From positions 1 to 64,000 of the forward strand of contig JAEPNO010000010.1 of the NCBI GenBank assembly GCA_017643365.1: a DNA stretch of 64,000 nucleotides. Reading direction: 5' to 3'. Under the pieces are notes generated by a model. That model did no database searches, had not been told where the DNA came from, and worked only from the letters and a program-made list of their open reading frames with translations. The DNA is from Balneolaceae bacterium. Its GTDB lineage: Bacteria; Bacteroidota; Rhodothermia; Balneolales; Balneolaceae. The position numbers were made by a program, and so were the translations under genes. This document shows, in pieces, positions 1 through 64,000 of the stretch (positions are counted from its first letter, which is position 1; each line of letters starts with the position of its first letter).

Positions 1-99
1 TTCTTATTTCACCTGAAAGAAAGTGAATTTAGATTTAATCACCGAAATGATAACTTATATAAAGTCATGCTTAAGCGACTAAGAAATGATCCAATTTAG
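1..99 (+). mobile_element. C-terminal end of an IS1595/ISXO2-like transposase (partial)
   Basis: Frame 1 is open from the window edge to a TAG at 97-99 and encodes about 32 residues. The segment ESEFRFNHRNDNLYKVMLKR resembles the C-terminus of IS1595/ISXO2-type DDE transposases, which typically end with an EFxFRFNxR motif followed by a short helical tail. The catalytic part lies outside the window, so it is unknown whether the copy is intact. No terminal inverted repeat could be identified in 100-215. The call rests on one short motif and is tentative. Confidence 0.5.
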
Positions 100-120
100 T
101 TCCTTAGCTTCCCTAGACCC

Positions 121-146
121 TTGATAATTGATAATTGATAATTGAT
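121..146. repeat. TTGATAA heptamer tandem repeat
   Basis: Three full copies of TTGATAA and a partial fourth lie in tandem between the transposase tail and ppc. The rest of 100-215 is AT-rich and presumably carries the ppc promoter, but no convincing promoter box was picked out. Other 7-bp-period tracts occur in this window at 6218-6250 and 6256-6283. Confidence 0.7.
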
Positions 147-215
147 TTCCAAAAAACCGCAAAGATTTGATTACATTAGCGGTTCACACTCACACAAACT
201 TACATCGAAGAAAAT

Positions 216-3017
216 ATGCATTGGGTAGAGACGGTACGTCGTTTAGCCGAGGCGAGCGACATCAACGAACATCTTGCTGACAACATTACCACATTAACGC
301 AATTGTTAGAGGTGGTTTGCCGAGAGCGACTTGGCGAAGATTTTATAAAAGTGCTGGGCGAATTGCCTCAACAATCAGTAGAAGCACTTGAAAACGGTAA
401 CGAAGAAGCGCTGGAAGAGTTAAAAAGCTTTGTAAAAAACTCTTCATCCAAACAGCTAAAGGAATTTCTACGCATTTACACCACCTTTTTCCACTTGGTG
501 AACTCGCTGGAGCAACATGAAATCAGCAGAATAAATCGTAGTCGGGAACATGCCGAAACCGCTGATACTCCTCGCAATGAAAGTATTTTACAGGCGGTGT
601 TCAAAATGAAAGAGGCCGGGCTGTCGCTGGAAGAAGCCATTGATGTGTTCCGGCAAATGGACATCCAGCCAACCATAACAGCGCATCCAACCGAAGCACG
701 CCGACGAAGTGTGCTCACCAAACAGCACGAGATCAGTAATCTGATCGCAAATCTGGGGGAGCATAATCTTACTGTAGAAGAGGCGAAAATCACTAAAAGC
801 GAAATCGTAAATCAAATGATTTTGCTGATGATGACCGATGAAGTTCGCGCCGAGCGAATGTCGGTGGAGGATGAGGTGGAAAACGGCATGTATTTCTTTA
901 CGCACACCATTTGGGATGTGGTGCCGACGCTTTATACCGATATCCGTCTTGCACTGGAAACTTATTATGGCGATTCCGGCGAGCTTCCTATCATTATAAA
1001 ATATCGATCGTGGATCGGGAGCGATCGGGATGGAAATCCGAATGTGACGTCGTCGGTAACCTGGCGAACGTTGATGGAGCAACGGAAAACGGTTTTTTCG
1101 ATGTATCTGAAGAAATTAGATCATCTGCGCCGTTACCTGAGTATTTCGTACAAAGAAACGGATATTTCTGATGAGCTTCGGGAGTCGCTACGTCACGAAG
1201 AAACTGCAAACCCGTTAAGTGATTTATACGAGCGACGGTATCAGCGAGAGCCCTATCGAAGAAAGCTGACTCATATGATGCAATACCTCCGCGAGCAGCA
1301 GGCAGCGTTGCATCTTGAAAAAGATGAAGTGATGAAAATCGCCAAAAAATACACAGCGGCCGATTTCATTAACGATTTAGAGTTGATCCGAAATAGCCTA
1401 ATCGCAAATGATTTAAAAGGATTAAGCGAGCAAGGGCGACTCCATGATTTACTGATCTCCGCGAAGACGTTCGGCTTCCATTTAACCTCGCTGGATGTGC
1501 GCCAACATAGTGGTTTGCATGAGGAAACAGTTTCGGAACTGTTATCAAAAGGAAATGTAATCGATAATTATGCCGACCTCACCGAAGAAGAAAAGATTGA
1601 GGTGTTGGAGCAAGAACTGAGTAATCCGCGGCCGTTAAGTCCATACAACAGCAAACGCTCGGACGTTGCGAACCGGGTGATGTCGGTGTTTGAGGAAATC
1701 AGTGATATGCTCAAGCTCGATCCGAATTCCTTCGGGAGTTACATCATCAGTATGACGCACGGCGTTAGTGATATGCTTGAAGTTTTGCTGATTGCCAAAG
1801 AGCTTGGTTTGTGGAGCATTCAGGGCGATGAAGTTGAATCGAAATTAGATGTAGTTCCGTTGTTCGAAACCATCGAAGATCTGGAAGAAAGCTCCAATCA
1901 AATGGCAATGATTTTTGAGCATCCCTTGTTCAGTAAACAAATCAAGGCGCGAGGAAATTTCCAGGAAATCATGCTTGGCTACTCCGATAGCAACAAAGAT
2001 GGTGGATACTGGATGGCGAATTGGGCGCTAAACAAAGCGCAGTACGATTTGGGGATGGTTTGCCGCGAATATGGCATCGATTTCAGATTGTTCCACGGAA
2101 CCGGCGGTACGGTCGGTCGTGGTGGTGGGCAGTCGAACAAAGCCATTGCGGCGATGCCTCCGGTGGCAAATAATGGGAAAATCCGCTTTACTGAGCAGGG
2201 GGAGGTAATTTCATTCCGATATTCGTTGCCATCCATAGCGCATCGACACCTCGAGCAATTGGTGAATGCGATGGCTGGCGCTATCCGAGCTCAAAAAGAC
2301 AAACCGGGCTACCTCAGCGATTCCGATTACGAGTGGGATTTGATGCAGGATTTGGCGCGGGAAACCATGGTCAGTTATCGATCTTTGAAAGACGACCCTG
2401 AGTTTTGGGATTGGTTTGTGAGCCATACTCCGATTGAACACATCGGAAAATTGCCGATTGCATCACGACCGGTGTCCAGAGGAAAAGGTGGGAAGCTTAG
2501 TTTCGAAGGATTACGCGCCATCCCTTGGGTATTTTCGTGGACTCAACTCCGATATAATGTGCCTGGTTGGTATGGTATCGGCGAAGGTTTAGAGAGGATA
2601 CTAGAACGATATCCCGATGCACTCGAAATTATCGGCCGTTGGCAAAAGGAATGGAGCTTTTTCTTTACGGTGATGAACAACTCCCAACGTGAAATAGCTC
2701 GGACGCATTTGTCAACCTCGTTGGTATACAATCGCGAAGACGACAAGCGTTTTCATAACATGATTACCGAGGATTTTGAGAAAGCCTGTAAAAACATCAC
2801 AAAAATTACAGGAATGGAAAACATTTTAGACCATAATCCGGTAATTCAGAATTCCATTAAATTCCGAAACCCATTTACGTATCCGTTAAATATCTTGCAA
2901 AGTGAATTGCTTCGCCGTTGGGATGAAGCTGATACGGAAGAACGAAAACAGGAACTTATGGAATTAATATTTTTAAATATCAACGGTATTGCAGCTGCAA
3001 TGCAATCAACCGGATAA
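216..3017 (+). CDS. ppc: Phosphoenolpyruvate carboxylase
   Basis: Carboxylates phosphoenolpyruvate with bicarbonate to give oxaloacetate, replenishing the TCA cycle in the cytoplasm. At 933 residues it has the usual bacterial PEPC length. The first catalytic histidine motif TAHPTEARRRSVL lies near residues 150-162. The GYSDSNKDGG loop is near 588, the glycine-rich FHGTGGTVGRGGG motif near 628, and the C-terminus ends in the conserved ..STG. The ATG at 216 follows a purine-rich stretch (gaagaaaat). ilvE follows in the same direction after 64 bp that contain an inverted repeat and a possible promoter, so the two may be separate units. Confidence 0.97.
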   Translation: MHWVETVRRLAEASDINEHLADNITTLTQLLEVVCRERLGEDFIKVLGELPQQSVEALENGNEEALEELKSFVKNSSSKQLKEFLRIYTTFFHLVNSLEQHEISRINRSREHAETADTPRNESILQAVFKMKEAGLSLEEAIDVFRQMDIQPTITAHPTEARRRSVLTKQHEISNLIANLGEHNLTVEEAKITKSEIVNQMILLMMTDEVRAERMSVEDEVENGMYFFTHTIWDVVPTLYTDIRLALETYYGDSGELPIIIKYRSWIGSDRDGNPNVTSSVTWRTLMEQRKTVFSMYLKKLDHLRRYLSISYKETDISDELRESLRHEETANPLSDLYERRYQREPYRRKLTHMMQYLREQQAALHLEKDEVMKIAKKYTAADFINDLELIRNSLIANDLKGLSEQGRLHDLLISAKTFGFHLTSLDVRQHSGLHEETVSELLSKGNVIDNYADLTEEEKIEVLEQELSNPRPLSPYNSKRSDVANRVMSVFEEISDMLKLDPNSFGSYIISMTHGVSDMLEVLLIAKELGLWSIQGDEVESKLDVVPLFETIEDLEESSNQMAMIFEHPLFSKQIKARGNFQEIMLGYSDSNKDGGYWMANWALNKAQYDLGMVCREYGIDFRLFHGTGGTVGRGGGQSNKAIAAMPPVANNGKIRFTEQGEVISFRYSLPSIAHRHLEQLVNAMAGAIRAQKDKPGYLSDSDYEWDLMQDLARETMVSYRSLKDDPEFWDWFVSHTPIEHIGKLPIASRPVSRGKGGKLSFEGLRAIPWVFSWTQLRYNVPGWYGIGEGLERILERYPDALEIIGRWQKEWSFFFTVMNNSQREIARTHLSTSLVYNREDDKRFHNMITEDFEKACKNITKITGMENILDHNPVIQNSIKFRNPFTYPLNILQSELLRRWDEADTEERKQELMELIFLNINGIAAAMQSTG

Positions 3018-3020
3018 TGA

Positions 3021-3056
3021 TTTGGCAGGCAAAAATTGTATATTTACCGTCCTGCC
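3021..3056 (+). promoter_or_regulatory. Possible ilvE promoter inside a GGCAGG/CCTGCC inverted repeat
   Basis: Between ppc and ilvE, GGCAGG (3024-3029) and CCTGCC (3051-3056) form an inverted repeat. It brackets TATATTTA (3039-3046), which resembles the Bacteroidota -7 box TAnnTTTG. A TTTG at 3021-3024 lies upstream, but closer than usual for a -33 box. There is no T-run, so a terminator is less likely. This could be an operator or chance. Confidence 0.25.
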
Positions 3057-3081
3057 GAATCCATGAAAAGAGTATAGAATT

Positions 3082-4170
3082 ATGAGCGAGACACTTACAA
3101 AAACACCTATAAAAATCGAGCCGGCTGCGTATAGCCGCATCAGTGAAGTTGATTTTTCGAATCTGCAATTTGGTCGACTTTTTGGTGATCACATGTTCGA
3201 AATGATCTTTGAAAATGGAGCATGGGGCGATCCTGAGATCAAGCCTTATGGCACCATCGATATCGCACCAGCGATGAACGTTTTTCATTACGGTCAGGCT
3301 GTTTTTGAAGGGATGAAAGCATTTTATGTGGATGAGAAAACCATTAACATCTTTCGCCCGGATGAGCATCACGCCAGGTTCAATCGTTCTTGCCGAAGAA
3401 TGTGTATCCCCGAAACCGATTACGAGACGTTCATTTCGGCATTGGAATCTCTGATCAAATTAGATAAAAAGTGGGTACCACAATCAGCCGGTACCGCGAT
3501 GTATATTCGTCCGTTCATTTTTGCCAGCGAAGATTATCTGGCTGCAAGAATCTCCGACCGCTACAGTTATTACATCATTACCAGTCCCGTTGGCGCTTAT
3601 TATAAAGAAGGATTTAATCCGGTATCACTAACTACACCTGATGGGTTTGTCCGAGCGGTAAAAGGTGGAACCGGAGAGGCAAAAACAAGTGGTAATTATG
3701 CGGCTAGTTTCCTTCCTGCGAGAAAAGCTGCCGAAAAAGGCTATACACAGGTGCTGTGGTTAGATGCTCATCAAAATGAGTTTATCGAGGAAGTTGGGAC
3801 GATGAACATCCATTTCCTGATCAATGACACGCTTGTGACTCCGGAGTTAACCGGATCGGTATTACCGGGAATTACCAGAAAAACGGTAACCGCTTTAGCC
3901 GAAGAATGGGGCTATAATGTTGAAGAACGAAAGATTTCGATTTCCGAAGTATTCGAAGCCTCGAAAAATGGCACGTTGAAAGAAGTATTCGGTTCAGGAA
4001 CCGCAGCGGTGATTTCACCGGTAGGTTTGATCGAACACAATGGCGAGAAAATTGAAATCGGAACCGGAAAAATCGGTGATTTCGCTAAGCGATTATTCGA
4101 CGAGATTACCGGAATTCAATACGGCAGAATAGAAGACCGCCACGGCTGGGTGCATGCGGTGAAGGTTTAA
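3082..4170 (+). CDS. ilvE: Branched-chain amino acid aminotransferase (class IV PLP)
   Basis: Transfers the amino group between glutamate and the branched-chain 2-oxo acids, the last step of valine, leucine and isoleucine synthesis and the first of their breakdown. The 362-residue protein has the BCAT fold-type IV signatures. These are VFHYGQAVFEGMKAF near residues 71-85, the motif KGGTGEAKTSGNYA around 194-207 (in this family the PLP-binding lysine lies close to GNYA), and EVGTMNIHF followed by GSVLPGITRKTV in the C-terminal half. The length fits the long BCAT type. A small antitoxin gene begins 13 bp downstream, but it belongs to a separate module. Confidence 0.96.
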   Translation: MSETLTKTPIKIEPAAYSRISEVDFSNLQFGRLFGDHMFEMIFENGAWGDPEIKPYGTIDIAPAMNVFHYGQAVFEGMKAFYVDEKTINIFRPDEHHARFNRSCRRMCIPETDYETFISALESLIKLDKKWVPQSAGTAMYIRPFIFASEDYLAARISDRYSYYIITSPVGAYYKEGFNPVSLTTPDGFVRAVKGGTGEAKTSGNYAASFLPARKAAEKGYTQVLWLDAHQNEFIEEVGTMNIHFLINDTLVTPELTGSVLPGITRKTVTALAEEWGYNVEERKISISEVFEASKNGTLKEVFGSGTAAVISPVGLIEHNGEKIEIGTGKIGDFAKRLFDEITGIQYGRIEDRHGWVHAVKV

Positions 4171-4183
4171 AAATAGTAAAGCA

Positions 4184-4381
4184 ATGGAATCAATTATAAT
4201 AAATCCCAAAAATGCGGAAGAACTGAATTTCATTAATGAACTTCTAAATAAATTAGGCATACAGAATAAGACTGTGAGTTCTGAAATTTTAGAAGATGCA
4301 GGTCTATCATTATTAATGCGAGAGGTCGATCGATCAGATTCAGTTTCGGAAGAAGAGATTCGAAATAAACTTATGGCCTGA
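4184..4381 (+). CDS. Antitoxin of a RelE/ParE-type toxin-antitoxin pair
   Basis: A 65-residue acidic protein in the style of the small Bacteroidota antitoxins that precede ParE/RelE toxins. It has an N-terminal strand (MESIIINPKN), a helix with NELLNKLGIQ, a SSEILEDAGLSLLMREVDRS segment and a C-terminal EEIRNKLMA tail. Its stop overlaps by one base the ATG of a toxin-like frame that breaks after 16 codons, the ATGA coupling typical of such operons. The antitoxin itself looks intact, so it is now without a working partner here. The family assignment is from sequence style, not a search. Confidence 0.65.
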   Translation: MESIIINPKNAEELNFINELLNKLGIQNKTVSSEILEDAGLSLLMREVDRSDSVSEEEIRNKLMA

Positions 4382-4470
4382 TGAAGGTCATTTTCCTAAA
4401 ATCATTTTTGAGTCTTATTCTGTCTAATTGATACAAAAAAATATCATTGAGTTGAAAGATTTGAAGTCCC
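4381..4470 (+). pseudogene. Remnant of a ParE/RelE-type toxin gene
   Basis: The ATG at 4381 opens a frame reading MKVIFLKSF, the classic start of small ParE/RelE toxins that follow this kind of antitoxin. It hits TGA at 4429-4431 after 16 codons. A second open piece in another frame (4428-4470, LIQKNIIELKDLKS) looks like the first helices of the same toxin family. It then runs into a CCCCCTT palindromic repeat. The locus therefore appears frameshifted and truncated. The toxin identity is inferred from short motifs and the operon layout. Confidence 0.4.
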
Positions 4471-4513
4471 CCTTTGAAGGGGGTGTCCTCGACGTTAAGG
4501 AGAGGACGGGGGA
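4467..4513. repeat. CCCCCTT-TG-AAGGGGG compound palindrome
   Basis: The unit contains a perfect hairpin CCCCCTT/AAGGGGG (4468-4483). A second hairpin GTCCTC/GAGGAC follows (4485-4490 with 4502-4507). An outer TCCCCC/GGGGGA pairing could enclose both (4467-4472 with 4508-4513). Short G/C-block palindromes of this type recur between genes in Bacteroidota genomes. Here it lies where the rest of the broken toxin gene would have been. Confidence 0.55.
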
Positions 4514-4542
4514 TGTACAATCACTGGTAATCATAAATAACA

Positions 4543-4935
4543 ATGAACCTCACTCTGTACAAAATACTAGCCATCGGTAGCGGTGGATTCATTGGCGCTG
4601 TTAGTCGATATCTGCTATCCACATTTGTGCAAAATCAGGTTAAACCCGAGCAGTTTCCGATTGGTATTTTTGTAGTGAATATCATCGGCTGTTTGTTGAT
4701 TGGATTCCTCGCCGGTCTATTCGAGCTCAAAGAGTGGATGAATGTTGAGCTTAGACTCTTCGTATTTGTAGGCTTACTCGGCGGATTTACCACCTTTTCT
4801 ACTTTCGCCAACGATACCTTTTTATTGGGGAAAGAGGGCGAAATGCTTGCGGCATTGCTTAATGCTGGTGGGCAGGTGATAGTGGGTTTATTGTTTGTGT
4901 GGTTGGGGTATCTGTTGATTCGATATTTCGTATAG
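4543..4935 (+). CDS. fluC: Fluoride exporter (CrcB/Fluc family)
   Basis: A small dual-topology membrane protein that forms a dimeric fluoride channel and protects against cytoplasmic fluoride. The 130 residues hold four hydrophobic helices. The family signature GGFTTFSTF is at 80-88, with the conserved asparagine in VVNIIG near residue 46 and the N-terminal GxxGAxxRY motif (GGFIGAVSRY, 14-23). It is a single gene, so the channel is probably a homodimer. No fluoride riboswitch was recognised in the short upstream region. It converges with the dehydrogenase gene downstream. Confidence 0.95.
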   Translation: MNLTLYKILAIGSGGFIGAVSRYLLSTFVQNQVKPEQFPIGIFVVNIIGCLLIGFLAGLFELKEWMNVELRLFVFVGLLGGFTTFSTFANDTFLLGKEGEMLAALLNAGGQVIVGLLFVWLGYLLIRYFV

Positions 4936-5252
4936 TTTGAATTATGTACTTTTACCTTGATGCAAAAGTACCAAAAGATCAAGGCTAGAAATACTTCGCG
5001 GGTTCATTAACGCTTCCTCTGAATAAATCCGAAGGTCCTTGTTCTCTACAGCCATATTTACTTTCCATCCGGTACGGATTTATTCTCCCATACGGGACGA
5101 GGAATCTTATAATTCACTACTCCGCTCACCATTTCAAGGCCATTTCTGGTCTTATGTAAATTAAAAAGGGGAAGTATGAGCTAAGTAAAAATATGACTCA
5201 TCGAAATCTTGACGGTAATCCATGGGGCAAGATTACTACCCGACGATATTGG
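4936..5252. other. Intergenic region with a CCTTGAT hairpin
   Basis: This 317-bp gap separates convergent fluC and the hydroxyacid dehydrogenase gene. Near its left end CCTTGAT and ATCAAGG (about 4955-4983) pair around a loop containing gcaaaagtaccaaaag. It could be a terminator or a copy of a dispersed intergenic repeat. The remainder has only short broken frames, and I see no gene or RNA in it. Confidence 0.5.
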
Positions 5253-6179
5253 TCAATAACCCTTCTCTCGATCTACTTCAAACAACAACTCCATCCCGGA
5301 AAGTGACCGCTTATAATTTTCAACGATCAGACCTGCTGCTTCTTTAGGATCGGTAATGGAAGCCACATGCGGAGTGATCATAATCTTTGGTCGATTCCAG
5401 AACAGATGATTGCTAGGCAACGGTTCTTCTTCGAATACATCTAACGTAGCGCCATTCAAAGCGCCTGTATCTAAAGCGTACACCAAATCCTCTTCTACCA
5501 AATGAGCACCTCGTGCCACATTAATCAAATAGGACGGTTTCTTCATTTTTTTGAAGATGTCTAAATCAAGAATGCCGTTTGTTTCTTTAGTAAGTGGTAG
5601 CAAACACACCAATACATTCGTTTTGGACAGAAATTCATCCAGTTCATCGCCCAAATAGGTCTCTACATCATCAATGAGTTTCTTTGATCTGGAATACCCT
5701 ACAACCTCAAAGCCATTAACTAATAACCGTTTACTTACTTCAACACCAATCTCACCCAAACCCATCACTCCAACGGTGCAATCTGACTTTGGGATTGGTT
5801 CATGTTTACTCCAAAAACCCTCTCGCTTTTGATCCACATATCGAGCGGTGTGTAAGCGATAATTCTGAACCGCATTCAACACATATTCCGCCATCTGATC
5901 TTTCAATGATGGAATGACAATTCGAGTTAGTGATATATCTTCTGAAATAGCCTCATCCGATAAAAGATGATTAACGCCCGCACCCAAACTGCTTACGGCT
6001 CTCAGGTTCGGATAATTCTGCAACACCTTCTCCGGGTGATTCCAGCTCACCGCAAAGGTTACCCGTTCTTTATTTTCCACTCTCGGCCAGATTTCAACAT
6101 CAAGATTGGGATCAATTTCGAGCAATGCTTCCTTTAAGGAATTCATATCTCGGTTTTTGGCGATAAGAAGCAGGGACAT
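5253..6179 (-). CDS. D-2-hydroxyacid dehydrogenase (glyoxylate/hydroxypyruvate reductase A type)
   Basis: NAD(P)H-dependent reductase for small 2-oxo acids such as glyoxylate or hydroxypyruvate. The 308-residue length and layout match the GhrA branch. The Rossmann motif VGVMGLGEIG is at 136-145. The catalytic arginine lies in NVARGAHLVEEDL, the acidic residue in DVFEEEPLP and the histidine in MITPHVAS. The exact substrate cannot be read from sequence. It stands alone and converges with fluC; umuC lies upstream on the same strand but 99 bp away across repeats. Confidence 0.85.
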   Translation of the reverse strand: MSLLLIAKNRDMNSLKEALLEIDPNLDVEIWPRVENKERVTFAVSWNHPEKVLQNYPNLRAVSSLGAGVNHLLSDEAISEDISLTRIVIPSLKDQMAEYVLNAVQNYRLHTARYVDQKREGFWSKHEPIPKSDCTVGVMGLGEIGVEVSKRLLVNGFEVVGYSRSKKLIDDVETYLGDELDEFLSKTNVLVCLLPLTKETNGILDLDIFKKMKKPSYLINVARGAHLVEEDLVYALDTGALNGATLDVFEEEPLPSNHLFWNRPKIMITPHVASITDPKEAAGLIVENYKRSLSGMELLFEVDREKGY

Positions 6180-6217
6180 GGATTATTTTTTGATCACAAA
6201 ATACAGAGCTTGGGTTC

Positions 6218-6250
6218 AATTAGGAATTAGGAATAGGAGAATTAGGAATA
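6218..6250. repeat. AATTAGG heptamer-type tandem repeat
   Basis: Four imperfect units (AATTAGG, AATTAGG, AATAGGAG, AATTAGG) lie in tandem upstream of the dehydrogenase gene and downstream of umuC. They are followed directly by a second 7-bp repeat of different sequence. Confidence 0.65.
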
Positions 6251-6255
6251 ATATT

Positions 6256-6283
6256 GTTCAATGTTCAATGTTCAATGTTCAAT
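6256..6283. repeat. GTTCAAT heptamer x4, overlapping the umuC stop
   Basis: Four perfect copies of GTTCAAT run through the 3' end of umuC, whose TGA (minus strand, 6279-6281) lies in the last copy. The array may have formed the present end of the gene. Copy-number change here would alter only non-coding DNA beyond the stop. Confidence 0.8.
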
Positions 6284-7610
6284 CTCCCGCTTTCACCACC
6301 ATCAATTCGTCCCAGCGCGTAGTGTATCGTTTACTCAAGTAGTTCTGGTTCATCAACCACTTATTTCTGTGATCGATTTCTTTGTGGAGACCTGTTGCTG
6401 CAAAAGCCGCGTGATTCCGTCCGAATTTGGCATTAATCTGATCCAAACATTCCATGAGTCGATGCTGTTTTTGGGTGTACATCTCAGGATCGAACAAATC
6501 CATCTGTACCTCGGTTTGTGGGATGATTCCGGTTAACATTACCGATGCCTTTTTGTATTTGCGTCCGGGTTCGTACACTTTCTCGGCAAGTTTTTTAGCA
6601 ACTTGAATCATCGTGGGCGTATGCGCTGTGGGGACTTGCAACGGGCAATAAGCACTGAATTTATACTTTCCGCGAATGTTATCGTATTTATCACCTATCA
6701 GTTGAATTTGTATACAGGACGCCACCGAATCCTGAGCTCTCAGCTTCTCGGTAGCTCGGGTTGTAAAAGTGGCCAACGCTTCCTGAATGCTTTCCAAATC
6801 GTACAGCGGCTTACCAAACATCCGCGACGATAAAATTCCTTTCCTTGAATCCCGACCGACACTCAATCCCGAACAGGATTTCCCGTTCAATTCCAACACG
6901 GTACGTAAGCCGGTAACTGCCATTTGTTTGCGCACCCACTTTTTATTTCCGATGGATCGCTTGAGCTCCAACGCATTGGTGATACCAAACCGATTTAAAC
7001 GAATGGTTAAGCCCTGACCGATTCCCCAGATTTTATTTACGGGAAAGTCTGCGAGGAGTGCATCTTGATTCTTGGCCGAAGTGAAATCAAAAACACCATT
7101 GTATTCGGGATTCTTCTTTGCGATGTGATTCGCCACTTTTGCCAACGTTTTTGTGGATGCAATCCCCACCGAAACCGGCAATCCCGTCCATTTCAAAATA
7201 GTCTCTCGAATCATTTTTCCATATTCCACCAAATCCGGAAATACATTGGTGGATAATTCCGCAAAGGCTTCATCAATGCTGTACACTTCGATGTCGTGGG
7301 TTAAATAGCGCAGGGTTTCCATCACTCGGTGACTCATATCCCCATACAGCGCATAATTGGAAGACCGAACCACCATTCCATTTTCTCTAAAATGATTTCG
7401 GTACTTAAACTCGGGCGCTCCCATCTCAACACCAACGTCTTTCGCTTCTTCCGACCGAGCAATTACGCATCCATCATTATTCGACAATATCGCAATCGGT
7501 TTACCGATTAACCGTGGATCAAACACCCGCTCGCACGACGCATAGAAATTATTGCAATCGATCATGGCGTAGGCGGTTGTGGGCTTTGTATGCGGTTCTG
7601 GGTTATTCAC
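6279..7610 (-). CDS. umuC: Y-family translesion DNA polymerase, UmuC subunit
   Basis: Polymerase of the UmuD'2C (Pol V) type that copies past DNA lesions. The 443-residue protein has the Y-family motifs: AMIDCNNFYASCERVFDP (catalytic Asp, residues about 15-32), VLSNNDGCVIARSEEAK and YSIDEAFAEL (second Asp and Glu). A little-finger domain and UmuC-type C-terminus follow. All catalytic acids seen are intact. The start is a GTG at 7610; an ATG lies 15 codons in. umuD is upstream on the same strand, but an inserted four-helix-bundle gene and octamer repeats separate the two. Its stop lies inside a GTTCAAT repeat. Confidence 0.93.
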   Translation of the reverse strand: MNNPEPHTKPTTAYAMIDCNNFYASCERVFDPRLIGKPIAILSNNDGCVIARSEEAKDVGVEMGAPEFKYRNHFRENGMVVRSSNYALYGDMSHRVMETLRYLTHDIEVYSIDEAFAELSTNVFPDLVEYGKMIRETILKWTGLPVSVGIASTKTLAKVANHIAKKNPEYNGVFDFTSAKNQDALLADFPVNKIWGIGQGLTIRLNRFGITNALELKRSIGNKKWVRKQMAVTGLRTVLELNGKSCSGLSVGRDSRKGILSSRMFGKPLYDLESIQEALATFTTRATEKLRAQDSVASCIQIQLIGDKYDNIRGKYKFSAYCPLQVPTAHTPTMIQVAKKLAEKVYEPGRKYKKASVMLTGIIPQTEVQMDLFDPEMYTQKQHRLMECLDQINAKFGRNHAAFAATGLHKEIDHRNKWLMNQNYLSKRYTTRWDELMVVKAGD

Positions 7611-7638
7611 TTTTTCTTGCTATGATTCATTTTGGTAA

Positions 7639-7718
7639 GGGGCAAAGGGGCAGAGGAGCAAAGGGACAAAGTGACGGAGTTACAGAGGGGCAAAGTGACA
7701 AAGGCACATAGGCACAAA
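7639..7718. repeat. 8-bp tandem repeat array (GGNRCAAA-like), 10 units
   Basis: Ten consecutive degenerate octamers (ggggcaaa, ggggcaga, ggagcaaa, gggacaaa, gtgacgga, gttacaga, ggggcaaa, gtgacaaa, ggcacata, ggcacaaa) lie between umuC and the four-helix-bundle gene. A shorter array of the same octamer lies on the other side of that gene in inverted orientation, so the two arms could pair in DNA or RNA. Confidence 0.85.
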
Positions 7719-7723
7719 GATTT

Positions 7724-8131
7724 TTATGGATCAAGTTTTCGGATTAGTGAGCTTAACATTCGTTCTATTTCTCTGGAGTCTTCGTAAAGAATATCGAACC
7801 ATTCTTTCTTCATGTATTCGAGATTTAGTGCGATCTCAACCTGGGTTTGAACTTCATACAACGAGCCAAGTGCAATATTCAAGAATCGAATGTAGTCACC
7901 TGTCGATCGTCTTCCATAGCCTTCAGCAATGTTTGAGGGAATCGAAATGCATGCTCTGCGAAGTTGACTCGTTAGCGAAAACTTTTCGCTGTCAGGGAAA
8001 TAGTTTGTAGCGGTATATACGCGATTAACAAAAGACATCCCTTTTTGCCACACCTTTAAATCCCGGAATGTCTTAATCCCATAGTCAGAAAAATTTTGTG
8101 CTTTTTTAGATTGAGTTATTGGTGTTTCCAT
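7724..8131 (-). CDS. Four-helix-bundle protein (23S rRNA intervening-sequence family)
   Basis: A 135-residue protein of the S23/IVP family, named after ORFs inside 23S rRNA intervening sequences; its biochemical role is unknown. Family features are visible: FRDLKVWQKGMSFVNRVYTAT near the start, then FSLTSQLRRACISIPSNIAEGYGR, and a FLNIALGSLYEVQTQVEIA segment, each within a predicted long helix. It sits between umuD and umuC on the same strand, but nothing ties it to mutagenesis. The inverted octamer repeats around it suggest it arrived as a cassette. Confidence 0.88.
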   Translation of the reverse strand: METPITQSKKAQNFSDYGIKTFRDLKVWQKGMSFVNRVYTATNYFPDSEKFSLTSQLRRACISIPSNIAEGYGRRSTGDYIRFLNIALGSLYEVQTQVEIALNLEYMKKEWFDILYEDSREIERMLSSLIRKLDP

Positions 8132-8158
8132 TTTTTCTAACGTTTAGATTTAGTTTAA

Positions 8159-8198
8159 AAAAGTACTAAGTGCCTTTGTGCCTTTGATCCTCTGCTCC
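8159..8198. repeat. Inverted octamer array, 4-5 units
   Basis: Read on the minus strand the units are ggagcaga, ggatcaaa, ggcacaaa, ggcactta and a weak gtactttt. They match the 7639-7718 array in inverse orientation; for instance aaaggcaca is present in both arms. The array starts just downstream of the umuD stop (8200-8202). Confidence 0.8.
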
Positions 8199-8199
8199 T

Positions 8200-8631
8200 T
8201 TAAGTAAACCGATGAATCAAATGCGTAACCACTCCCCAAATCATCCATTGGGTGTTATGCTCAACGGGGATGGGCGGTTGTGAAGCATCATCCGTAACCA
8301 GAAACCTGCGATTTCCTTGTTTAATGAGTCGTCGGATCAACACCTCATCGTCGATGGTGACAACCAAGATGGATCCGTTTGTTGCGTTCAGCGATCGGTC
8401 CACCACTAGAATGTCTTTGTCGTGGATGCCCGAAGCCTTCATCGCATCGCCTTCAACTCTCACATAAAATGTGGAAGTGGGTCGGCGAACAATCAGCTCT
8501 TCCAAATTCAGTGAGCGTTCGAGATGATCACCCGCCGGAGATGGAAACCCCGTCTCAATCCGCCTCGAAAGCTGTAATAAATCGTTGTCCTCGCGTTCTT
8601 TTTGAACCTGATAAGATGTCCAGTTGCTCAT
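8200..8631 (-). CDS. umuD: UmuD homologue lacking both catalytic residues
   Basis: Aligns with Pol V subunit UmuD (S24/LexA-like peptidase) over almost its full length of 143 residues. The cleavage region reads ETGFPSPAGDHLER (27-28 is Thr-Gly; Cys-Gly in E. coli). The active-site block reads VRVEGDAMKASGI where active homologues have GDSM, so the nucleophilic serine is Ala63 (codon 8443-8445, GCG). The general-base lysine of the VKKL block is Arg100 in DEVLIRRL (codon 8332-8334). By family knowledge this protein should not self-cleave. The fold residues are otherwise well kept and the frame is intact, so it may act as a permanently full-length partner of UmuC. Confidence 0.88.
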   Translation of the reverse strand: MSNWTSYQVQKEREDNDLLQLSRRIETGFPSPAGDHLERSLNLEELIVRRPTSTFYVRVEGDAMKASGIHDKDILVVDRSLNATNGSILVVTIDDEVLIRRLIKQGNRRFLVTDDASQPPIPVEHNTQWMIWGVVTHLIHRFT

Positions 8632-8649
8632 AGTTTTTTCCTTTCAAAC

Positions 8650-8680
8650 AATATATGTAAATTATATGTGCAAGCAATAG
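8650..8680 (-). promoter_or_regulatory. ACATATA direct repeat upstream of umuD
   Basis: On the minus strand ACATATA-attt-ACATATA lies about 25 bp before the umuD start, with an 11-bp repeat period, close to one helical turn. An AT-rich promoter of the TATAAT type overlaps it. It could be an activator or repressor site; no classical LexA box was recognised. A similar pair of ACATATA words lies upstream of the radical SAM gene at 44956. Confidence 0.3.
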
Positions 8681-8709
8681 GTGAGCAATATTTATTTTAA
8701 TTAATTGTC

Positions 8710-8730
8710 ACCCCGGACTTGATCCGGGGT
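8710..8730. repeat. ACCCCGGA-cttga-TCCGGGGT palindrome
   Basis: Perfect 8-bp arms with a 5-nt loop in the divergent dnaE/umuD intergenic region. Palindromes of this wording recur as short dispersed elements in many bacteria. There is no T-run beside it, and both flanking genes point away, so a terminator role is unlikely. Confidence 0.7.
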
Positions 8731-8915
8731 CTTATGGATTTTGAGAATTTCGGTAGTACAGTAGTATTGGGAAACGAATAACGGAAAATGAAATCAAGCA
8801 GTAAATTCAGTAATAAGTTTACAGATTGTGGAAAACTTCATCTGAATTCGGCTCCGTCAAATCCTATATTCAATAATTAGCAAAGAAGTCGATCACGCAC
8901 GAAGTTCCAGCCTGT

Positions 8916-11900
8916 ATGTACCTGATTTTTGATACCGAAACCACCGGTTTACCACGAGATTATTCCGCACCCATCACCGATTTAGACAATTGGCCGCGAT
9001 TGGTGCAACTTGCGTGGCAGATGCACGATCACACCGGAAAGCTGGTAAGTCACGGCAATTACATCATCAAGCCGGAAGGCTTTACCATTCCGTTCAACTC
9101 CGAGAAAATTCACGGAATTTCGACGGAACGAGCCAACAAAGAAGGACACGATCTGGCGGAAGTACTCCAAATCTTCCGAAAAGACATCGACAAATCGTAC
9201 TTCCTGGTGGGGCATAACGTAAGCTTTGATGAGTCGGTAATGGGCGCCGAGTTCCTGAGAAAGCGAATTCCATCGGCTATCATGGATAAGCCGAAAATCG
9301 ACACGAAGGATGAATCAACTCAATTCGTAGGCATTCCAAACGGACGAGGTGGATTCAAATGGCCAACTTTGGGTGAGCTTCATCACAAGATATTTAACAA
9401 AGGCTTTGAAGATGCCCACGATGCCGCCGCCGATGTAGAAGCAACTACTCGTGCTTTCCTCGAACTCGTTCGGATGGGAGTGATTCAGGTTAACTTTCCT
9501 CTGGATGCTCGCTTGTACGAACCGGCACAAAGCTATATCGTTCGGGATCATTACATCGATTTGGTTTCTCCATCACGGCTGAAAAAAAAAGAGAACGAAA
9601 TTACGGAGGCCGATTCCGATAGCGAATTAACGGCGGAACCGGCTGTTGAGCTCTCCGAAGATGTGGTGTTCACCCATCTTCACAATCACTCGAAATTCTC
9701 GGTGCTGCAATCCACCGCCGGGGTAAAAGAATTGGTTTCCCGCGCCAAAGAAATGGGCATGCCCGCCGTGGCCCTTACCGATTTGGGGAATATGTACGGC
9801 GCGTTTTCCTTCACATCCGCTGCTTATGCGGCAGGAATTAAGCCCATTATCGGATGTGAACTGTATCTGGTTGAAGATCGCCACAAAAAGAAATTTACGC
9901 GGGAACATCGGGATCACCGCTCGCAGATTGTCATGCTGGCAAAAAATCAGAATGGATATAAAAATCTGGCAAAAATCTGTTCTACGGGATTCACCGAGGG
10001 CTATTATTACAAATTTCCTCGGATTGATAAAGAGGTAATCGAAGCTCACAAAGACGACATTATTTGTTTGAGTGGAAATACGCGCGGGGTGCTAGGTGAT
10101 TTGATTCTGAATAAAGGCGAAGAGTATGCCGAAGAAGAGTTAAAATGGTGGATGGAGATGTTTGGTGATGATTTTTACTTGGAAGTCATCAACCATGGAC
10201 TGGATGAAGAGCAGCGGGTGAATCAGGTTTTTAAGCAGTTTTCGCAGAAATATGGCGTAAAACTGGTTGCCACCAACAACACGTTTTACATCGATCAGAA
10301 AGATGCGGACGCCCACGATGCGTTGATTTGTATCGACGATGGAACGCTCAAAAGCACGCCAATTGGTCGCGGACGTGAATACCGCTATGGTTTCCCGAAT
10401 CAGGAATTCTGGTTTAAAGATACCGAAGCGATGATCGAGTTGTTCCCGGAAATGCCGGAAGCCATCGTAAATGTGCAGGAGATTGTCGACAAGATTGAAG
10501 AAGTGAAGCTCGCACGGGATGTGATTCTTCCCAAGTTCGAAATTCCCGAGCAGTTTGAGACCGAGGATGATTTTTTGCGTCATCTCACCTTTGAAGGAGC
10601 CAAACCTCGTTATCCGGAAATGTCGCAGGAAGTGAGGGATCGGATTGAGTTGGAGCTGGGCATCATCAAAGACATGGGTTTTCCAGGATACTTTTTGATT
10701 GTACAGGATTTTATTGCCGCTGCGCGTGATATGGGTGTTTATGTGGGACCGGGACGTGGATCGGCGGCCGGTTCGGTGGTGGCTTATTGCACGGGAATCA
10801 CCAACATCGATCCGCTGAAATACGATCTGCTTTTTGAGCGCTTTTTGAATCCGGAGCGGGTTTCGATGCCGGATATAGATATCGATTTTGATGATGACGG
10901 TCGCGCCCGGGTTATCGATTATGTGGTGGAGAAATACGGGAAAGATCAGGTGGCGCACATTATCACTTTTGGTTCGATGGCGGCTCGATCTTCGGTTCGC
11001 GATGTTGCCCGTGTGCTCGATCTTCCGTTATCGGATGCCGATCGCTTAGCGAAATTGGTACCTGAACGTCCGGGCACTTCGCTGGATGACGCTTTCTCGG
11101 AAGTGAAAGAATTACGCGACATCAAAGCCGGGGAAGGGCTCGAAGCCGAGACAATGAAAATGGCGCATGTGCTGGAAGGTTCGGTTCGAAATACCGGAAT
11201 TCATGCTGCGGGTGTGATTATTGCCCCTGATAATCTGACCGAATACATCCCCGTAACCACCGCAAAAGACGCCGATCTTACGGTTACTCAGTTTGATGGA
11301 AGTGTAATCGAAAGTGCCGGAATGCTGAAGATGGATTTCCTGGGATTGAAGACCCTTTCGATCCTGAAAACAGCCATCGGATACGTGAAAGAAAATCACG
11401 GCAAAGAATATGATCTTGATGACATTCCGCTGGATGACGAGACTACTTATAAGTTGTATCAAAAAGGCGGGACGCTAGGTACATTCCAGTTTGAGAGTGA
11501 AGGGATGCGGAAGTATCTGAAAGAACTCAAGCCTACCGATATCAACGATTTGATTGCGATGAACGCATTGTATCGTCCGGGACCGATGCAGTTTATCCCC
11601 GATTATATCCGCAGAAAACACGGGGAAGAAGAAGCCGAATACGATCACGAGTTGATTCGGGATATCCTGGAGCCGACGTACGGAATTATGATCTATCAGG
11701 AGCAGATCATGAACGTGGCGCAGAAACTTGCCGGTTACAGCTTGGGACAAGCGGATTTATTACGACGTGCGATGGGTAAGAAGAAGCGCGAGGTGATGGA
11801 GAAAGAGAAGCCGAAGTTTGTGGAAGGCGCCAAAGAAAACGGTGTAGATGAAGCCACGGCAAAGGCGATTTTCGAGAAAATGGAGATGTTTGCGAGTTAC

Positions 11901-13124
11901 GGTTTCAACAAATCTCACTCGGCGGCATACTCGGTGGTTGCTTATCACACCATGTATTTCAAAGCGAATTATCCTGCCGAATATATGGCTGCGGTGATGA
12001 GCCACAACATGAACGACATCAAAAAAGTGGCGTCGTTTATTGAAGAGTGCCAGAAAATGGGCATCCCGGTTGATCCGCCGAACATCAACACTGCTCGCGG
12101 AAAGTTTGTGGCGAAAGATGGTCGCGTGCAATATGGGATGAGTGCAATTAAAGGTGTGGGTTCAAGTGCCATTGCGCATATTGTTGAAGAACGCGAAGAG
12201 AATGGATTGTTCATGAGCGTGTTCGATTTTGCATCGCGGGTGGATTTACGAACCTGCAACAAAAAAACGCTGGAGAGTTTAATCCAGGCCGGTGCTTTTG
12301 ATGATTTGAATGACAACCGCGCTGAGTTGTTGATTGGGCTCGAAGACATTGTGGCGTATGCTCAGCGTAAGCAGGAAGAAGCTCGCTTAAACCAAGGGAA
12401 TTTGTTTGGTGGAGGCAGTGGAGGAGGAGTGCTTCAAGAACCGAAACTAAAGCCTGTGCCGAAATGGAGCAGTATTGAGCGATTGAATAAAGAGCGCGAA
12501 CTCATCGGGTTTTATTTGAGTGGACATCCGCTAAACAAATACAAAGAAGACATCCGGTTATTTGGAAAGCAGAATCTCAGTGATGAATTCATCAACCAGC
12601 TGCAGCATGAGTCGGAACTTCGGTTTATTGCCATCATCACCTCAAAGCGTCAGGCGGTGGATCGTAAAGGGCGTCCGATTGCCTTTTTAATGGTGGAAGA
12701 TCTGCATTCGTCGATGGAAGTGGCTGTATTCAGCAAAGAGTTTGATAAATTCGCTCCGCTTATCGAGGTGGATAATGTGGTGTATATCACCGGGAAATAT
12801 TCGAAACGCGAACGCGGAAATAGCTTGATTGTGAATAATATGGAGCGAATCGAGAATCTGCGTGAGAAGTTCCAGGATAAGCTACGATTGAAGTTGAACA
12901 TCCAAACCGAGCACATTACCTCGAACGATCTCACCCAAATGGAAACCTTGTTCGAATTGAACAAAGGAAATACCATGGTGAAGCTGAATGTGATGAGTAA
13001 AGTAGCGAATGGTCCGATAAAGATGAACTTGCGAAATTTTGTGGTTGAACCAACGGATGAGTTACTTTCAGGGCTTCGAGAAGTGCTTGGGGAAGAATCG
13101 GTTGAGCTTTTTCTTACCGGTTGA
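8916..13124 (+). CDS. dnaE: DNA polymerase III alpha subunit with fused N-terminal 3'-5' exonuclease
   Basis: Replicative polymerase of 1402 residues, larger than the usual 1160-residue DnaE because a DnaQ-like DEDDh exonuclease precedes it. The exonuclease spans about 1-180 (FDTETTG at 6-12, HNVSFDE, HDAAADVEAT). The PHP domain starts near 250 (HLHNHSKFS). The polymerase palm has GPGRGSAAGSVVAY and PDIDIDFDDDGR around 652-663. The helix-hairpin-helix and OB-fold regions follow to the end (about 1230-1310). Proofreading and synthesis thus lie on one chain, as in some other FCB-group bacteria. It is divergent from umuD, which places replicative and translesion polymerase genes back to back. 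Confidence 0.96.
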   Translation: MYLIFDTETTGLPRDYSAPITDLDNWPRLVQLAWQMHDHTGKLVSHGNYIIKPEGFTIPFNSEKIHGISTERANKEGHDLAEVLQIFRKDIDKSYFLVGHNVSFDESVMGAEFLRKRIPSAIMDKPKIDTKDESTQFVGIPNGRGGFKWPTLGELHHKIFNKGFEDAHDAAADVEATTRAFLELVRMGVIQVNFPLDARLYEPAQSYIVRDHYIDLVSPSRLKKKENEITEADSDSELTAEPAVELSEDVVFTHLHNHSKFSVLQSTAGVKELVSRAKEMGMPAVALTDLGNMYGAFSFTSAAYAAGIKPIIGCELYLVEDRHKKKFTREHRDHRSQIVMLAKNQNGYKNLAKICSTGFTEGYYYKFPRIDKEVIEAHKDDIICLSGNTRGVLGDLILNKGEEYAEEELKWWMEMFGDDFYLEVINHGLDEEQRVNQVFKQFSQKYGVKLVATNNTFYIDQKDADAHDALICIDDGTLKSTPIGRGREYRYGFPNQEFWFKDTEAMIELFPEMPEAIVNVQEIVDKIEEVKLARDVILPKFEIPEQFETEDDFLRHLTFEGAKPRYPEMSQEVRDRIELELGIIKDMGFPGYFLIVQDFIAAARDMGVYVGPGRGSAAGSVVAYCTGITNIDPLKYDLLFERFLNPERVSMPDIDIDFDDDGRARVIDYVVEKYGKDQVAHIITFGSMAARSSVRDVARVLDLPLSDADRLAKLVPERPGTSLDDAFSEVKELRDIKAGEGLEAETMKMAHVLEGSVRNTGIHAAGVIIAPDNLTEYIPVTTAKDADLTVTQFDGSVIESAGMLKMDFLGLKTLSILKTAIGYVKENHGKEYDLDDIPLDDETTYKLYQKGGTLGTFQFESEGMRKYLKELKPTDINDLIAMNALYRPGPMQFIPDYIRRKHGEEEAEYDHELIRDILEPTYGIMIYQEQIMNVAQKLAGYSLGQADLLRRAMGKKKREVMEKEKPKFVEGAKENGVDEATAKAIFEKMEMFASYGFNKSHSAAYSVVAYHTMYFKANYPAEYMAAVMSHNMNDIKKVASFIEECQKMGIPVDPPNINTARGKFVAKDGRVQYGMSAIKGVGSSAIAHIVEEREENGLFMSVFDFASRVDLRTCNKKTLESLIQAGAFDDLNDNRAELLIGLEDIVAYAQRKQEEARLNQGNLFGGGSGGGVLQEPKLKPVPKWSSIERLNKERELIGFYLSGHPLNKYKEDIRLFGKQNLSDEFINQLQHESELRFIAIITSKRQAVDRKGRPIAFLMVEDLHSSMEVAVFSKEFDKFAPLIEVDNVVYITGKYSKRERGNSLIVNNMERIENLREKFQDKLRLKLNIQTEHITSNDLTQMETLFELNKGNTMVKLNVMSKVANGPIKMNLRNFVVEPTDELLSGLREVLGEESVELFLTG

Positions 13125-13258
13125 TCTGTTGCAGAGTCGATAAGTTCACGCAATGCAATTGATAACGAATACCAATGTGATTGAGTGAGAATTTATTCTC
13201 ATATTTGTATCGGAAATTAAAAGAAGTATTTATTAATTAAATAGAAGGTAAATAGACT

Positions 13259-13585
13259 ATGTCGAAGACAGTTGAATTAACTGATGGAAATTTTGAACAA
13301 GAAGTATTGAATTCAGATCAGCCGGTATTGGTTGATTTTTGGGCTGAGTGGTGCGGACCTTGCCGCATGATCGGACCTGTTGTAGAGGAAATGGCCGGCG
13401 AGTACGACGGTAAAGCGAAGATCGGAAAAGTAAATGTTGATACGAATCCTGAAGTATCAGTGAAATATGGAATTCGTTCAATCCCTGCACTTCTTATTTT
13501 TAAAGATGGTCAAGTTGTAGATCAAATTATTGGTGCTGTTCCAAAAACTCAGCTTACCAAGCAATTAGATGCTCAATTAAACTGA
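13259..13585 (+). CDS. trxA: Thioredoxin
   Basis: Cytoplasmic dithiol-disulfide reductant of 108 residues with the canonical active site WAEWCGPC (Cys32 and Cys35). The cis-proline segment RSIPALLIF is present, as is the [16 protein letters not shown] strand-helix. There is no signal peptide. It is monocistronic, with 134 bp upstream and a strong hairpin-T-run terminator 24 bp after the stop. Confidence 0.97.
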
Positions 13586-13609
13586 GACTAAAGAATTCCC
13601 ATTTGCATG

Positions 13610-13642
13610 GCCGGTTCGTGAAAGCGAATCGGCTTTTTTTTT
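13610..13642 (+). terminator. Rho-independent terminator of trxA
   Basis: GCCGGTTCG (13610-13618) pairs with CGAATCGGC (13625-13633) and is followed by nine T residues. Confidence 0.9.
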
Positions 13643-13646
13643 ATCT

Positions 13647-13665
13647 GTAACCCTAGAAGGGTTAC
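13647..13665. repeat. GTAACCCT-aga-AGGGTTAC palindrome
   Basis: Perfect 8-bp arms with a 3-nt loop, right after the trxA terminator. Related AACCCT/AGGGTT hairpins lie at 16529-16555 and, with longer arms, at 15721-15755. The remaining 13666-13823 shows no further feature. Confidence 0.7.
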
Positions 13666-13823
13666 TAACAGGGGGCTGTACCTGAAGGCTTATTAAAGGG
13701 AGAAGATTTCTTACTGTTTGTAGAAGAATTCAAAACCTTTAACGAGAAGGTTTAGTAATAATCCTTTTCGCTGATCAATAAGCGAAATGATTCGATTTCA
13801 ACTAATAAAGGGTATAGTTCGTC

Positions 13824-14777
13824 ATGTTGAGAAATAAACACATCTGGATTTTTATGCTAAACTTTACAAACCGAATTTTGCTACCGGTTTTATTCGCACT
13901 GATAGTTTCATTTTGTACCTCTTCAAATAAGATTGAAAAAAGTATAGGATTCACCTTACATAAAGATTTAATTTTACTGGAAGTATTTATGGGGGATTCG
14001 GGGCCTTTTACAATGCTTTTAGATACTGGAGTTAATCCTTCGGGAATTCGAATGGATGTAGCCGATGAATTAGGATTCGAAATTGATATGAATAACCAAT
14101 CTACAATAAGTGGAAGAGGAGAAAACAGTTATAGAATGGCTCCTACTAAAATTGAGAATTTGACGATTCAAGGTATAGAATTTGGGGAGATCGAAGCAGT
14201 AGCGTCAGAAGGGATATTGGAGTTGTTAAGCAAGCGGATTGGAGTAGAAATTCAGGGCATCTTAGGGTATAGTTTTTTAAATGGGAAAACGCTTTCGATA
14301 AATTTTGTTGATGAAGAGATTCATTTTTTTGATTCAAGTGACGTCATGCGATCGAAATTTAGTGATGCCGTATTAGAAGTGGATTTCGAGACTGAAACAA
14401 ACGACATCATGCCTATTCTCGAAAATGTTGTATTTATAAAAGATCAACCAATTACCGTGTCGATGGATACCGGATCAAATTTAGCTATTGAAGTTTTTAG
14501 CCATTATGCTTCGAATTATAATTTGAAGATCGATTCTACCAAAACGATTACTGCGACAGGTGCTCAGGGTGATTTTGAACTACTTTCTACTCAAATCGAG
14601 AATCTGAAAGTTGGAGAATTAGAATTAAAATATATTGAAGCAGAGATTTCTGAAGTAGAAAATAAAAATCAACGCAGAATGGGGAACATCGGTAATAAAC
14701 TTCTAAAGAATTTTCTTGTCGGAATCGATTACAAGTCAGGTAAAATTTATCTGGATGCAAACTTTAGAGGGTTTTAA
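13824..14777 (+). CDS. Exported protein with two retropepsin-like aspartic protease motifs
   Basis: A 317-residue protein with a hydrophobic N-terminus (ILLPVLFALIVSFC). The cysteine at its end could be a lipidation site, though the preceding Phe is atypical. Two domain copies are visible, each with a clan AA-type motif: MLLDTGVNPSG near residues 68-78 and VSMDTGSNLAIEV near 212-224. Each is followed by GRGENSYRM- or GAQGDFELL-like flap regions and a G-x-L-G-x-x-F/L-type element (ILGYSFLNG; MGNIGNKLLKNF). This gives a single-chain pseudo-dimer with both Asp present. Substrate and true activity are unknown. Confidence 0.75.
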   Translation: MLRNKHIWIFMLNFTNRILLPVLFALIVSFCTSSNKIEKSIGFTLHKDLILLEVFMGDSGPFTMLLDTGVNPSGIRMDVADELGFEIDMNNQSTISGRGENSYRMAPTKIENLTIQGIEFGEIEAVASEGILELLSKRIGVEIQGILGYSFLNGKTLSINFVDEEIHFFDSSDVMRSKFSDAVLEVDFETETNDIMPILENVVFIKDQPITVSMDTGSNLAIEVFSHYASNYNLKIDSTKTITATGAQGDFELLSTQIENLKVGELELKYIEAEISEVENKNQRRMGNIGNKLLKNFLVGIDYKSGKIYLDANFRGF

Positions 14778-15037
14778 ATCATAAGAAGTGGTAATAATAG
14801 AAGGGTTAACTTGCTGACATTAATAATGCGTGTACAAGAAGCACCTTTTTAATTATTGTTAAGAAATGGTTACCAAAAGGTTAAAAGTTTAGAAGGGCTT
14901 TTAAATCAATTCAAATTGTTCGAACTTGACTCTTATAATTCAGCACACATAAATCTAATACCAAGTCGGGTAAAGAATAGTACATCAAAAAAATGGTTGG
15001 AAGCTTGGTAGAAGATCTCACATAGAGACACTTTTCA

Positions 15038-15700
15038 ATGAAGTTACGATTAATCATCATGCTTGGAGTATGTACGTTATTACCCCAAGTACTGTTTGCA
15101 CAAAATCCGGAAGTTATTGGAGTTCCGGAATTTGCATATTCGTGGAAGCAAACGGATAACCTTAAATTAAGTGCCAATTTCCAAAATTTTCATTCGATTA
15201 GTAATTTCGATCAAAATTCATCTTTCAAGTATTTTGAATCGGCTTTAATTGCAACCTATTCCGGGAATCCAAATTTTAAGATTGGTGGCGGTTATAAATA
15301 CCGCGTGGTAACTCCAAATGTTGATGGATACCAATATGAGCATCGGTTTTTAGAACAAATTGAGTTCTCAAGTTCAATGTTTGGGTTGGCGATGTCGAAT
15401 AGAATTCGCCTGGAACAGCGTTTTAAAACAAACAGTTATGTAAATCGGGTTCGATATCGCCTACAACATAAAATACCATTATCAGATGGAAGTAAGACGC
15501 TAAAGGTGTATGATGAATTTCATACGTCATTTAATTCTGATGACACATCCGGAGAAAACCGAATGTATGTTGGAATGACAATGCCTTTAGGTAACGCTGG
15601 GTTTGAAATTGGGCTTCAACACCGCTTGCAGAAACTATTTACCGACTCTGACACCAAGCAATTATTGGTGTTTTACACCAAGTATTCGCTTTCTAGGTAG
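15038..15700 (+). CDS. DUF2490 family outer-membrane-type protein
   Basis: A 220-residue protein with a Sec signal peptide (MKLRLIIMLGVCTLLPQVLFA, cut near 21). The remainder is rich in alternating strands with aromatic ends (FKIGGGYKYRVVTP, RIRLEQRFKTNS, VRYRLQHKIPL, KVYDEFHTSFN), as in DUF2490 proteins predicted to form small beta-barrels. Function is unknown. The 260 bp before it (14778-15037) show no recognisable gene. A strong inverted repeat follows the stop. Confidence 0.75.
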   Translation: MKLRLIIMLGVCTLLPQVLFAQNPEVIGVPEFAYSWKQTDNLKLSANFQNFHSISNFDQNSSFKYFESALIATYSGNPNFKIGGGYKYRVVTPNVDGYQYEHRFLEQIEFSSSMFGLAMSNRIRLEQRFKTNSYVNRVRYRLQHKIPLSDGSKTLKVYDEFHTSFNSDDTSGENRMYVGMTMPLGNAGFEIGLQHRLQKLFTDSDTKQLLVFYTKYSLSR

Positions 15701-15720
15701 AGTCTAGTGTACTCATTTTC

Positions 15721-15755
15721 TAACCCGTCAAGGGTTCTAAATCCTTGATGGGTTA
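15721..15755. terminator. 13-bp inverted repeat after the DUF2490 gene
   Basis: TAACCCGTCAAGG (15721-15733) pairs with CCTTGATGGGTTA (15743-15755), with one G-T pair. Only a short T-rich tail follows, so it may be a weak terminator or a member of the AACCC/GGGTT palindrome family seen nearby. Confidence 0.5.
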
Positions 15756-15816
15756 TTATTAAATAGGACGCCCAAAAAAGATCCCTTTTCGATTGAATTA
15801 TTTCCTACTCTGTTGG

Positions 15817-16521
15817 ATGCAGAATCAACGGAAAAAATTCAAGCCCGCCCCAAAGCGATTTCATCCCCGTGGAATCAATGTGATTTATGAGGATTACGAT
15901 ATTTTAGTAATCGAAAAGATTCATGGTTTACTTACCGTGGCCAATGCCAAAGAATCAGAGAATACGGTTGTTGCTTTGTTAACCGATTACGTTAAAAAGG
16001 GGAATTCGAAGTCGAAGAATGAACTATTTATTGTCCATCGTTTAGATAGGGATACTTCAGGAATTATGGTTTTTGCGAAATCGAATTCAGTTAAAGAGTA
16101 TCTGCAACATCATTGGAAAAAATCAAAGAAAACATACTATACGGTGGTTCATGGTATTTTGAATGAGAAGGAAGGTGTAATAAGCTCCTACTTAACCGAA
16201 AACAAAATACATCGGGTGTATTCTACAAAAGATCGAGAAGTAGGAAAGCTTGCTAAGACAGAGTACAAGGTGATTAAGGAGTCTGAAAAGTATAGCTTAG
16301 TTGAAATTAACTTACTAACGGGGCGAAAGAATCAGATTAGAGTGCATTTTTCTGAAAGAGGAAATCCGGTTGTGGGGGATAAAATGTACGGGGGCAAAGA
16401 AAAGGGCATTAAACGGCTTACACTTCATGCAGCTTCACTTCGCATCAAACATCCGGTTACCAACGAAGTAATGACCTTCGAAACTGAAATCCCTGAGTAT
16501 TTCCAGAAATTAGTTTCTTGA
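15817..16521 (+). CDS. RluA-family RNA pseudouridine synthase
   Basis: Isomerises uridine to pseudouridine in rRNA or tRNA. The catalytic motif HRLDRDTSGIMVFAK is clear, the aspartate of HRLDRDTSG lying about 80 residues in. The downstream K(T)YYTVVHG, LTGRKNQIRVHF and HAASLRIKHP blocks are all present. I use the ATG at 15817; a TTG 24 bp upstream is in frame but gives an unusual hydrophobic extension. There is no S4 domain, so it is a compact RluA-type enzyme. The exact target base cannot be assigned. Confidence 0.88.
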   Translation: MQNQRKKFKPAPKRFHPRGINVIYEDYDILVIEKIHGLLTVANAKESENTVVALLTDYVKKGNSKSKNELFIVHRLDRDTSGIMVFAKSNSVKEYLQHHWKKSKKTYYTVVHGILNEKEGVISSYLTENKIHRVYSTKDREVGKLAKTEYKVIKESEKYSLVEINLLTGRKNQIRVHFSERGNPVVGDKMYGGKEKGIKRLTLHAASLRIKHPVTNEVMTFETEIPEYFQKLVS

Positions 16522-16528
16522 ATGGCTT

Positions 16529-16555
16529 TTCTTTAACCCTTCCAGGGTTAAAGAA
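16529..16555. terminator. Palindrome between convergent genes (CTTTAACCCT/AGGGTTAAAG)
   Basis: Twelve-base-pair arms with a TCC loop lie between the pseudouridine synthase and the convergent anti-sigma kinase gene, 8 bp after the former's stop. T-rich flanks on both strands allow a bidirectional terminator. The core belongs to the AACCCT-N3-AGGGTT family. Confidence 0.55.
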
Positions 16556-16571
16556 ACTAATTTAAGCTAGA

Positions 16572-16973
16572 CTAAAGCTTAAACTTCAATACCAACGTCC
16601 GCCCATCATTTAGGTAATCGGCTTCATCGGCATATTCCTGCATCAGAAAAAGACCACGTCCTGAAGCTTTTAACAGGTTTTCTTCTTCAAGTGGATTCGG
16701 AACTTCTTCAGGGACAAAGCCGGAACCTTCATCGGTAGTGGTGATAGTGAGAACCTCATTTTCTGCTTCTGCAACGATGGTTGCTTTTTTTGAAGCATCA
16801 AGCTCATTACCATGCACAACAGCATTGGTGGCTGCTTCGCTTACGGTAAGCATCAGTCGTGCGTAGAAGTCATCATCAAACCCAAGCTTTTCCTGCAGCT
16901 CGTTTAATAAATGCTCAACGCGTTCCAATTCCTCGTAAGTAGAGGACAATTCGTATGTAATTTTAAAGCTCAT
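16572..16973 (-). CDS. Anti-sigma regulatory factor (RsbW-like HATPase)
   Basis: A 133-residue stand-alone GHKL ATPase domain of the RsbW/SpoIIAB group. These phosphorylate anti-sigma-antagonist (STAS) proteins in partner-switching regulation. Visible boxes are the N-box SEAATNAVVHGNE near 46-58, the G1 TTTDEGSGFVPEEV near 78-91, and a shortened lid with GRGLFLMQEYADE near 104-116. No STAS partner or sigma factor lies beside it, so its partners are elsewhere. Confidence 0.85.
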   Translation of the reverse strand: MSFKITYELSSTYEELERVEHLLNELQEKLGFDDDFYARLMLTVSEAATNAVVHGNELDASKKATIVAEAENEVLTITTTDEGSGFVPEEVPNPLEEENLLKASGRGLFLMQEYADEADYLNDGRTLVLKFKL

Positions 16974-17040
16974 ACCATAAATCTTATCGGCACAATACTA
17001 TCACTAAACAAGGATATTACAAAACGAATATTTCAAACAT

Positions 17041-18060
17041 TTAGAAAGACATATTTATGTTTAAGCTGGGATAGTAATTATTACGTCCGGGTAATGTCTG
17101 GGCGGACGTATAAACCACGTATTTAGCTCGTTTTTTCTCGTGCTGATATTTAAAGGCATGCAGACCATTATATAAGGTTGAAAATACTCCAAGGCTGATA
17201 TTTAACACAGAAAGAGCTTTTTTTCTGGGATTTCTTTCATCAATATTTGACGTAGGTATAACAGTTTCCTCAGGATTTGATTCAACTTGATAATACCGAT
17301 CGCTAGACCGATACCCTTCGATGCCGGTATAAATTGATGCTAAACCTAAAGTAGTTGAAGCAATGGAGTACCAATACTTTTGATTTAAAGAAAGCTCAGT
17401 GTTTGAAGAATAAATGGCGTTGGTTATTAAGAGTTGAGAAGTTGCAAATCCGGCTGAAATTAGTCCGTAATCCCATCCAATTTCTTTACTTGTTACTTTT
17501 TTGGTGCTTGGGATTAGGATTGGGAATCCACCATAATTTGGTTGTATCATTGCAGCTTCTATTTTTGATAACCCATACGTGTTTAACCAATTTTCTAGGA
17601 CGTTTGAATTCATATCCATGATGTAATCGAATTGAAACGAATCGTTTAAAGATTCTGCAACATCTCGGCCTTCTGTTCGCTCAACCAAGTAACCAACTGC
17701 GCAAATAGCTCCATTACTATCAATAAAATTTGGTCTGCGATACTCTGTTGTATATTCATTAGTAGGGAAATCTCCATTGTTGATGTACTCCTCTAAATAG
17801 GTCAAAACCTCAATCCTTTTTTTAGTTTGTTCATTACTCAAGTGTGATAGGTCAGCGGTGCTTAATAATTGATGAACATATTTGAGATGAGTAGAAATGC
17901 GAAGATTTTCAGAATCAAACTGATTAGGCATACGGTCAAAAATTTGATAGAAACTTTCATCACCTACAACAGCATTTACTGTTGAACCGTCGCGATAGTC
18001 GACATTTTGTAAGGAAAATAGAATGGAAACAAAAAGAGCAATGTATGTTTGAAAAAGCAT
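17041..18060 (-). CDS. Exported protein of unknown function with a conserved N-terminal domain
   Basis: A 339-residue protein with an N-terminal signal segment. Residues about 90-175 carry a pattern I recognise from uncharacterised FCB-group and myxobacterial proteins: a short helix pair (LTYLEEYINNGDFPTN), then RRPNFIDSNGAICAVGYLVE, then LNTYGLSKIEAAMIQP. The C-terminal half has hydrophobic stretches (WDYGLISAGFATSQLLI; STTLGLASIYTGIEGY) that may be membrane or barrel segments. No enzymatic motif is apparent. It lies upstream of the anti-sigma kinase but 67 bp away. 18061-18323 upstream shows no other gene. Confidence 0.6.
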   Translation of the reverse strand: MLFQTYIALFVSILFSLQNVDYRDGSTVNAVVGDESFYQIFDRMPNQFDSENLRISTHLKYVHQLLSTADLSHLSNEQTKKRIEVLTYLEEYINNGDFPTNEYTTEYRRPNFIDSNGAICAVGYLVERTEGRDVAESLNDSFQFDYIMDMNSNVLENWLNTYGLSKIEAAMIQPNYGGFPILIPSTKKVTSKEIGWDYGLISAGFATSQLLITNAIYSSNTELSLNQKYWYSIASTTLGLASIYTGIEGYRSSDRYYQVESNPEETVIPTSNIDERNPRKKALSVLNISLGVFSTLYNGLHAFKYQHEKKRAKYVVYTSAQTLPGRNNYYPSLNINMSF

Positions 18061-18323
18061 GGTATGATATATTTAATTAAACCCTTAGCCTGAAATTAGC
18101 ATAATGTATACTTCATACACTAACATGTTTATGCGATATAGTTTGGGAAGCTAGAATTCGCCGAAATAATACTCCAGTATTTCGAGATTAAAATGGTGTG
18201 CACGATGATATTACGTACCCATAACGTTCACTTAATGTTTTGGTAATATTGTACCAGTAGTTTCTGTTCTGCAAAATCAATAGCAGGTTTTATAAAGATC
18301 AGCATTCACATAAAATTAGATAG

Positions 18324-19463
18324 ATGGCAAATAATAATTCAGGGAATGGAAACCGAAATGGCTCCAGCTTTGCCGAAACCTTAATTCCAACTAGTTTCTA
18401 TAATGTAATTCAGCAAGAACGAATTTTTATTGGCTTAATAGGCCTTTTCTTTTTTGTAGCAGCAGTTGCAACACCTTATCGTGAAGTAGCAATGTGGGTT
18501 GGGTTCATTTTTGCGGGTTACTCTGCAATCGCAAACGATTCCATCCAAACCATTGGAACGTTTCTAGCCTCAAACCATGACAAAAAATGGTGGATTTTAT
18601 GGCTATTCATTGGTGGTGTATTTCTTTTAGTAGTTACTCTTAGTTGGGTACAATTCGATGGCGATGTTAGCTGGCAACGATTATCATCGAAAGGATTCGA
18701 TAAAGCACCTACCGATTTCTCTTTCCTTCAAGTAGCAGCACCCATCTTCTTGTTAATACTAACAAGAATGAGAATGCCTGTTTCTACAACCTTTTTAATT
18801 CTTAGCTGTTTCGCTACCGATGCGGCCGCAATAACCTCTGTTTTAGGTAAGAGTTTAAGTGGTTACGGACTTGCTTTTGCTTCGGGTTTACTCGTTTGGT
18901 TAGTAGTTACGAAAACCGTTGAAAAGAAATTTTTAGGCACAAAAGCGTCTAAAATTTGGCTACCCATTCAATGGTTAACCTCAGGTACATTGTGGGGTGT
19001 TTGGGTGATGCAGGATGCAGCAAATATCGCTGTTTACCTTCCACGATCGCTCGCACTTGGTGAATTTATTGGGTTCGCAGCATTTATTTTCTTCGGTCTT
19101 GGAATCTTGTTCTACCTTCGTGGTGATAAAATTCAACGAATTGTAACCGAAAAATCTCGTGTAACTGATATTCGCTCAGCTACTATCATCGACTTTATTT
19201 ATGCACTTTTACTGGCATACAAATTGACTATCAGTACCGTACCAATGAGTACAACTTGGGTATTCTTAGGATTGCTCGCAGGACGTGAATTAGGCCTCAG
19301 TATTATGGGTGCAATGGATGTTGGAAAACCAATGCCAAAGGTACTTAAGATTGTCTTTAAAGATCTATCCTATGCCCTGTTTGGCTTGCTGGTTTCTATC
19401 TTACTTGCAATATCGATTAATGAAGATGTAAGAACTGAATTGCTCGGTATGATTGGTATTTGA
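18324..19463 (+). CDS. Divergent PiT-like (phosphate transporter fold) membrane protein
   Basis: A 379-residue polytopic membrane protein with about ten hydrophobic segments. Two halves each show degenerate versions of the sodium/proton-phosphate symporter (PiT) signatures. The ND motif appears as AIANDSIQTIGTF (68-80) and VMQDAANIAVYL (228-239). The PVSTTH motif appears as MPVSTTFLIL (151-160) and VPMSTTWVFL (306-315). The histidine after STT is Phe and Trp. The layout implies a PiT ancestor; phosphate as substrate is uncertain. No Pho box was seen upstream. A clear terminator follows. Confidence 0.6.
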   Translation: MANNNSGNGNRNGSSFAETLIPTSFYNVIQQERIFIGLIGLFFFVAAVATPYREVAMWVGFIFAGYSAIANDSIQTIGTFLASNHDKKWWILWLFIGGVFLLVVTLSWVQFDGDVSWQRLSSKGFDKAPTDFSFLQVAAPIFLLILTRMRMPVSTTFLILSCFATDAAAITSVLGKSLSGYGLAFASGLLVWLVVTKTVEKKFLGTKASKIWLPIQWLTSGTLWGVWVMQDAANIAVYLPRSLALGEFIGFAAFIFFGLGILFYLRGDKIQRIVTEKSRVTDIRSATIIDFIYALLLAYKLTISTVPMSTTWVFLGLLAGRELGLSIMGAMDVGKPMPKVLKIVFKDLSYALFGLLVSILLAISINEDVRTELLGMIGI

Positions 19464-19489
19464 AATTTCGGTTAAAATGTACCATACTA

Positions 19490-19523
19490 AAGCGTACCTG
19501 CATATTGCACGTACGCTTTTTTT
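19490..19523 (+). terminator. Terminator of the PiT-like gene
   Basis: AAAGCGTAC pairs with GTACGCTTT across a 13-nt loop, followed by a T-run. Confidence 0.85.
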
Positions 19524-19593
19524 ATATATCCACATCCTGCGTTCTCTTCGAAAGAAAACATCTACATACCGAAATCCTCAACCCTAACAGGTT

Positions 19594-20100
19594 TTGCAAA
19601 TGAACGCGACTGTACTTGTGCTAAATCAAGACTATCAACCGCTGAGTATCTGCTCGGTGCAACGCTCAATGAAGCTAATTTTTTTAGATAAAGCTGAACT
19701 TTTACACGATGATCCAAAGAAAGAGCTTCGAACCATCAGGCAAGCATTTCAATTTCCTTCGGTGATCAGGCTTCGCAGTTATATCCGAATCCCATACTCC
19801 AAAGTGGTTCTATCACGGCGAAACATCATGCGGCGTGATAATTTCACCTGTATGTATTGCGGAAGGAAGTCGGATCTTACCATCGATCATGTAATCCCAA
19901 AAAGCAGGGGCGGAAAAGATGTTTGGGAAAACTTAACCACGGCTTGCGAAAAGTGTAATGTGAAGAAAGGGAGTAAGACTCCAAACGAAGCAGATATGCC
20001 GTTGATGAAGACTCCTTACCGTCCGGTTCCAATCACCTTTTTCCGTGATTATAACGGGAATGTGCAGGAGCCATGGAAACCTTATCTATATATGACTTAA
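19594..20100 (+). CDS. HNH endonuclease family protein
   Basis: A 168-residue protein with a compact HNH nuclease core: CMYCGRKSDLTIDHVIPKSR and then ENLTTACEKCNVKKG. The four cysteines form the structural zinc site and the DH pair is catalytic. The N-terminal half (VLNQDYQPLSICSVQRSMKLIFLDKAE) is typical of the widespread chromosomal HNH proteins of unknown role. It is not beside a methylase, intein or prophage. Its stop overlaps the stop of the convergent DsrE-like gene by 4 bp. Confidence 0.88.
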   Translation: MQMNATVLVLNQDYQPLSICSVQRSMKLIFLDKAELLHDDPKKELRTIRQAFQFPSVIRLRSYIRIPYSKVVLSRRNIMRRDNFTCMYCGRKSDLTIDHVIPKSRGGKDVWENLTTACEKCNVKKGSKTPNEADMPLMKTPYRPVPITFFRDYNGNVQEPWKPYLYMT

Positions 20101-20630
20101 TCGAACACCAGTGGCACATAGCCGTTGAGCATGTAGGTAGTAAAGGTAGTGAGCATGGATAGTGCGATGGTTACTTCGGTATTCACTTCATCATGCGCAT
20201 ATTGTCGAGATAGTAACGACTGTCCACAAACATAAAATTCAACTCCGGCATCTTTTAATGCGGTGATCAGAGGGATATTTGGATTGTCGAGATCGTATCT
20301 CTCTTGGTAAGCTTCGTTATCAATAATGGTATCCGTAGCTCCACCGTGTACTACCACAGCCACATTTATATTTTCAGCAGCAACACCGCCTAGGCCATGC
20401 AGATTTAACATACGAGCTACATTATTCAAGCCCCGGTTGATGCTTTCCTTATCCCGTTGCATCGTCTTTAAATCAATAACGATGTTGTACTCCATCTCAG
20501 CATCCGGATTTGTAGCACCTTCAATTTCATAAATCCCGCCAAAGCTTTTTACGATAGGATATTGAGCTTCTTGAGCAAATGTTGTTTGCATGAAAACGAT
20601 AGCAATGAGCAATGATAGAATAGACTTCAT
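20097..20630 (-). CDS. Exported DsrE-like protein
   Basis: A 177-residue protein with a signal peptide (MKSILSLLIAIVFMQTTFAQ). Its mature part matches the DsrE/DsrF-like fold seen in periplasmic proteins of this phylum: an alternating strand-helix layout, INVAVVVHGGATDTIIDN, then GVEFYVCGQSLLSRQY with a single Cys, and EVTIALSMLTTFTTYMLNGY at the end. Such proteins are linked to sulfur handling, but the role of this one is unknown. It is tail-to-tail with the HNH gene. Confidence 0.75.
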   Translation of the reverse strand: MKSILSLLIAIVFMQTTFAQEAQYPIVKSFGGIYEIEGATNPDAEMEYNIVIDLKTMQRDKESINRGLNNVARMLNLHGLGGVAAENINVAVVVHGGATDTIIDNEAYQERYDLDNPNIPLITALKDAGVEFYVCGQSLLSRQYAHDEVNTEVTIALSMLTTFTTYMLNGYVPLVFD

Positions 20631-20685
20631 AGAATTGAATATTGGGTCAACGGTTGGGAGGGAAGCTAGCTTAAAAACCGGACAT

Positions 20686-20718
20686 AAAAAAAGCCGGCTA
20701 ATGTTGCCAGCTGCTTTT
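20686..20718 (-). terminator. Terminator of the glycoside hydrolase gene
   Basis: Read on the minus strand, AAAAGCAGCT and AGCCGGCTTTT pair imperfectly and are followed by a T-run. It sits about 150 bp after the hydrolase stop; the bases between show nothing else. Confidence 0.6.
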
Positions 20719-20867
20719 ATTTGAAGTAACTCCTGCCAATATACGATGGGGATGGCGCGGTTTCCAAATTGAATTTAATACCTATAAGTAATGATAAGTA
20801 ATGTTCTACTTACAGTAATTTAAACTAAATTTATGGTGGAATTACCTTTGTAAAATGATGGCAGATT

Positions 20868-22667
20868 TCATTCAAATTTGATGTCATCCAAATAAAAAGT
20901 TACTGGAAAACCGGGGCTTCCCAGTCTCCAGAAGAAAGGAGTTTTAATTCTGCTCAAATCTTCCCCTTTTAAGTCGATAGTGTATTTCTTCCATTTATCT
21001 GAAAGTTTAACCTCTCCCATATCTTTAATTACTGAATCATTATAGGGTACATCATCGCCAAGGATTCCGATTCCGAAAGTTATTTTCTCGTTACCTTTTT
21101 TGCCCCGTGCCCAAAATGTGAGCTTAGTGGCACCGGTGAGATTGAAACCTCCGGGTTGCTGTCCCCAATCGTTTAGCGGATGTTGCCACGCTACACCGGC
21201 CCAGCCATCAAACCCATTATACTTCACTTCAAGTGCATGCTCTCCAGTTTTTGGATCTATTTCCGATTCGAAATCCATTTTAATTTTGTCCGTATTTCCC
21301 ATCCAGCCGGAAGAAAACCAAGGCTGAGGAGCATTATCAGCATATACAGCCAGCGGTAAAGCCAGCTGAACCTCTTCGGTTTTTCCGATAGTTTTGATTG
21401 GGATATTAGCCACCGCAGCGGCACCATTCTTATCAAAAATGCTAACATAAATTCGATAAACACCTTCAGTAGGAGCTTTCAAGGTCGCTGAAGTATTATT
21501 CGATTTCTGAATGATTCCTGTAAGTTCGAAAGGAGTTTGTTGGACATCACCACCAGTAAAATATTCGGAGGCCTCGCCCCGGACCTTCCACTCAACGCGT
21601 AGTTCATCGCCTTCGGGATCGTAGGCATCTAGTTTTATTTCGAATAGATTACCAGCTTCGATTTCATTAGAGCCAACCAACTCGAAGCTATTGATAACAG
21701 GAGATAAATTTCCAGGTTGATTTCCACTCCATAATTCTGTCATGGCGTCTACCGCAGCCAGTTTCTCACCTGTTGGTAAAAACATCCCAAACCAAGTTGC
21801 GGTAGCTTCCATTTTTGAACCCCAGGTAAAGGCTAAACCACCCAGACAAGTGTTTGGGTGATCAAGACAACCTTTTTGGTAGGCCTCGCGGTAAACGGTA
21901 GCTTTTTCTGTGCTTGTTAGTTCGATGGGAGCGCCGAATTCTGTGGTTCCGGTTTCCCAAGTACCAGGCGGACCAAATTCGGTGATGATAATGGGTTTGG
22001 TTCCACCTGCAGTTTTGTATCGATCAATCATCGAAGGCAAACCGCCATAGGTGTTTACTCCGTGTATGTCGATGTCTTTGGCGATGTTACGGACTGCACG
22101 CACTCGTTCTCCGCCAATTTCAGCGGTCACGGTCATAATTGGGTGATTGGGATCGAGTTCTTTAACCATCACCGCCAATTCCTGAAGGTGATTCCATATC
22201 GCCGGATTACCACCATCCTCAAAACCTTCCATTTCATTTCCAAGAGCCCAGAGCAATACCGCAGGATGATCTTTAAATCGAAGTACATCTTTACGAACAC
22301 GTTCACGTTGCTCAGCGAGCATTTGGGGATCAGAATAATCAAAACCATGACGCTCATGCCCCAGCCAATGTCCTAGAATTACTGCTAATCCGTGAGAATG
22401 TGCTTCGTCTAGTAATTCAGCGGTGTCATCACCAATTCCCCAAGTTCTAATCGTATTTCCGCCTGATTTTGCTAACAACTCGAGCGAGCCACCGCCCCCT
22501 GCACCTTGAACGAAATAAGGATCCCCATCACGAAGGAGTTGCCATTTTCCATCCTCATTTTGAACGAGTTCTACAGGAATGGGTTGTGCAATTACATAAT
22601 TTGTATTGACTAAGAATGTAAATATGATCGAAACGAAGAATAGTAAAGCAATGAGGTTGTATTTCAT
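20868..22667 (-). CDS. Exported glycoside hydrolase, TIM-barrel (GH2/GH5-like) with C-terminal binding domain
   Basis: A 599-residue secreted enzyme with a signal segment in the first 28 residues. The catalytic TIM barrel spans about 30-320. It has VILGHWLGHERHGFDY, the acid/base context LLWALGNEMEG (Asn-Glu) and the nucleophile context IIITEFGPPGTWE. A Ig-like domain follows (about 330-430). The C-terminal jelly-roll (about 440-599) has LTFWARGKKGNEKITFGIG and FYLDDIKFE, as in carbohydrate-binding domains. The substrate is unknown, possibly a beta-glucan. There is no polysaccharide-utilisation locus or SusCD pair nearby. Confidence 0.8.
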   Translation of the reverse strand: MKYNLIALLFFVSIIFTFLVNTNYVIAQPIPVELVQNEDGKWQLLRDGDPYFVQGAGGGGSLELLAKSGGNTIRTWGIGDDTAELLDEAHSHGLAVILGHWLGHERHGFDYSDPQMLAEQRERVRKDVLRFKDHPAVLLWALGNEMEGFEDGGNPAIWNHLQELAVMVKELDPNHPIMTVTAEIGGERVRAVRNIAKDIDIHGVNTYGGLPSMIDRYKTAGGTKPIIITEFGPPGTWETGTTEFGAPIELTSTEKATVYREAYQKGCLDHPNTCLGGLAFTWGSKMEATATWFGMFLPTGEKLAAVDAMTELWSGNQPGNLSPVINSFELVGSNEIEAGNLFEIKLDAYDPEGDELRVEWKVRGEASEYFTGGDVQQTPFELTGIIQKSNNTSATLKAPTEGVYRIYVSIFDKNGAAAVANIPIKTIGKTEEVQLALPLAVYADNAPQPWFSSGWMGNTDKIKMDFESEIDPKTGEHALEVKYNGFDGWAGVAWQHPLNDWGQQPGGFNLTGATKLTFWARGKKGNEKITFGIGILGDDVPYNDSVIKDMGEVKLSDKWKKYTIDLKGEDLSRIKTPFFWRLGSPGFPVTFYLDDIKFE

Positions 22668-22765
22668 TATCTGTGAGTTGAAATGAATTTATCTTCAGAT
22701 TTTATACAATATTAAATTAATTTAGATTAGATAGTAATTTATAAAGAAGTAAGGCTTTTTTAGAA

Positions 22766-23311
22766 ATGACGAATACACTCTCACCTGTAAAATGTATTGC
22801 TTTTGATTGTTTTGGGACGATTTTTGACATGAAAAATGTGCCTAAAAAAGAGATAAAAGCGTATGCAAGTCATGTAAGAAAGGAAAATTTTGATCCCTTT
22901 GATTTTCCAAAATTATGGTACCATTTACCGGTTTTCCCTGATGTGACAAAAGGAATTAATCTCCTACAAAAACAGGGTTTTTTCTGTGTTACTCTAAGTA
23001 ATGGTTCAAAAGAACTTCTCGAGCATGCATCTGCTAATTGTGGAATAAAATGGAATCATATTATTGATTTGTCATTACATGGGGTATATAAACCAAAAAT
23101 AGAGGCTTACTTATCGATAGAAAAAGATCTAGGATTCAAAGTATCAGAAACTATGATGGTTACTGCAAATGTTGGCTCAGGAGATTTAAAACAGGCACAC
23201 GAAATCGGGATGAATTATCAACTGATTCGACATGGTTATTCTGATAATATTTTTGAACTTGCTGAATTATTGTTGAATAAAATTGAAATGAATACAGAAA
23301 AGGTTAACTAA
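22766..23311 (+). CDS. HAD superfamily hydrolase (haloacid dehalogenase type II-like)
   Basis: A 181-residue HAD-fold protein. Motif I is FDCFGTIFDM (nucleophile Asp near residue 14), motif II is TLSNGSKELL and the motif III lysine is in GVYKPKIEAY. The C-terminal part keeps MMVTANVGSGDLKQAHEIGM, a variant of motif IV in which the usual DD is replaced by AN. At 181 residues it is shorter than type II dehalogenases (about 220) and has a reduced cap. The substrate is unknown; catalysis may be weakened by the motif IV change. Confidence 0.7.
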   Translation: MTNTLSPVKCIAFDCFGTIFDMKNVPKKEIKAYASHVRKENFDPFDFPKLWYHLPVFPDVTKGINLLQKQGFFCVTLSNGSKELLEHASANCGIKWNHIIDLSLHGVYKPKIEAYLSIEKDLGFKVSETMMVTANVGSGDLKQAHEIGMNYQLIRHGYSDNIFELAELLLNKIEMNTEKVN

Positions 23312-23457
23312 AAATAAGTAGTGATTTTTTCTTATCGAGAATGTGATAGTGTCATTAACAATTCCTCAAGTTCTAATCGTAGAAAGACATAATAAAGTAA
23401 AGAATTCAAGTGAGCTGTGAGGTTAGGTCAATAAAAGGAAATTGGGAGTTCTATTAC

Positions 23458-23706
23458 CTATTTCTGATTTAGAAGAATAAGAGCTTTTTTGGCGTTATCA
23501 TCTTCCAATAAGCCCGAAATTGCCAGGACAATTTCATCGGGTGCTTGTTTGATCTTCATCTGATCAATTAAAGAATGCAGCGCTGATCGCCTATGATAAG
23601 ACTCAAGGGATAAGATCGAGGTGAGTTGTTGATGAATATTTTCGTCTTCTTGCGCAACGCGAATTAAATCGAAAAGTGGTTCATTTTGTATAGGCGAAAA
23701 AAACAT
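23458..23706 (-). CDS. Small protein of unknown function
   Basis: An 82-residue helical protein (LFDLIRVAQEDENIHQQLTSI, SALHSLIDQMKIKQAPDEIV, DNAKKALILLNQK) with no signal peptide or membrane segment. I do not recognise the family. The helix pattern and charge look protein-like rather than random. Its start lies 123 bp from the mnmA start, in the opposite direction. Confidence 0.5.
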   Translation of the reverse strand: MFFSPIQNEPLFDLIRVAQEDENIHQQLTSILSLESYHRRSALHSLIDQMKIKQAPDEIVLAISGLLEDDNAKKALILLNQK

Positions 23707-23829
23707 TTCAGAGAGTTTCTAAGTGAGTGCAATAAAACTATCCATCGGATAACCAATAACAATTAACGAAATACGATCCTGAAATAAAAAAATCGTATCT
23801 TTGATGGCTAATCAAGAGGTAAACTAACG

Positions 23830-24960
23830 ATGAGTAAAAAAGGCAGAGTATTAGTAGCAATGAGCGGCGGTGTGGATTCATCTGTTGCAGCTGTAATGCT
23901 CCATGAACAAGGCTACGAGGTGATTGGAATCACCATGAAAACATGGGATTACCACCGAAGTGGCGGTAATAACGGGAAAGAAACAGGTTGCTGCACCGTA
24001 GAAAGTATGAACGATGCGCGCCACATTGCCGTAAATCTGGGTTTTAAGCATTTCATCGTAGATATTCGAGAAGAGTTTGGCGATTGGGTTATCGATCGCT
24101 TTGTGGATGATTATTTGGGTGGACGAACACCAAATCCTTGCGTGCTTTGTAATACGCACATCAAGTGGGCTGCCCTGTTAAAACGAGCAGATGCCTTAGG
24201 TTGTGATTTCATATCAACCGGACACTATGCTCGAGTTAGAGAAGAAAATGGGCGTCATATCATCTCACGTGGACTTGATCCACGCAAAGATCAGTCGTAC
24301 GCATTGTGGGGAGTGGCTCAAGAGCACCTTGCCAGAACTATTTTTCCATTAGGTGGATATTCGAAAACCGAAATTCGCCAAATCGCTGAAGATCACGGCT
24401 TATTAAATGTGGCCAATAAGCCCGATTCGTACGAAATTTGCTTTGTACCCGATGACGATTATCGTCGGTTCTTAAAGGACAAGAAACCGGAAGCCATCGA
24501 GAAATTAAAAGGCGGTAAGTTTGTAGATCAAGACGGTAAGGTTGTTGGCGAGCACGAAGGTTATCCGTTTTACACCATCGGGCAACGCCGTGGACTGAAT
24601 TTGCCTATGGGTCGACCGATTTATGTTACGCACATTAATCCGTTTACCAACACCATCACCATCGGCGATAAAGAAGATCTAATCAGCTCAACATTGATCG
24701 CGCGGGAATTAAATCTCATCAAATATGCTCGTATCCCGGAAGGTGGAATGGATATCATTGGCGCCATTCGATACAATGACGAGGGCGCACTCGGAACCAT
24801 CACACAAACTGCCGATGACGAAATCAAAGTGCATTTTCCCGCAGGAAGAGAGGCGATCACCCCGGGGCAGGCTGTTGTTTGCTACGAAGGGAATGATGTG
24901 GTTGCCGGTGGATGGATCAAAAAAGTAAGCGTAGGATTCGAAGATTTAGTTTCGGTCTAA
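23830..24960 (+). CDS. mnmA: tRNA-specific 2-thiouridylase
   Basis: Adds sulfur to the wobble uridine at position 34 of Lys, Glu and Gln tRNAs. The 376-residue protein has the PP-loop AMSGGVDSSVA (10-20), the conserved GCCTVESMNDAR, the first catalytic cysteine in NPCVLCNTHIKW (Cys104 or Cys107), and the second in DSYEICFVPDDDYRRF near 209. The C-terminal beta domain ends with GQAVVCYEGNDVVAGGWI. It is preceded by a short AT-rich promoter region and followed by a DUF4412 gene 67 bp on. Confidence 0.96.
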   Translation: MSKKGRVLVAMSGGVDSSVAAVMLHEQGYEVIGITMKTWDYHRSGGNNGKETGCCTVESMNDARHIAVNLGFKHFIVDIREEFGDWVIDRFVDDYLGGRTPNPCVLCNTHIKWAALLKRADALGCDFISTGHYARVREENGRHIISRGLDPRKDQSYALWGVAQEHLARTIFPLGGYSKTEIRQIAEDHGLLNVANKPDSYEICFVPDDDYRRFLKDKKPEAIEKLKGGKFVDQDGKVVGEHEGYPFYTIGQRRGLNLPMGRPIYVTHINPFTNTITIGDKEDLISSTLIARELNLIKYARIPEGGMDIIGAIRYNDEGALGTITQTADDEIKVHFPAGREAITPGQAVVCYEGNDVVAGGWIKKVSVGFEDLVSV

Positions 24961-25027
24961 TACGAAACAACATTGGAACATCGTTCGTTAAAGCGACAGA
25001 CTTTTTATCAAACTAAACTCAGGATTT

Positions 25028-25780
25028 ATGAAGTTTCCTAAAAAAATAGTGGGCGTAGCATTCGTTGCCATGTTCGCTTTTACACAATTAGTACATGCAC
25101 AATTCGAAGGTCAAATCAGCATGTCGATTTATTCACAAGATGACGGTGTTCTCACCGAAGAAAATGTGGTAAACCTATACACAACTCAAGAGCGAATTCT
25201 TATCAAAGGTGAAGATAAAATCAATATTTCGGATGGAATGATGGAAGCCGAAGGAATTCTGATTCGCAGCGATATGCGTGATTTTGTGATCATGATGGGA
25301 GAGAAGGAAGCACTACGATTTACGAAAGAAGAACTCGAAGGCATGTTCTCGATGATGAGCATGATGAGCGGTGGCGAAATGGACGATAAAAAATCGGATG
25401 CCAATTATTCTTATACCAACGAAGTACGAACCATTCAAGGCTTGCAAGCAACTGAACTTAGAGTAATGGGTAAAAATGAGAAAAAATATCTATCCGTTTG
25501 GTTAACAAATGATTTAGATATTGATTGGGGAATGCTGTCAGAGCCTTGGAAAAACGTTCCTTCTTCATTATCTGGAGATGTGAATCAAGTAACGCAGGAG
25601 TTTAAATCTCGAAATTTCCCATTATTGATTGAAGTAACTGAGAATGGTGAGACCGATAAAATTTTCGAAGTTACTAAGGTGAGAAAATCGCGAATCGCAA
25701 AAGATATGGTTGAAATGCCGGCCGGACTTCAGCTCATCAGTTTGCAGGAAATGATTATGAAAGCGATGATGAGCAACTGA
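25028..25780 (+). CDS. Exported DUF4412 protein
   Basis: A 250-residue protein with a signal peptide ending near VHAQ (residues 22-25). The mature part matches DUF4412-type proteins of this phylum: a first strand FEGQISMSIYSQ, ERILIKGEDKINI, RSDMRDFVIMMGEKEALRF, and a TIQGLQATELRV strand followed by LSVWLTNDLDIDWG. The fold resembles LolA/outer-membrane lipoprotein carriers in style, but function is unknown. It is Met-rich in the segment MFSMMSMMSGGEMDD. Confidence 0.75.
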   Translation: MKFPKKIVGVAFVAMFAFTQLVHAQFEGQISMSIYSQDDGVLTEENVVNLYTTQERILIKGEDKINISDGMMEAEGILIRSDMRDFVIMMGEKEALRFTKEELEGMFSMMSMMSGGEMDDKKSDANYSYTNEVRTIQGLQATELRVMGKNEKKYLSVWLTNDLDIDWGMLSEPWKNVPSSLSGDVNQVTQEFKSRNFPLLIEVTENGETDKIFEVTKVRKSRIAKDMVEMPAGLQLISLQEMIMKAMMSN

Positions 25781-25803
25781 TCTAAAATATTATTTAAAAA
25801 AAG

Positions 25804-25838
25804 AAAAGCGACCCCTAACTAATGGAGTCGCTTTTTTT
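25804..25838. terminator. Bidirectional terminator between the DUF4412 and CHRD genes
   Basis: AAAAGCGAC and GTCGCTTTT pair around cccctaactaatgga. T-runs on both strands suit the two convergent genes. Confidence 0.85.
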
Positions 25839-25855
25839 ATTTCTGGGAGTGACGA

Positions 25856-28492
25856 CTATTTAATTAGTGTCATTCTCTTGGTGATAGTATTGGCACCGGC
25901 TGTTAAGCGGTAAATATATACACCTGAAGCTAGTGAACTTGCATCAAATTGTACGGTATGAGAACCGGCAGAGAAGCGCTCGTTAGCAATTGTAGCTACT
26001 TCTTGTCCAATTAAATTGTACACCTTAATGGTTGCATTACCTGCTTCGGCTAAACTAAATGCAATGTTTGTTGATGGGTTGAACGGGTTAGGATAATTCT
26101 GTTCCAGTTCGAAAGATTCAACGGCACCTAGTTCTTCAGTTTCGTTAGAAACAACTTGTCCACGCTCTAGATTCGCTGATCTAGGTTCGCTTGCTGTTTG
26201 ATCGCTTCCATCACTTACTAATACTCGGTGATATACGGTTGCTGTTGCACCTACTTCAACATCTAAGCTGGCTAAGAGTGCATCAAGCGTTGCAAAATCA
26301 GTTTCGAATTTAGTTTCTGAACCAACATTTGCATTAACTACAATGTTTGTGAATGCAGAGTCGGTTGCTAACTGCCATATGTAAGCAATTTCATTCTCAT
26401 CGTTAGAAGCTGTCCATGTTGCTTCAAACATAGTGGTACTGCTACCTGAAACTTCCAGCGTTGCACCTTCTGCAGGAGAAGTGATTTCTGATGAATCAGG
26501 AAACATATTGTCAGCGAATAATAACTGTCCACGAAGCTCGCCAGATCCAAACGCTAAAGAGTGAATGTTGGCATAAAAGCCTTCAGCATATAAGGTGGTC
26601 ATCTGCTCGGCAGTTAACTCAAACGTATTCTCAGCGGCGGTATAAGCACCTGCTGTATCGGCATCGATTGCCGTGTTGAGTAAAACTGAAACATCACCAT
26701 TTGCGGCTACACCACCATCGTGAAGATGTGCACCACCTGCAATAGCAGTATTAATGGTGCCTTCAAGCTCGGTATATCCACCTACAACAGTTGCGATATT
26801 TCCGTTAACCTCTACGTTAAGTTTACCCATTGCATTGGTTACAATCGGCTGCACTTCATTTACACCTGAAAGTGTAGTTTTAAAATACGCTGTAGCTTCG
26901 GCTAAAAGTTGTCCGCGTAATTCTCCACCACCGTTTTCTTTGGTGTGAATGTTCAGATAATAATTTCTTGCCATGAATTCCGCTTTTTGCTCAGCAGTTA
27001 ATTCAAAAGCATTTTCAGAAGCTAGGTATGAACCTGAACGTAAATCAGCTTCAACATCCGCATCCAAAATAAAATCTACACCGCCATTGGTTCCGGCATG
27101 TGCATTGTGTAAGTGTGATCCACCTGCTACTTCGGCATCAAAATCTGAACTCAGATTCGAAAAAGAACCGGAAAGGAACAGTGAGTCGCCACGAATCTCG
27201 GCTAGTACAGCACCTGAAGCTTCAGTTTTTACACTTGGCACTTCGGCACTACCTGATAATGTAGCATAAAAAGCTGCTGTTACAGGAGGTGTTACCTGTC
27301 CGCGTAACTCGCCACTACCGTAAGCCTTCGTATGGATATTTACATACATCATACGATTCATAATCGCAGTTTTTTGCTCTGCAGTTAATTCAAACCGATT
27401 ATCTTCTGGTTTATATGTACCTGAAAGTTTGTCTTCTGAAAGAGTAGCATTTAGTGAAATCATCACGCTACCATTAGCTCCTGCTTCACCCATATGAAGG
27501 TGAGATCCGCCGGCTATTTCAGTATCAAATTCGCCGGATAGATTGGCAAAAGAACCTGATGCAATTAAAGTGTCGCCTTTAATCTGGAAAACCATTCCAC
27601 CGCTCGCCATTGTTTTGGCAGCAGGCATTTCGTACGCACCTGATAAGTTAGTACGGAAATAAGCATCTGCGCTTTGTACTAGCTGTCCTCGAAGTTCGCC
27701 GCCGGCAAAGGTTGCTGAGTGAATATTAATATACATTCCTTGGCTTTCTAGCGTTGCTTTTTGCTCCGCTGTAAGTTCAAAAGTATTACTTGCGGCTACG
27801 AAAGTACCACTTTTGCTATCAGCGTTAATGGTTGGTGATAGTGCTACCACTACACCACCTGCTTGTCCAGCCATTCCAGAATGGATGTGAGATGCGGCAT
27901 AATCGCCACTTAAGTTTTCGAACGAACCTTCAACAACAAGTTGATTGCCGTCTAAAGTTGCTGTTACCATACCGCTAGCAGAGCTAACAATAGATGGAAC
28001 TTCATTGCTTCCGCTTAAATGTGCTGTAAAATCGATTGACACATTTTCAATCAATTGTCCGCGTAATTCGCCACCGCTAAAGTTGTCAGTGTGGATGTTG
28101 ATATACAATCCTTCCTGATTTAGCTGTGTAATTTGTTCTGATGTTAGTGTGAATGTGTTGCTGGCTGCAACGTATGTTCCGCTCATATTATCAGCAGCTA
28201 CATCAGCTGAAAGCGCTGTAAGTACGCCACCGTTTTCACCGGCTGCTCCCATATGTATATGAGAAGCTGAATAATTTGATGATAAATTCTCGAATGAACC
28301 TTCAATAGTTAGTTGGTCTCCGGTTAAAGTAGCTGTAACCATTCCGGTTGCATCTGTTGTTACTGGAGGTACTTCGTTACTACCGCTCAGTTGAGCAGTA
28401 AATCCAGTTTGGGCTTGCGCATAGGATGTCATTCCGAGTAGCATCAAACCTAGAACTGTACAAATAGATAGTATCTGTTTTGTCATTTTCAT
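25856..28492 (-). CDS. Secreted protein with five CHRD domains and a T9SS type A sorting domain
   Basis: An 878-residue exported protein. A signal peptide covers about 1-27. Five successive CHRD (chordin-like) repeats of about 120-130 residues each begin with a LSGxxE(V/M)-type strand and end with INIH..GGELRGQL or close variants. They start near residues 31, 153, 277, 401 and 527. A fibronectin-like linker follows (about 665-780). The C-terminus has ENYPNPFNPSTNIAFSLA and ends in TKRMTLIK, the type A T9SS domain that directs export and surface anchoring. The CHRD function in bacteria is unknown. It lies downstream of a sigma/anti-sigma pair and has the same promoter-like motif as that operon. 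Confidence 0.9.
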   Translation of the reverse strand: MKMTKQILSICTVLGLMLLGMTSYAQAQTGFTAQLSGSNEVPPVTTDATGMVTATLTGDQLTIEGSFENLSSNYSASHIHMGAAGENGGVLTALSADVAADNMSGTYVAASNTFTLTSEQITQLNQEGLYINIHTDNFSGGELRGQLIENVSIDFTAHLSGSNEVPSIVSSASGMVTATLDGNQLVVEGSFENLSGDYAASHIHSGMAGQAGGVVVALSPTINADSKSGTFVAASNTFELTAEQKATLESQGMYINIHSATFAGGELRGQLVQSADAYFRTNLSGAYEMPAAKTMASGGMVFQIKGDTLIASGSFANLSGEFDTEIAGGSHLHMGEAGANGSVMISLNATLSEDKLSGTYKPEDNRFELTAEQKTAIMNRMMYVNIHTKAYGSGELRGQVTPPVTAAFYATLSGSAEVPSVKTEASGAVLAEIRGDSLFLSGSFSNLSSDFDAEVAGGSHLHNAHAGTNGGVDFILDADVEADLRSGSYLASENAFELTAEQKAEFMARNYYLNIHTKENGGGELRGQLLAEATAYFKTTLSGVNEVQPIVTNAMGKLNVEVNGNIATVVGGYTELEGTINTAIAGGAHLHDGGVAANGDVSVLLNTAIDADTAGAYTAAENTFELTAEQMTTLYAEGFYANIHSLAFGSGELRGQLLFADNMFPDSSEITSPAEGATLEVSGSSTTMFEATWTASNDENEIAYIWQLATDSAFTNIVVNANVGSETKFETDFATLDALLASLDVEVGATATVYHRVLVSDGSDQTASEPRSANLERGQVVSNETEELGAVESFELEQNYPNPFNPSTNIAFSLAEAGNATIKVYNLIGQEVATIANERFSAGSHTVQFDASSLASGVYIYRLTAGANTITKRMTLIK

Positions 28493-28541
28493 AAGTGTTT
28501 ATTTGATTTATTATTAAGAACCCAATTGGGTAGATCTGTAT

Positions 28542-28572
28542 ATGAATACGCAGACTCTTGACGATTGGATTG
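28542..28572 (-). promoter_or_regulatory. Putative ECF sigma promoter of the CHRD gene
   Basis: On the minus strand CAATCCAAT (28564-28572), an 11-bp spacer and TGCGTATTCAT (28542-28552) match the region before the ECF sigma gene (30092-30122) with identical spacing and one mismatch in the 20 motif bases. The start codon is about 50 bp downstream. This looks like a -35/-10 pair read by the neighbouring ECF sigma factor. Confidence 0.65.
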
Positions 28573-28589
28573 GTCTTGCATCTTCTACA

Positions 28590-28624
28590 AAAAGAAAAAG
28601 GCACTTATCGTTCGATAAATGCCT
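28590..28624 (-). terminator. Terminator of the sigma/anti-sigma operon
   Basis: On the minus strand AGGCATTTATCG and CGATAAGTGCCT pair with an AA loop and one mismatch, followed by a T-rich run. It separates the anti-sigma gene from the CHRD promoter. Confidence 0.85.
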
Positions 28625-28666
28625 AATATCATATACTTATGAAGTAAAGATATGTTCCTGATCCCC

Positions 28667-29461
28667 TTAGTTCATGGCGCCCAACATAAAAATATCACCG
28701 GTAGGTTGTTGCGAACCACCACTTGGTTCAAGTGATACGGCAAACGCTCCTTGATTTGCATCGTTAGCAAGATTTTCGATGGTAAAGAAATCATCTCTTT
28801 CCGAATCGCGAACTGCAAAAACTCCGGCGCTTATAGGTTGATTATCCAATATGAACCAAAGTTGGTAATCGCGAGTGGTTGGTATTTCGGGTAAGTTTGC
28901 AACCTGGAGCAGCGCGCGTCCATTGCTCTTATCCCAAACTACTTTTCCATATCCTTCAGGATTTACATCCAAGCCATCCATCAAAATAAGATCAACATCA
29001 CGAGCTTCAAGAATAGTGAGTAATGCCTCTTTACGCTCTACTTCGGTTTCTAGTAATTCGATGCGTGAAGTTTGTTCACTTATTAATGCATCTTTCGATT
29101 CTAAATCGTCGGTTAAGCCTTGGCTATAAAAAAACAAGCCTAGTGAAGTAAGCAGTAATACGAAAGAAGCTGCTATGCTAAATCGTGAAACCGGAATGCT
29201 AAATATTGTTGCTTGTTTTTTCCGCTCTATCGAAGCCCAGGCCATTGCCATGAGTTCGTCGCGTACCGATCTGCTAGGCGCTTCCGGGCTAACCCCAAGC
29301 GCTAATTCTGCAGCAATCTCCTTCATTTCGTTATGAAATAAAATCTGCGTTTCGGTTGCATTTTCGAGCATTATCGCAAATTCTTGCTCTTCTTGTGCTG
29401 ATAATGCTCCTAGAACCGATGCTGCACAGTATTCTTCAAATCTGTTTTCTGCCTCGCTCAT
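28667..29461 (-). CDS. Anti-sigma factor, RskA family
   Basis: A 264-residue single-pass inner-membrane protein that would hold the ECF sigma factor inactive. The N-terminal cytoplasmic part (about 1-95) includes the acidic segment EYCAASVLGALSAQEEQEFA, typical of anti-sigma domains. A membrane helix (SIAASFVLLLTSLGLFFY, about 103-120) is followed by a coiled-coil stretch. The periplasmic RskA domain has GYGKVVWDKSNGRALLQVANL, RDYQLWFILDNQPISAGVF and AVSLEPSGGS. Its ATG shares one base with the sigma stop (TAATG), implying translational coupling. No zinc-binding HxxxCxxC motif is visible. Confidence 0.9.
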   Translation of the reverse strand: MSEAENRFEEYCAASVLGALSAQEEQEFAIMLENATETQILFHNEMKEIAAELALGVSPEAPSRSVRDELMAMAWASIERKKQATIFSIPVSRFSIAASFVLLLTSLGLFFYSQGLTDDLESKDALISEQTSRIELLETEVERKEALLTILEARDVDLILMDGLDVNPEGYGKVVWDKSNGRALLQVANLPEIPTTRDYQLWFILDNQPISAGVFAVRDSERDDFFTIENLANDANQGAFAVSLEPSGGSQQPTGDIFMLGAMN

Positions 29462-30075
29462 TATTCTGCCTCGTCTGCCAAAAGTGTTCGTAATTTAATC
29501 ATTGCATCTCTCATTCTTGTCTTGATTGTGCCCAATGGAACATCAAGCTCTTCTGAAATTTCCGACTGGCTTTTGCCTTCGAAATAGGCTACTTGAATAA
29601 CCTGGCGTTGTTTGTCGGATAATTGCTTCATGGCTTGTGTTACTTTAGCTGCACGTTCATTTAATATGGTATCTTCGAGTGGATTTCGCTCGGTTGAGTA
29701 CAGTGTTATGTGTACATCATCGTCGTCCAAGCTCGAACTTTGTTTTTTTTGTTCTTTGTAAACTTTCGATCGCAAACGATCGATGGCTTTATTGCGAGCG
29801 ATAGTACAAATCCATGTATATCCGCTACCTGATTGAGCATCAAACTGATAGGCTTTTTCCCAAATTAAAGTGAATACTTCCTGAAGTAAATCTTCTGCTT
29901 CAGTTCTCTTTTTTAGGATGGAAAGGATTAGACCAAACAACAATTTGTTGTAGTGATCATATAATTCTCCCAATGCCTGAGGTTCTTTAGCAACAATGCG
30001 GCGTAAAAGCGCGCGATCTCGTTTGTCGTTTTTGACCAGATACTGCCCGGCCAATGAAATAAAAAAATAGAGCAT
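29461..30075 (-). CDS. ECF sigma factor (SigK/RpoE type)
   Basis: A 204-residue extracytoplasmic-function sigma factor. Region 2 spans about 25-95 with ALGELYDHYNKLLFGLILSI, AEDLLQEVFTLIWEKA and WICTIARNKAIDRLRSK. Region 4 spans about 140-200 with LSDKQRQVIQVAYFEGKSQS and ISEELDVPLGTIKTRMRDAM. It is paired with an RskA-type anti-sigma factor. A promoter-like motif identical in layout to that of the CHRD gene lies just before its start, which indicates autoregulation. If that promoter is used, the leader is only about 13-16 nt. Confidence 0.92.
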   Translation of the reverse strand: MLYFFISLAGQYLVKNDKRDRALLRRIVAKEPQALGELYDHYNKLLFGLILSILKKRTEAEDLLQEVFTLIWEKAYQFDAQSGSGYTWICTIARNKAIDRLRSKVYKEQKKQSSSLDDDDVHITLYSTERNPLEDTILNERAAKVTQAMKQLSDKQRQVIQVAYFEGKSQSEISEELDVPLGTIKTRMRDAMIKLRTLLADEAE

Positions 30076-30091
30076 ATATGGCTATTTGCTA

Positions 30092-30122
30092 ATGAGTACG
30101 CAAGTTCCGATTAATTGGATTG
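30092..30122 (-). promoter_or_regulatory. Putative ECF sigma promoter of the sigma/anti-sigma operon
   Basis: On the minus strand CAATCCAAT (30114-30122), an 11-bp spacer and TGCGTACTCAT (30092-30102) match the CHRD promoter. The -35 part begins immediately after the DUF255 stop codon. The words resemble ECF promoters with an AATCC-type -35 and CGTA-type -10. Confidence 0.65.
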
Positions 30123-32153
30123 CTACCGTCTGTTTAATAATGCGATTAATTCGTCAAGATTGCTAACCGGAGCTTTACAACTATAGTTCTCACAAACGTA
30201 AATTCTTGTCGCCTCACCTTTTGGAGTGTGCAACTTGGTAAAAGGGGCGAGTTCCTCTAATTCTGAATCCGATGATTTCCATAGCGTAATCATAGATGGC
30301 AAAAACTCCGTTTTAAGATAGTCACGCAGATCAGAGGTATCGTCTTTTCCGGCAGCTACTACAATTTCACCGGGATTGTGATTCATCAGTTGAAGTGCCA
30401 TCATACCCATGGTGATACTAGAACCGGAGCGAATCAATTCTGACGAGAATAATTTACCAAGCTGATCAGCTTTGTTTAACCAATCTTGGTTTTCGGTGAT
30501 TTTACCAAGTTGAAGTAATAAGTATAAACCTAAAGAGTTTGAGGAAGGAATTGCTCCGTCATAAATCTGTTTCTGGAGCCCTAGCGCTTGATCTTCGGTG
30601 AGTTTTGTTAAGTAAAATCCACCTTGCTCATGATCCCAACACTGATGTATGGCTTCATCCATTAAACCGATTGACTGCTTCAGATATTCAACATTAAAAG
30701 TGCAGTTATACAGCTCTAAACCCGCCCACGATAAGAAAAGATAATCATCAGCGAAGGCCTGTATGTCGGCTTCATCATCACGAAATCGGTGCATTAGCCG
30801 ACCATTTTCGCGTAAGTGTTGTTCGATGAATCCCCATGAATTTTCAGCTGCCTTCAAGTACTCCGGGTTTTTAAAAGCAGCTCCGGCTTTGGCAAAAGCG
30901 GCGATCATCATAGCATTCCAATCGGTAAGGATTTTGTCATCTCTCAAAGGCCGTACGCGTTGTTCTCTTTCTCTGAATAATCCTGCTCGCAGCTGATCCC
31001 ACTTCACTTGATCTTCGCTGTTCAAAACTTCCGAAAGGTGCAGAATATTGGCCCCGGTTTTTTGCTTTGTGGCTTCATCCTCGAAATTCCCTTCGTCAGA
31101 AATATTAAAATGCTTACCAACGAAATCGTACTCTTTTAAAAGAGCTTCTTTTAACTCATCGACCTGCCACACATAAAATTTTCCTTCTGCGCCTTCGCTA
31201 TCTGCATCCTCGGCAGAGTAAAATCCACCATCAGCATCGGTAAGCTCACGAAGAACGTACGTAGCGATTTCATCTACCGTTTGTTTAAACAGAGGTTCTT
31301 TGGTGAGTTGCCAAGCCTCGGTATAGGCCATCATCAAAAGTGCTTGATCGTACAGCATTTTCTCGAAATGGGGAAGTAGCCACTCAGCATCGGTGCTGTA
31401 ACGGTGAAAGCCAAATCCTACATGATCCCAAAAACCACCAAGTCGCATAGCTTTTAAGGTTGAGCTAACCATCTCTAAAAACCGAGAATCGCCGGTATGG
31501 TGATACTGCCGCAACAAAAACATGAGATTGTGCGGCGATGGAAACTTGGGAGAAGCTCCAAATCCGCCATGCTTATCGTCATAACTCTGCGCCAATTGCT
31601 CGGCAGCATAATCGATGGCTTCGGTTCCGGGGAAATGCCCCGGTTTAAACTCCTGCGTTTGCCCAAATCCTTTTCGAATTTGAGTTATGGCTTTTTGGAT
31701 GCGTTCCGGTTCGTTGTTCCACATTCCGGTTATTCCCGGGATTAACTGCCGCATCCCAATCCGCCCAAAACGTGCTTCTTTAGGGATGTAGGTGGCAGCA
31801 AAAAACGGTTCTTTGTTGGCATTCATCACAACAGAAAGCGGCCAGCCACCATGCCCATTAATCAGTTGGCAAACTGTCATATAAGTCGCATCTATATCCG
31901 GACGTTCTTCTCGATCTACTTTTATATTGATGAAGGCGTTGTTCATCATTTGAGCGATGGTTTCGTCTTCAAAACTCTCGTGCTCCATCACATGGCACCA
32001 ATGGCAGGTAGCGTATCCAATCGAAAGAAAAATGGGTTTATTTTCAGCTTTCGCAGCTTCAAAGGCTTCATCGCACCATGGGTACCACTCAACAGGATTG
32101 TCTTTGTGTTGAAGTAAATATGGACTTTTTGAATGGGCTAATCGGTTGGGCAC
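30123..32153 (-). CDS. Thioredoxin domain protein (DUF255/YyaL, spermatogenesis-associated protein 20 family)
   Basis: A 676-residue protein with an N-terminal thioredoxin-like domain (about 1-160). It has [21 protein letters not shown] and the redox motif [16 protein letters not shown]. An (alpha/alpha)6-barrel of the N-acylglucosamine 2-epimerase type follows ([52 protein letters not shown]). The family is conserved from bacteria to humans without a settled function. The start is GTG at 32153, only 2 bp after the mgsA stop, so the two genes are co-transcribed. Confidence 0.92.
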
Positions 32154-32155
32154 AG

Positions 32156-32641
32156 TTATTCTATTTCTTTTTTAAAACGTCGGCTGTAATCTACAATAAA
32201 TCGCTCATACGGTGTTTCCATTAGTGGTGAACTGATTAAAAAATCTGCAGAACTTCGATTACTGGCAATGGGAATATTATACACCACGCTAATTCGGAGC
32301 AGGGCTTTAACGTCAACATCGTGTGGCTGGGCCTGGAGCGGATCCCAAAAGAAAATCATGATATCAATTTCGTTATCGATGATTGCACTTCCAATTTGAA
32401 GATCGCCACCTAGCGGACCACTTTTAAAGGTAAAAACAGGTTGACCTAAACGCTCTGCGGCTAAAGCTCCGGTGGTTCCGGTACCAAATAAATTATGTCT
32501 CGATAGTTTCTCCTTGTTGTATTCGGCCCAATCCAATAAGTCTAGTTTGCGATGGTCGTGGGCTATTAAAGCAATATTCTTTTTGGGGCGCATCGGTAGA
32601 ATTGAATCCGCGATAGAAGGGTGTTGTTTTTTTACTGGCAT
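32156..32641 (-). CDS. mgsA: Methylglyoxal synthase
   Basis: Converts dihydroxyacetone phosphate to methylglyoxal and phosphate, a glycolysis bypass. Family motifs are present: [47 protein letters not shown] (with the catalytic Asp) and [21 protein letters not shown] place the start at the ATG 32641 (161 residues); a GTG at 32671 would add an uncharacteristic MYLWAHKLIT. It is the first gene of a two-gene unit with the thioredoxin/DUF255 gene. Confidence 0.93.
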
Positions 32642-32702
32642 GGTAATGAGTTTGTGAGCCCAAAGGTACACAGCAAAAACGAAAAGCGTTGTTAAGTTGC
32701 CG

Positions 32703-34553
32703 TTATACTACTAAACGAAGAGTAGGGCGTTCAAGACGGATTTGTTTGATCTTGAACTCTTCGTCTTTAAAGCCTTTCAGCTCTATCTGGTTCTCTTTTA
32801 CAAAAAGGTGATCTTTTTTCTTATTCAGATATAATTGAACATCGGGGTGATCGTAAACGGCTTCCGAAATGATGATTTCTTTCTCTTTAGCGATGTCTAC
32901 CAATCGGGCTGCGATGTTTACGGTGGTTCCGAAATAATCGGTACGATCGTTCAAGTTTACAGTGGTGCAATCGCCATAGTGAATGCCGGCTTTAATCTTG
33001 AAGGAGTCGCCAATGCCGGTAGATCCGGTAAATATCTGTTGAATACGTTCTACAGCTTTAAGGGCCGAAACTGGTTCGCGGAAAACGGCCATCACCGAAT
33101 CGCCAATAGTTTTTACGATTCCACCACGTTCTTCGGCAATAATTTGTTGGATGATTTTGAAATGGCTCATCACCCTACCGATTGCAAATTCGTCGCCTTC
33201 GTTGCGATAAAGCTCGGTGGAATTCATCAAATCAGTGAAAAGCATTGTTACTTCACTGGCTTTCGCATTCGTTCCCTCTTTAAGTGTTTCGCGAGGGAAC
33301 AGTGATCGGAAATCGTGAGCTGAGCCTACTTCGCTGGCATAAGTCGCTTCTTGTTTCCAGTCTTTCTTTTCGATGAAGGCAACTTGTTTGCGCGACGAAT
33401 TATTTACTAATGTGATATTAGGCGTAGTAGAAACTTCAACTTCTTGGCCGTTAAAATTATCGTCGGTGATTACCAGAGAGAAAGTGTCAATACCATCCTC
33501 ACGAGCATGAAACACCAAATGCCCTTTATGGTTGTTACTCTTAAAAAGGTAGGTGCCCTCTTCTAGTTTCACATCAACATATTTTTCCTCTCCAATGTTT
33601 AGAAAATGCTGCGAGAGTTTGTGCGGGGTAGAATTCGGATCTCCGAAAGAATACTGACGATGAGAGATTTTACGAATGAGAGGGTGCGGTGTAAACACCA
33701 TGTGTGTGTTTGTATTAAAATCGAGCTCAAAATCCAGATCACACTCTTCGCAAAAATGAGAGGTTCGTATTTCTTTTAGTTTCCGAACCGTGTATTTAGG
33801 TGCTTTGCAATTTGGGCAACATACATCCCAATTAAAATCCAGTAAATTCAGTTTTGATGCATGCAGGAATACATTTAGTACAGAGTATTTCTTTTCGCCC
33901 CAATATTCAGCCAGGTGAAAAGGGTGAATTCGAATAAGGTCTTCGTCGTCGGCTTTTGTGATGTAATTGATCAAATGATTGATGATACGCTTACGCTTGG
34001 TTTCTTCAATCAGCGTTTTTTTGATTCGACTTATGCGCGATTCGGCACCACGAACCAGCGACTTTGGGTTATTAATTTCGTAGCGTAAAAGTTGCTGAGT
34101 TGAACATTTATCGTATTCCTTCAAAATTCTGAAATACCGATGCTTAAAAAACTTCTCGATGTACAGGTTGGTAAGAAAGAACAAATGTTGTTTAGAAGGT
34201 ACAATCCAGATTCTGGTATTTAGTAAAGTACCCTCCGAATTAGGTTTCAACTCCACTTGATAGCGGAGTTGTTTCATCAATCCAACTTTGTAATATCTGG
34301 TGGTTCCGAATCGGTAAGGTTTTTCCCAAAAATAGGGTTCTTGTTCCCATAGTGAGTATGAACTCAATCGAGAATTGGTGACCTCAATAAACCCTTTAGG
34401 AGCCGAACGGGTAAGTTGTGTTCGCTTTACAGAAGGTGCACCCATCAACCTAAATATCTGATTGGTATCAGATACAAATGACCATAATTGCTCAGGGGGT
34501 GCCTTAAGCTGAATCGACCAATTGAATAGTTTCTGTTGTCCTTCGTTTTTCAA
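32703..34553 (-). CDS. Class III adenylate/guanylate cyclase with SRPBCC-like N-terminus
   Basis: A 616-residue cytoplasmic protein. The first 150 residues look like a SRPBCC/START-type lipid-binding domain (FNWSIQLKAPPEQLWSFVSD). The middle region carries a zinc ribbon CCPNCKAP..CEEC and the DUF5939-type fold. The C-terminal third is a nucleotide cyclase. The metal aspartates lie in TMLFTDLMNST and VKTIGDSVMAVF, and DYFGTTVNIAARLVD has the transition-state Asn and Arg. Catalytic residues appear complete, so it may synthesise cAMP or cGMP in answer to a bound ligand. The signal is unknown. Confidence 0.85.
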   Translation of the reverse strand: MKNEGQQKLFNWSIQLKAPPEQLWSFVSDTNQIFRLMGAPSVKRTQLTRSAPKGFIEVTNSRLSSYSLWEQEPYFWEKPYRFGTTRYYKVGLMKQLRYQVELKPNSEGTLLNTRIWIVPSKQHLFFLTNLYIEKFFKHRYFRILKEYDKCSTQQLLRYEINNPKSLVRGAESRISRIKKTLIEETKRKRIINHLINYITKADDEDLIRIHPFHLAEYWGEKKYSVLNVFLHASKLNLLDFNWDVCCPNCKAPKYTVRKLKEIRTSHFCEECDLDFELDFNTNTHMVFTPHPLIRKISHRQYSFGDPNSTPHKLSQHFLNIGEEKYVDVKLEEGTYLFKSNNHKGHLVFHAREDGIDTFSLVITDDNFNGQEVEVSTTPNITLVNNSSRKQVAFIEKKDWKQEATYASEVGSAHDFRSLFPRETLKEGTNAKASEVTMLFTDLMNSTELYRNEGDEFAIGRVMSHFKIIQQIIAEERGGIVKTIGDSVMAVFREPVSALKAVERIQQIFTGSTGIGDSFKIKAGIHYGDCTTVNLNDRTDYFGTTVNIAARLVDIAKEKEIIISEAVYDHPDVQLYLNKKKDHLFVKENQIELKGFKDEEFKIKQIRLERPTLRLVV

Positions 34554-34652
34554 AATAGGTTACACTACTTTATATCTTAACCCTTATCTTTGCCGCTGTT
34601 TTGAAGAGAGACTCTTCATTTAAGTGTTACAAAATTTTAATATAAGTAAACA

Positions 34653-35084
34653 ATGGCAATAGAAAGAACATTAACTATTCTAAAACCTGATTGTGTTCGC
34701 AAAGGGTTGATCGGAGAAGTAACTAAACGCATTCAGGATGCGGGTTTTAAAATCCTGGCCATGAAATTAACTCGTCTTACCACAGAAACAGCCGGCGGAT
34801 TCTACGCAGTGCATAAAGAACGTCCGTTTTTTGGTGAATTAGTTGAATTTATGAGCAGCGGAGCTTGTGTTCCAATGATTCTTGAGAAGGATAATGCAAT
34901 TGCTGATTTCAGAACGTTGATCGGTGCTACTAACCCTGCTGATGCAGAGCCCGGTACTATTCGTGCTGATTTCGCTGACTCAGTGGGTGAGAATATCATT
35001 CACGGCTCTGATTCTGTTGAGAACGGAAAAATTGAAGCAGCATACTTTTTTGCTGAGTCTGATGTGGTAGCAAACAATAGCTAA
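34653..35084 (+). CDS. ndk: Nucleoside diphosphate kinase
   Basis: Transfers the gamma phosphate from ATP to other nucleoside diphosphates. The 143-residue protein matches the family throughout. It starts [20 protein letters not shown], and the active-site histidine lies in [21 protein letters not shown] (about 117-120). The substrate loop is in [19 protein letters not shown]. It stands alone, with a terminator directly after it that reaches the next gene's start. Confidence 0.97.
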
Positions 35085-35105
35085 TTGCTTTGCAAAACAA
35101 TGTAT

Positions 35106-35140
35106 AAGCCTTGCACTATAGCAGTGTAAGGCTTTTTTTT
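35106..35140 (+). terminator. Terminator of ndk
   Basis: AAGCCTTGCAC pairs with GTGTAAGGCTT across tatagca and is followed by eight T residues. The T-run ends 5 bp before the namZ ATG. Confidence 0.9.
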
Positions 35141-35144
35141 GGGC

Positions 35145-36356
35145 ATGATTTTAAAACAACCTTTTCTGATAATTCTAGCCCTTTTCGTTTGGTCTTGCTC
35201 CGGGGCCGATTCCGGTACACATTCTAATGTGGTTAAAACCGGAGCGCAGGTACTCATCGAAAGTCATCTCGATGAGTTATCAAACAAAAAAATTGGGTTG
35301 GTTATGAACCTAACTGCCCGATTACAAGGCGTTCATGTTTTGGACACTTTAATGAGTAGAGGAGTAAATGTTACCGCATTGTATGCACCCGAACATGGTT
35401 TTAGAGGTAATTTTTCGGATGGCGAGCTAATACAAGACGGTGTGGAGGCTGAATACGGGTTGCCGGTTTATTCCCTGTATGGCGAAACCAAGATTCCAAC
35501 CGGTGCAATGCTAGAAAACATCGATATTCTATTATTTGATATGCAGGATGTTGGGGCAAGATTTTATACCTACAACACTACCATGAAAAATGTGATTGAG
35601 GCAGCGGCAGTTCATGGTAAAGAAGTTTGGATATTGGATCGACCGAATCCCGTTGGGGGAGAGTATGTGTCCGGTTGGGTGATTGAAGATGAGTTTACTT
35701 CGATGGTGGGTTCTCATCCAATTCCTGTTGCTCATGGCTTAACTTTAGGCGAGTTAGCATTGATGGGAATAGGAGAAGGTTGGTACAGAAATGCCGATGA
35801 TGCACGGGTTAAAGTAATAAAAATGGAAGGCTGGAATCGTACGATGCTCTGGCCCGACACCGGTTTGCCATGGATTCCACCCTCACCAAATTTACCCACT
35901 TTCGAGCATGCTCATGTATATCTAGGGACTTGCTTTATCGAAGGTATAAATGTTTCGGAAGGGCGTGGAACGGATGATCCATTCCTAACAATTGGAGGGC
36001 CGGATCTAGTGATACCAATAAATAGATTGCAGAATTTGGCTCAAACCTACCACCTAAATATCGATACACTACAATTCACGCCGGTTTCTATTCCCGGTAA
36101 ATCCCGTTATCCAAAATTTGAAGATGAACGATTAAATGGAATTAGTATTAAAACAACTTCGGAATTTTCGGAACCGGTAGAGTTTGGTTTGAAGCTGCTG
36201 GAAATTCTTAAAGCAGAGAATCCACAAATTATAGCACGAAAACATCTATACCTGTTAGCAGGTACAGCAAAAATCGATTCAACTCAATATGATTTCAAAT
36301 GGGGTGAGTCTTTTGATCGGTATTTGCAACAGCGTGAAAAGTACCTGTTATACTGA
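35145..36356 (+). CDS. namZ: Exo-beta-N-acetylmuramidase NamZ (DUF1343)
   Basis: A 404-residue exported enzyme of the DUF1343/GH171 family, whose characterised members release MurNAc from peptidoglycan fragments. The start is the ATG at 35145, with MILKQPFLIILALFVWSCSG as a lipoprotein-like signal. An in-frame TTG 6 bp upstream is less likely. Motifs are GLVMNLTARL, ALYAPEHGFRGNFSDGE, LPVYSLYGETKIPT, LLFDMQDVGARFYTYN, LDRPNPVGG and LPWIPPSPNLP. There is almost no room for a promoter between the ndk terminator and this start. Confidence 0.9.
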   Translation: MILKQPFLIILALFVWSCSGADSGTHSNVVKTGAQVLIESHLDELSNKKIGLVMNLTARLQGVHVLDTLMSRGVNVTALYAPEHGFRGNFSDGELIQDGVEAEYGLPVYSLYGETKIPTGAMLENIDILLFDMQDVGARFYTYNTTMKNVIEAAAVHGKEVWILDRPNPVGGEYVSGWVIEDEFTSMVGSHPIPVAHGLTLGELALMGIGEGWYRNADDARVKVIKMEGWNRTMLWPDTGLPWIPPSPNLPTFEHAHVYLGTCFIEGINVSEGRGTDDPFLTIGGPDLVIPINRLQNLAQTYHLNIDTLQFTPVSIPGKSRYPKFEDERLNGISIKTTSEFSEPVEFGLKLLEILKAENPQIIARKHLYLLAGTAKIDSTQYDFKWGESFDRYLQQREKYLLY

Positions 36357-37094
36357 GTGTTTTCTTTTCCACTCGTAGGCAATTAATGCCGCTGTAACCG
36401 AGGCATTTAGCGATTCTACATTGTTTTCCATTGGCAACATCAAAGTTTGATCAGAATTTTTTAAAATTCTTTTGTCAACTCCGCGGCCTTCATTTCCAAT
36501 TACGAACGCGCAAGGTTGTTCAAATTTTGCTTCCCATAAATTGGTCTTAGCATTTCCATCGAGCGCAAAAATTTCAAACCCGGCTAGCTTCAAATCTTTA
36601 AATGCTTGATTCGAATCCTGAACGCGGATTACAGGAATTCTACCGGCTGTACCTGCCGAAGTTTTAAACACAGTGGCGTTTAAAGGGGCCTGATTGTGGG
36701 ATGGCACTACAACGGCAGAAATACCTGCTGCAGCGGATGTTCGTAATATGGCTCCAAAATTGTGAGGATCTTCAATTCCGTTCAGTAAAAAAACTGCGGG
36801 GTTCTGTCGTAGGTCAACGGTTTCTATCCATTCAAAAAAATTAGTGTATTCCAGTTCAGAGCGTTGTGCAACAAAGCCTTGGTGATTTACCCGACCAACC
36901 AAAGATTCTAATTTTTTTTCGGGAACTGTAACAAACGGTATAGAGTTTGCTTTTAAAGTAGTAGAGAGATTTTTATAAGAGTTCGGCGGAATTGAATTCT
37001 TGATAAAAACTTTGTTCACCGAATTACTGTTTGTTTCGGCGATTTCCTCCACGGGCTTTCGACCGTAAATGTAAAAGTTCTCGGATTTTGACAT
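36348..37094 (-). CDS. rlmB: SpoU-family rRNA 2'-O-methyltransferase (RlmB-like)
   Basis: Methylates a ribose 2'-OH in 23S rRNA, G2251 in RlmB; the exact target is inferred. An RNA-binding substrate domain (about 1-75) starts YGRKPVEEIAE. The SPOUT knot has LLNGIEDPHNFGAILRTSAAAG, then CAFVIGNEGRGVDKRI and MLPMENNVESLNASVTAALIAYEW. All three knot motifs are intact, and 248 residues is normal length. It overlaps namZ tail-to-tail by 9 bp. Confidence 0.9.
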   Translation of the reverse strand: MSKSENFYIYGRKPVEEIAETNSNSVNKVFIKNSIPPNSYKNLSTTLKANSIPFVTVPEKKLESLVGRVNHQGFVAQRSELEYTNFFEWIETVDLRQNPAVFLLNGIEDPHNFGAILRTSAAAGISAVVVPSHNQAPLNATVFKTSAGTAGRIPVIRVQDSNQAFKDLKLAGFEIFALDGNAKTNLWEAKFEQPCAFVIGNEGRGVDKRILKNSDQTLMLPMENNVESLNASVTAALIAYEWKRKHSV

Positions 37095-37167
37095 AATTTT
37101 TTTAGATAAAATCTCTTTTATGTATAATTAAAATGTTAATGGTCGTATTGCGAAAATAATAAAGGAC

Positions 37168-37518
37168 ATGTACGAGGAACCAAAAGAAAAATATTCCTTA
37201 GTTCAAGAGAACACGAGCAAAGTCGATATGCCGACCGGGCACCTTAGTAGTTTTTCTGTTTTTTTTGATAAAGTGCATTCTATAAATGGATTGCATCTTT
37301 TGTCAGCGTTGTTTCAGATTATTTTGGGTTCTTCATTGGTAGCGCTTTCAGTGCTAAATATTGTGCAACCGGTTGTGTTAGCAGCAATGATGTCGGTAAT
37401 AGGAAGTATAGCAATTGTATCAGGTATATACTTCACTTATTACGTATTTAGCCGAACAAGCTCATTTGATTCGTTAATTAATAAAGCTATAAAACGCGTT
37501 ATTAATAACCAGAACTAA
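37168..37518 (+). CDS. Small membrane protein of unknown function
   Basis: A 116-residue protein with a polar N-terminus and two hydrophobic helices: LLSALFQIILGSSLVALSVL (about 51-70) and PVVLAAMMSVIGSIAIVSGI (about 74-93). A basic tail (INKAIKRVINN) follows. I recognise no family. It lies between rlmB (divergent) and the phosphodiesterase gene, 93 bp upstream of the latter. Confidence 0.6.
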   Translation: MYEEPKEKYSLVQENTSKVDMPTGHLSSFSVFFDKVHSINGLHLLSALFQIILGSSLVALSVLNIVQPVVLAAMMSVIGSIAIVSGIYFTYYVFSRTSSFDSLINKAIKRVINNQN

Positions 37519-37611
37519 AGGATAAAATATTTATTAGTACACACATTTGTGATGCTGTGCATTAGAAATTGAGTATTTTGTGCCAAAAATATTCAACATA
37601 ATTCTGATGTA

Positions 37612-38457
37612 ATGAGATTTTATTCTATTCTGATTGCTACACTATTCATCTCAGGAACTTTTCAACAAGCTGTGGCACAGTATAATCTTCCGAATCTACC
37701 GCACTCAAATAACGATAACTTTGTAGTTATTGCCCACCGTGGTGCAAGTGCCTATGCTCCAGAAAACACGCACTCGGCTTTCAAAATGGCCATTGATATG
37801 AAAGCTGAGATGATAGAACTTGATCTTTTGCTTAGTAAAGACGGTGTTCCTGTTGTAATTCACGACGAAGATCTAAAAAGAACAACAGGTAAAAATGGAT
37901 TAGTGAGTGACTATACCCTCGCTGAACTAAAAAAACTCGAGACCGGTGCTTGGTTTGACGAAAAATATACCGGCGAACCCTTTCCAACACTCGAAGAAGT
38001 GCTAGCGTATACAAAAGGCAAAATCGCTGTAAACATCGAAATAAAGCACGAAGCTGTAACCGATATTACCGAAGGTGGCATTGTTGATAAGGCGTTGAAA
38101 TTAGTATATCAAGCAGGTGTTGAAGATCAGGTAATCTTTTCCTCGTTCGATTATAGGGTAATGGAGCATCTTAATAAACTCGATCCCGACATGCCGAAAG
38201 CCTTGCTGTATGAAAAGCGCCAATCTGGAGAGCTGACACCAAAACAATTAGTAGAAAAATACTCTGTAGATGCATTTAACTGTAGTCATAAAGTTCTTTC
38301 TGATGAATGGATAGAAGAACTGAATGCGAATAACATTCCATTTTTTATTTACACGGTTAACGATAAAGCATTAATGGAAAGAATTACCAAGGCAGGTGCC
38401 AGAGGTATTTTTTCCGACTATCCCGACGTACTTAGTAATGTTGTGGAAAACATGTGA
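37612..38457 (+). CDS. Exported glycerophosphodiester phosphodiesterase
   Basis: Hydrolyses glycerophosphodiesters to glycerol 3-phosphate and an alcohol. The 281-residue protein has a signal peptide (about 1-22, ending at AVAQ). The GDPD motifs are VVIAHRGASAYAPENTHSAF (catalytic His and Arg), MIELDLLLSKDGVPVVIHDE (metal acids and second His), and IAVNIEIKH. The C-terminal IPFFIYTVNDKALMER segment closes the TIM barrel. Periplasmic location is inferred from the signal peptide. Confidence 0.92.
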   Translation: MRFYSILIATLFISGTFQQAVAQYNLPNLPHSNNDNFVVIAHRGASAYAPENTHSAFKMAIDMKAEMIELDLLLSKDGVPVVIHDEDLKRTTGKNGLVSDYTLAELKKLETGAWFDEKYTGEPFPTLEEVLAYTKGKIAVNIEIKHEAVTDITEGGIVDKALKLVYQAGVEDQVIFSSFDYRVMEHLNKLDPDMPKALLYEKRQSGELTPKQLVEKYSVDAFNCSHKVLSDEWIEELNANNIPFFIYTVNDKALMERITKAGARGIFSDYPDVLSNVVENM

Positions 38458-38492
38458 GTAACTAATTTGCCTTTCATTTATACTAGCATTGA

Positions 38493-40195
<1,703 letters not shown>

Positions 40196-40196
<1 letters not shown>

Positions 40197-40660
40197 TGGA
40201 TGATGATCCCATGTACTCCGGTTTCATCCGCCAAAGAGTAGCGGGAATACTAGAAGAAGAGGGCAAACTATTATTAGTAAAACTGCTTTCTCCGGTATCA
40301 AATCAGGAGATATGGATACCACCGGGCGGCGGAGTTGAATTTGGGGAGCCTTTTCATCAAGCGTTAAATCGTGAATTTTCTGAAGAAACTTCCATTCAGA
40401 TTTCGGTATGTGAATTACTTCATATAAATGAATTAATCAGTGGGAAATTTCATGTTATTGAACACTTTTTTAAGGTGAAGAAAGAAAGTGGTACACCCAA
40501 ACTTGGCATCGACCCTGAGCACCCAAAGGACCAACAATTATTATCTGACATTGGATTCTTTAGCCGAGAACAATTACAGAAACTGAATTGTAAACCCGAA
40601 TATCTGAAGACCACCTATTGGGATAAAACGGCTACCACATCATTCGATAGCCAGCGGTAG
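40196..40660 (+). CDS. NUDIX hydrolase
   Basis: A 154-residue NUDIX-fold pyrophosphatase of unknown substrate. The NUDIX box reads GGVEFGEPFHQALNREFSEE with the family spacing, but the Gly after EExx is Ser (EETSI), a mild variation. The N-terminal part resembles the NDP/DHNTP-type enzymes (VAGILEEEGKLLLVKL). Its start overlaps the pyrG stop, so the two are coupled. Its 3' end overlaps the histidine kinase 3' end by 21 bp. Confidence 0.85.
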
Positions 40661-42661
40661 AGTAAAGCTAATTGTGGTACCAACGCCATAGGAGCTTTCA
40701 ACATGTATGGTTCCACCGTTTTTTTCGATGAATTCTTTGCAAAGCATCAACCCCAGTCCGGTGCCTTTTTCATCCATTGTTCCTTTGGTTGTAAAAAATG
40801 AATCGCTGAACAGATGTGGAATAAATTCGTCTTTAATTCCAACCCCGTTGTCTTTAAAGGCAACAGAAACCATATCTCCTTCACGGGTTGCTTTAATACA
40901 AATTTCATCATCCCTGTGGCTGAACTTTATAGCGTTTGATAACAAATTCTGTACTACCAGATCAATCATATTCAAATCTGCAAACACCAGTATTTCCCCC
41001 ACCGGAGTAGATACCTGAAGGTTTTTATCTTCGATACTGGTTTGTAGTAAAGCATATTTATTCTTGATTATATAAGAGATATCAAATACTTCAGGGTTTA
41101 TTTTATAACCATCCATCTGGCTTTGAGCCCATTGCAATAAATTGTTCAGCAATGTTGAAGTGTATTTGAATCTGCGTGCTACATTTGGGATAAGACGGTC
41201 TAGCTCTTCCTGTGAAGTCTTGTTCATTTCTATCAAACTAATTACACCATACAATGAACTAAGGGGGCCTCGTAAATCATGTGCTATCATAGAAAAAATG
41301 CGATCTTTAACCCGATTCGACTGCCGGAGTTTCTCAGCCTGATCTTGAATTTCTTTATTTTTTAAACTGAGCAGATAATTGTTTTCTTTTTTCTGATGAT
41401 AATTTCTATACATGCCAATGATAGCAAGTGCGGCTAAAAAAATTGCTGTTAATGAAGCAATTAAAAGTGTTTGCTGCTGCTGTATTTTAGCGTTATTCAT
41501 CAGGTTAGATTGCCGGTTTGCAGCCATTAACTCAGCTTCTCTTTGTTTAAATTCATATTCAGTAGCAATTCTTGTTATCTGGGAATTGGTCTCAGAATTT
41601 TTTAAAAAATCACTGGTAGCCTTGTATTCTTCATGATATTTAAGTGCTGCTTCTAAGTCACCCATTTTTTTCGTAACCAGATATAGGCTCTGCAAAGTGG
41701 CTTGTTTTTCAGGAATAGCATTAAAACGATCGGCAATTTTATATCCTTGTTCGGCAAACTCAAGAGCTTTCGGTAAATTACCATTTCCAAGATAGGCTTG
41801 AGATAAACCATTTAACGATTGTACAGTTTCAAGTTCGTTTTTTCTGGATTCGAATAAATCGATAGAGGCATTGAACACTTCAATTGCTTCTTCGTGATTG
41901 CCTTCAGCATTAAAAACCTGCCCCAATTTAAAATTAGACAACCCATAAACCCGAGGATCTATATTACCCTCTTGAGCCAGAGCTCTATAAAGTTGAAGCT
42001 TTGCATTTTCAAACTGCTTCAAATCATAATAAATGAATCCTAAATTTACCGGAATACTAACTCTTGCAGCAATATCGGTAGGCATTTCGGCATCCAATCG
42101 AAGAAAAATTTCCAGAGCATTTTCGAACAACTCCAACCGCATGTACATCACGCCGATGTTGCTCAATGTTACATAATACCCTTCGGGGTTTTCGTCGGGA
42201 TCGTAATAATCCAGAATTTCAAAGAATTTTCGAAGTCCCAGCTCATACATTCCCATAGCGCCGTAAATGGTGCCTTGATCATGAAGAAGGTCAATTTTTA
42301 GTTTCTCAGCAGACTCAATATTCGAAACCAGTTGTAAAGCACGATCAGCCGCCTCCAAGCTTTGATCATAATCACCCTTCATAAAATGAACCCAAGTGAC
42401 TAAACCAAGTGCTAGTGCAGATTTTTCGGGATGAAGCTCCTCAGAAACTATCTCTTTTGCCTTATTAGCGTAAACTAAAGTAGAATCGAGATTCGTGAAT
42501 TTGAATTGCTCGGCGCGTTGGGTATAGGTATTAAACAGAGTGGTGTCGTTGCGAACGATTTCGTGCGATGATTGCGCAAATCCCGAAAGAGAGACAGTTA
42601 AAAAAAAGAGAATTAAGGTTGCTCGCATTGAATATGTTAATTGCACAACGAATGTAAACAA
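40640..42661 (-). CDS. TPR-containing sensor histidine kinase
   Basis: A 673-residue kinase with a signal peptide, about eight periplasmic tetratricopeptide repeats (about 30-350, for example QGTIYGAMGMYELGLRKFFEI), a coiled coil, and one membrane helix (TLLIASLTAIFLAALAIIGM, about 395). The cytoplasmic kinase core follows. The phosphoacceptor is in MIAHDLRGPLSSLYG near 460, the N-box is NLLSNAIKFSH, G1 is FKDNGVGIKDE and G2 is GTGLGLMLCKEFIEK. No receiver partner is adjacent. This layout is widespread in the Bacteroidota and their relatives. Confidence 0.92.
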   Translation of the reverse strand: MFTFVVQLTYSMRATLILFFLTVSLSGFAQSSHEIVRNDTTLFNTYTQRAEQFKFTNLDSTLVYANKAKEIVSEELHPEKSALALGLVTWVHFMKGDYDQSLEAADRALQLVSNIESAEKLKIDLLHDQGTIYGAMGMYELGLRKFFEILDYYDPDENPEGYYVTLSNIGVMYMRLELFENALEIFLRLDAEMPTDIAARVSIPVNLGFIYYDLKQFENAKLQLYRALAQEGNIDPRVYGLSNFKLGQVFNAEGNHEEAIEVFNASIDLFESRKNELETVQSLNGLSQAYLGNGNLPKALEFAEQGYKIADRFNAIPEKQATLQSLYLVTKKMGDLEAALKYHEEYKATSDFLKNSETNSQITRIATEYEFKQREAELMAANRQSNLMNNAKIQQQQTLLIASLTAIFLAALAIIGMYRNYHQKKENNYLLSLKNKEIQDQAEKLRQSNRVKDRIFSMIAHDLRGPLSSLYGVISLIEMNKTSQEELDRLIPNVARRFKYTSTLLNNLLQWAQSQMDGYKINPEVFDISYIIKNKYALLQTSIEDKNLQVSTPVGEILVFADLNMIDLVVQNLLSNAIKFSHRDDEICIKATREGDMVSVAFKDNGVGIKDEFIPHLFSDSFFTTKGTMDEKGTGLGLMLCKEFIEKNGGTIHVESSYGVGTTISFTLPLAIE

Positions 42662-42768
42662 ACACCATAGCTAATTAAATTAAAATCAATTAAAGCTAGC
42701 GATTGTAAAAGCTCTCAAATTCGTAAGTTTGGCATCATAAATTCTGTATTTTCAACAAAAAAAATTTT

Positions 42769-44424
42769 ATGAAAAAAATACTGCTCTTAATTTCGATCTT
42801 TTTTATTACACAAACGTGTGATAATTCATCTAACACAACCATTATTCATAATGTTGATGGGTACACGCTAAGCGATGGCGAACTCATCGAGTTTAGTACC
42901 TTAGTTATTGAAGATGGAAAAGTTGTTGCTACTGGTGGGGATGATCTTGTTTCCATGTATGAAGGTGTAAAAATTGATGGGGAAGGCAAAACACTGCTTC
43001 CGGGTTTAATCGATGCTCATGGACATGTAATGGGGCTCGGCTATCAGGAGTTACAAGTAAATTTAATGGGTATTACTTCACTCGATGAAACGCTACAAAC
43101 CATTAAAGAATATGCAGATGCGAATCCGGATTTGGAATGGATATTAGGACGCGGATGGAATCAGACGCTCTGGCCGGAAAATGAATTCCCAACAGCAGAG
43201 GACCTTGACCGAGTAGTTCCGGATCGTCCGGTATGGTTAAGTAGAGTAGATGGCCATGCCGGTTGGGGAAATTCGCTAGCAATGCAATACGGTGGGGTTA
43301 GTAAAGACACGCCGGATCCGCAAGGTGGTAAAATTATTCGAGATAATAACGGAGATGCTACCGGTATTTTTATTGATGCTGCCGAAGGTTATATAAACGC
43401 AGTTGTTCCTGAACCAACTCCACTTGAGCGTTCACTAGCGCTTGAGAAAGCGTTAAAGCAAATGGCTCAAATGGGTTTAACCAGTGTGCACGATGCCGGA
43501 GCAGGTGTGCAAACATGGGATTTATATAAAGACTTTGCAGACAATGGTAAGTTAACTGCTAGAATCTATGCGATGATTTCCGGCGCTGGAGGAACCTTTG
43601 ATACCCTTTCGATGAACGGTCCGGTTGAATCATATAAAGATGACTTACTAGCCATGCGAAGTGTAAAATTGTATTCGGATGGAGCATTAGGAAGCCGCGG
43701 CGCTGCTATGCTTAAACCGTATTCTGATGATCCAGGTAATTATGGATTGTTATTTGTTTCGCAGGAAGAGATGAATGAGATGGCAGCTAAAGTAGTTGGA
43801 AAAGGATTTCAGGCTAATATCCACGCCATTGGTGATGCGGGTAATCGACAGGTGTTGGATGCTTTGGAGTATGCTCAAAATACACATCAAGCCTACGATT
43901 TAAGAAACAGAATTGAACATGCACAAATCGTGGCTCTGGAAGATATCCCAAGGTTCAAAGATTTAGGTTTGATCGCAAGCATGCAACCTACTCATGCCAC
44001 CAGTGATAAAAACATGGCAGAAGATCGTGTTGGCCCGCAACGCATTAAAGGTGGTTACGCCTGGCAGAAATTTTTAGATCAAGGGACCGTTGTCGCTGCC
44101 GGTTCTGACTTTCCCGTAGAACATTCGAATCCATTTTTTGGGCTCTATTCGGCAGTTACACGAATGGATCATAGTGGTGAGCCGGAAGGTGGTTGGTACC
44201 CGGAAGAAGCCATGAGCCGTGAGGAAGCTTTGAGAGCTTTTACGATTGATGCGGCGTATGCAGCACATCAGGAAGATGTGCTTGGCACACTTGAGCCGGG
44301 TAAATGGGCCGACTTCATCATCATCGATCGCAATTATTTTGAAGTTGATGCTTCAGAAATTTGGCAAATTGATGTGCTACAAACCTGGTTAGCCGGCGAA
44401 AAGGTTTACCAAAGCGTAGATTAA
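42769..44424 (+). CDS. Amidohydrolase family lipoprotein (YtcJ-like)
   Basis: A 551-residue exported metal-dependent hydrolase. The N-terminal MKKILLLISIFFITQTC is a lipoprotein signal with Cys at 17. The amidohydrolase-3 motifs are LLPGLIDAHGHVMGLG (metal His pair), LSRVDGHAGWGNS, FQANIHAIGDAGNRQV, NRIEHAQIVALEDIPRF and AAGSDFPVEHSNPFFGLY. The C-terminal GTLEPGKWADFIIIDRN returns to the small beta domain. The substrate is not predictable; family members act on amide or formamide bonds. Confidence 0.9.
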   Translation: MKKILLLISIFFITQTCDNSSNTTIIHNVDGYTLSDGELIEFSTLVIEDGKVVATGGDDLVSMYEGVKIDGEGKTLLPGLIDAHGHVMGLGYQELQVNLMGITSLDETLQTIKEYADANPDLEWILGRGWNQTLWPENEFPTAEDLDRVVPDRPVWLSRVDGHAGWGNSLAMQYGGVSKDTPDPQGGKIIRDNNGDATGIFIDAAEGYINAVVPEPTPLERSLALEKALKQMAQMGLTSVHDAGAGVQTWDLYKDFADNGKLTARIYAMISGAGGTFDTLSMNGPVESYKDDLLAMRSVKLYSDGALGSRGAAMLKPYSDDPGNYGLLFVSQEEMNEMAAKVVGKGFQANIHAIGDAGNRQVLDALEYAQNTHQAYDLRNRIEHAQIVALEDIPRFKDLGLIASMQPTHATSDKNMAEDRVGPQRIKGGYAWQKFLDQGTVVAAGSDFPVEHSNPFFGLYSAVTRMDHSGEPEGGWYPEEAMSREEALRAFTIDAAYAAHQEDVLGTLEPGKWADFIIIDRNYFEVDASEIWQIDVLQTWLAGEKVYQSVD

Positions 44425-44437
44425 GAATTACCGGCGC

Positions 44438-44908
44438 TTACATCGCTTCAACAAATGTGAGTGCCGCTTCTTCTAACGATTGTAGGCATCTGTCAAAAAA
44501 TCCGCCGGCAGTCTCTGGCGAGGGTACAAACATTTCGATGGCAAGCCATACATTTTCGCTATTGATGTAGCCTTTCACCACTTTATGATCTCTGCTCACC
44601 TTATCCAAAGCAAGTAACACTTTGTTGCCCTCAAGCAAATCTGCGATCGGCCAAATATTGAACATTACTACTCTAAAAAACTCCTGGTCATTTGGATCAA
44701 CGCCAATAAAGTAGGCTTTTTCCATATACTCGAATTGTACGTCGCCATCTTCATCAACAAAACCACTTAGTCCTCTCGCCTCCAACATTTCTAAATAAAC
44801 TTGTTGCAACTCATCAGCCGATGGTTGGGCAGGCAAAGTGTTGGGGATCATTATCAAACCAAATAGGAAGATTATGGAATGGCGGAGTTTTATTGATTTT
44901 AGAATCAT
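44438..44908 (-). CDS. Exported YbjN-like protein
   Basis: A 156-residue protein with a signal peptide (about 1-28). Its mature part resembles the YbjN/secretion-chaperone-like fold: YLEMLEARGLSGFVDEDGDV, FEYMEKAYFIGVD, FRVVMFNIWPI, LALDKVSRDHKVVKGYI and VWLAIEMFV. Function is unknown. It converges with the amidohydrolase gene 13 bp away and is divergent from the radical SAM gene, with 47 bp between starts. Confidence 0.6.
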   Translation of the reverse strand: MILKSIKLRHSIIFLFGLIMIPNTLPAQPSADELQQVYLEMLEARGLSGFVDEDGDVQFEYMEKAYFIGVDPNDQEFFRVVMFNIWPIADLLEGNKVLLALDKVSRDHKVVKGYINSENVWLAIEMFVPSPETAGGFFDRCLQSLEEAALTFVEAM

Positions 44909-44914
44909 GAGCAG

Positions 44915-44943
44915 AATTCAATTGATATATGTGTAATATATAT
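44915..44943. promoter_or_regulatory. TATATGT direct repeat in the divergent promoter region
   Basis: Two TATATGT words lie about 13 bp apart between the YbjN-like and radical SAM genes, in wording similar to the pair before umuD. A common regulator for the two DNA-repair-related loci is possible but unproven, since spacings differ. Confidence 0.2.
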
Positions 44944-44955
44944 GTATCATTTTAA

Positions 44956-46002
44956 ATGATAAAAAACCTTCCCATTAAAGGACGTGGCAGTAGCGATAAT
45001 CCAATTAATCGCTTTGAGGGAAATTATGTGGAATATCACGAAGATGAAAAGCCACAATATAAAACTCAGCTGTTTAAAGACGACACCAAAAATATTATCA
45101 GCTTTAACGAGAGTCCTGATGTTCCTTTCGATGCCGGATTAAACCCTTACAGAGGATGCGAGCACGGTTGCGTGTATTGTTTTGCGCGTCCATTTCACGA
45201 GTATTTGGGTTTTTCTTCAGGATTGGATTTCGAGACAAAAATTATGGTAAAATATGATGCGCCAGAGCTGCTAAGAAAGGTTTTTATTTCGCCAAAATGG
45301 AAGCCTCAAGTAATTGCATTAAGTGGCATTACGGATGTGTATCAACCTATTGAGCGAAAACTGGAAATTACCAGAAAGTGTTTAGAGGTTTTTGCTGAGT
45401 TTAAAGCTCCGGTTGGCATAATTACAAAGAATTATCTGGTAACCAGAGACATCGACTTGTTAAAGGAATTGAATAGCTATAATTGTGTGAGTGTATTTCT
45501 CTCGGTAACGACACTTGATGCAAAACTTGGGCAAAAAATGGAGCCGAGAACTTCATCACCAACTAGAAGATTGAAAGCAATTGAAGAGCTGGCAAACGCA
45601 GGTATAAACGTAGGAGTAAATGTTGCGCCTGTAATACCGGGACTAACCGACCACGAAATTCCTGATATTCTACGTGCGTGTGCTGATGCCGGAGCAACAT
45701 CGGCAGGATTTATTGTCTTAAGATTACCGTTTAAAGTTAAAAATTTGTTTGAAAATTGGTTAGAACAGCATTTTCCGGATAGAAAAGATAAAGTATTAAA
45801 CCGGCTTAAAGCGATGAGAAATGGGAAATTAAACAATACCGAATTTGGGCAAAGAATGAAGGGGGAAGGAGAATTTTATCAACAAATTAAATCGGTATTT
45901 CAAATTCATACCAAGCGATTGGGACTAAACAGAAAATCGATGGAGCTTACAACCGAGCAATTTGTTCGGAAACACGGGCAGCAGTTGGGTTTATTTAGTT
46001 AG
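44956..46002 (+). CDS. Radical SAM protein (PA0069/spore photoproduct lyase-like family)
   Basis: A 348-residue radical SAM enzyme of the SplB-like PA0069 family. The iron-sulfur motif is CEHGCVYCFARP, with Cys68, Cys72 and Cys75 in the required CxxxCxxC spacing. GLNPYRGCEHG precedes it and VIALSGITDVYQPIERK and MEPRTSSPTRRLKAIEELA follow. Spore photoproduct lyase repairs UV lesions; members in non-sporulating species have unknown targets. The short divergent promoter region shares TATATGT words with the umuD upstream region. Confidence 0.88.
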   Translation: MIKNLPIKGRGSSDNPINRFEGNYVEYHEDEKPQYKTQLFKDDTKNIISFNESPDVPFDAGLNPYRGCEHGCVYCFARPFHEYLGFSSGLDFETKIMVKYDAPELLRKVFISPKWKPQVIALSGITDVYQPIERKLEITRKCLEVFAEFKAPVGIITKNYLVTRDIDLLKELNSYNCVSVFLSVTTLDAKLGQKMEPRTSSPTRRLKAIEELANAGINVGVNVAPVIPGLTDHEIPDILRACADAGATSAGFIVLRLPFKVKNLFENWLEQHFPDRKDKVLNRLKAMRNGKLNNTEFGQRMKGEGEFYQQIKSVFQIHTKRLGLNRKSMELTTEQFVRKHGQQLGLFS

Positions 46003-46025
46003 GTTTTACATTTATTTAATCTAAA

Positions 46026-46145
46026 GCGGGAAACTATTTGCCGATAACTACGTCTTACAGATGTAGCTTCCCGATACCCGCATCGAGATTTTAATTAGAA
46101 CATAGATGACCACTATTTCTTCTCACTTGGGTATCGGGTTTTTTT
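46026..46145 (+). terminator. Long-loop terminator with an alternative upstream pairing
   Basis: CCCGATACCC (46070-46079) pairs with GGGTATCGGG (46129-46138), which is followed by a T-run. The same strand segment (TTCCCG, 46068-46073) can also pair with CGGGAA (46027-46032) around a CTAC/GTAG hairpin. Either it simply ends the radical SAM transcript or it is an attenuator-type switch before the next operon. Confidence 0.5.
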
Positions 46146-46174
46146 ATGCCTAAATTTTACTAAATACACAACAA

Positions 46175-46200
46175 CGAAAGACTTAGCGGTCTTTTTTTTG
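46175..46200 (+). terminator. Second short hairpin with T-run
   Basis: AAAGAC and GTCTTT pair across ttagcg, followed by a run of T residues, 60 bp before the redoxin start. Confidence 0.6.
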
Positions 46201-46208
46201 TATATTTG
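46201..46208 (+). promoter_or_regulatory. Putative -7 box TATATTTG before the redoxin operon
   Basis: TATATTTG fits the Bacteroidota -7 consensus TAnnTTTG. No good -33 TTTG box was seen. The start codon is 56 bp downstream, after a purine-rich aaaaaaagagaaaga. Confidence 0.3.
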
Positions 46209-46263
46209 AAAAATACATTGGCTTTCATCAGCAGATAAATTAGGACTTAAAAAAAGAGAAAGA

Positions 46264-46845
46264 ATGGCAGCAGTTGAATCAATGATGGTTGAATTGGGCA
46301 CTAAAGCACCATCGTTTAAATTACCTAGTGTGACAGGTGGTAATGTTGAATTATATAGATACGCAAAGAACTCGAAAGGAACAGTAATCCTGTTTATATG
46401 CAATCACTGTCCGTATGTGATGCACATAAATGCAAAATTGGTTGAAATCGCCAACAAATACATTCAACGTGGCATAGCATTTATTGCTATTAGCTCGAAT
46501 GATGTTGAAAAATATCCGGCAGATTCGCCTGAGGAAATGAAAAAGCTTTCCAAAAATGAGGGTTTCCAATTTCCTTATTTATATGACGAATCACAGGAAG
46601 TGGCAAAGGCCTACGAAGCCGCGTGCACGCCTGATCTATATGTGTTTGATGGAGACCTTAAATTAACGTATCGAGGCCAATTTGATGACAGCAGGCCCGG
46701 TAATGGAAAAGAAGTTACCGGTAGCGACTTACAACAAGCAATCGAAGCTATTCTGAATAATAATGCGCCGATTGAACCTCAAGTCCCAAGTATTGGCTGC
46801 AATATTAAATGGAAACCAGGTAATGAACCTTCATATTTTGGCTAA
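46264..46845 (+). CDS. Thioredoxin-like/AhpC-TSA family protein
   Basis: A 193-residue redoxin-fold protein. The motif ILFICNHCPYVMHINAKL has a CxxC (Cys-Asn-His-Cys) active site, and AFIAISSNDVEKYPADSPEE and EACTPDLYVFDGDLKL (cis-Pro) complete the fold. There is no signal peptide, so it is cytoplasmic. Its TAA abuts the pdxH ATG (TAAATG), making it the first gene of a tightly packed operon. The substrate is unknown. Confidence 0.88.
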   Translation: MAAVESMMVELGTKAPSFKLPSVTGGNVELYRYAKNSKGTVILFICNHCPYVMHINAKLVEIANKYIQRGIAFIAISSNDVEKYPADSPEEMKKLSKNEGFQFPYLYDESQEVAKAYEAACTPDLYVFDGDLKLTYRGQFDDSRPGNGKEVTGSDLQQAIEAILNNNAPIEPQVPSIGCNIKWKPGNEPSYFG

Positions 46846-47490
46846 ATGAAAGAAAAAACGCTTCAGGATCTGCGGTTAGATTACACAAAGCATAGCCTTG
46901 ATGAATCGGACGTAAATAAAAACCCATTCATGCAATTTGAATCATGGTTTGAAGAAGCATTGAAAGCAGAAGTGCGAGAAGCCAATGCATTTACGCTTTC
47001 TACGGTTGATGTAGCTTCAAAACCTCATTCACGCATAGTTTTGCTGAAAGGATTAGAAGGCAATGAGTTCAAATTCTACACCAATTATGCCAGCGACAAA
47101 GGCAAAGAGATTGCTGATAACCCGAATGTTTCGATGTGTTTCTTTTGGCGGGAGCTTGAGCGACAAGTTCGAATAGATGGAGTAGCGAAAAAATTATCAG
47201 AAGCAGAAAGTGAAGCTTATTTCAAATCACGTCCACATCTGAGTCAGATTGGAGCACATGCCTCTCATCAAAGTTCAGTTGTTCCGAATAGAGAATATCT
47301 GGATGACACTTTCCAAAAAATGAAGAATTCATTCGAAGAAGGAAAAGTGCCAAAACCGTCTTTTTGGGGTGGGTATGCTATTTCGCCAATTTATTTCGAA
47401 TTCTGGCAGGGCAGGGCATCACGCCTGCATGATAGAATTGCTTACGTTCTGGATGAAGGAAATTGGAAGATTAAACGCCTTTCACCGTAA
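46846..47490 (+). CDS. pdxH: Pyridoxamine 5'-phosphate oxidase
   Basis: FMN enzyme that oxidises pyridoxine or pyridoxamine 5'-phosphate to pyridoxal phosphate. The 214-residue protein has the signatures AFTLSTVDVASKPHSRIVLLKG, FKFYTNYASDKGKEIADNP, CFFWRELERQVRIDGVA and the C-terminal EFWQGRASRLHDRIAY. It abuts both neighbours (TAAATG at each junction), so redoxin, pdxH and trmB form one transcript. Confidence 0.96.
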   Translation: MKEKTLQDLRLDYTKHSLDESDVNKNPFMQFESWFEEALKAEVREANAFTLSTVDVASKPHSRIVLLKGLEGNEFKFYTNYASDKGKEIADNPNVSMCFFWRELERQVRIDGVAKKLSEAESEAYFKSRPHLSQIGAHASHQSSVVPNREYLDDTFQKMKNSFEEGKVPKPSFWGGYAISPIYFEFWQGRASRLHDRIAYVLDEGNWKIKRLSP

Positions 47491-48147
47491 ATGCCTAAGA
47501 TTAAAGAAAAGCGAATGAAGGCACTGGAACACATGGATAATGTGTTCCTTTGGAAGAATTACAACAGTGCTAATCCATTTCCGAAAGGAACCTGGAACTC
47601 CCATATTTTTAAGAACGATAATCCGATAGTGCTGGAACTTGCATGCGGTAAAGGCGAGTATTCGGTTGGATTGGGTGAGATGCATCCCAAAAAAAATTTT
47701 GTAGGCTTCGATTTAAAAGGAAATCGCATTTGGGTTGGAGCGACCAGTGCCTTAGAAAAAAAACTAGATAATGTTCGTTTTTTCCGAGCATACATCGACC
47801 ACTTATACGACTTTTTTGCACCCAATGAAGTGGATGAAATTTGGATCATTTTCCCAGATCCGCAACTAAAAAAGGATCGTAAAAAACTGACATCTCCAAA
47901 GTTTTTGGATGTGTACCGACCACTTTTAAAGCCCGGTGGCACCATCAATTTGAAGACAGATAGTCCAGAATTGTACGAATTTACTTTAGAAACCATCAAT
48001 GAGCTTGGGCTAAAGCTGCATCGAAATGTTGAAGATGTACATCGCGATCGCCCCGATGATCCGGAGCTTCAAATTCGCACGTATTACGAAGGCATGCACT
48101 TGGAGCGGGGACGAACAATTCGGTTTCTTTCTTTTTCGCTGGATTAA
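47491..48147 (+). CDS. trmB: tRNA (guanine-N7)-methyltransferase
   Basis: Methylates G46 of tRNA with S-adenosylmethionine. The 218-residue protein has the SAM loop VLELACGKGEYSVGLGEMHP, FVGFDLKGNRIWVGA, the substrate segment EIWIIFPDPQLKKDRKKLTS, and LKPGGTINLKTDSPELYEF. It is the last gene of the redoxin-pdxH-trmB unit and ends in a 4-bp overlap with the convergent beta-propeller gene. Confidence 0.94.
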   Translation: MPKIKEKRMKALEHMDNVFLWKNYNSANPFPKGTWNSHIFKNDNPIVLELACGKGEYSVGLGEMHPKKNFVGFDLKGNRIWVGATSALEKKLDNVRFFRAYIDHLYDFFAPNEVDEIWIIFPDPQLKKDRKKLTSPKFLDVYRPLLKPGGTINLKTDSPELYEFTLETINELGLKLHRNVEDVHRDRPDDPELQIRTYYEGMHLERGRTIRFLSFSLD

Positions 48148-49091
48148 TCTTCTAGCTGATATTCATAAATAGTGGAGATTGTGCCGTTTTTGCCAAGTTT
48201 CCGAATTCGGGGAATAAGTTCATTATCGTCTCGATTCCAAAATTTCCACCAAGCACCGTCACCTATAGTTGATTCTAGCACATATAGCTCACCTTGGTAG
48301 ATATCAACACCACTGGGTGACCATGGACCTTCGGATTTTAGCAAGGTAGAAACATCACCGGAAGGACTCACCTTCAGAACCCGACGATTTCCATAATACG
48401 CGAGATATACATTTCCGGAATCATCAATGCACATATCGAACAGGATGTTTGCTCCTCGGAATGGGATGTTTTCGGGATCATTATCTTTCAGAGAGTTGGC
48501 GATTAATTTTAATCCAGTTTCCGATTTTTTGTAAAGAGCATTATCAGCAACTAAATAAAGTGTGCCATCTCCATCAATACTCACCAGATCGATCCGATTG
48601 ATGGTTCTACCAAGGTCGATTTCACTAGCCGTTGAGTTTTTTTGAAGTGAAAAAAGTTGGCCATCTCTGGCAAAGTAAAGAGTGCTATCGTTGGCTATTG
48701 CATAGGCCTGAATGTGAAATGCATTCGAATAATTTTTCGCCGGATTAACTTGAGAAATCGAATCAGAATGTATCTCCCAAAGCATATTTCGATAAGAGGG
48801 TGATTGCCCCGAACGCTCTGCTGCCAAAACATATCGGCTTGGAGAACGGCTAAGGATTATGTCACTCGGTGAATATCGAGAATTTAGTATTTGCTGAGTG
48901 TTTCCGTCTTGATCAATCATCCAAACACACGCGTAGTGATGGTCGTCTACTATTGGGCAAGTGAAAGTGAAATACACATTTCCATCACTATCGATAACCA
49001 AGCCACCCCAAGGATGAGCCTCTAGTACACTGTTCGAACCAAAAAAGCCGAAAGTAAAAGTGAGAACTAAAAGGGAAAGGATTAAGCGCAT
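48144..49091 (-). CDS. Exported beta-propeller (NHL-like) protein
   Basis: A 315-residue protein with a signal peptide (about 1-25). Repeated blades carry patterns such as LVIDSDGNVYFTF, VSIDGDGTLYLVADNALYK, MCIDDSGNVYLAYYGNRRVL and SPSGVDIYQGELYVLEST, giving about six propeller blades of the NHL/SMP-30 type. No catalytic residues are evident, so the role is unknown. It overlaps trmB tail-to-tail. Confidence 0.75.
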   Translation of the reverse strand: MRLILSLLVLTFTFGFFGSNSVLEAHPWGGLVIDSDGNVYFTFTCPIVDDHHYACVWMIDQDGNTQQILNSRYSPSDIILSRSPSRYVLAAERSGQSPSYRNMLWEIHSDSISQVNPAKNYSNAFHIQAYAIANDSTLYFARDGQLFSLQKNSTASEIDLGRTINRIDLVSIDGDGTLYLVADNALYKKSETGLKLIANSLKDNDPENIPFRGANILFDMCIDDSGNVYLAYYGNRRVLKVSPSGDVSTLLKSEGPWSPSGVDIYQGELYVLESTIGDGAWWKFWNRDDNELIPRIRKLGKNGTISTIYEYQLED

Positions 49092-49218
49092 ATTTTTCTC
49101 TTATCACACGCAATGAACAAAGAAAGATTCAAGGAATCATATTTTTTTACTAACAGAATTAAGACTATTGATTTTCTCATTCAATAGCGTAACTTAACAG
49201 TGTTAACCAATTGTACAA

Positions 49219-49821
49219 ATGTCGAACAACCAATCTAGTTTAAGAGATAAAATTCTCGAAGCAAGTCGAAATGTGCTTTTTACGAAAGGCTATGATGCTT
49301 TATCGATGCGAAAAATCGGAAAGGAAATAGGTGTTTCTGCAACCAGCATCTATTTGTATTTCAAGAGTAAAGATCACTTAGTGCATACCATTATCGAAGA
49401 ATCGGTTGAGGAATTAAGTGAAGCGATTGAAAAGGGTGCCGGACTTGTGACAGGCACCATCGCCAAATTTGAAGCCATAATCCGCAGTTATGTCGACTTC
49501 GCGTTAGAACAGCCTGAAAAATATCAGGTTATCTACATGATTCGCTCCGATGCAATGGGGCGATATCCGAAAGATAAATTTAGGAAAGCTCGCCGTGGAT
49601 ATACGCTGTTAGAATCTGTTATTCGCCAGGGGATAGAAGAGAAGGCAATGGAATTGGATGATCCAATGATTGCAGCTTACTCAATCTGGGCGCAGTTGCA
49701 TGGTATAATTTCGGTTGTTTATAACCAACGTTTAGACAGCAGGATCGATCAAGACAAATTTATCGAAGAGTCGATCGAGCATATTGTACAAGGTTTTTTA
49801 ATTCGAACAACAACTACTTAA
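49219..49821 (+). CDS. TetR/AcrR family transcriptional regulator
   Basis: A 200-residue repressor with an N-terminal helix-turn-helix (RDKILEASRNVLFTKGYDAL, SMRKIGKEIGVSATSIYLYF). The C-terminal ligand domain includes AYSIWAQLHGIISVVYNQRL. The acyl-CoA dehydrogenase gene follows after 10 bp, so it most likely regulates fatty-acid degradation in answer to acyl-CoA. That role is inferred from position. Confidence 0.9.
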   Translation: MSNNQSSLRDKILEASRNVLFTKGYDALSMRKIGKEIGVSATSIYLYFKSKDHLVHTIIEESVEELSEAIEKGAGLVTGTIAKFEAIIRSYVDFALEQPEKYQVIYMIRSDAMGRYPKDKFRKARRGYTLLESVIRQGIEEKAMELDDPMIAAYSIWAQLHGIISVVYNQRLDSRIDQDKFIEESIEHIVQGFLIRTTTT

Positions 49822-49831
49822 TCCCACACAA

Positions 49832-52318
49832 ATGAATACAATTGTTGAATATTTTGGGTTTCTATCTCAGTTTCCCATTGCAGCAGTAGTTGCCTCAGCC
49901 ATCATATTGGCAATGATTTTTGCCTACACAGGAGCGCCACTATGGTTATGGGCAATTTCCGGCTACACTTTACTATTCGGTTTTAATGCCCCCGCTTGGA
50001 TGTTAATTACTTATACCGTATTAGCTCTCGTTTTTAACGTGCCGGCCATCAGAAGAACGTTGCTCAGTTCGCCTATTATGAAACTGATGGAAGCGTTGAA
50101 TTTCTTGCCAACCATTTCAGAAACAGAGCGAACAGCGATCGATGCCGGAACTGTTTGGGTGGATGGAGAGCTTTTTTCCGGCAAACCTGATTTCAAGCGA
50201 ATTCTGGATGAACCCTATCCTGAGTTAACCAAAGACGAACAGGATTTTTTAGATAATCAGGTGGAAGCGCTTTGCTCGAAAGTTACCGACTGGGATATCT
50301 TTGTTGATAAAGACTTCCCTGAAGAAGCGTGGGATTACATGCGCAAAGAAGGCTTTTTTGGGCTGATAATTCCGAAGAAGTTTGGCGGACACGAGTTTTC
50401 TGCCACGGCACATAGTGCAATTGTTGCAAAACTTGCTTCGAGATCAGGACCTTTGGCTACTACCGTGATGGTTCCAAACTCATTAGGTCCTGCCGAGTTA
50501 TTGATGCACTACGGAACCGATCAACAAAAAGAATATTACTTGCCAAGACTGGCTGCAGGTGTTGAAATGCCGTGTTTTGCACTAACCGAACCAAATGCTG
50601 GCTCGGATGCAGGTGGAATGGAAGCCCATGGAACCGTAATTAAAGGTGAGGATGGCGAGCTTTATCTAAAACTAAATTGGAATAAGCGCTATATCACTTT
50701 AGCAGCTATTTCTACTGTGTTAGGTTTGGCGTTTAAACTTTCAGATCCCGATAACTTATTGGGCAAAGGAAAAGAACTGGGTATAACATGCGCATTGATT
50801 CCAAGCGACACCAAAGGCGTTGTAATCGGAAGACGACATGACCCACTGGGAGTTCCATTTTATAACTGCCCAACTCAAGGCCACGATGTAGTTGTTCCGA
50901 TTGATGCAATTATTGGCGGAAAAGAAGGAGCCGGAAATGGCTGGCGTATGTTGATGGAATCCCTCGCCGTTGGACGCGGAATTTCACTTCCTGCTCAAGG
51001 ATTAGGAGGAGCAAAATTATCGACTCGAGTTGTTGGTGCTTATGCCCTCATACGTAAGCAATTTGGCTTAAACATCGGGAAATTCGAAGGTATTGAAGAG
51101 CCGATGGCTCGAATTGGTGGCTATACTTATATGATGGAAGCTGCTCGAAAATTCACCACCGGTGGACTGGATAAAGGCGCTAAACCAGCTGTAGTAACCG
51201 CCATAGCTAAATATAATTTTACTGAACGTACTCGAGAAATTATCAACGATGCAATGGATGTGGTCGGTGGATCAGGGATTTCACGCGGTCCGCGGAACGT
51301 GTTTGCCAATGGTTATATCTCGTTGCCAATTGCTATTACGGTGGAAGGAGCAAATATTCTTACGCGAACCTTGATGATCTTTGGTCAGGGCGCAATTCGA
51401 TGCCATCCTTACGCACTCAACGAAATCAATGCGCTTACTTCCGGTGATGTAAAAGCATTCGATAAGAATTTCTGGGCACACATCGGGCACGTAGGCCGAA
51501 ATAAAGCCAGAGCGTTTATGCTAAGCATAACGCGTGGACGATTAGCCGGATCGCCGGTTAGCGGACCATCAGCTAAATACTTTCGTAGATTGGCGTGGGC
51601 GTCTGCATCGTTCGCATTCTTGGCAGATATCGCATTGGGTTCCTATGGTGGAGCACTAAAAATGAAAGAGAAGATCGCCGGTCGATATGCTGATATCTTA
51701 AGTAATATGTATCTGGCTGCTTCAACACTACGTAGATTTGAAGCTGAAGGTCGCCGTAAAGAAGACGAAGCATTTTTCCATTGGAGCATGAATTATATGT
51801 TCTATCAAATGCAGGTGGCTTTCGAAGGGATTTTGAGTGAGATTAAAGTACCGGGCTTAAGCTGGGTATTTCGCCTTGCCGGAGTTTGGGGTAGACTAAA
51901 CCCAATTGGAACATATCCTTCGGATAAATTAGGGCAACAAGTAGCTCAGGCAATGCAAAGATGGGGCGAACAACGCGATAATATGACGGATGGAATTTAC
52001 CTTCCTAACGATCCTACCGACGCTGTAGGCAGATACGAGCACACTATGAAGCTCATTCATGATGCCGATTCTATTTATCGTAAACTTCACATTTCGGTGA
52101 AAAAACGAGAACTCCCGAAAGGCAAAGTGATTGATATGATCGATCCTGCGCTAGAGAAAAATATTATCACCAAAGAAGAAGCTGAAAAAGTGAGGAAAGC
52201 AGAGATTGCTCGCAACGATGCCATTCAGGTTGATGATTTCACTCAGGAAGAGTTTATGGCAGAAACTGTGCGTTCCCCGCACGGAAAAGGGCTTTTATCG
52301 GAAGATGTAGCTGGATAA
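49832..52318 (+). CDS. fadE: Acyl-CoA dehydrogenase FadE type
   Basis: An 828-residue FadE-type acyl-CoA dehydrogenase with two N-terminal membrane helices (VVASAIILAMIFAYTGAPLW, GFNAPAWMLITYTVLALVF). The FAD dehydrogenase domain follows (LTEPNAGSDAGGMEAHGTVI, VVGGSGISRGPRNVFANGY, ITVEGANILTRTLMIFGQGA), with a long C-terminal DUF1974 extension. It catalyses the first step of beta-oxidation at the membrane. It is co-directional with the TetR gene, 10 bp away. Confidence 0.93.
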   Translation: MNTIVEYFGFLSQFPIAAVVASAIILAMIFAYTGAPLWLWAISGYTLLFGFNAPAWMLITYTVLALVFNVPAIRRTLLSSPIMKLMEALNFLPTISETERTAIDAGTVWVDGELFSGKPDFKRILDEPYPELTKDEQDFLDNQVEALCSKVTDWDIFVDKDFPEEAWDYMRKEGFFGLIIPKKFGGHEFSATAHSAIVAKLASRSGPLATTVMVPNSLGPAELLMHYGTDQQKEYYLPRLAAGVEMPCFALTEPNAGSDAGGMEAHGTVIKGEDGELYLKLNWNKRYITLAAISTVLGLAFKLSDPDNLLGKGKELGITCALIPSDTKGVVIGRRHDPLGVPFYNCPTQGHDVVVPIDAIIGGKEGAGNGWRMLMESLAVGRGISLPAQGLGGAKLSTRVVGAYALIRKQFGLNIGKFEGIEEPMARIGGYTYMMEAARKFTTGGLDKGAKPAVVTAIAKYNFTERTREIINDAMDVVGGSGISRGPRNVFANGYISLPIAITVEGANILTRTLMIFGQGAIRCHPYALNEINALTSGDVKAFDKNFWAHIGHVGRNKARAFMLSITRGRLAGSPVSGPSAKYFRRLAWASASFAFLADIALGSYGGALKMKEKIAGRYADILSNMYLAASTLRRFEAEGRRKEDEAFFHWSMNYMFYQMQVAFEGILSEIKVPGLSWVFRLAGVWGRLNPIGTYPSDKLGQQVAQAMQRWGEQRDNMTDGIYLPNDPTDAVGRYEHTMKLIHDADSIYRKLHISVKKRELPKGKVIDMIDPALEKNIITKEEAEKVRKAEIARNDAIQVDDFTQEEFMAETVRSPHGKGLLSEDVAG

Positions 52319-52338
52319 ATAGAACCGGATTTAGAACG

Positions 52339-52408
52339 AAAGCAGAATCATCTGCTATCTCAATACGTTAAAGGGTGTAGAGATAGTTAGATATTCTGCT
52401 TTTTTGTT
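52339..52408 (+). terminator. Terminator of the tetR-fadE operon
   Basis: AAAGCAGAAT pairs with ATTCTGCTTT, and inside it CTATCTC pairs with GAGATAG, giving a long interrupted stem followed by a T-run. Confidence 0.8.
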
Positions 52409-52500
52409 TTATTTAGTGTTTTTATCTAAAATATGACCAATCACTGGATGATGTATCTTTTGATAATCACATTTATTAGTATAAATACACAGAGTTAGCA

Positions 52501-52971
52501 ATGCAGTCAGTACGTTTAGACGACATCGATAAAGAAATCCTGAGAATCCTTCAAAAAGAGGGGAGGATTTCAAATAAAGATCTAGCAGAACGAATTAATC
52601 TGACAACCACTCCAACTTTGGAACGGGTTCGACGCCTGGAACGGGAAGGAGTGATCAGCGGATACGAAGCAAAAGTGAATCCTGAAACAATAGATTTGAG
52701 GCTCAACGCTTTTGTAACAATCACCTTAAGTGCGCACCGGCTTCGGTTGCTGGATGAATTTACTAGCGCAGTGAAGGCAATCCCGGAAATATTGGCTTGT
52801 TACAATACTACCGGAGATGGTGATTTTCTGCTGCATATCGTTGCTAAAGATGTGGAAGACTACGAGAGCATCATGCGAACAAAGCTGGCTACATTGCCCG
52901 ATGTTCAACGCATGTACACAAGCATTGTATTAAATGTGATAAAAGAACAAACAAACATCCCAATACCATGA
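52501..52971 (+). CDS. Lrp/AsnC family transcriptional regulator
   Basis: A 156-residue feast/famine regulator. The helix-turn-helix (DIDKEILRILQKEGRISNKD, LAERINLTTTPTLERVRRLE) is followed by a RAM ligand domain (NAFVTITLSAHRL, ILACYNTTGDGDFLLHIVAK). It overlaps the methionine gamma-lyase-like gene by 4 bp and so probably controls it in answer to an amino acid. Members of this type often sense methionine or branched-chain amino acids. Confidence 0.93.
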   Translation: MQSVRLDDIDKEILRILQKEGRISNKDLAERINLTTTPTLERVRRLEREGVISGYEAKVNPETIDLRLNAFVTITLSAHRLRLLDEFTSAVKAIPEILACYNTTGDGDFLLHIVAKDVEDYESIMRTKLATLPDVQRMYTSIVLNVIKEQTNIPIP

Positions 52972-54194
52972 TTTCATCCAAAGAAAAGAACACCACCATC
53001 GCAACAGCCGCAGTTCATGCCGGCGAACGCGATTTTGATCAATACGGATCTCATATCAATCCAATTTATCAAACGTCTACTTTTGTTTTCAGGGATGTAG
53101 ATGCAGGTGCCAAAGCTTTTCAAGGTGAAGAGGATGGCGCATCGCACATTTATTCTCGGCTTGGAAATCCAACCGTAGAAAAATTAGAGCGAGCCATTGC
53201 AGAGTTAGAAGCTTACGGTTTGCCTGATCAGAATGCTTACACCGGAATGGCTTTTGGCAGTGGGATGGCTGCCATCACCACCGGAATTATTGCAGCAGCT
53301 CGGGGCGGACACATCATAGCGCAAGATGCATTGTACGGATGTACCAGCCAGTTTTTGGATTTAGAAGTCCCTGAGCTTGGAATGTCGCGTTCTTTTGTTG
53401 ATGTGAGCGACTTATTCCTCTTGGAAATGGAATTGAAAAAGAATCCGGGAACTAAGTTGGTTTATATCGAGAGTATTGCAAACCCAACGATGACGGTGGC
53501 TGATTTACCAAATATTGCGGCTATGGCACATCAACATGGGGCGCTTTTGATGGTGGATAACACTTTTGCCACACCATATCACATGCAACCGCTTAAACAT
53601 GGCGCTGATATTATTGCGCATTCTACCACAAAATATTTGGGTGGACATGGTTCTGTGATTGGCGGAGCCTTAGTTCTAAAGTCTGAGTTAATCGAAGAAA
53701 CGAGTTTACATAAATTCCGCAAGAATCTAGGTGGAATTGCTGCTCCAATGGATGCATGGCTCCTCAGCAATGGGGTAAAGACTTTGCCACTTCGAATGCA
53801 AAAACATGCCGAAAATGGATTAAAAGTAGCCCAGTTTTTGGAAATGCATCCGGCTGTTGATCAAGTTTGGTACCCGGGATTGAAATCACATCCACAATAT
53901 GATTTAGCGAACGAAATCATGACAAATGGTTTCGGAGGCGTGCTTTCTTTTGAGCTGAAAGGCGGTTTTGAAGCCGGAAAATCTCTTATGAATTCAGTTA
54001 AACTTTGCACTTTGGCAGTTAGTCTCGGAACGGTTGATACGCTGATTCAACACCCTGCTTCAATGACACATTCGGTAATGGATCCTGAGCTTCGATTAGA
54101 AGCCGGAATAACTGACGGTATGGTTCGTCTTGCTGTTGGCATCGAAGACGCCGAAGACATTATCCACGATCTCGAGCAAGCGCTCGAAGGATAA
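52968..54194 (+). CDS. Cys/Met metabolism PLP enzyme (methionine gamma-lyase-like)
   Basis: A 408-residue trans-sulfuration family enzyme. Motifs are YGSHINPIYQTSTFVF, YSRLGNPTVEKLERAIAELE, GMAAITTGIIAAARGGHI, LLMVDNTFATPYHMQP and IIAHSTTKYLGGHGSVIGGA, where the lysine near 221 binds PLP. The family includes methionine gamma-lyase and cystathionine gamma-lyase/synthase. Coupling to an Lrp regulator and no neighbouring metB/C partner favour the gamma-lyase role; the substrate is inferred. Confidence 0.88.
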   Translation: MISSKEKNTTIATAAVHAGERDFDQYGSHINPIYQTSTFVFRDVDAGAKAFQGEEDGASHIYSRLGNPTVEKLERAIAELEAYGLPDQNAYTGMAFGSGMAAITTGIIAAARGGHIIAQDALYGCTSQFLDLEVPELGMSRSFVDVSDLFLLEMELKKNPGTKLVYIESIANPTMTVADLPNIAAMAHQHGALLMVDNTFATPYHMQPLKHGADIIAHSTTKYLGGHGSVIGGALVLKSELIEETSLHKFRKNLGGIAAPMDAWLLSNGVKTLPLRMQKHAENGLKVAQFLEMHPAVDQVWYPGLKSHPQYDLANEIMTNGFGGVLSFELKGGFEAGKSLMNSVKLCTLAVSLGTVDTLIQHPASMTHSVMDPELRLEAGITDGMVRLAVGIEDAEDIIHDLEQALEG

Positions 54195-54199
54195 ATGTT

Positions 54200-54256
54200 A
54201 AGTGTTAAATGCTAAATTAGAAATTGAATCCATTTAAAAATTAGCATTTAACACTT
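54200..54256. terminator. Perfect 16-bp inverted repeat between convergent genes
   Basis: AAGTGTTAAATGCTAA (54200-54215) and TTAGCATTTAACACTT (54241-54256) are perfect inverted repeats with a 25-nt loop, between the gamma-lyase gene and the TPM gene. Each arm is built of a 7-bp period (GTTAAGT, GTTAAAT, GCTAAAT), so it may be a repeat serving as a bidirectional terminator. Confidence 0.65.
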
Positions 54257-54274
54257 TTAATTCCGCTTAGCGGA

Positions 54275-55084
54275 TTACCAACTACCGCCGGCGCCACCTC
54301 CACCGGAGCCAAATCCACCGCCTCCGCCGAAGCCTCCGAATCCACCTCCGCCACCGGAACCGAATCCTCCGCCTCCACCAAAGCCGGAACCACCACCACG
54401 ATTTCTGCCACCGCCAAAAATTTGGCTCCAGAAAATAGCTTCGATAACGTCGTCTGCACCAATGGTTCGCTTTCCTCCGCGAGGTCGTCCACCTTTCGAA
54501 ACTAGAAAAATGATGATAACTATGATGATGATAATCACGTCAATTGGAATACCACCGCCGCCATTTCCTCTTGTATCGTAAGTGGTGCCAAATCCTTCAA
54601 ATTCACCCGCTGCCAGCTGAATCATAGCATCCGATGCGCGATCAAGTCCGGCATACACGGTTCCGCTTCGAAGATTCGGAATCAAAATATCCTGCACGAT
54701 TCGATTTGCCATTGCATCAGGAATAGCACCTTCTAAACCATATCCAACTTCGATTTTCAGCTCGCGATCTTGCTCTGAGATCAGTATCAATACACCATTG
54801 TAACGATCGCCTTCCCACATGCGCCAGGTGTTGAACAATTCAGTGGCTACTTCCTCTCTTGAATTACCTTCCAAGCTCTCGATGATTGCTACAGAAATCA
54901 CATTCGAAGTGCTGTCACGGTAGGCTCTGAGCTTACGTTCAAGTTGATTCTCCTCATTTGGAGAAAGCATATTGGCGTAGTCGTTTACATGTCCGCTCGG
55001 GCGTTGAGGCAAAAAATCCAGATTTTGCCCAATAGCTGGAATCGAAACGAAAATCAATAAAAGAGAAACTATGTATTTACGCAT
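54275..55084 (-). CDS. TPM domain protein with Gly-rich C-terminus (YgcG-like)
   Basis: Exported protein of about 269 residues. The start is set at the ATG 55084 (MRKYIVSLLLIFVSIPAIGQ as signal peptide). The TPM domain runs about 20-160 (NDYANMLSPNEENQLERKLR, VSVAIIESLEG, YNGVLILISEQDRELKIEVG, YGLEGAIPDAMANRIVQDIL). A membrane helix (VIIIIIVIIIFLV) and an extreme Gly/Ser/Phe tail rich in GGGGFG follow. The gene follows a shorter TPM gene that overlaps it by 8 bp, and a lemA gene lies upstream, the usual LemA-TPM grouping. Confidence 0.88.
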   Translation of the reverse strand: MRKYIVSLLLIFVSIPAIGQNLDFLPQRPSGHVNDYANMLSPNEENQLERKLRAYRDSTSNVISVAIIESLEGNSREEVATELFNTWRMWEGDRYNGVLILISEQDRELKIEVGYGLEGAIPDAMANRIVQDILIPNLRSGTVYAGLDRASDAMIQLAAGEFEGFGTTYDTRGNGGGGIPIDVIIIIIVIIIFLVSKGGRPRGGKRTIGADDVIEAIFWSQIFGGGRNRGGGSGFGGGGGFGSGGGGGFGGFGGGGGFGSGGGGAGGSW

Positions 55085-55520
55085 CGCTTTCTCCATAACT
55101 AATGTCATCTGATAACTCGTTTTTATCGTCGGTTTGATAAGGGAAGTTATCCTTCAATTTATCACCGATCATCAAGATGGCTTCGCTTAAACCTGTTTCG
55201 AAATCCCCGGCCTGGAAATATTTAGTCATACGTTTTAGAACGTCATCCCAAAAATTTTGGCCAACTTTGGTATGGATACCCTCATCACCCCAAACGGCTA
55301 TTTTATGATCTTTAATGGCTACATACACAATCACGCCATTTCGAAGTTCGGTTTCGTGCATGTGCAACTCACCAAAAACTTCGATTGCTCTCTTTATAGG
55401 ATCATCACCTTTGCAGCGATCTTCCAAATGAACACGTATCTCTCCTGAGGTGTTGGTTTCGGCTTCCTTGATGGCAGCCATAACGTGTTTTTCTTGTTCC
55501 TTGGATAATAATCTGGCCAT
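55077..55520 (-). CDS. TPM domain protein (cytoplasmic, single domain)
   Basis: A 147-residue protein lacking a signal peptide. It has the TPM pattern: LLSKEQEKHVMAAIKEAETN, GEIRVHLEDRC, LRNGVIVYVAIKDHKIAVWG, GDEGIHTKVGQNFWDDVLKR and FETGLSEAILMIGDKLKDNF. It overlaps the YgcG-like gene by 8 bp and lies after lemA. The function of the set is unknown; it is often linked to envelope maintenance. Confidence 0.88.
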   Translation of the reverse strand: MARLLSKEQEKHVMAAIKEAETNTSGEIRVHLEDRCKGDDPIKRAIEVFGELHMHETELRNGVIVYVAIKDHKIAVWGDEGIHTKVGQNFWDDVLKRMTKYFQAGDFETGLSEAILMIGDKLKDNFPYQTDDKNELSDDISYGESDA

Positions 55521-55589
55521 AATAACAACAAATGACGAACGACGGCGGACAAACGGTGGTCGTCTGCCTGTCGTCGTTAGTCGTTAAAA

Positions 55590-56180
55590 TTAGTTTGAAA
55601 AGTCTACGGTAGGAGCTTGTTCTGCGCCTTGATCCGCTTCGAAATAGGCTTTCCGTTCAAACCCACCGATAGAAGCAATTAAACTAGTCGGGAATTTTCG
55701 AATAGAAGTGTTGTAGCCCTGAGCAGCGTTATTAAACCGCATTCGCTCGGTAGCAATTCGGTTCTCGGTGCCTTCCAGCTGAGCTTGTAAATCGCGGAAG
55801 TTATTATTCGCCTTTAATTCAGGATAGCGCTCCACACTTACTAATAAGCGGGATAATGCTCCGCTCAATTGCTGTTGTGCTGCCTGAAACTGCTGTAATT
55901 TTGCAGGATCGTTCAAATCATCTGAACTTACGTTTATGGAAGTAGCTTGGCTACGAGCTTCAATAACCGCTGTTAAAGTTTCTTGTTCGAAATCAGCAGC
56001 ACCGCGAACGGTATTTACCAGATTTGGAATCAGATCAGCTCTGCGTTGATATTGGTTTTCTACTTGTGCCCATGCACTTTCTACATTTTCTTCTCTCTCG
56101 ACCAGCCCATTATTTACACTGATGCCGAAAAATGCCATCAGCGCTATTACAACTACAATTATTATTACCTTTCCTTTCAT
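55590..56180 (-). CDS. LemA family protein
   Basis: A 196-residue LemA-type protein with an N-terminal membrane anchor (IIIVVVIALMAFFGISVNNG). The long helical bundle has NVESAWAQVENQYQRRADLI, PNLVNTVRGAADFEQETLTA, ERYPELKANNNFRDLQAQLE and GYNTSIRKFPTSLIASIGGF. It precedes the two TPM genes on the same strand, with 69 bp between. Function is not established. Confidence 0.92.
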   Translation of the reverse strand: MKGKVIIIVVVIALMAFFGISVNNGLVEREENVESAWAQVENQYQRRADLIPNLVNTVRGAADFEQETLTAVIEARSQATSINVSSDDLNDPAKLQQFQAAQQQLSGALSRLLVSVERYPELKANNNFRDLQAQLEGTENRIATERMRFNNAAQGYNTSIRKFPTSLIASIGGFERKAYFEADQGAEQAPTVDFSN

Positions 56181-56273
56181 GATTGTTGATTTTGATTGTT
56201 AACTTTGCGCCCACAATACGAGCCAAAACTCATTTGGTTCTGTTTTTCTCAATCTTAATCAAAAACTATTCCA

Positions 56274-56975
56274 TTGTCAGAGTTAAATCCCCAGTTCATC
56301 TATTTTGACTTAGATGACACCCTTCTCGATCACAAAAAGGCAGAACAAGCCGGACTCGCTGATGTACACCAGCATTTTGACGTATTTTCAGATATCGATC
56401 TAGATAAGTTGGTTGATGTATACCATCACATAAACAAAGGATTATGGGAAGAATACGGCCGGGGTGAGATTGACCGGCATATTTTGCATCGCCGCAGATT
56501 TGAAGAAACCTTTTTGGAGTTAGGTGTGGATGCCGCTTTGTACGAAGAGGCCGGTAAAGTGTACATGAATTACTACCGCAATCACTGGGAGTGGGTTGAT
56601 GGCGCTAAAGAAACCTACTATGCGATTGCTGAAAAGTATCCCGTGGGAATTATCACGAATGGTTTTGCTGAGACACAATGGTTGAAAATCGAACAGTTTG
56701 GATTTAAAGAAACTGCGCGACAGATTGTCATTTCGGAAGAAGTAGGAGTGATGAAGCCGCATCCCAAAATTTTTGATCACTCAACTGAATTGGTTGGTGT
56801 TGATAGAGAAAATATCCTGTATGTGGGGGATTCACCAACCTCGGATGTGAAAGGCGGTAAAGATGCCGGTTGGCAAGTAGCTTGGTATACGTCCAATCCT
56901 GTTGAACCTGCCTCTGAACTAGCCGATTTGGTGTTTGATGATTTTGATGATTTATTGAACGCCCTGTTGAATTAA
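56274..56975 (+). CDS. HAD family pyrimidine 5'-nucleotidase (YjjG-like)
   Basis: A 233-residue HAD phosphatase. Motif I is YFDLDDTLLDHKKA (Asp12-type nucleophile), motif II is VGIITNGFAETQWLK, the motif III lysine is in EVGVMKPHPKIFDH, and motif IV is ILYVGDSPTSDVKGGKDAGW. YjjG members hydrolyse non-canonical pyrimidine nucleotides. The start is TTG at 56274 (TTG TCA GAG); no better ATG is nearby. It stands divergent from lemA. Confidence 0.88.
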   Translation: MSELNPQFIYFDLDDTLLDHKKAEQAGLADVHQHFDVFSDIDLDKLVDVYHHINKGLWEEYGRGEIDRHILHRRRFEETFLELGVDAALYEEAGKVYMNYYRNHWEWVDGAKETYYAIAEKYPVGIITNGFAETQWLKIEQFGFKETARQIVISEEVGVMKPHPKIFDHSTELVGVDRENILYVGDSPTSDVKGGKDAGWQVAWYTSNPVEPASELADLVFDDFDDLLNALLN

Positions 56976-57009
56976 CGTTTGTTGGGTTATTGTTTTTATA
57001 GGATATCGT

Positions 57010-57043
57010 CACGTAGGGATAATTCATGAATTACCCCTACGTG
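57010..57043. terminator. 34-bp near-perfect palindrome
   Basis: CACGTAGGGATAATTCA and TGAATTACCCCTACGTG meet without a loop and have one mismatch. It lies between convergent genes (HAD and SafE-like) and may be a bidirectional terminator or a dispersed repeat. Confidence 0.6.
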
Positions 57044-57085
57044 AATTAATACGAAATCAATTATCCTATTGATGAATTATACCCG

Positions 57086-57796
57086 TTAATCCATGCTCGT
57101 TCCGGGGAATACGCAAAACGACGAAACTCGCTCGGTGAGGGCATCAGGTACATAAAGATCAAACAAGATCAATCCACGAAGCATTAAAACGATGCCCAAA
57201 GTAAAAGCGAAATAAGGAATTAAATCCCGGATCATTTGTCGAAGATCCTGTGAGAGAATATTGGGAGAGAGATACATAAAAAACATGGCCGGGAATGTGC
57301 CAAGACCGAATAAAGCCATGTATGAGGCACTATGAATTGGAGAAGTTGTTAAAACGGCTGCAGCCAATCCTGAGTACACAAATGCACAGGGGAGAAGTCC
57401 ATTTAAAACGCCCAACCCAAATAAAGTGAGCTTCGCTTCTTTGCGAAGCATCTTGCCGTACATCGAAGTAACCCAAGCGGTTGGTTTTTGTAAAATTCCC
57501 GCAGCAGTTTTTTTGAAAAACTTATTGAAAATAACGCCAATTATGATCGAAGCACCGAGAATAATTGAAAGCATGCCTTGAAATCCTCCGATGGTAATTC
57601 CTGTGCCAAGAAATCCAAAAATAAGCCCAAACACGGAATAAGTAAGAATGCGACCGGAATTATAGATGAGCGCTGTGCCAGTTAATCCTAGAAAAGAATT
57701 AGAAGCTCGTGGAATCGACATGGCGATCGGTCCGCACATCCCTACACAATGGAAACTTCCAATAAATCCGAGAACTAATGCGGTCCAAAGTTCCAT
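57086..57796 (-). CDS. SafE/TauE-type membrane protein of the cbb3 operon
   Basis: A 236-residue protein with about six transmembrane helices. The first is ALVLGFIGSFHCVGMCGPIA, with the CxxxC-type motif (HCVGMC) conserved in cytochrome-assembly DsbD/CcdA- and SafE-like proteins. Later segments include GVLNGLLPCAFVYSGLAAAV (a second PC motif). It lies at the end of the cbb3 oxidase operon, behind a long hairpin. A role in copper delivery or oxidase maturation is inferred from position and the paired Cys motifs. Confidence 0.8.
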   Translation of the reverse strand: MELWTALVLGFIGSFHCVGMCGPIAMSIPRASNSFLGLTGTALIYNSGRILTYSVFGLIFGFLGTGITIGGFQGMLSIILGASIIIGVIFNKFFKKTAAGILQKPTAWVTSMYGKMLRKEAKLTLFGLGVLNGLLPCAFVYSGLAAAVLTTSPIHSASYMALFGLGTFPAMFFMYLSPNILSQDLRQMIRDLIPYFAFTLGIVLMLRGLILFDLYVPDALTERVSSFCVFPGTSMD

Positions 57797-57822
57797 AAAG
57801 GAATTATTTGATTAGAAAAAGA

Positions 57823-57899
57823 ACACCCGAGTCATCATACATTTCTTCAAAATATTGTACCCTAAAAAAGCCTTGGAGAAATGTATAACACTCGGGTGT
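57823..57899 (-). promoter_or_regulatory. Long hairpin between fixH and the SafE-like gene
   Basis: ACACCCGAGT (57823-57832) pairs with ACTCGGGTGT (57890-57899). ATACATTTCT (57837-57846) pairs with AGAAATGTAT (57877-57886). Both are perfect, with a small internal loop and a 30-nt apical loop. On the minus strand a T-rich TCTTTTTCT follows, so it could be a terminator or an attenuator between two parts of the operon. Confidence 0.7.
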
Positions 57900-57915
57900 A
57901 ACAGTCGTTTAGTGC

Positions 57916-58365
57916 TTAAATGATAATAACCTTTTCTGTGGTATAATCAAGATCGTTCATCGTCCAGTTTATAGTGAGCACCCATTTCCCTTTTTCCATG
58001 CGCTCCATGGGGATTACATGCGTTGCCCCACCTTCGAACTCGATTGGGAGTTTTAAATCCAACTCAGAATTGTTCGGACGATACAGATTTATATCACCGG
58101 ATTGTGCTTGATCAATAATGCTCTCAGGAAATACGATTTTTATTGCGATGCGTTCTTCATCAAAAAGCACAACTACCTCTTCATCAAGGGCGGCTGTACG
58201 CGCTTTGCTATCAATCACCTGTTGATATTCCACGCCTTCTTCGTAATGATTGTTGTTGACTAGATAAAAATCTAAGCTGATCATATAGCTAACTACGCTA
58301 AGCGTTCCAATCACAAAGAGTGCGATTACTAATGTGATTCCATTGCCCCAGTTAAATTTTTTCAT
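57916..58365 (-). CDS. fixH: FixH-like cbb3 oxidase assembly protein
   Basis: A 149-residue protein with one N-terminal membrane helix (GITLVIALFVIGTLSVVSYM). A periplasmic beta-rich domain follows, with HYEEGVEYQQVIDSK (the FixH-type YxxGxxY segment) and KGKWVLTINWTMNDLDYTTE at the end. FixH-type proteins assist copper and heme insertion into cbb3 oxidases. It lies between ccoG (27 bp upstream) and the SafE-like gene. Confidence 0.88.
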   Translation of the reverse strand: MKKFNWGNGITLVIALFVIGTLSVVSYMISLDFYLVNNNHYEEGVEYQQVIDSKARTAALDEEVVVLFDEERIAIKIVFPESIIDQAQSGDINLYRPNNSELDLKLPIEFEGGATHVIPMERMEKGKWVLTINWTMNDLDYTTEKVIII

Positions 58366-58392
58366 GTGTTCCTCTATGATATAAATAGTTTA

Positions 58393-59847
58393 TTAATTGG
58401 ATGGGCCTATGAAGGCAGTTTCTACAGTTTCAATTCGCTCACCATTCGCAAAAACGGCAAATCGTACGGGTGTTTGTAAACCTGTTAACTGATCTCGATT
58501 AAGCTGAACCATATATCGACCTTCGGCCACGCTTTGACCTCCGATTGTGGATATTGAGCCAAGGGAAATTAGATCTCCGGATGGTTCTTCCAACTGTATG
58601 GTGTAGATGATTTCATCAAAAGTTTTATTGATGACCTTAACTTCATAAATGTTGCTGAATCGATTGTCCGTCAGTTCCTGATACAGCGTGCCGGGTTGGC
58701 GCAGTACTGTGGTCTCCAAATCGCTTCGCATACTCATTAGCGCGATAAAGACTCCAACAACTACTACAAGCACGGCAGAATAACCCATCACACGTGGTGT
58801 GAGAATTTTACGCTCTTTGTTACGGATGGCATTTTCGGATGAATACCGAATGAGGCCTCGTGGTTTGTCGATTTTGTCCATTACGTGATCGCACGCATCG
58901 ATGCATGCAGTACAATGCACACATTCAAGCTGTGTTCCGTTTCGGATATCGATCCCCATTGGGCACACTTTTACGCATTGGTAGCAATCGATACAATCGC
59001 CAAATGTTGTGTCCGGTTCTAATCCTAAATCTGCTAACGTTGCTTTACCGGCAATTACTTTTTTACGATCACCAACCCGTGCTCTGCTTTCTCCACGTTT
59101 GTAATCATACATTACATTGATGGAGTTGTTATCGAGCATTACTGATTGCATTCGGCCATAGGGACAAACAAAATGGCAAACTTGTTCGCGCATGAACGCA
59201 AAAACACCATAGAAAACACCGCTAAATATGATCATAGCAGAAAGCCCACCAAGATGTTCGCTGGGCGGATCGGTAACTAGTTCGAACCAGGCATCTTTAC
59301 CAATTACATAGGCTAAAAACATGTTCGAGATTAGAAAAGCCATGCCAAAAAAGATGGCGTGTTTGGATCCTTTTTTTAGAATCTTCTCACCATCCCAGGG
59401 CTTTTTATTTAGTCTGATTTGAGCCGATGCATCACCTTCGATCCAGTATTCAACTCGTCGAAATACCATTTCCATGAAAATGGTCTGGGGACAAGCCCAT
59501 CCACAGAAAAGACGACCAAAAATGGTGGTAAATAGTACTACACCAAGAATAAAAGCCAGCATCCCGAAAACGAGGAGATGTAAATCCTGTGGCCAGAATG
59601 CCACCCCAAAAATTACAAACTCCCTTTCCAGAATGTTGATCATGAGCAGCGGATGCCCGTTTATTTCGATGAACGGCCCCGAGAAGAAAAATATCAGAAG
59701 GAAAAAAGCGAAGATGTTCCTTGCTTTATAATATCTACCGCTTGGTTTTTTGGGATAAATCCAATTGCGGCCACCTTGCTCATTTACGGTAGAGAGGTGA
59801 TCTCGATATTTGTCTTTTGTAATTCGGCGTTCGTCTATTTCAGACAT
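58393..59847 (-). CDS. ccoG: Cytochrome c oxidase accessory protein CcoG
   Basis: A 484-residue membrane ferredoxin-type protein of the CcoG/RdxA/FixG family. Membrane helices flank FGRLFCGWACPQTIFMEMVF. Two [4Fe-4S] cluster motifs follow in CIDCYQCVKVCPMGIDI and CVHCTACIDACDHVMD. The C-terminal Ig-like domain spans about 370-484. CcoG has been shown to reduce Cu2+ for oxidase assembly in Rhodobacter. It lies 22 bp after ccoP in the operon. Confidence 0.94.
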   Translation of the reverse strand: MSEIDERRITKDKYRDHLSTVNEQGGRNWIYPKKPSGRYYKARNIFAFFLLIFFFSGPFIEINGHPLLMINILEREFVIFGVAFWPQDLHLLVFGMLAFILGVVLFTTIFGRLFCGWACPQTIFMEMVFRRVEYWIEGDASAQIRLNKKPWDGEKILKKGSKHAIFFGMAFLISNMFLAYVIGKDAWFELVTDPPSEHLGGLSAMIIFSGVFYGVFAFMREQVCHFVCPYGRMQSVMLDNNSINVMYDYKRGESRARVGDRKKVIAGKATLADLGLEPDTTFGDCIDCYQCVKVCPMGIDIRNGTQLECVHCTACIDACDHVMDKIDKPRGLIRYSSENAIRNKERKILTPRVMGYSAVLVVVVGVFIALMSMRSDLETTVLRQPGTLYQELTDNRFSNIYEVKVINKTFDEIIYTIQLEEPSGDLISLGSISTIGGQSVAEGRYMVQLNRDQLTGLQTPVRFAVFANGERIETVETAFIGPSN

Positions 59848-59869
59848 CGTACTGCTCGATCTTTATAGG

Positions 59870-60463
59870 TTAATTAATGCTACACTGAGTAGCACGATCG
59901 GTATCGGTAGGCTTCGGATTTACCGGTGCGGTACCTTGTAAAGAAGCGATGTAGCTGATTAAGTCAGTCATGTCGGCATCAGAAATTCGAGCGCCACTGC
60001 CGTAAGCCATCATCCCTTTATCGGGGAAACCGGTTGCAATACTGGTAGCTAATTCCTCGGCCGAGCAACCATGTATCCACATGTCGTCGGTAAGGTTAGG
60101 ACCAACCAACCCTTCGCCGGCTGCACCGTGGCAGGTAAAACAAAGGTTATTGGTGCTCATGTATAATTCTCGCCCATTTGCTATCGATGCGTCATCGGTT
60201 TCGAAAGCCCAAGCCATTGCTTCACCTTCGTCGCCATCGTTAAAGCCATATTTTTCGGCTGCTGCGGCCATTTCGGCGGCATATTGCTCGTGTTGATCCA
60301 TGCCTACATCGGTAATGGTGTAGTAAAGTAGGTAGAAAAATCCCCACGCGATGGTGAAATAGAACAGGTATAACCACCATTTAGGCATATGGTTATCAAG
60401 CTCTTTAATTCCATCGTATTCGTGATCCATCAACAGATCTTTTTCGTCGTCAAATACTTTCAT
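59870..60463 (-). CDS. ccoP: cbb3 oxidase cytochrome c subunit (CcoP-like, one heme)
   Basis: A 197-residue membrane-anchored cytochrome c. The N-terminal part with MPKWWLYLFYFTIAWGFFYL is the CcoP transmembrane helix. One c-type heme site, NLCFTCHGAAGEGLVGPNLT, follows, with the axial Met probably in GMMAYGS. Classical CcoP has two hemes and about 300 residues; here only one CxxCH is present, so electron entry is through a single heme. It overlaps ccoQ by 4 bp. Confidence 0.88.
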   Translation of the reverse strand: MKVFDDEKDLLMDHEYDGIKELDNHMPKWWLYLFYFTIAWGFFYLLYYTITDVGMDQHEQYAAEMAAAAEKYGFNDGDEGEAMAWAFETDDASIANGRELYMSTNNLCFTCHGAAGEGLVGPNLTDDMWIHGCSAEELATSIATGFPDKGMMAYGSGARISDADMTDLISYIASLQGTAPVNPKPTDTDRATQCSIN

Positions 60464-60651
60464 GATTCTTCAATTTTCAGTGTTGTAGTTTCGTCTGATT
60501 CCAGGGGCAGGTTTGCAGCATGTTCCCAATGCTGCTTACCTGTGCGAATCAAGTATCCCACCAACAGGATGAAGAATCCGAAGAATAAAATCAGTGAGAT
60601 ACTTGGGTAAATGTCGATGCCCTCCATCGAGCGTAATACATCTTTATACAT
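60460..60651 (-). CDS. ccoQ: cbb3 oxidase small subunit (CcoQ-like)
   Basis: A 63-residue protein with one membrane helix (PSISLILFFGFFILLVGYLI). A short charged tail follows. Position between ccoNO and ccoP, a 4-bp overlap with ccoP (ATGA) and the single-helix layout support CcoQ/FixQ. The sequence alone would not. Confidence 0.75.
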   Translation of the reverse strand: MYKDVLRSMEGIDIYPSISLILFFGFFILLVGYLIRTGKQHWEHAANLPLESDETTTLKIEES

Positions 60652-60654
60652 GGC

Positions 60655-62841
60655 TTAATTAGATTTGATGTTAGCGCCCATACGTTCGCTCGAAGGCAGG
60701 CCTGCAAACGGATCGTTTTCTCCTTTGATATCCACACCTAAGCGTTGGAGATAGGCAATTAAGGCAATGATTTTTTTGTCGGATGTGACTTCAATACCAT
60801 CCACCGATGAAAATCCATTTTCACGAAGTCCTTGAGTAATCATTTCAGCTTGGTATTTAGCATCTCGAATAACTAAATCTTCGTAATTATCGGCATAAGG
60901 AACTCCGACGGCTCGTAAAGCACCAATTCGATTTGGTAACGATTCAACATCCATATCTTGTTTCAGCAACCAGGTGTATGCCGGCATTAGAGATTCCGGT
61001 GAAGTTGAGGTTGGGTCGTACATGTGGCGCAAATGCCAAGAATCAGGATATTTGCCACCAATTCGATGCAGATCCGGTCCGGTTCGTTTCGATCCCCACA
61101 AGAATGGGTGATCGTATACATACTCACCGGCTTTTGAATATTCGCCGTAGCGTTCTGTTTCTGACCGGAAAGGACGAATCATTTGCGAGTGGCAGTTATT
61201 ACAACCTTCGGCGATGTAAATATCACGGCCTTCCACCTCAAGCGGGGTGTATGGTTTTACACTTTCGATGGTTGGAATATTAGACTCAATCAGCGCTGTT
61301 GGCATATATTCAACAATACCGCCAATCAAAATAGCTACTAAAACAAGTACGCTAAATTTAAGCGGACGACCTTCTAGTCTGCGATGCCATTTTTCTTCAT
61401 GTCCCGCAGCCGGATCGATTAGGGCAGGAGCTTGAGCTTCTTCTTCTGCTATCAAACTACCACTTCGGGCAGTTTTGTATACGTTATATGCACCAACAAC
61501 CGCGCCAATGATAAATAAACTGCCACCAAATGCTCGTAAGTGATACATCGGTACAATCTGAATCACAGTTTCTAGGAAATTAGGATACTGTAAGAAACCT
61601 TCTGCAGTAAATTGCTTCCACATCAAAGACTGAGTGATTCCACCCCAATACATGGGGATTACGTAGAAAATGGCACCCATTGTAGCAAACCAGAAGTGTA
61701 CGTTTGCCAATCTGCGCGAGAACAATTCGGTTTTATATATGCGAGGAGTGATGTAGTAAAGCATTGCGAATGCCAAGCCACCATTCCACATCAATGCGCC
61801 ATTGTGCACGTGTCCAATTATATAATCAGAGTAGTGGGCAATTGCGTTTACATTGGCAATCGAAAGCATAGGCCCTTCGAAGGTTACCATTCCATATGCA
61901 GTAACTCCAACAACTAAAAACTTCAGTACAGGGTCTTCGCGAACGCGATCCCAGGCTCCACGTAAAGTTAGTAAACCGTTTAGCATACCACCCCAACTTG
62001 GTGCAATAAGCATGATGCTAAATACCGTACCTAATGCTTGGGCCCATCCCGGAAGAGAAGTATATAACAAGTGATGCGGTCCAGCCCAGATATAGATGAA
62101 AATCAGCGACCAAAAGTGGACGATAGACAATCGATACGAGAAAATTGGGCGATTCGCAGCTTTAGGAATGAAATAGTACATGATCCCCAAAAACGGAGTA
62201 GTTAAGAAAAACGCCACCGCATTATGGCCGTACCACCATTGTACCAACGCATCTTGTACACCCGCATACAACGAGTAACTTTTAAAAAGGGTTGCTGGCA
62301 CTTCAAACGAGTTAACCACGTGCAGTACTGCAACTGTGATGAAAGTTGCCAGATAGAACCATATGGCCACATATAAATGCTTCTCACGACGTTTCATGAT
62401 AGTCATGATCATATTTATACCAAATACCACCCATATTAGTGTGATAGCGATATCAATAGGCCATTCGAGCTCGGCGTATTCCTTGCTGGTTGTGATACCA
62501 AATGGAAGTGTTAACACTGCCGAAAGTATGATAGCCTGCCATCCCCAGAAGTGAATCTGACCGAGCAGTGGACTCCACATTGGCGCTTTACATAATCTAG
62601 GCAGCGAATAATACACCCCGTAAAAGATGGCATTACCCGCAAAAGCAAAGATTACAGCGTTCGTATGAAGTGGCCGTAATCGACCGTAGGATAATTCAGG
62701 AATGAATCCCAAAAAATCCGGTAAGAAGAGTTTTAAAGCGATAATCAGCCCTACCAGAAAGCCAATTACCCCGAAAGCGATAGTCGCAATTCCGAAATTG
62801 CGAACTATTTTATTGTCATAATGAAAGGTATCCATCTGCAT
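60655..62841 (-). CDS. ccoNO: cbb3 cytochrome oxidase CcoN-CcoO fusion
   Basis: A 728-residue fusion of the catalytic subunit I (about 1-480) with the monoheme cytochrome subunit II (about 500-728). The CcoN part has RPLHTNAVIFAF (low-spin heme His), WWYGHNAVAFFLTTP and WAGPHHLLYTSLP (CuB histidines) and HYSDYIIGHVHNGALMWNGG (heme ligands). The CcoO part begins near YMPTALIESNIP and has the heme site AEGCNNCHSQMIRPFR. The fusion places the heme c next to the catalytic site in one chain. It is flanked by ccoS upstream and ccoQ 3 bp downstream. Confidence 0.94.
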   Translation of the reverse strand: MQMDTFHYDNKIVRNFGIATIAFGVIGFLVGLIIALKLFLPDFLGFIPELSYGRLRPLHTNAVIFAFAGNAIFYGVYYSLPRLCKAPMWSPLLGQIHFWGWQAIILSAVLTLPFGITTSKEYAELEWPIDIAITLIWVVFGINMIMTIMKRREKHLYVAIWFYLATFITVAVLHVVNSFEVPATLFKSYSLYAGVQDALVQWWYGHNAVAFFLTTPFLGIMYYFIPKAANRPIFSYRLSIVHFWSLIFIYIWAGPHHLLYTSLPGWAQALGTVFSIMLIAPSWGGMLNGLLTLRGAWDRVREDPVLKFLVVGVTAYGMVTFEGPMLSIANVNAIAHYSDYIIGHVHNGALMWNGGLAFAMLYYITPRIYKTELFSRRLANVHFWFATMGAIFYVIPMYWGGITQSLMWKQFTAEGFLQYPNFLETVIQIVPMYHLRAFGGSLFIIGAVVGAYNVYKTARSGSLIAEEEAQAPALIDPAAGHEEKWHRRLEGRPLKFSVLVLVAILIGGIVEYMPTALIESNIPTIESVKPYTPLEVEGRDIYIAEGCNNCHSQMIRPFRSETERYGEYSKAGEYVYDHPFLWGSKRTGPDLHRIGGKYPDSWHLRHMYDPTSTSPESLMPAYTWLLKQDMDVESLPNRIGALRAVGVPYADNYEDLVIRDAKYQAEMITQGLRENGFSSVDGIEVTSDKKIIALIAYLQRLGVDIKGENDPFAGLPSSERMGANIKSN

Positions 62842-62843
62842 GG

Positions 62844-63026
62844 TTATTCCCCTCGTTTGGTTTGTGTTTGATTATTTTTTGTAGAAAGATCGTCGTCGAA
62901 AAGCATGCGAATGCTGGGTGTTTGGGGATCGTCGAATTGCCCCGATTTCACAGCCCAGAAAAAGGCATATAAAAAGGTTAGCGCCACCATCAGGCTAAAT
63001 ATTATGAGGAAGATGATTACGCCCAT
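62844..63026 (-). CDS. ccoS: cbb3 oxidase maturation protein CcoS
   Basis: A 60-residue protein with one N-terminal helix (MGVIIFLIIFSLMVALTFLY) and the typical FFWAVKSGQFDDPQTPSIRM segment, in which GQFDD is diagnostic of CcoS/FixS. It overlaps ccoI by 10 bp, which suggests coupled translation of the copper ATPase and this assembly factor. Confidence 0.92.
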   Translation of the reverse strand: MGVIIFLIIFSLMVALTFLYAFFWAVKSGQFDDPQTPSIRMLFDDDLSTKNNQTQTKRGE

Positions 63027-64000
63027 ATTTTCAAATTTAGATGATTAGCCTTGATGCGAGTTGCGATATTGGTAAAAGCCATCACACTTACCGAACTCAA
63101 CGGCATGATGATAGCCGCAACCAATGGCGATAGATTTCCTGTGATGGCGAAAGCAAGCCCTGTGAGGTTATACAACAGCGAGATACCAAAACTTGCCAGG
63201 ATAATCTTGAAAGCTGTTCGGCTAAAGCCTACCAGAGTTGATAAATCTTTTAGAGCCGATGCTTCAGCAATGGCATCGCAAGCAGGTGAAAATGAACTCA
63301 TGTCGTCAGAGATGGCGATACCAAAGTCGCTTGCTTTAAGCGCTCCGGCATCGTTTAAACCATCTCCTATCATCACAACATGCTCTTTTTGTTGATGCAA
63401 TTGATCAATAAAATCCAATTTTTGAACCGGAGTCTGATCGAACAACATGCCATTCCAGTTTGGATAGGCGTCCAATAATTTTTTGCCTTCGGCTTCATTA
63501 TCGCCGGATATGAGATAGATATCGTGATTTTCCCCTAATTCAGAAAGTGCTTTTGAAACGCCATTGCGCAGTTTGTTATCGAGTAAAAAAGCGCCTTTGT
63601 ACCTATTGTTGATTAACACATGCACCAACGAACCGGCAGAATCACTAGTTACAAATTCTGGAAGCATATCTTCCGAATAACCTTTAACGAACGATTTACT
63701 GCCAACGATAACTTCTGCACCGTCGAAAGTTGCTTTTATTCCTTTGCCGGGAATTTCTACGATATGGCTCGGAATCTGTGAGCCAACAGTTATGTGACGT
63801 GCAATAATCTTTGAAAGGGGATGAATAGACTGCTTAACGGTCGATTTAATCAGCGATAATTCTTCATCGCTTAATTCTACTCCGATAAAACGTACATCCG
63901 ATTTTTCCGATTCTGTGATGGTCCCCGTTTTATCAAAAACGAAGGTTGTGGCTTTACTTAGGGCTTCTAACACATTGGTATTTCGTACATAAAGTCCGTT
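63017..64000 (-). CDS. ccoI: Copper-transporting P-type ATPase CcoI (partial, N-terminus outside window)
   Basis: The frame is open to the window edge, with NGLYVRNTNVLEALSKATTF upstream of an internal GTG at 63973, so the true start lies beyond 64000. Visible parts are the phosphorylation motif FVFDKTGTITES, the nucleotide-binding domain with SIHPLSKIIARHIT and PGKGIKATFDG, and the hinge motif MIGDGLNDAGALKASDFGIA. The C-terminal membrane helices include IIMPLSSVSVMAF, typical of P1B copper pumps. It delivers copper for the oxidase. Confidence 0.93.
   Translation of the reverse strand, partial: NGLYVRNTNVLEALSKATTFVFDKTGTITESEKSDVRFIGVELSDEELSLIKSTVKQSIHPLSKIIARHITVGSQIPSHIVEIPGKGIKATFDGAEVIVGSKSFVKGYSEDMLPEFVTSDSAGSLVHVLINNRYKGAFLLDNKLRNGVSKALSELGENHDIYLISGDNEAEGKKLLDAYPNWNGMLFDQTPVQKLDFIDQLHQQKEHVVMIGDGLNDAGALKASDFGIAISDDMSSFSPACDAIAEASALKDLSTLVGFSRTAFKIILASFGISLLYNLTGLAFAITGNLSPLVAAIIMPLSSVSVMAFTNIATRIKANHLNLKIWA

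Follow-up and report, generated by a model that had tools for sequence, protein, structure and literature searches.

Which described systems come closest to a small gene lying between inverted arrays of short repeats? Intervening sequences (IVSs) of 23S rRNA with an S23/IVP reading frame, as in Coxiella, Leptospira and alphaproteobacteria, encode the same PF05635 protein as the gene considered here and have complementary ends; their excision by RNase III is documented, and the published account describes the stem, not periodic units (PMC4990558). That account also cites Lin 2006 for a Xanthomonas homologue whose solved structure is a pentamer of four-helix bundles (PMC4990558). In REP/RAYT systems, the REPs are described as fixed palindromes of 20-40 bp and the RAYT as a nuclease-type transposase (PMC3733652, PMC2817692, PMC8266576). 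Dispersed heptamers have been reported as GGGAATC in Xanthomonas and GGGGA(C/T)T in Nostoc, for the most part in intergenic DNA, close to stop codons and between co-directional genes (Rehm 2015; PMC4692102), and as TAACTGA in Beggiatoaceae, again mostly intergenic (MacGregor 2015; PMC4679880). Each Xanthomonas genome holds 70-75 inverted (convergent) heptamer pairs, whose function was called unknown, and slippage of the polymerase has been suggested for the heptamers over-represented in several bacteria (PMC4692102). Keyword searches of PMC4692102 and PMC4679880 gave no hits for four-helix, S23 or intervening-sequence genes, and among open-licence papers we found none that links IVP to short-unit arrays.

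The window analysed here, the whole stretch of 64,000 nucleotides at the start of contig JAEPNO010000010.1 of a Balneolaceae genome (G000), holds such a gene in a umuDC operon on the minus strand. A umuD-like gene (8200-8631), recognised by profile matches to Peptidase_S24, ends in a stop codon (8200-8202) that abuts the cassette. The 5' arm (8166-8201) consists of about 4.5 octamers, GCAGAGGA TCAAAGGC ACAAAGGC in operon sense; it is followed by the IVP gene (7724-8131, 135 amino acids) and by a 3' arm (7637-7719) of about ten octamers, CTTTGTGC CTATGTGC CTTTGTCA CTTTGCCC in operon sense, which are inverted relative to the 5' arm. Two programs agree on a period of 8 for the 3' array, with about 10.4 units resembling AAAGGGGC or CAAAGTGA. 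The cassette coordinates and the inverted octamers of the preliminary description proved right to a few bases. Downstream of the cassette, umuC (6279-7610; IMS, IMS_C and DUF4113) is assigned a GTG start at 7610; the conserved protein begins at an in-frame ATG about 45 nt further in, and the conserved UmuC N-terminus suggests a start downstream of the GTG. Between the 3' array and umuC, a seven-codon reading frame (MNHSKKK, 7606-7630) ends in a TGA overlapping the assigned GTG.

The identity of the protein is clear: it scores 139.2 bits against PF05635 (curated cut-off 33.8, E=7e-41) and 134 bits against TIGR02436, 'four helix bundle protein' (cut-off 24, E=2e-39), and has homologues with solved structures in 2GSC and 2RLD. 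No other gene between the arms has a family match, and no Y1 HUH transposase was found there. An Rfam search of six loci, comprising the umuDC cassette and other IVP-related loci, returned no known structured RNA. A phage origin was considered and rejected, with zero matches in 50,697 phage records.

Was the cassette inserted into the operon, or is it native to it? Among some 30 umuC loci of the family, the two genes of most umuDC operons are 6-84 nt apart, with no IVP, in agreement with the earlier claim of an insertion; the comparison of orthologues, which had been named as its possible refutation, found the gene mostly absent. The umuDC operons of three species, namely this genome, G010 and G034, carry the cassette, and those of G024, G005 and G013 do not. 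The octamers of the three carriers are unlike one another (CAAAGGCA/CAAAGTGA, CAGAGTTA and CAGAGGCA), from which independent insertions had been suspected; this was rejected, as the tree joins the three IVPs in one supported clade, which indicates a single insertion that either goes back to a common ancestor or was transferred between these lineages. Different units in what seems to be one and the same insertion suggest that they drift inside an inherited cassette. The G010 IVP is a fast-evolving copy on a long branch (0.74), which would fit decay.

The complementarity of the arms exceeds that expected by chance. The umuDC locus has an arm score of 23; shuffling its flanks gives a mean of 8.9, and the 46 other genes of the window, taken as controls, have a mean of 8.8 and a maximum of 13. 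The best ungapped pair of 29 nt is 83% complementary, its halves being spaced 454 nt apart. For the excised arms, a fold of -45.8 kcal/mol is predicted (z=-7.8), and in the minimum-energy structure of the whole 606-nt segment the arms are paired (z=-3.0), so that the folding anticipated for the umuD-umuC transcript does occur in silico.

Is this arrangement peculiar to umuDC? The genome contains 11 PF05635 genes, almost all of them flanked by short-period repeats with a different unit at each. The 162 IVP loci of our sample belong to this genome (11), the family (85), the phylum (19), other species of many phyla (37) and plasmids (10); the sample is non-random, consisting mostly of best-scoring IVP matches, and includes some syntenic orthologues. 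At fixed thresholds, matched inverted arms are present at 104 and 7- or 8-nt periodicity at 107 of the 162 loci. One or both features mark 132 of them, compared with 8 of 810 dinucleotide-shuffled flanks (1%), and about one locus in five has no array at the thresholds used. A general lack of such flanks at other IVP genes had been named beforehand as a refutation; most of these genes do have them. Periodicity of the flanks is essentially confined to lags of 7, 8 and their multiples. Wherever both arms are arrays, the period is shared, with 13 pairs of 7/7, 9 of 8/8 and none mixed, and G exceeds C on the 5' side in 88% of arms. Coding of stop codons by the repeat units was considered and rejected, since 56 of 90 units hold a stop codon where 53.4 are expected. 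The heptads can be numerous: at L239 (G010:C5:94150-94900), some two dozen copies of CTGGTTG precede the IVP gene, compared with about two at L007, the corresponding gene of this genome.

The arrays are moreover matched to each other and to the protein they enclose. Within a locus, the left and right arms reach a mean score of 15.6, compared with 9.8 in direct orientation, 8.8 in shuffles and 9.1 between loci; they also match each other slightly better than they match the arms of other subfamily members (16.4 vs 14.6, p=0.0008). Among non-syntenic cassettes, array likeness remains at background until the IVPs are at least 55% identical, and then rises from 3% to 37-61% of pairs, an association reached by none of 500 Mantel permutations (0/500). 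Octamers of the CAAAGGCA type also surround IVPs of Planctomycetota, Myxococcota and Flavobacteriaceae, and in carriers from Sedimentisphaerales, Lutibacter and a deltaproteobacterium the IVP is 62-66% identical to that of umuDC. At one site within a single genus, both the IVP and the arrays of G052 are unlike those of G028 and G017, with nearly identical neighbour genes. Because the arms match each other, track the IVP and are swapped jointly with it, our conclusion is that gene and arrays move together as one cassette, from site to site and from phylum to phylum. Such movement is rare or ancient, given that no near-identical cassettes were found at different sites among the sampled loci, where the best non-syntenic identity stays below 80%; the divergence between filled and empty sites is too great for any target-site duplication to be read. 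These observations also bear on the simplest alternative, in which the arrays are ordinary slippage repeats of intergenic DNA and the IVP genes lie there by chance. The slippage proposed for heptamers in several bacteria and the existence of gene-less arrays would agree with it, but it accounts neither for arms that match in inverted orientation over the direct one, nor for the control genes of the window, none of which has matched arms above 13, nor for arrays that track the protein at unrelated sites, and we regard it as highly improbable.

As to the sites themselves, the outer edges of the cassettes mostly fall between -12 and +8 nt from the upstream stop codon, with the other end just before the downstream start; neighbour genes were called by ORF length, and a few calls are wrong for that reason, the downstream gene of L005 being one. 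The host genes are of mixed function and include cysD/cysN, fixC/fixX, radC/argS, recA, cas6/cas4 and ribonucleotide reductase, the subunits of which flank a Nostoc IVP cassette. An association with DNA repair (umuDC, recA, recN, radC) was dropped for the reason that host genes are so mixed. The cas6/cas4 case, a heptad-array cassette on the Anabaena sp. 90 plasmid pANA02 (L246), lies in a type I-D CRISPR operon. At L002, the array extends to the downstream gene (approximately 1842-1960); the native ATG, present in G024, has been lost, and the closest in-frame start of that gene is now a CTG or an internal TTG.

Could the cassette have been domesticated, with the IVP and the arrays adjusting umuC expression, for instance through autoregulation of translation or through changes of unit number by slippage? 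The siting in operons, immediately between one gene's stop and the next gene's start codon, would suit such a role, as would the unit number, which is not constant between orthologous cassettes, and the purifying selection on the IVP (median dN/dS 0.09 in 26 pairs). Against it stand the functional mixture of the host genes, the orthologous umuDC operons that mostly do without the cassette, the rapid evolution of the G010 umuDC copy and, at a site other than umuDC, the G026 copy, in which the IVP is internally deleted between perfect 27-nt arms. Regulation of this kind thus seems improbable to us, and the umuDC cassette is probably a tolerated passenger.

A more serious alternative is an element acting at the RNA level, with arms kept for pairing in the transcript, which would loop the cassette out, expose it to RNase III, or both, and with an IVP that binds the RNA stem. 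It draws on the strong predicted pairing of the arms and on the precedent of RNase III excision in rRNA. The protein Avd, which is homologous to IVP, works with RNA. Furthermore, an IVS in rRNA has the same arms: on plasmid AZO_p2 of Azospirillum lipoferum 4B, an IVP cassette with inverted GAGGACG/GATGACA heptads lies inside a 23S rRNA gene, in or near what we take, from the E. coli sequence, to be helix 45, a known IVS site. The likeness to rRNA intervening sequences that had been drawn for umuDC is substantiated by this case. Orientation speaks on both sides, since the 90 cassettes that lie between co-directional genes divide into 66 sense and 24 antisense (p=1e-5), a bias expected of a transcript-level element that nevertheless leaves about a quarter of operon-internal cassettes antisense, many of which likewise adjoin the upstream gene's stop codon. 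Selected RNA pairing should, in addition, give an excess of G-U over A-C mismatches; on the transcript strand, the arms have 104 G-U and 96 A-C (p=0.62). Nor do dispersed octamer arrays conform, as for most of them no inverted partner lies within 400 nt. We therefore consider an RNA-level element unlikely, and saw no sign that the arms are maintained by RNA folding.

Those dispersed arrays are common in this genome. The umuDC octamer pattern, three times CARAGNNA, has 85 matches in about 27 places, compared with 0 for the reversed control, and only two of these places hold an IVP. Of the places we read, about half are arrays at most 18 nt from a stop codon on the same strand. Some arrays sit in repeated intergenic units: at L285, L290, L294, L297, L298 and L300 (G000 contigs C5, C19, C24, C50, C51 and C10), gene-poor stretches contain intergenic units of about 60-340 bp, repeated at 82-97% identity beside octamer arrays; these stretches look like an array of small gene cassettes, perhaps an integron-like one. 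Orthologous sites that have no IVP fall into two kinds, some relatives holding arrays that start at the native stop codon or close to it and others being plainly empty; gene-less arrays are seen at the L004 and L009 sites of G010, and at cysD-cysN and fixC-fixX in G024 and G034. The window itself offers examples with other units. A gene-less inverted heptad hairpin (54192-54260, plus strand; TAAATGT TAAGTGT TAAATGC TAAATTA and complement), its unit unlike that of the umuDC cassette, begins with the TAA stop of a cystathionine-gamma-synthase-like ORF (52968-54194) and lies between convergent genes. Two direct heptad arrays, four times TTGAACA and then TTCCTAA-type units in minus sense, start at the umuC stop (6218-6283), whose TGA falls inside the first heptad; they have no inverted partner. 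A TTGATAA array of about 3.7 copies occupies positions 111-146.

Taken together, our analysis of the sequences favours, with some confidence, a reading in which a widespread mobile cassette, array-IVP-inverted array, has one of its copies in umuDC and encodes a protein that would recognise its own arrays as DNA. Both arrays would be the ends of the cassette. Since there is no G-U excess and both orientations are used, we infer that these ends are recognised by the IVP at the DNA level; the protein, oligomeric and usually basic (median pI 8.7), may bind the arrays of its own cassette, to judge from the way in which unit and subfamily vary together. Slippage and copying between the arms would keep the arrays alike, and such homogenisation could explain why the unit drifts between loci while identity from arm to arm persists. 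Gene-less arrays at stop codons would be single-ended or non-autonomous derivatives. The cassette itself contains neither a transposase nor a reverse transcriptase gene, and no match to the reverse transcriptase profile RVT_1 was found in this genome; cutting and joining are for this reason presumably performed by host or other enzymes, and we know of no recombinase linked to IVP. In the transcript, the predicted pairing of the arms could draw umuD and umuC nearer together, and might make insertions tolerable, above all in rRNA.

If this holds, it describes a mobile element with no recognisable nuclease, whose ends change in sequence yet stay matched, and the function of IVP becomes a direct question: does the protein bind the unit of its own locus, and not that of another? 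IVP genes annotated in operons such as umuDC, cysDN, fixCX and cas would then probably be passengers. A single anatomy would likewise cover three things described apart, namely IVP genes with no assigned function, rRNA intervening sequences and dispersed heptameric repeats. Tentatively, and with less assurance than for umuDC, we extend this to a bacteria-wide mobile class having as its ends locus-specific arrays of 7 or 8 nt recognised by the self-encoded IVP, in which IVP-bearing rRNA IVSs might be the rRNA-resident members and the heptamers of Xanthomonas, Nostoc and Beggiatoaceae gene-less derivatives.

How, then, does the cassette compare with the known systems? Avd of diversity-generating retroelements belongs to the same fold superfamily, but it is accompanied by a reverse transcriptase, a profile unmatched in this genome, and the umuDC IVP stays below the cut-offs of both bAvd (28 bits, cut-off 40, E=3e-6) and Avd (28.7, cut-off 80). 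REP/RAYT systems resemble it in having a short gene between inverted repeats, repeats that follow the protein subfamily and dispersed gene-less copies near stop codons, as the octamer has at about half of the places that we read; unlike them, the cassette has variable arrays of short units as its ends and encodes a four-helix bundle. The heptameric repeats share with IVP arrays the period of 7 and the mostly intergenic siting, and a Nostoc plasmid carries an IVP gene between AGTAGGG-type heptads; linking these repeats to IVP is a new proposal, resting on IVP loci outside Xanthomonas. With the 23S rRNA IVSs, finally, the umuDC cassette shares ends capable of forming a stem, differing in its location in a protein operon and in its octamers, where the Azospirillum IVS has inverted heptads. 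We thus take the umuDC feature to be an IVS-like element, with a credible case for more than that: the cassette type looks widespread and largely unrecognised, with the 'intervening sequences' of rRNA as one special case.

Follow-up and report, generated by a model that had tools for sequence, protein, structure and literature searches.

A family of UmuD homologues in Balneolaceae without the sequence determinants of self-cleavage

In E. coli, the self-cleavage of UmuD is the textbook switch that converts Pol V from a non-mutagenic to a mutagenic state. A umuDC locus of a Balneolaceae bacterium, analysed here within a stretch of 64,000 nucleotides (the window), raises the question of what becomes of such a system when the residues needed for cleavage have been replaced. 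The features of the locus are as follows.

6279..7610, minus strand: umuC (IMS, IMS_C and DUF4113 domains), with the catalytic D/D/E and the clamp motif QMDLF intact
7724..8131, minus strand: four-helix-bundle gene of the 23S rRNA IVP family, between umuD and umuC, from domain matches
8200..8631, minus strand: umuD, coding for a UmuD homologue of 143 aa predicted to be catalytically dead, from profile and structure-sequence matches and 40 family members
8332..8334, minus strand: codon CGA of Arg100, aligned with the E. coli general base Lys97 (phmmer alignments)
8443..8445, minus strand: codon GCG of Ala63, aligned with the E. coli nucleophile Ser60 (phmmer alignments, 8gmt/1umu)
8524..8556, minus strand: segment E-T-G-F-P-S-P-A-G-D-H, near-invariant in the family alignment; proposed UmuC-docking motif, a role taken from a Pol V model (PMC11791011)
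8548..8553, minus strand: Thr27-Gly28, in place of the scissile Cys24/Ala-Gly25 bond (alignment to E. coli UmuD)
8652..8671, minus strand: predicted LexA box GCACATATAATTTACATATA upstream of umuD, a direct repeat matching the published Balneolaeota consensus

The UmuD of the window and its gene context

The umuD product scores 128.4 bits against NF007621 (UmuD 'autoproteolytic subunit', cut-off 110) and 93 bits against Peptidase_S24, and it matches the E. coli UmuD of 8gmt with an E of 7e-21 (phmmer); a weak match to NF051876 (75 bits) lies below that profile's cut-off of 120. The best Foldseek matches of its structural model are 8gmt, 1ay9 and 1umu, with a TMt of about 0.9 for 8gmt and 1ay9. 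By fold, sequence and gene context the protein is a UmuD; judged by its residues, it is not a self-cleaving S24 peptidase, since none of the three sequence determinants of autoproteolysis (Ser, Lys and Ala/Cys-Gly) is present. A preliminary description of this DNA had placed Ala63 at the site of the serine nucleophile and Arg100 at that of the paired lysine, and alignment leads to the same codons and the same residues. A third change, the Thr27-Gly28 that stands in for the scissile bond, was absent from that description. All three changes recur in the UmuD of a separate genome of the same genus (G002), which is 95% identical to that of the window. Sequencing error or chance is ruled out, because G002 has the same three changes and because neither the Lys nor the Ala/Cys-Gly site is present in any of 38 further family genomes.

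Several ways in which cleavage, or its product, might be supplied from elsewhere were considered and rejected. The preliminary description had suggested looking for a second, active umuD, and the search turned up only LexA: there is no second UmuD in the window's genome, and the sole other S24 protein above the Pfam cut-off is LexA, which keeps its Ser, Lys and Ala-Gly. A relocated Ser/Lys pair shared by the family cannot be proposed, because no position of the family alignment has an invariant Lys. An internal start that would make a UmuD' form directly was rejected on inspection of the window gene, which has no ATG, GTG or TTG at the GFPSP junction. In plasmid and phage collections there was no close relative of this UmuD, every match being below 60% identity.

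The genetic setting suggests an SOS-controlled Pol V. The box upstream of umuD matches the Balneolaeota LexA consensus TTACACATATTTTWTACATA, an EMSA-tested motif; the SOS analysis that reported it places Pol V in the regulon, and the word UmuD is absent from its text (PMC7739468). Across the window, 2 matches to the LexA core pattern with at most one mismatch were observed, compared with 0.08 expected by chance; the second LexA-box-like site, at 44929-44945 on the minus strand, has one mismatch to the core pattern. The umuC gene lies downstream of umuD on the same strand, with 580 bp between the two ORFs; in most relatives within the family it follows umuD immediately, and at the family's loci with this order a LexA box lies upstream of umuD. 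UmuC residues D6, D101 and E102 are present, as the preliminary description had said of the active-site acids, and a clamp motif of the QxxLF type is kept as well. Two other Y-family proteins are encoded in the window's genome.

Distribution of the loss and the constraint on umuD

Profile searches for UmuD covered 92 genomes of Balneolaceae (family f1), together with the class and phylum; loci were fetched and the residues read. Within the family, 40 intact UmuDs were found, a count of distinct genes, one gene having been entered twice in a table of 41 rows. At position 97 (E. coli numbering) these proteins have Arg (27/40) or Cys (13/40) and never Lys; at position 60, Ser has been lost from 37 of the 40 in favour of Ala, Gly, Glu, Asp or Asn, and the three that retain an aligned Ser60 all lack Lys97. 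The P1 residue is Thr in 38 of the 40, the two deviants reading E-D and K-D, and Ala or Cys in none. Thus the alignment of homologues that had been proposed to find out whether the changes are common gives 40/40 without the Lys and 37/40 without the Ser. In the subclade of genera g19 and g20 (L088, L091-L100, L102 and L103), an invariant Cys stands in place of Lys97.

Outside the family, 73 rows, two of them from Proteobacteria, are canonical at all three sites, although these are mostly best-scoring matches rather than a random sample and include one gene twice; in family f4, which belongs to the same order, every row is canonical (6/6). P1 is Ala in 73/73 of the canonical rows and Thr in 38/38 of the Balneolaceae rows with a UmuC in the genome. 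The exceptions are few. Of the f17 rows, two combine Ala/Arg with the absence of a Gly site, another lacks that site and has Arg for Lys, and a fourth retains both Ser and Lys with no Gly at the site; family f7 has one row with T-G together with Glu and Arg, and in family f15 the only change is from Lys to Arg. In two f17 loci (L128 and L129) the dyad is Ala/Arg, the cleavage site is lost, and umuC lies on the opposite strand and not downstream; to go by their sequences, these apparently represent a second, independent loss. Since the Balneolaceae UmuCs form one clade in the UmuC tree (34 rows, support 100/99), with those of f17 and f7 outside it, the loss of the UmuD determinants appears to be ancestral to Balneolaceae and to have occurred again at least in f17.

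The gene has remained under constraint. For umuD, comparison of the window with G002 gives a dN of 0.037 and a dS of 1.20 (dN/dS 0.031), and for umuC a dN of 0.07 and a dS of 1.76 (dN/dS 0.04); other Balneolaceae pairs with amino-acid changes give umuD dN/dS values of 0.05-0.11, several of the dS values being close to saturation. The constraint is unevenly spread. Among the 38 family rows with a UmuC in the genome, E23 is found in 37, and T24, G25, F26, S28, P29, A30, D32 and H33 in all 38 (E. coli numbering), whereas position 60 varies. Consequently, the old catalytic site has drifted, and the region of the old cleavage site, ETGFxSPAxDH, is under a different and strict constraint. The N-terminal arm is itself under purifying selection in several family pairs. 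In the canonical rows, arm position 16 is Pro in 69 of 73, and a hydrophobic residue at position 17 is near-universal; in most Balneolaceae rows P16 has become Leu or Val and L17 a polar residue.

The presence of umuD also follows that of umuC. A DUF4113 UmuC is encoded in 38 of the 40 genomes with an intact umuD, and a strong UmuC match without UmuD was seen in one genome only, which is 86% complete. In genus g7, umuC is not beside umuD, and no LexA box was seen upstream of the umuDs; the four genomes with an intact umuD have an intact umuC, and three others carry umuD pseudogenes, with umuC fragmented or not detected. In two UmuDs from genomes of genus g19 in which UmuC was not detected (one of them 81% complete), DYPAP replaces GFPSP, and a LexA box still lies upstream of the gene; because the two are close relatives, they count as one event. 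With GFPSP gone from genomes that have no detected UmuC, nature itself offers a test of the model of Pol V that has this motif docking on UmuC.

Given this pattern, that umuD is a decaying pseudogene or the product of sequencing error can practically be dismissed: two catalytic residues are lost and genus g7 does have three real umuD pseudogenes, but a dN/dS of 0.03, 40 intact frames, near-invariant motifs, a conserved LexA box and linkage to umuC are hard to reconcile with decay. The earlier proposal of a constrained, non-cleaving UmuD is thus well supported: the whole family shares the condition, the frames are open, dN/dS is low and the gene is tied to umuC.

A proposed role for uncut UmuD as a partner of UmuC

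Because UmuD is kept together with UmuC, decays jointly with it in genus g7 and has lost GFPSP where UmuC was not detected, it is best regarded as a maintained, uncleaved subunit of Pol V. To judge from the sequences, autoproteolysis was probably lost in the ancestor of the family, leaving a full-length UmuD, itself without enzymatic activity, on which UmuC would depend as its obligate partner in a LexA-controlled Pol V. How such a protein might work is suggested by studies of the E. coli enzyme, in which, according to a model, the freed and conserved GFPSP N-terminus of one UmuD' is positioned at the palm and little finger of UmuC (PMC11791011). The Balneolaceae UmuD would not be cleaved and would stay full length, with an arm that no longer has its anchor motif; ETGFxSPAxDH, within the uncut chain, would dock on UmuC in the role of the freed UmuD' end. 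More speculatively, uncut UmuD2C may then perform translesion synthesis, and proteolytic licensing may have been dispensed with, leaving control to LexA-regulated transcription and RecA. A Pol V under LexA and RecA without proteolytic licensing seems the most likely reading of these sequences. The fuller version, in which the internal ETGFxSPAxDH of the uncut dimer activates UmuC and licensing was lost family-wide, probably independently in f17 and possibly in f7, has in our estimate an even chance of being correct.

The E. coli system also provides evidence against an active, uncut Pol V. No polymerase activity can be detected for uncut E. coli UmuD2C, which functions in a checkpoint (PMC4045847), and the S60A substitution in UmuD strongly lowers UV mutagenesis (PMC3901139); furthermore, the selected arm of the Balneolaceae protein could equally have an inhibitory role. 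The main rival is a permanent checkpoint, in which a locked UmuD2C, behaving like that of E. coli (PMC4045847), responds to damage by slowing replication or holding back other polymerases and never carries out translesion synthesis, lesions being bypassed by the two other Y-family proteins of the genome. The presence of these proteins, and the retention and selection of the UmuD arm, are in keeping with such a role. However, most members of the family have other residues at arm positions 16-18, which anchor the arm in E. coli, and the polymerase acids and clamp motif of UmuC, which a pure checkpoint does not obviously need, are fully kept. For these reasons the checkpoint is not favoured, and we regard it as unlikely, if worth keeping in view; the preliminary description had gone from a full-length state to a checkpoint function, a step left unsupported by the replacement of positions 16 and 17 in most Balneolaceae UmuDs and by the intact UmuC residues. 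As read from these residues, an uncut yet translesion-competent protein is at least as likely as the checkpoint. AlphaFold2 models of a family protein and a canonical relative give the arm a pLDDT below 50 in both, so that a comparison of arm placement is uninformative.

It is also conceivable, but quite improbable, that the arm is trimmed in trans, by LexA, Clp, Lon or an unknown protease, to give a UmuD'-like form. The GF junction is conserved, and in E. coli a partner that has an active site can cut the arms of UmuD S60A in trans (PMC5342242). Nevertheless, Thr is the P1 residue of all members whose genome has a UmuC, there is no second active UmuD in the genome, and the other S24 protein is LexA. 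LexA normally cuts its own chain. Finally, UmuD might be a manager of polymerases whose main target is DnaE, the clamp or DinB and not UmuC. The four g7 genomes whose intact umuD is unlinked from umuC and has no LexA box, and the two g19 genomes in which umuD and its LexA box persist and UmuC was not detected, would fit such a role, but across the family the presence and decay of umuD follow umuC, and we consider this very unlikely.

The uncleaved Pol V subunit proposed here shares with E. coli UmuD and Pol V (UmuD'2C-RecA) its fold and family, the umuDC pair, the predicted LexA box and GFPSPAxD; unlike E. coli UmuD, the Balneolaceae protein has neither the Ser/Lys dyad nor the Ala/Cys-Gly bond, its arm anchor is replaced, and it would presumably not be licensed by autocleavage. 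Two laboratory variants of the E. coli protein resemble it in part: S60A has Ala at the same position as the window UmuD, and UmuD 3A (T14A L17A F18A), an uncut mimic of UmuD' in which the arms are freed and loosely bound, is changed near the arm positions altered in Balneolaceae (PMC5342242). Unlike these engineered proteins, the Balneolaceae combination is natural and ancestral to the family, and it includes the changes of Lys to Arg or Cys and of Ala/Cys to Thr. Acinetobacter UmuDAb is likewise a UmuD put to another use, but its N-terminal domain binds DNA and it cleaves itself (PMC8565304); the window UmuD has no such domain and is predicted not to self-cleave. A search of the open-access literature turned up no report of a natural non-cleaving UmuD, only of engineered variants, and no experimental study of a Balneolaceae UmuD; with the search confined to such papers, novelty is provisional. 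Phage P1 HumD, a UmuD'-like protein with no arm, belongs to the family and occurs naturally in a form that does not depend on cleavage, and the weak NF051876 match counts as a further similarity; it is pre-shortened, whereas the window UmuD keeps its arm.

A family in which the gene pair, the SOS box and the UmuC active site are kept and the switch is lost allows a direct test of whether Pol V activity inherently requires cleavage, or whether cleavage is a dispensable layer of regulation. In addition, the curated annotation 'autoproteolytic subunit' (NF007621) would be wrong for the Balneolaceae clade.

The gene between umuD and umuC and other observations

The IVP-family gene between umuD and umuC is probably an insertion that takes no part in the UmuD/UmuC mechanism. 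Low-complexity tracts flank it at about 7636-7725 and 8166-8199. An IVP gene occupies the same spot in G002 (L084, with an array of the octamer 'aactctgt') and in G034 (L065, with 'gcctctgt'), and there is none at that spot in G025 (L066). The gene in the window is closer to that of G034 (74%) than to the copy of its own genus (63%), which suggests separate insertions or replacement. The window's genome has 11 IVP-family genes, and outside the window it contains a tandem octamer array, GGGACAAA, of at least 9 units (G000:C47:227291-227367), similar to the tracts that flank the IVP gene. On the other side of umuD, the dnaE ORF (1402 aa; window 8916-13124, plus strand) has, when read by eye, an N-terminal DnaQ-like exonuclease that is apparently fused to Pol III alpha.

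Follow-up and report, generated by a model that had tools for sequence, protein, structure and literature searches.

The M. tuberculosis SigK promoter has the −35 element CCATCC and the −10 element CCGAAT, SigW-type promoters of Bacillus subtilis have the form TGAAAC-N16-CGTA, and ECF sigma factors often regulate one another. Excerpts of PMC7509140 describe SigK as autoregulated, with secreted targets and with conserved SigK sites in Actinobacteria, and report the two SigK cysteines from 94% of ECF18 and 56% of ECF19; an excerpt of PMC7406223 places RskA in AS19-1. The two cysteines are not strictly defining for such pairs. Here, we analyze a Balneolaceae locus in which a SigK-like sigma factor operon and a gene for a secreted five-CHRD protein are each preceded by a copy of one bipartite motif. 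Judging from the sequence and its conservation, we consider it highly likely that the two motifs are promoters of one ECF sigma factor (29461-30075, minus strand), which would drive its own operon, the CHRD gene, and about seven other loci. All parts of the locus, including the promoters and hairpins, lie on the minus strand of the window, the 64 kb stretch of DNA that was analyzed:

25804..25835, minus strand: terminator-like hairpin after the CHRD gene (12 pairs, 6 G-C)
25856..28492, minus strand: gene for a secreted protein of 878 aa (P0003) with five CHRD domains and a T9SS type A sorting tail (PF07452; PF18962; TIGR04183)
28547..28550, minus strand: predicted −10 element CGTA of the CHRD gene promoter, 16 bp after CAATCC (from sequence and conservation)
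28567..28572, minus strand: predicted −35 element CAATCC of the CHRD gene promoter (from sequence; motif before 17/17 linked CHRD genes)
28599..28624, minus strand: terminator-like hairpin and T-run behind the sigma/anti-sigma unit and immediately upstream of the CHRD promoter (11 pairs, 4 G-C)
28667..29461, minus strand: gene for an anti-sigma factor of 264 aa (P0002) with an RskA C-terminal domain (PF10099 RskA_C, E 9.8e-23)
29461..30075, minus strand: gene for a SigK-like ECF sigma factor of 204 aa (P0001; Sigma70_r2, Sigma70_r4)
30037..30075, minus strand: conserved hydrophobic N-terminal segment, the first 13 sigma codons (from hydropathy and codon-position identities; also in orthologs L069-L107)
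30097..30100, minus strand: predicted −10 element CGTA of the sigma operon promoter, 16 bp after the −35 element
30117..30122, minus strand: predicted −35 element CAATCC of the sigma operon promoter (from sequence; HMATCY core at 38/38 orthologs and 16/17 held-out orthologs)

The sigma gene encodes a 204-aa protein with PF04542 and PF04545/PF08281 above cut-off and no other domains, as in group IV ECF sigma factors, and it scored 100.4 bits against TIGR02937 (cut-off 42.9). Its second-best NCBIfam model is SigK (NF007228), at 155.9 bits against a curated cut-off of 226, which it does not reach, and its best PDB chain is 4nqw, M. tuberculosis SigK, with an E of 4.6e-29. In the 4nqw alignment, Ala148 and Leu198 stand where M. 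tuberculosis SigK has Cys133 and Cys183, a correspondence that uses a hand-counted numbering offset of 17 in the 4nqw chain; neither of the two cysteines is present. The anti-sigma start overlaps the sigma stop, which places an RskA-type gene directly behind the sigma gene as in SigK/RskA-type pairs. The anti-sigma factor matches PF10099 at 81.3 bits (cut-off 29.4), its start resembles by eye the AS19-1 helix motifs quoted in the excerpt of PMC7406223, and no meaningful match to it was found among PDB sequences. On these sequence likenesses, the pair is SigK/RskA-like. Some genomes hold a second, more distant SigK-like sigma/anti-sigma pair (L105 on contig C10 of G032; L104 on contig C1 of G038), which is without the motif.

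The third gene product had been read as a five-CHRD protein, and PF07452 matches it in five stretches (E 1e-117; 388 bits against a cut-off of 24.1). By a crude criterion under which L085 and L086 are weak candidates, a hairpin with a T-run lies between the anti-sigma and CHRD genes, at the same place as here, in 12 of 17 related loci; in L070, another gene sits in that gap. With one hairpin before its promoter and another behind it, the CHRD gene looks like a unit of its own.

The sequence-only reading had placed two copies of CAATCCAAT-N11-TGCGTAYTCAT on the minus strand (30092-30122 and 28542-28572), a single mismatch apart; both copies are found there, and they differ by C/T at the Y. They are the only perfect copies of CAATCCAAT-N11-TGCGTA in the window and in the whole 3.77 Mb genome, which has 21 matches in all, the other 19 with two mismatches. 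The positions likewise fit the proposed ECF promoter: CAATCC starts 47 bp upstream of the sigma ATG and 80 bp upstream of the CHRD ATG, and the CGTA of the sigma operon promoter is followed after 21 bp by the sigma ATG (30075). No Rfam match was found at 25600-32200. A DUF255 (PF03190)/thioredoxin-like gene (30123-32153, minus strand) has its stop at 30123, abutting the CAATCC of the sigma promoter, and adjoins the sigma gene in many relatives, an arrangement in which read-through could give basal sigma expression.

At an E of 1e-20, the sigma gene was found in 65 of the order's 128 genomes, among them Balneola, Gracilimonas, and Balneolaceae MAGs. At 20 loci with at least 55% identity, exact CAATCY-N16-CGTA or one-letter variants of it stand ~45 bp before the sigma start. 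We covered 41 sigma loci (the window and 40 others) and then 17 more; the paralogues L104, L105, and L108 (33-38% identity) are not among the 38 loci counted as orthologs, and weaker sigma places (E >1e-32; e.g., those of G033, G074, G084, G086, G089, G090, G110, G122, and G123 and the second places of G037) lie outside the counts. A loose pattern, HMATCY-N16/17-CGTA, was then fixed and scored within 200 bp upstream. It precedes 38/38 sigma orthologs and 17/17 linked CHRD genes, compared with 0/40 anti-sigma genes and 10/452 other genes, and shuffled sigma upstream regions gave a mean of 0.2 and a maximum of 3 matches of 38. Because the pattern had been chosen on the first 38 loci, which makes that count partly circular, it was tested on 17 unseen orthologs, 16 of which carry it (G127 does not). 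The motif persists down to sigma orthologs of 40-50% protein identity and is found in none of the three more distant paralogues (2 to 4 mismatches).

The informative core is [CAT][AC]ATC[CT]-N16/17-CGTA, here CAATCC-N16-CGTA. This part of the motif as first delimited stood, and its extra AAT, TG, and TCAT letters proved mostly unconserved: of the 34 sigma promoters whose spacer is 16 bp, 5 retain AAT after CAATCC, 16 retain TG preceding CGTA, and 2 retain YTCAT after CGTA. The search pattern requires all four CGTA letters, so the invariance of CGTA in the logo is by construction. The spacer is 16 bp in 34 of the 38 sigma promoters and 17 bp in the other 4, and the two boxes lie shortly upstream of the gene, as in an ECF promoter. 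Dimeric regulators also make bipartite sites of fixed spacing, and the motif might accordingly be the split operator of a transcription factor and not a promoter. We hold this to be very improbable, since the halves are unrelated as direct or inverted repeats, the 16- or 17-bp spacer (34 + 4 of 38) is like that between ECF −35 and −10 boxes, and the site lies ~35-55 bp before most sigma starts. We therefore treat the motif as a predicted ECF promoter, and its footprint is claimed for the order only, because, with the spacer loosened to 15-18, a match was found in just 2 of 19 sigma relatives outside the order (18 of them from the phylum, the other a Demequina contig) and in none of the remaining 17.

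Before the CHRD gene, three Balneola genomes carry two motif copies ~115 bp apart (G004, L243; G001, L244; G005, L245). The motif precedes one of four unlinked tandem-CHRD genes in sigma-positive genomes (that of G097, not those of G075, G078, and G098), none of seven genes for small CHRD proteins, and none of six tandem-CHRD genes of sigma-negative genomes; in this set, 3 of 30 CHRD loci did not reach the gene start, and the tandem-CHRD places of G106 lie outside it. The motif-free small CHRD genes and sigma-negative tandem-CHRD genes indicate that the motif is not a general requirement of CHRD genes.

Exact sites were sorted into three classes: intergenic and no more than 300 bp from an ORF start, intergenic without such a start, and inside an ORF. 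The 106 exact sites of nine sigma-positive genomes divide into 55, 15, and 36 in these classes, and the 79 of eight sigma-negative genomes into 1, 5, and 73. The contrast in sites before genes, 55/106 versus 1/79, has a Fisher p of 5e-16 in a test that ignores kinship, and with sigma and CHRD sites removed it is 37/87 versus 1/79 (p 1e-11, kinship again being ignored). Within genera g2 and g4, the sigma-negative genomes G003, G006, and G021 have 0/15 intergenic sites and the sigma-positive genomes G004, G008, G023, and G025 have 25/43. The sequence-only reading had itself named a frequent motif not tied to gene starts as the outcome that would count against it; this was tested here and is not what the sites look like. 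Its proposal that the sigma factor controls its own operon and the CHRD gene is supported by the order-wide footprint, the near-absence of sites before genes in sigma-negative genomes, and the hairpin between the two units.

The motif had also been offered as a probe for the rest of the regulon, which it is once trimmed and not as given: CAATCCAAT-N11-TGCGTA matches two sites only without mismatch, and for this reason the probe was shortened. A version containing CGTAYTC, allowed at most two mismatches, was discarded as giving too many sites for use (171, versus 57 for the reversed control). The exact pattern CAATCY-N16-CGTA has 10 sites in the genome itself and 10 in its reversed control, and as the count is no higher than the control, the place and conservation of sites were used instead. 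Nine of the 10 precede an ORF by 28-203 bp, and one lies inside a long ORF that is lon-like by eye. Each of the nine is also found at the corresponding gene of the congener G032, whose total is 15 sites. The predicted regulon loci are as follows:

sigma/anti-sigma operon
five-CHRD gene
DUF3047 protein
GalE-like protein (by sequence)
T2SSE-type ATPase
cytochrome-like lipoprotein (weak cytochrome c match below cut-off)
receiver-domain protein
lipoprotein with four DUF7282 domains (G000, contig C48:154770-156400, L201)
130-aa protein without a Pfam match

The site of the cytochrome-like gene also overlaps an opposing ORF. In the nine site pairs shared with G032, 89/90 motif letters are identical, compared with 85/144 spacer positions and 105 and 123 of 180 flanking positions, that is, 58-68% identity around the motif. 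This bears on whether the likeness of the two sites in the window might be passive, due to chance or to a short duplicated stretch retained through shared ancestry, as could be argued from the full-length string having just two perfect copies in the genome and from the surroundings of the CHRD site being alike in the congener too (15/16 spacer bases). Such an origin is scarcely credible given the divergence around the nearly invariant motif, the persistence of the motif to orthologs of 40-50% identity, and its absence before genes in sigma-negative genomes; as a sole cause it is refuted by the held-out orthologs (16/17) together with the sigma-negative contrast.

Each of seven additional genomes also has the sigma and CHRD sites (that of the G025 sigma gene was classed as inside an ORF through an over-long ORF), and three of the seven have the DUF7282 site (5/9 overall). 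Genus-specific sites precede MsrA (PF01625) and SelR/MsrB (PF01641) genes in G025 and DUF4331 genes in G004 and G008. MsrA/MsrB genes stand behind the motif in sister genera (L174 and L178 of G025; L155 of G023), and outside the order an MsrB-like gene, so named by eye, stands behind a SigK-like operon (L283 of G342); these methionine sulfoxide reductase genes hint at oxidant stress as the signal.

The DUF7282 gene occurs in 15 of the 128 genomes, all of them sigma-positive (Fisher p 2.5e-5, kinship being ignored here too), and the pattern fixed beforehand precedes it in 11 of the 15, five of which had already been seen with the motif. In G031, the first mechanical ATG is 34 bp upstream of the site, which makes a true start further in probable, and upstream of the G016 gene nothing recognizable was found. 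The DUF7282 promoters of G010, G015, and G018 (genus g3) read AAATCT-N16-CGTG, and their sigma promoters likewise have AAATCT, a joint shift that is expected if one sigma factor reads both. A different ECF sigma factor could instead recognize the motif and act above the SigK-like operon and the other genes, as a first look gave ~19 loose sigma-like candidates in the genome itself and ECF sigma factors commonly cross-regulate. This is very improbable, however, because sites before genes track the presence of the SigK-like gene (55/106 versus 1/79), also within genera g2 and g4, because the site precedes the SigK-like gene itself in nearly every ortholog, and because the −35 variant changes jointly in genus g3, before both the sigma and the DUF7282 gene.

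If the SigK-like protein is the sigma factor concerned, its sigma4 domain would read CAATCC as the −35 element and its sigma2 domain CGTA as the −10 element, 16 bp apart. RNA polymerase carrying this sigma factor would transcribe the operon of the sigma factor and its RskA-type anti-sigma factor, closing a feedback loop, and the same sigma factor would act on the separately terminated five-CHRD gene, whose product would be exported by the type 9 system, and on about seven other loci in its own genome. The membrane-spanning anti-sigma factor would presumably hold the sigma factor until an envelope signal frees it.

The oddest feature of the system is the hydrophobic N terminus of the sigma factor. 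A hydrophobic stretch of ~12 residues opens the sigma orthologs of the order, with a mean hydropathy >1 over residues 2-12 in 35 of 37 ORFs, the two exceptions having over-long mechanical starts. Identities by codon position over sigma codons 2-14 at 20 loci are 0.63, 0.85, and 0.42, showing that the segment is translated. M. tuberculosis SigK does not align over it, and most outgroup sigma relatives, by eye, lack a hydrophobic N terminus. In a structure model (mean pLDDT 74, pTM 0.46), residues 2-13 form a helix at low confidence, and with pLDDT <50 for residues 1-5, the model tells little about the N terminus. The segment might be a membrane anchor or a prosequence of the sigma factor. A bolder view, which we think rather unlikely, is that the SigK-like sigma factor of this order is membrane-tethered by its conserved hydrophobic N-terminal helix, as a pro-sigma factor or by a peripheral anchor, beside its RskA-type control, and that the regulon it drives is specific to the order and consists of surface proteins with tandem domains (CHRD, DUF7282).

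For a SigK/RskA-like system in the Balneolaceae, there is now a promoter motif that has been checked, along with an initial prediction of the regulon. Tandem CHRD and tandem DUF7282, both secreted domain types that have received little study, are linked to a single regulator, so that their function can be tested through induction or deletion of one sigma gene. In the open literature searched, no paper joined "CHRD domain" and "sigma factor," and pairwise searches of DUF7282, Balneolaceae, sigma factor, and CHRD gave no paper on the subject among titles and abstract beginnings. At the promoter, the −35 element CCATCC of M. tuberculosis SigK shares ATCC with the CAATCC found here, and CCATCC itself is found before some sigma orthologs of the order, whereas the −10 element is CGTA here and CCGAAT in M. 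tuberculosis; no published SigK promoter consensus was found in the open literature searched. The SigW-type promoters of B. subtilis share the 16-bp spacer and the CGTA −10 element and differ in the −35 element. The strings CGTA and TGAAAC were searched for in PMC3498285 and not found there. The sigma factor further differs from M. tuberculosis SigK in falling below the NF007228 cut-off (155.9 versus 226 bits), in the replacement of both SigK cysteines, in its hydrophobic N-terminal segment, and in predicted targets that carry CHRD and DUF7282 domains. It shares with that system the RskA-type anti-sigma gene adjoining the sigma gene and, as excerpts of PMC7509140 describe M. tuberculosis, an autoregulated operon and control of secreted proteins, there MPT70/MPT83. 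The same excerpts describe a SigK/RskA gene pair in another outer-membrane bacterium, Yersinia enterocolitica (ECF19), a likeness drawn by description. An autoregulated ECF regulon is of a kind already known, and the one predicted here is ordinary in kind and well supported.
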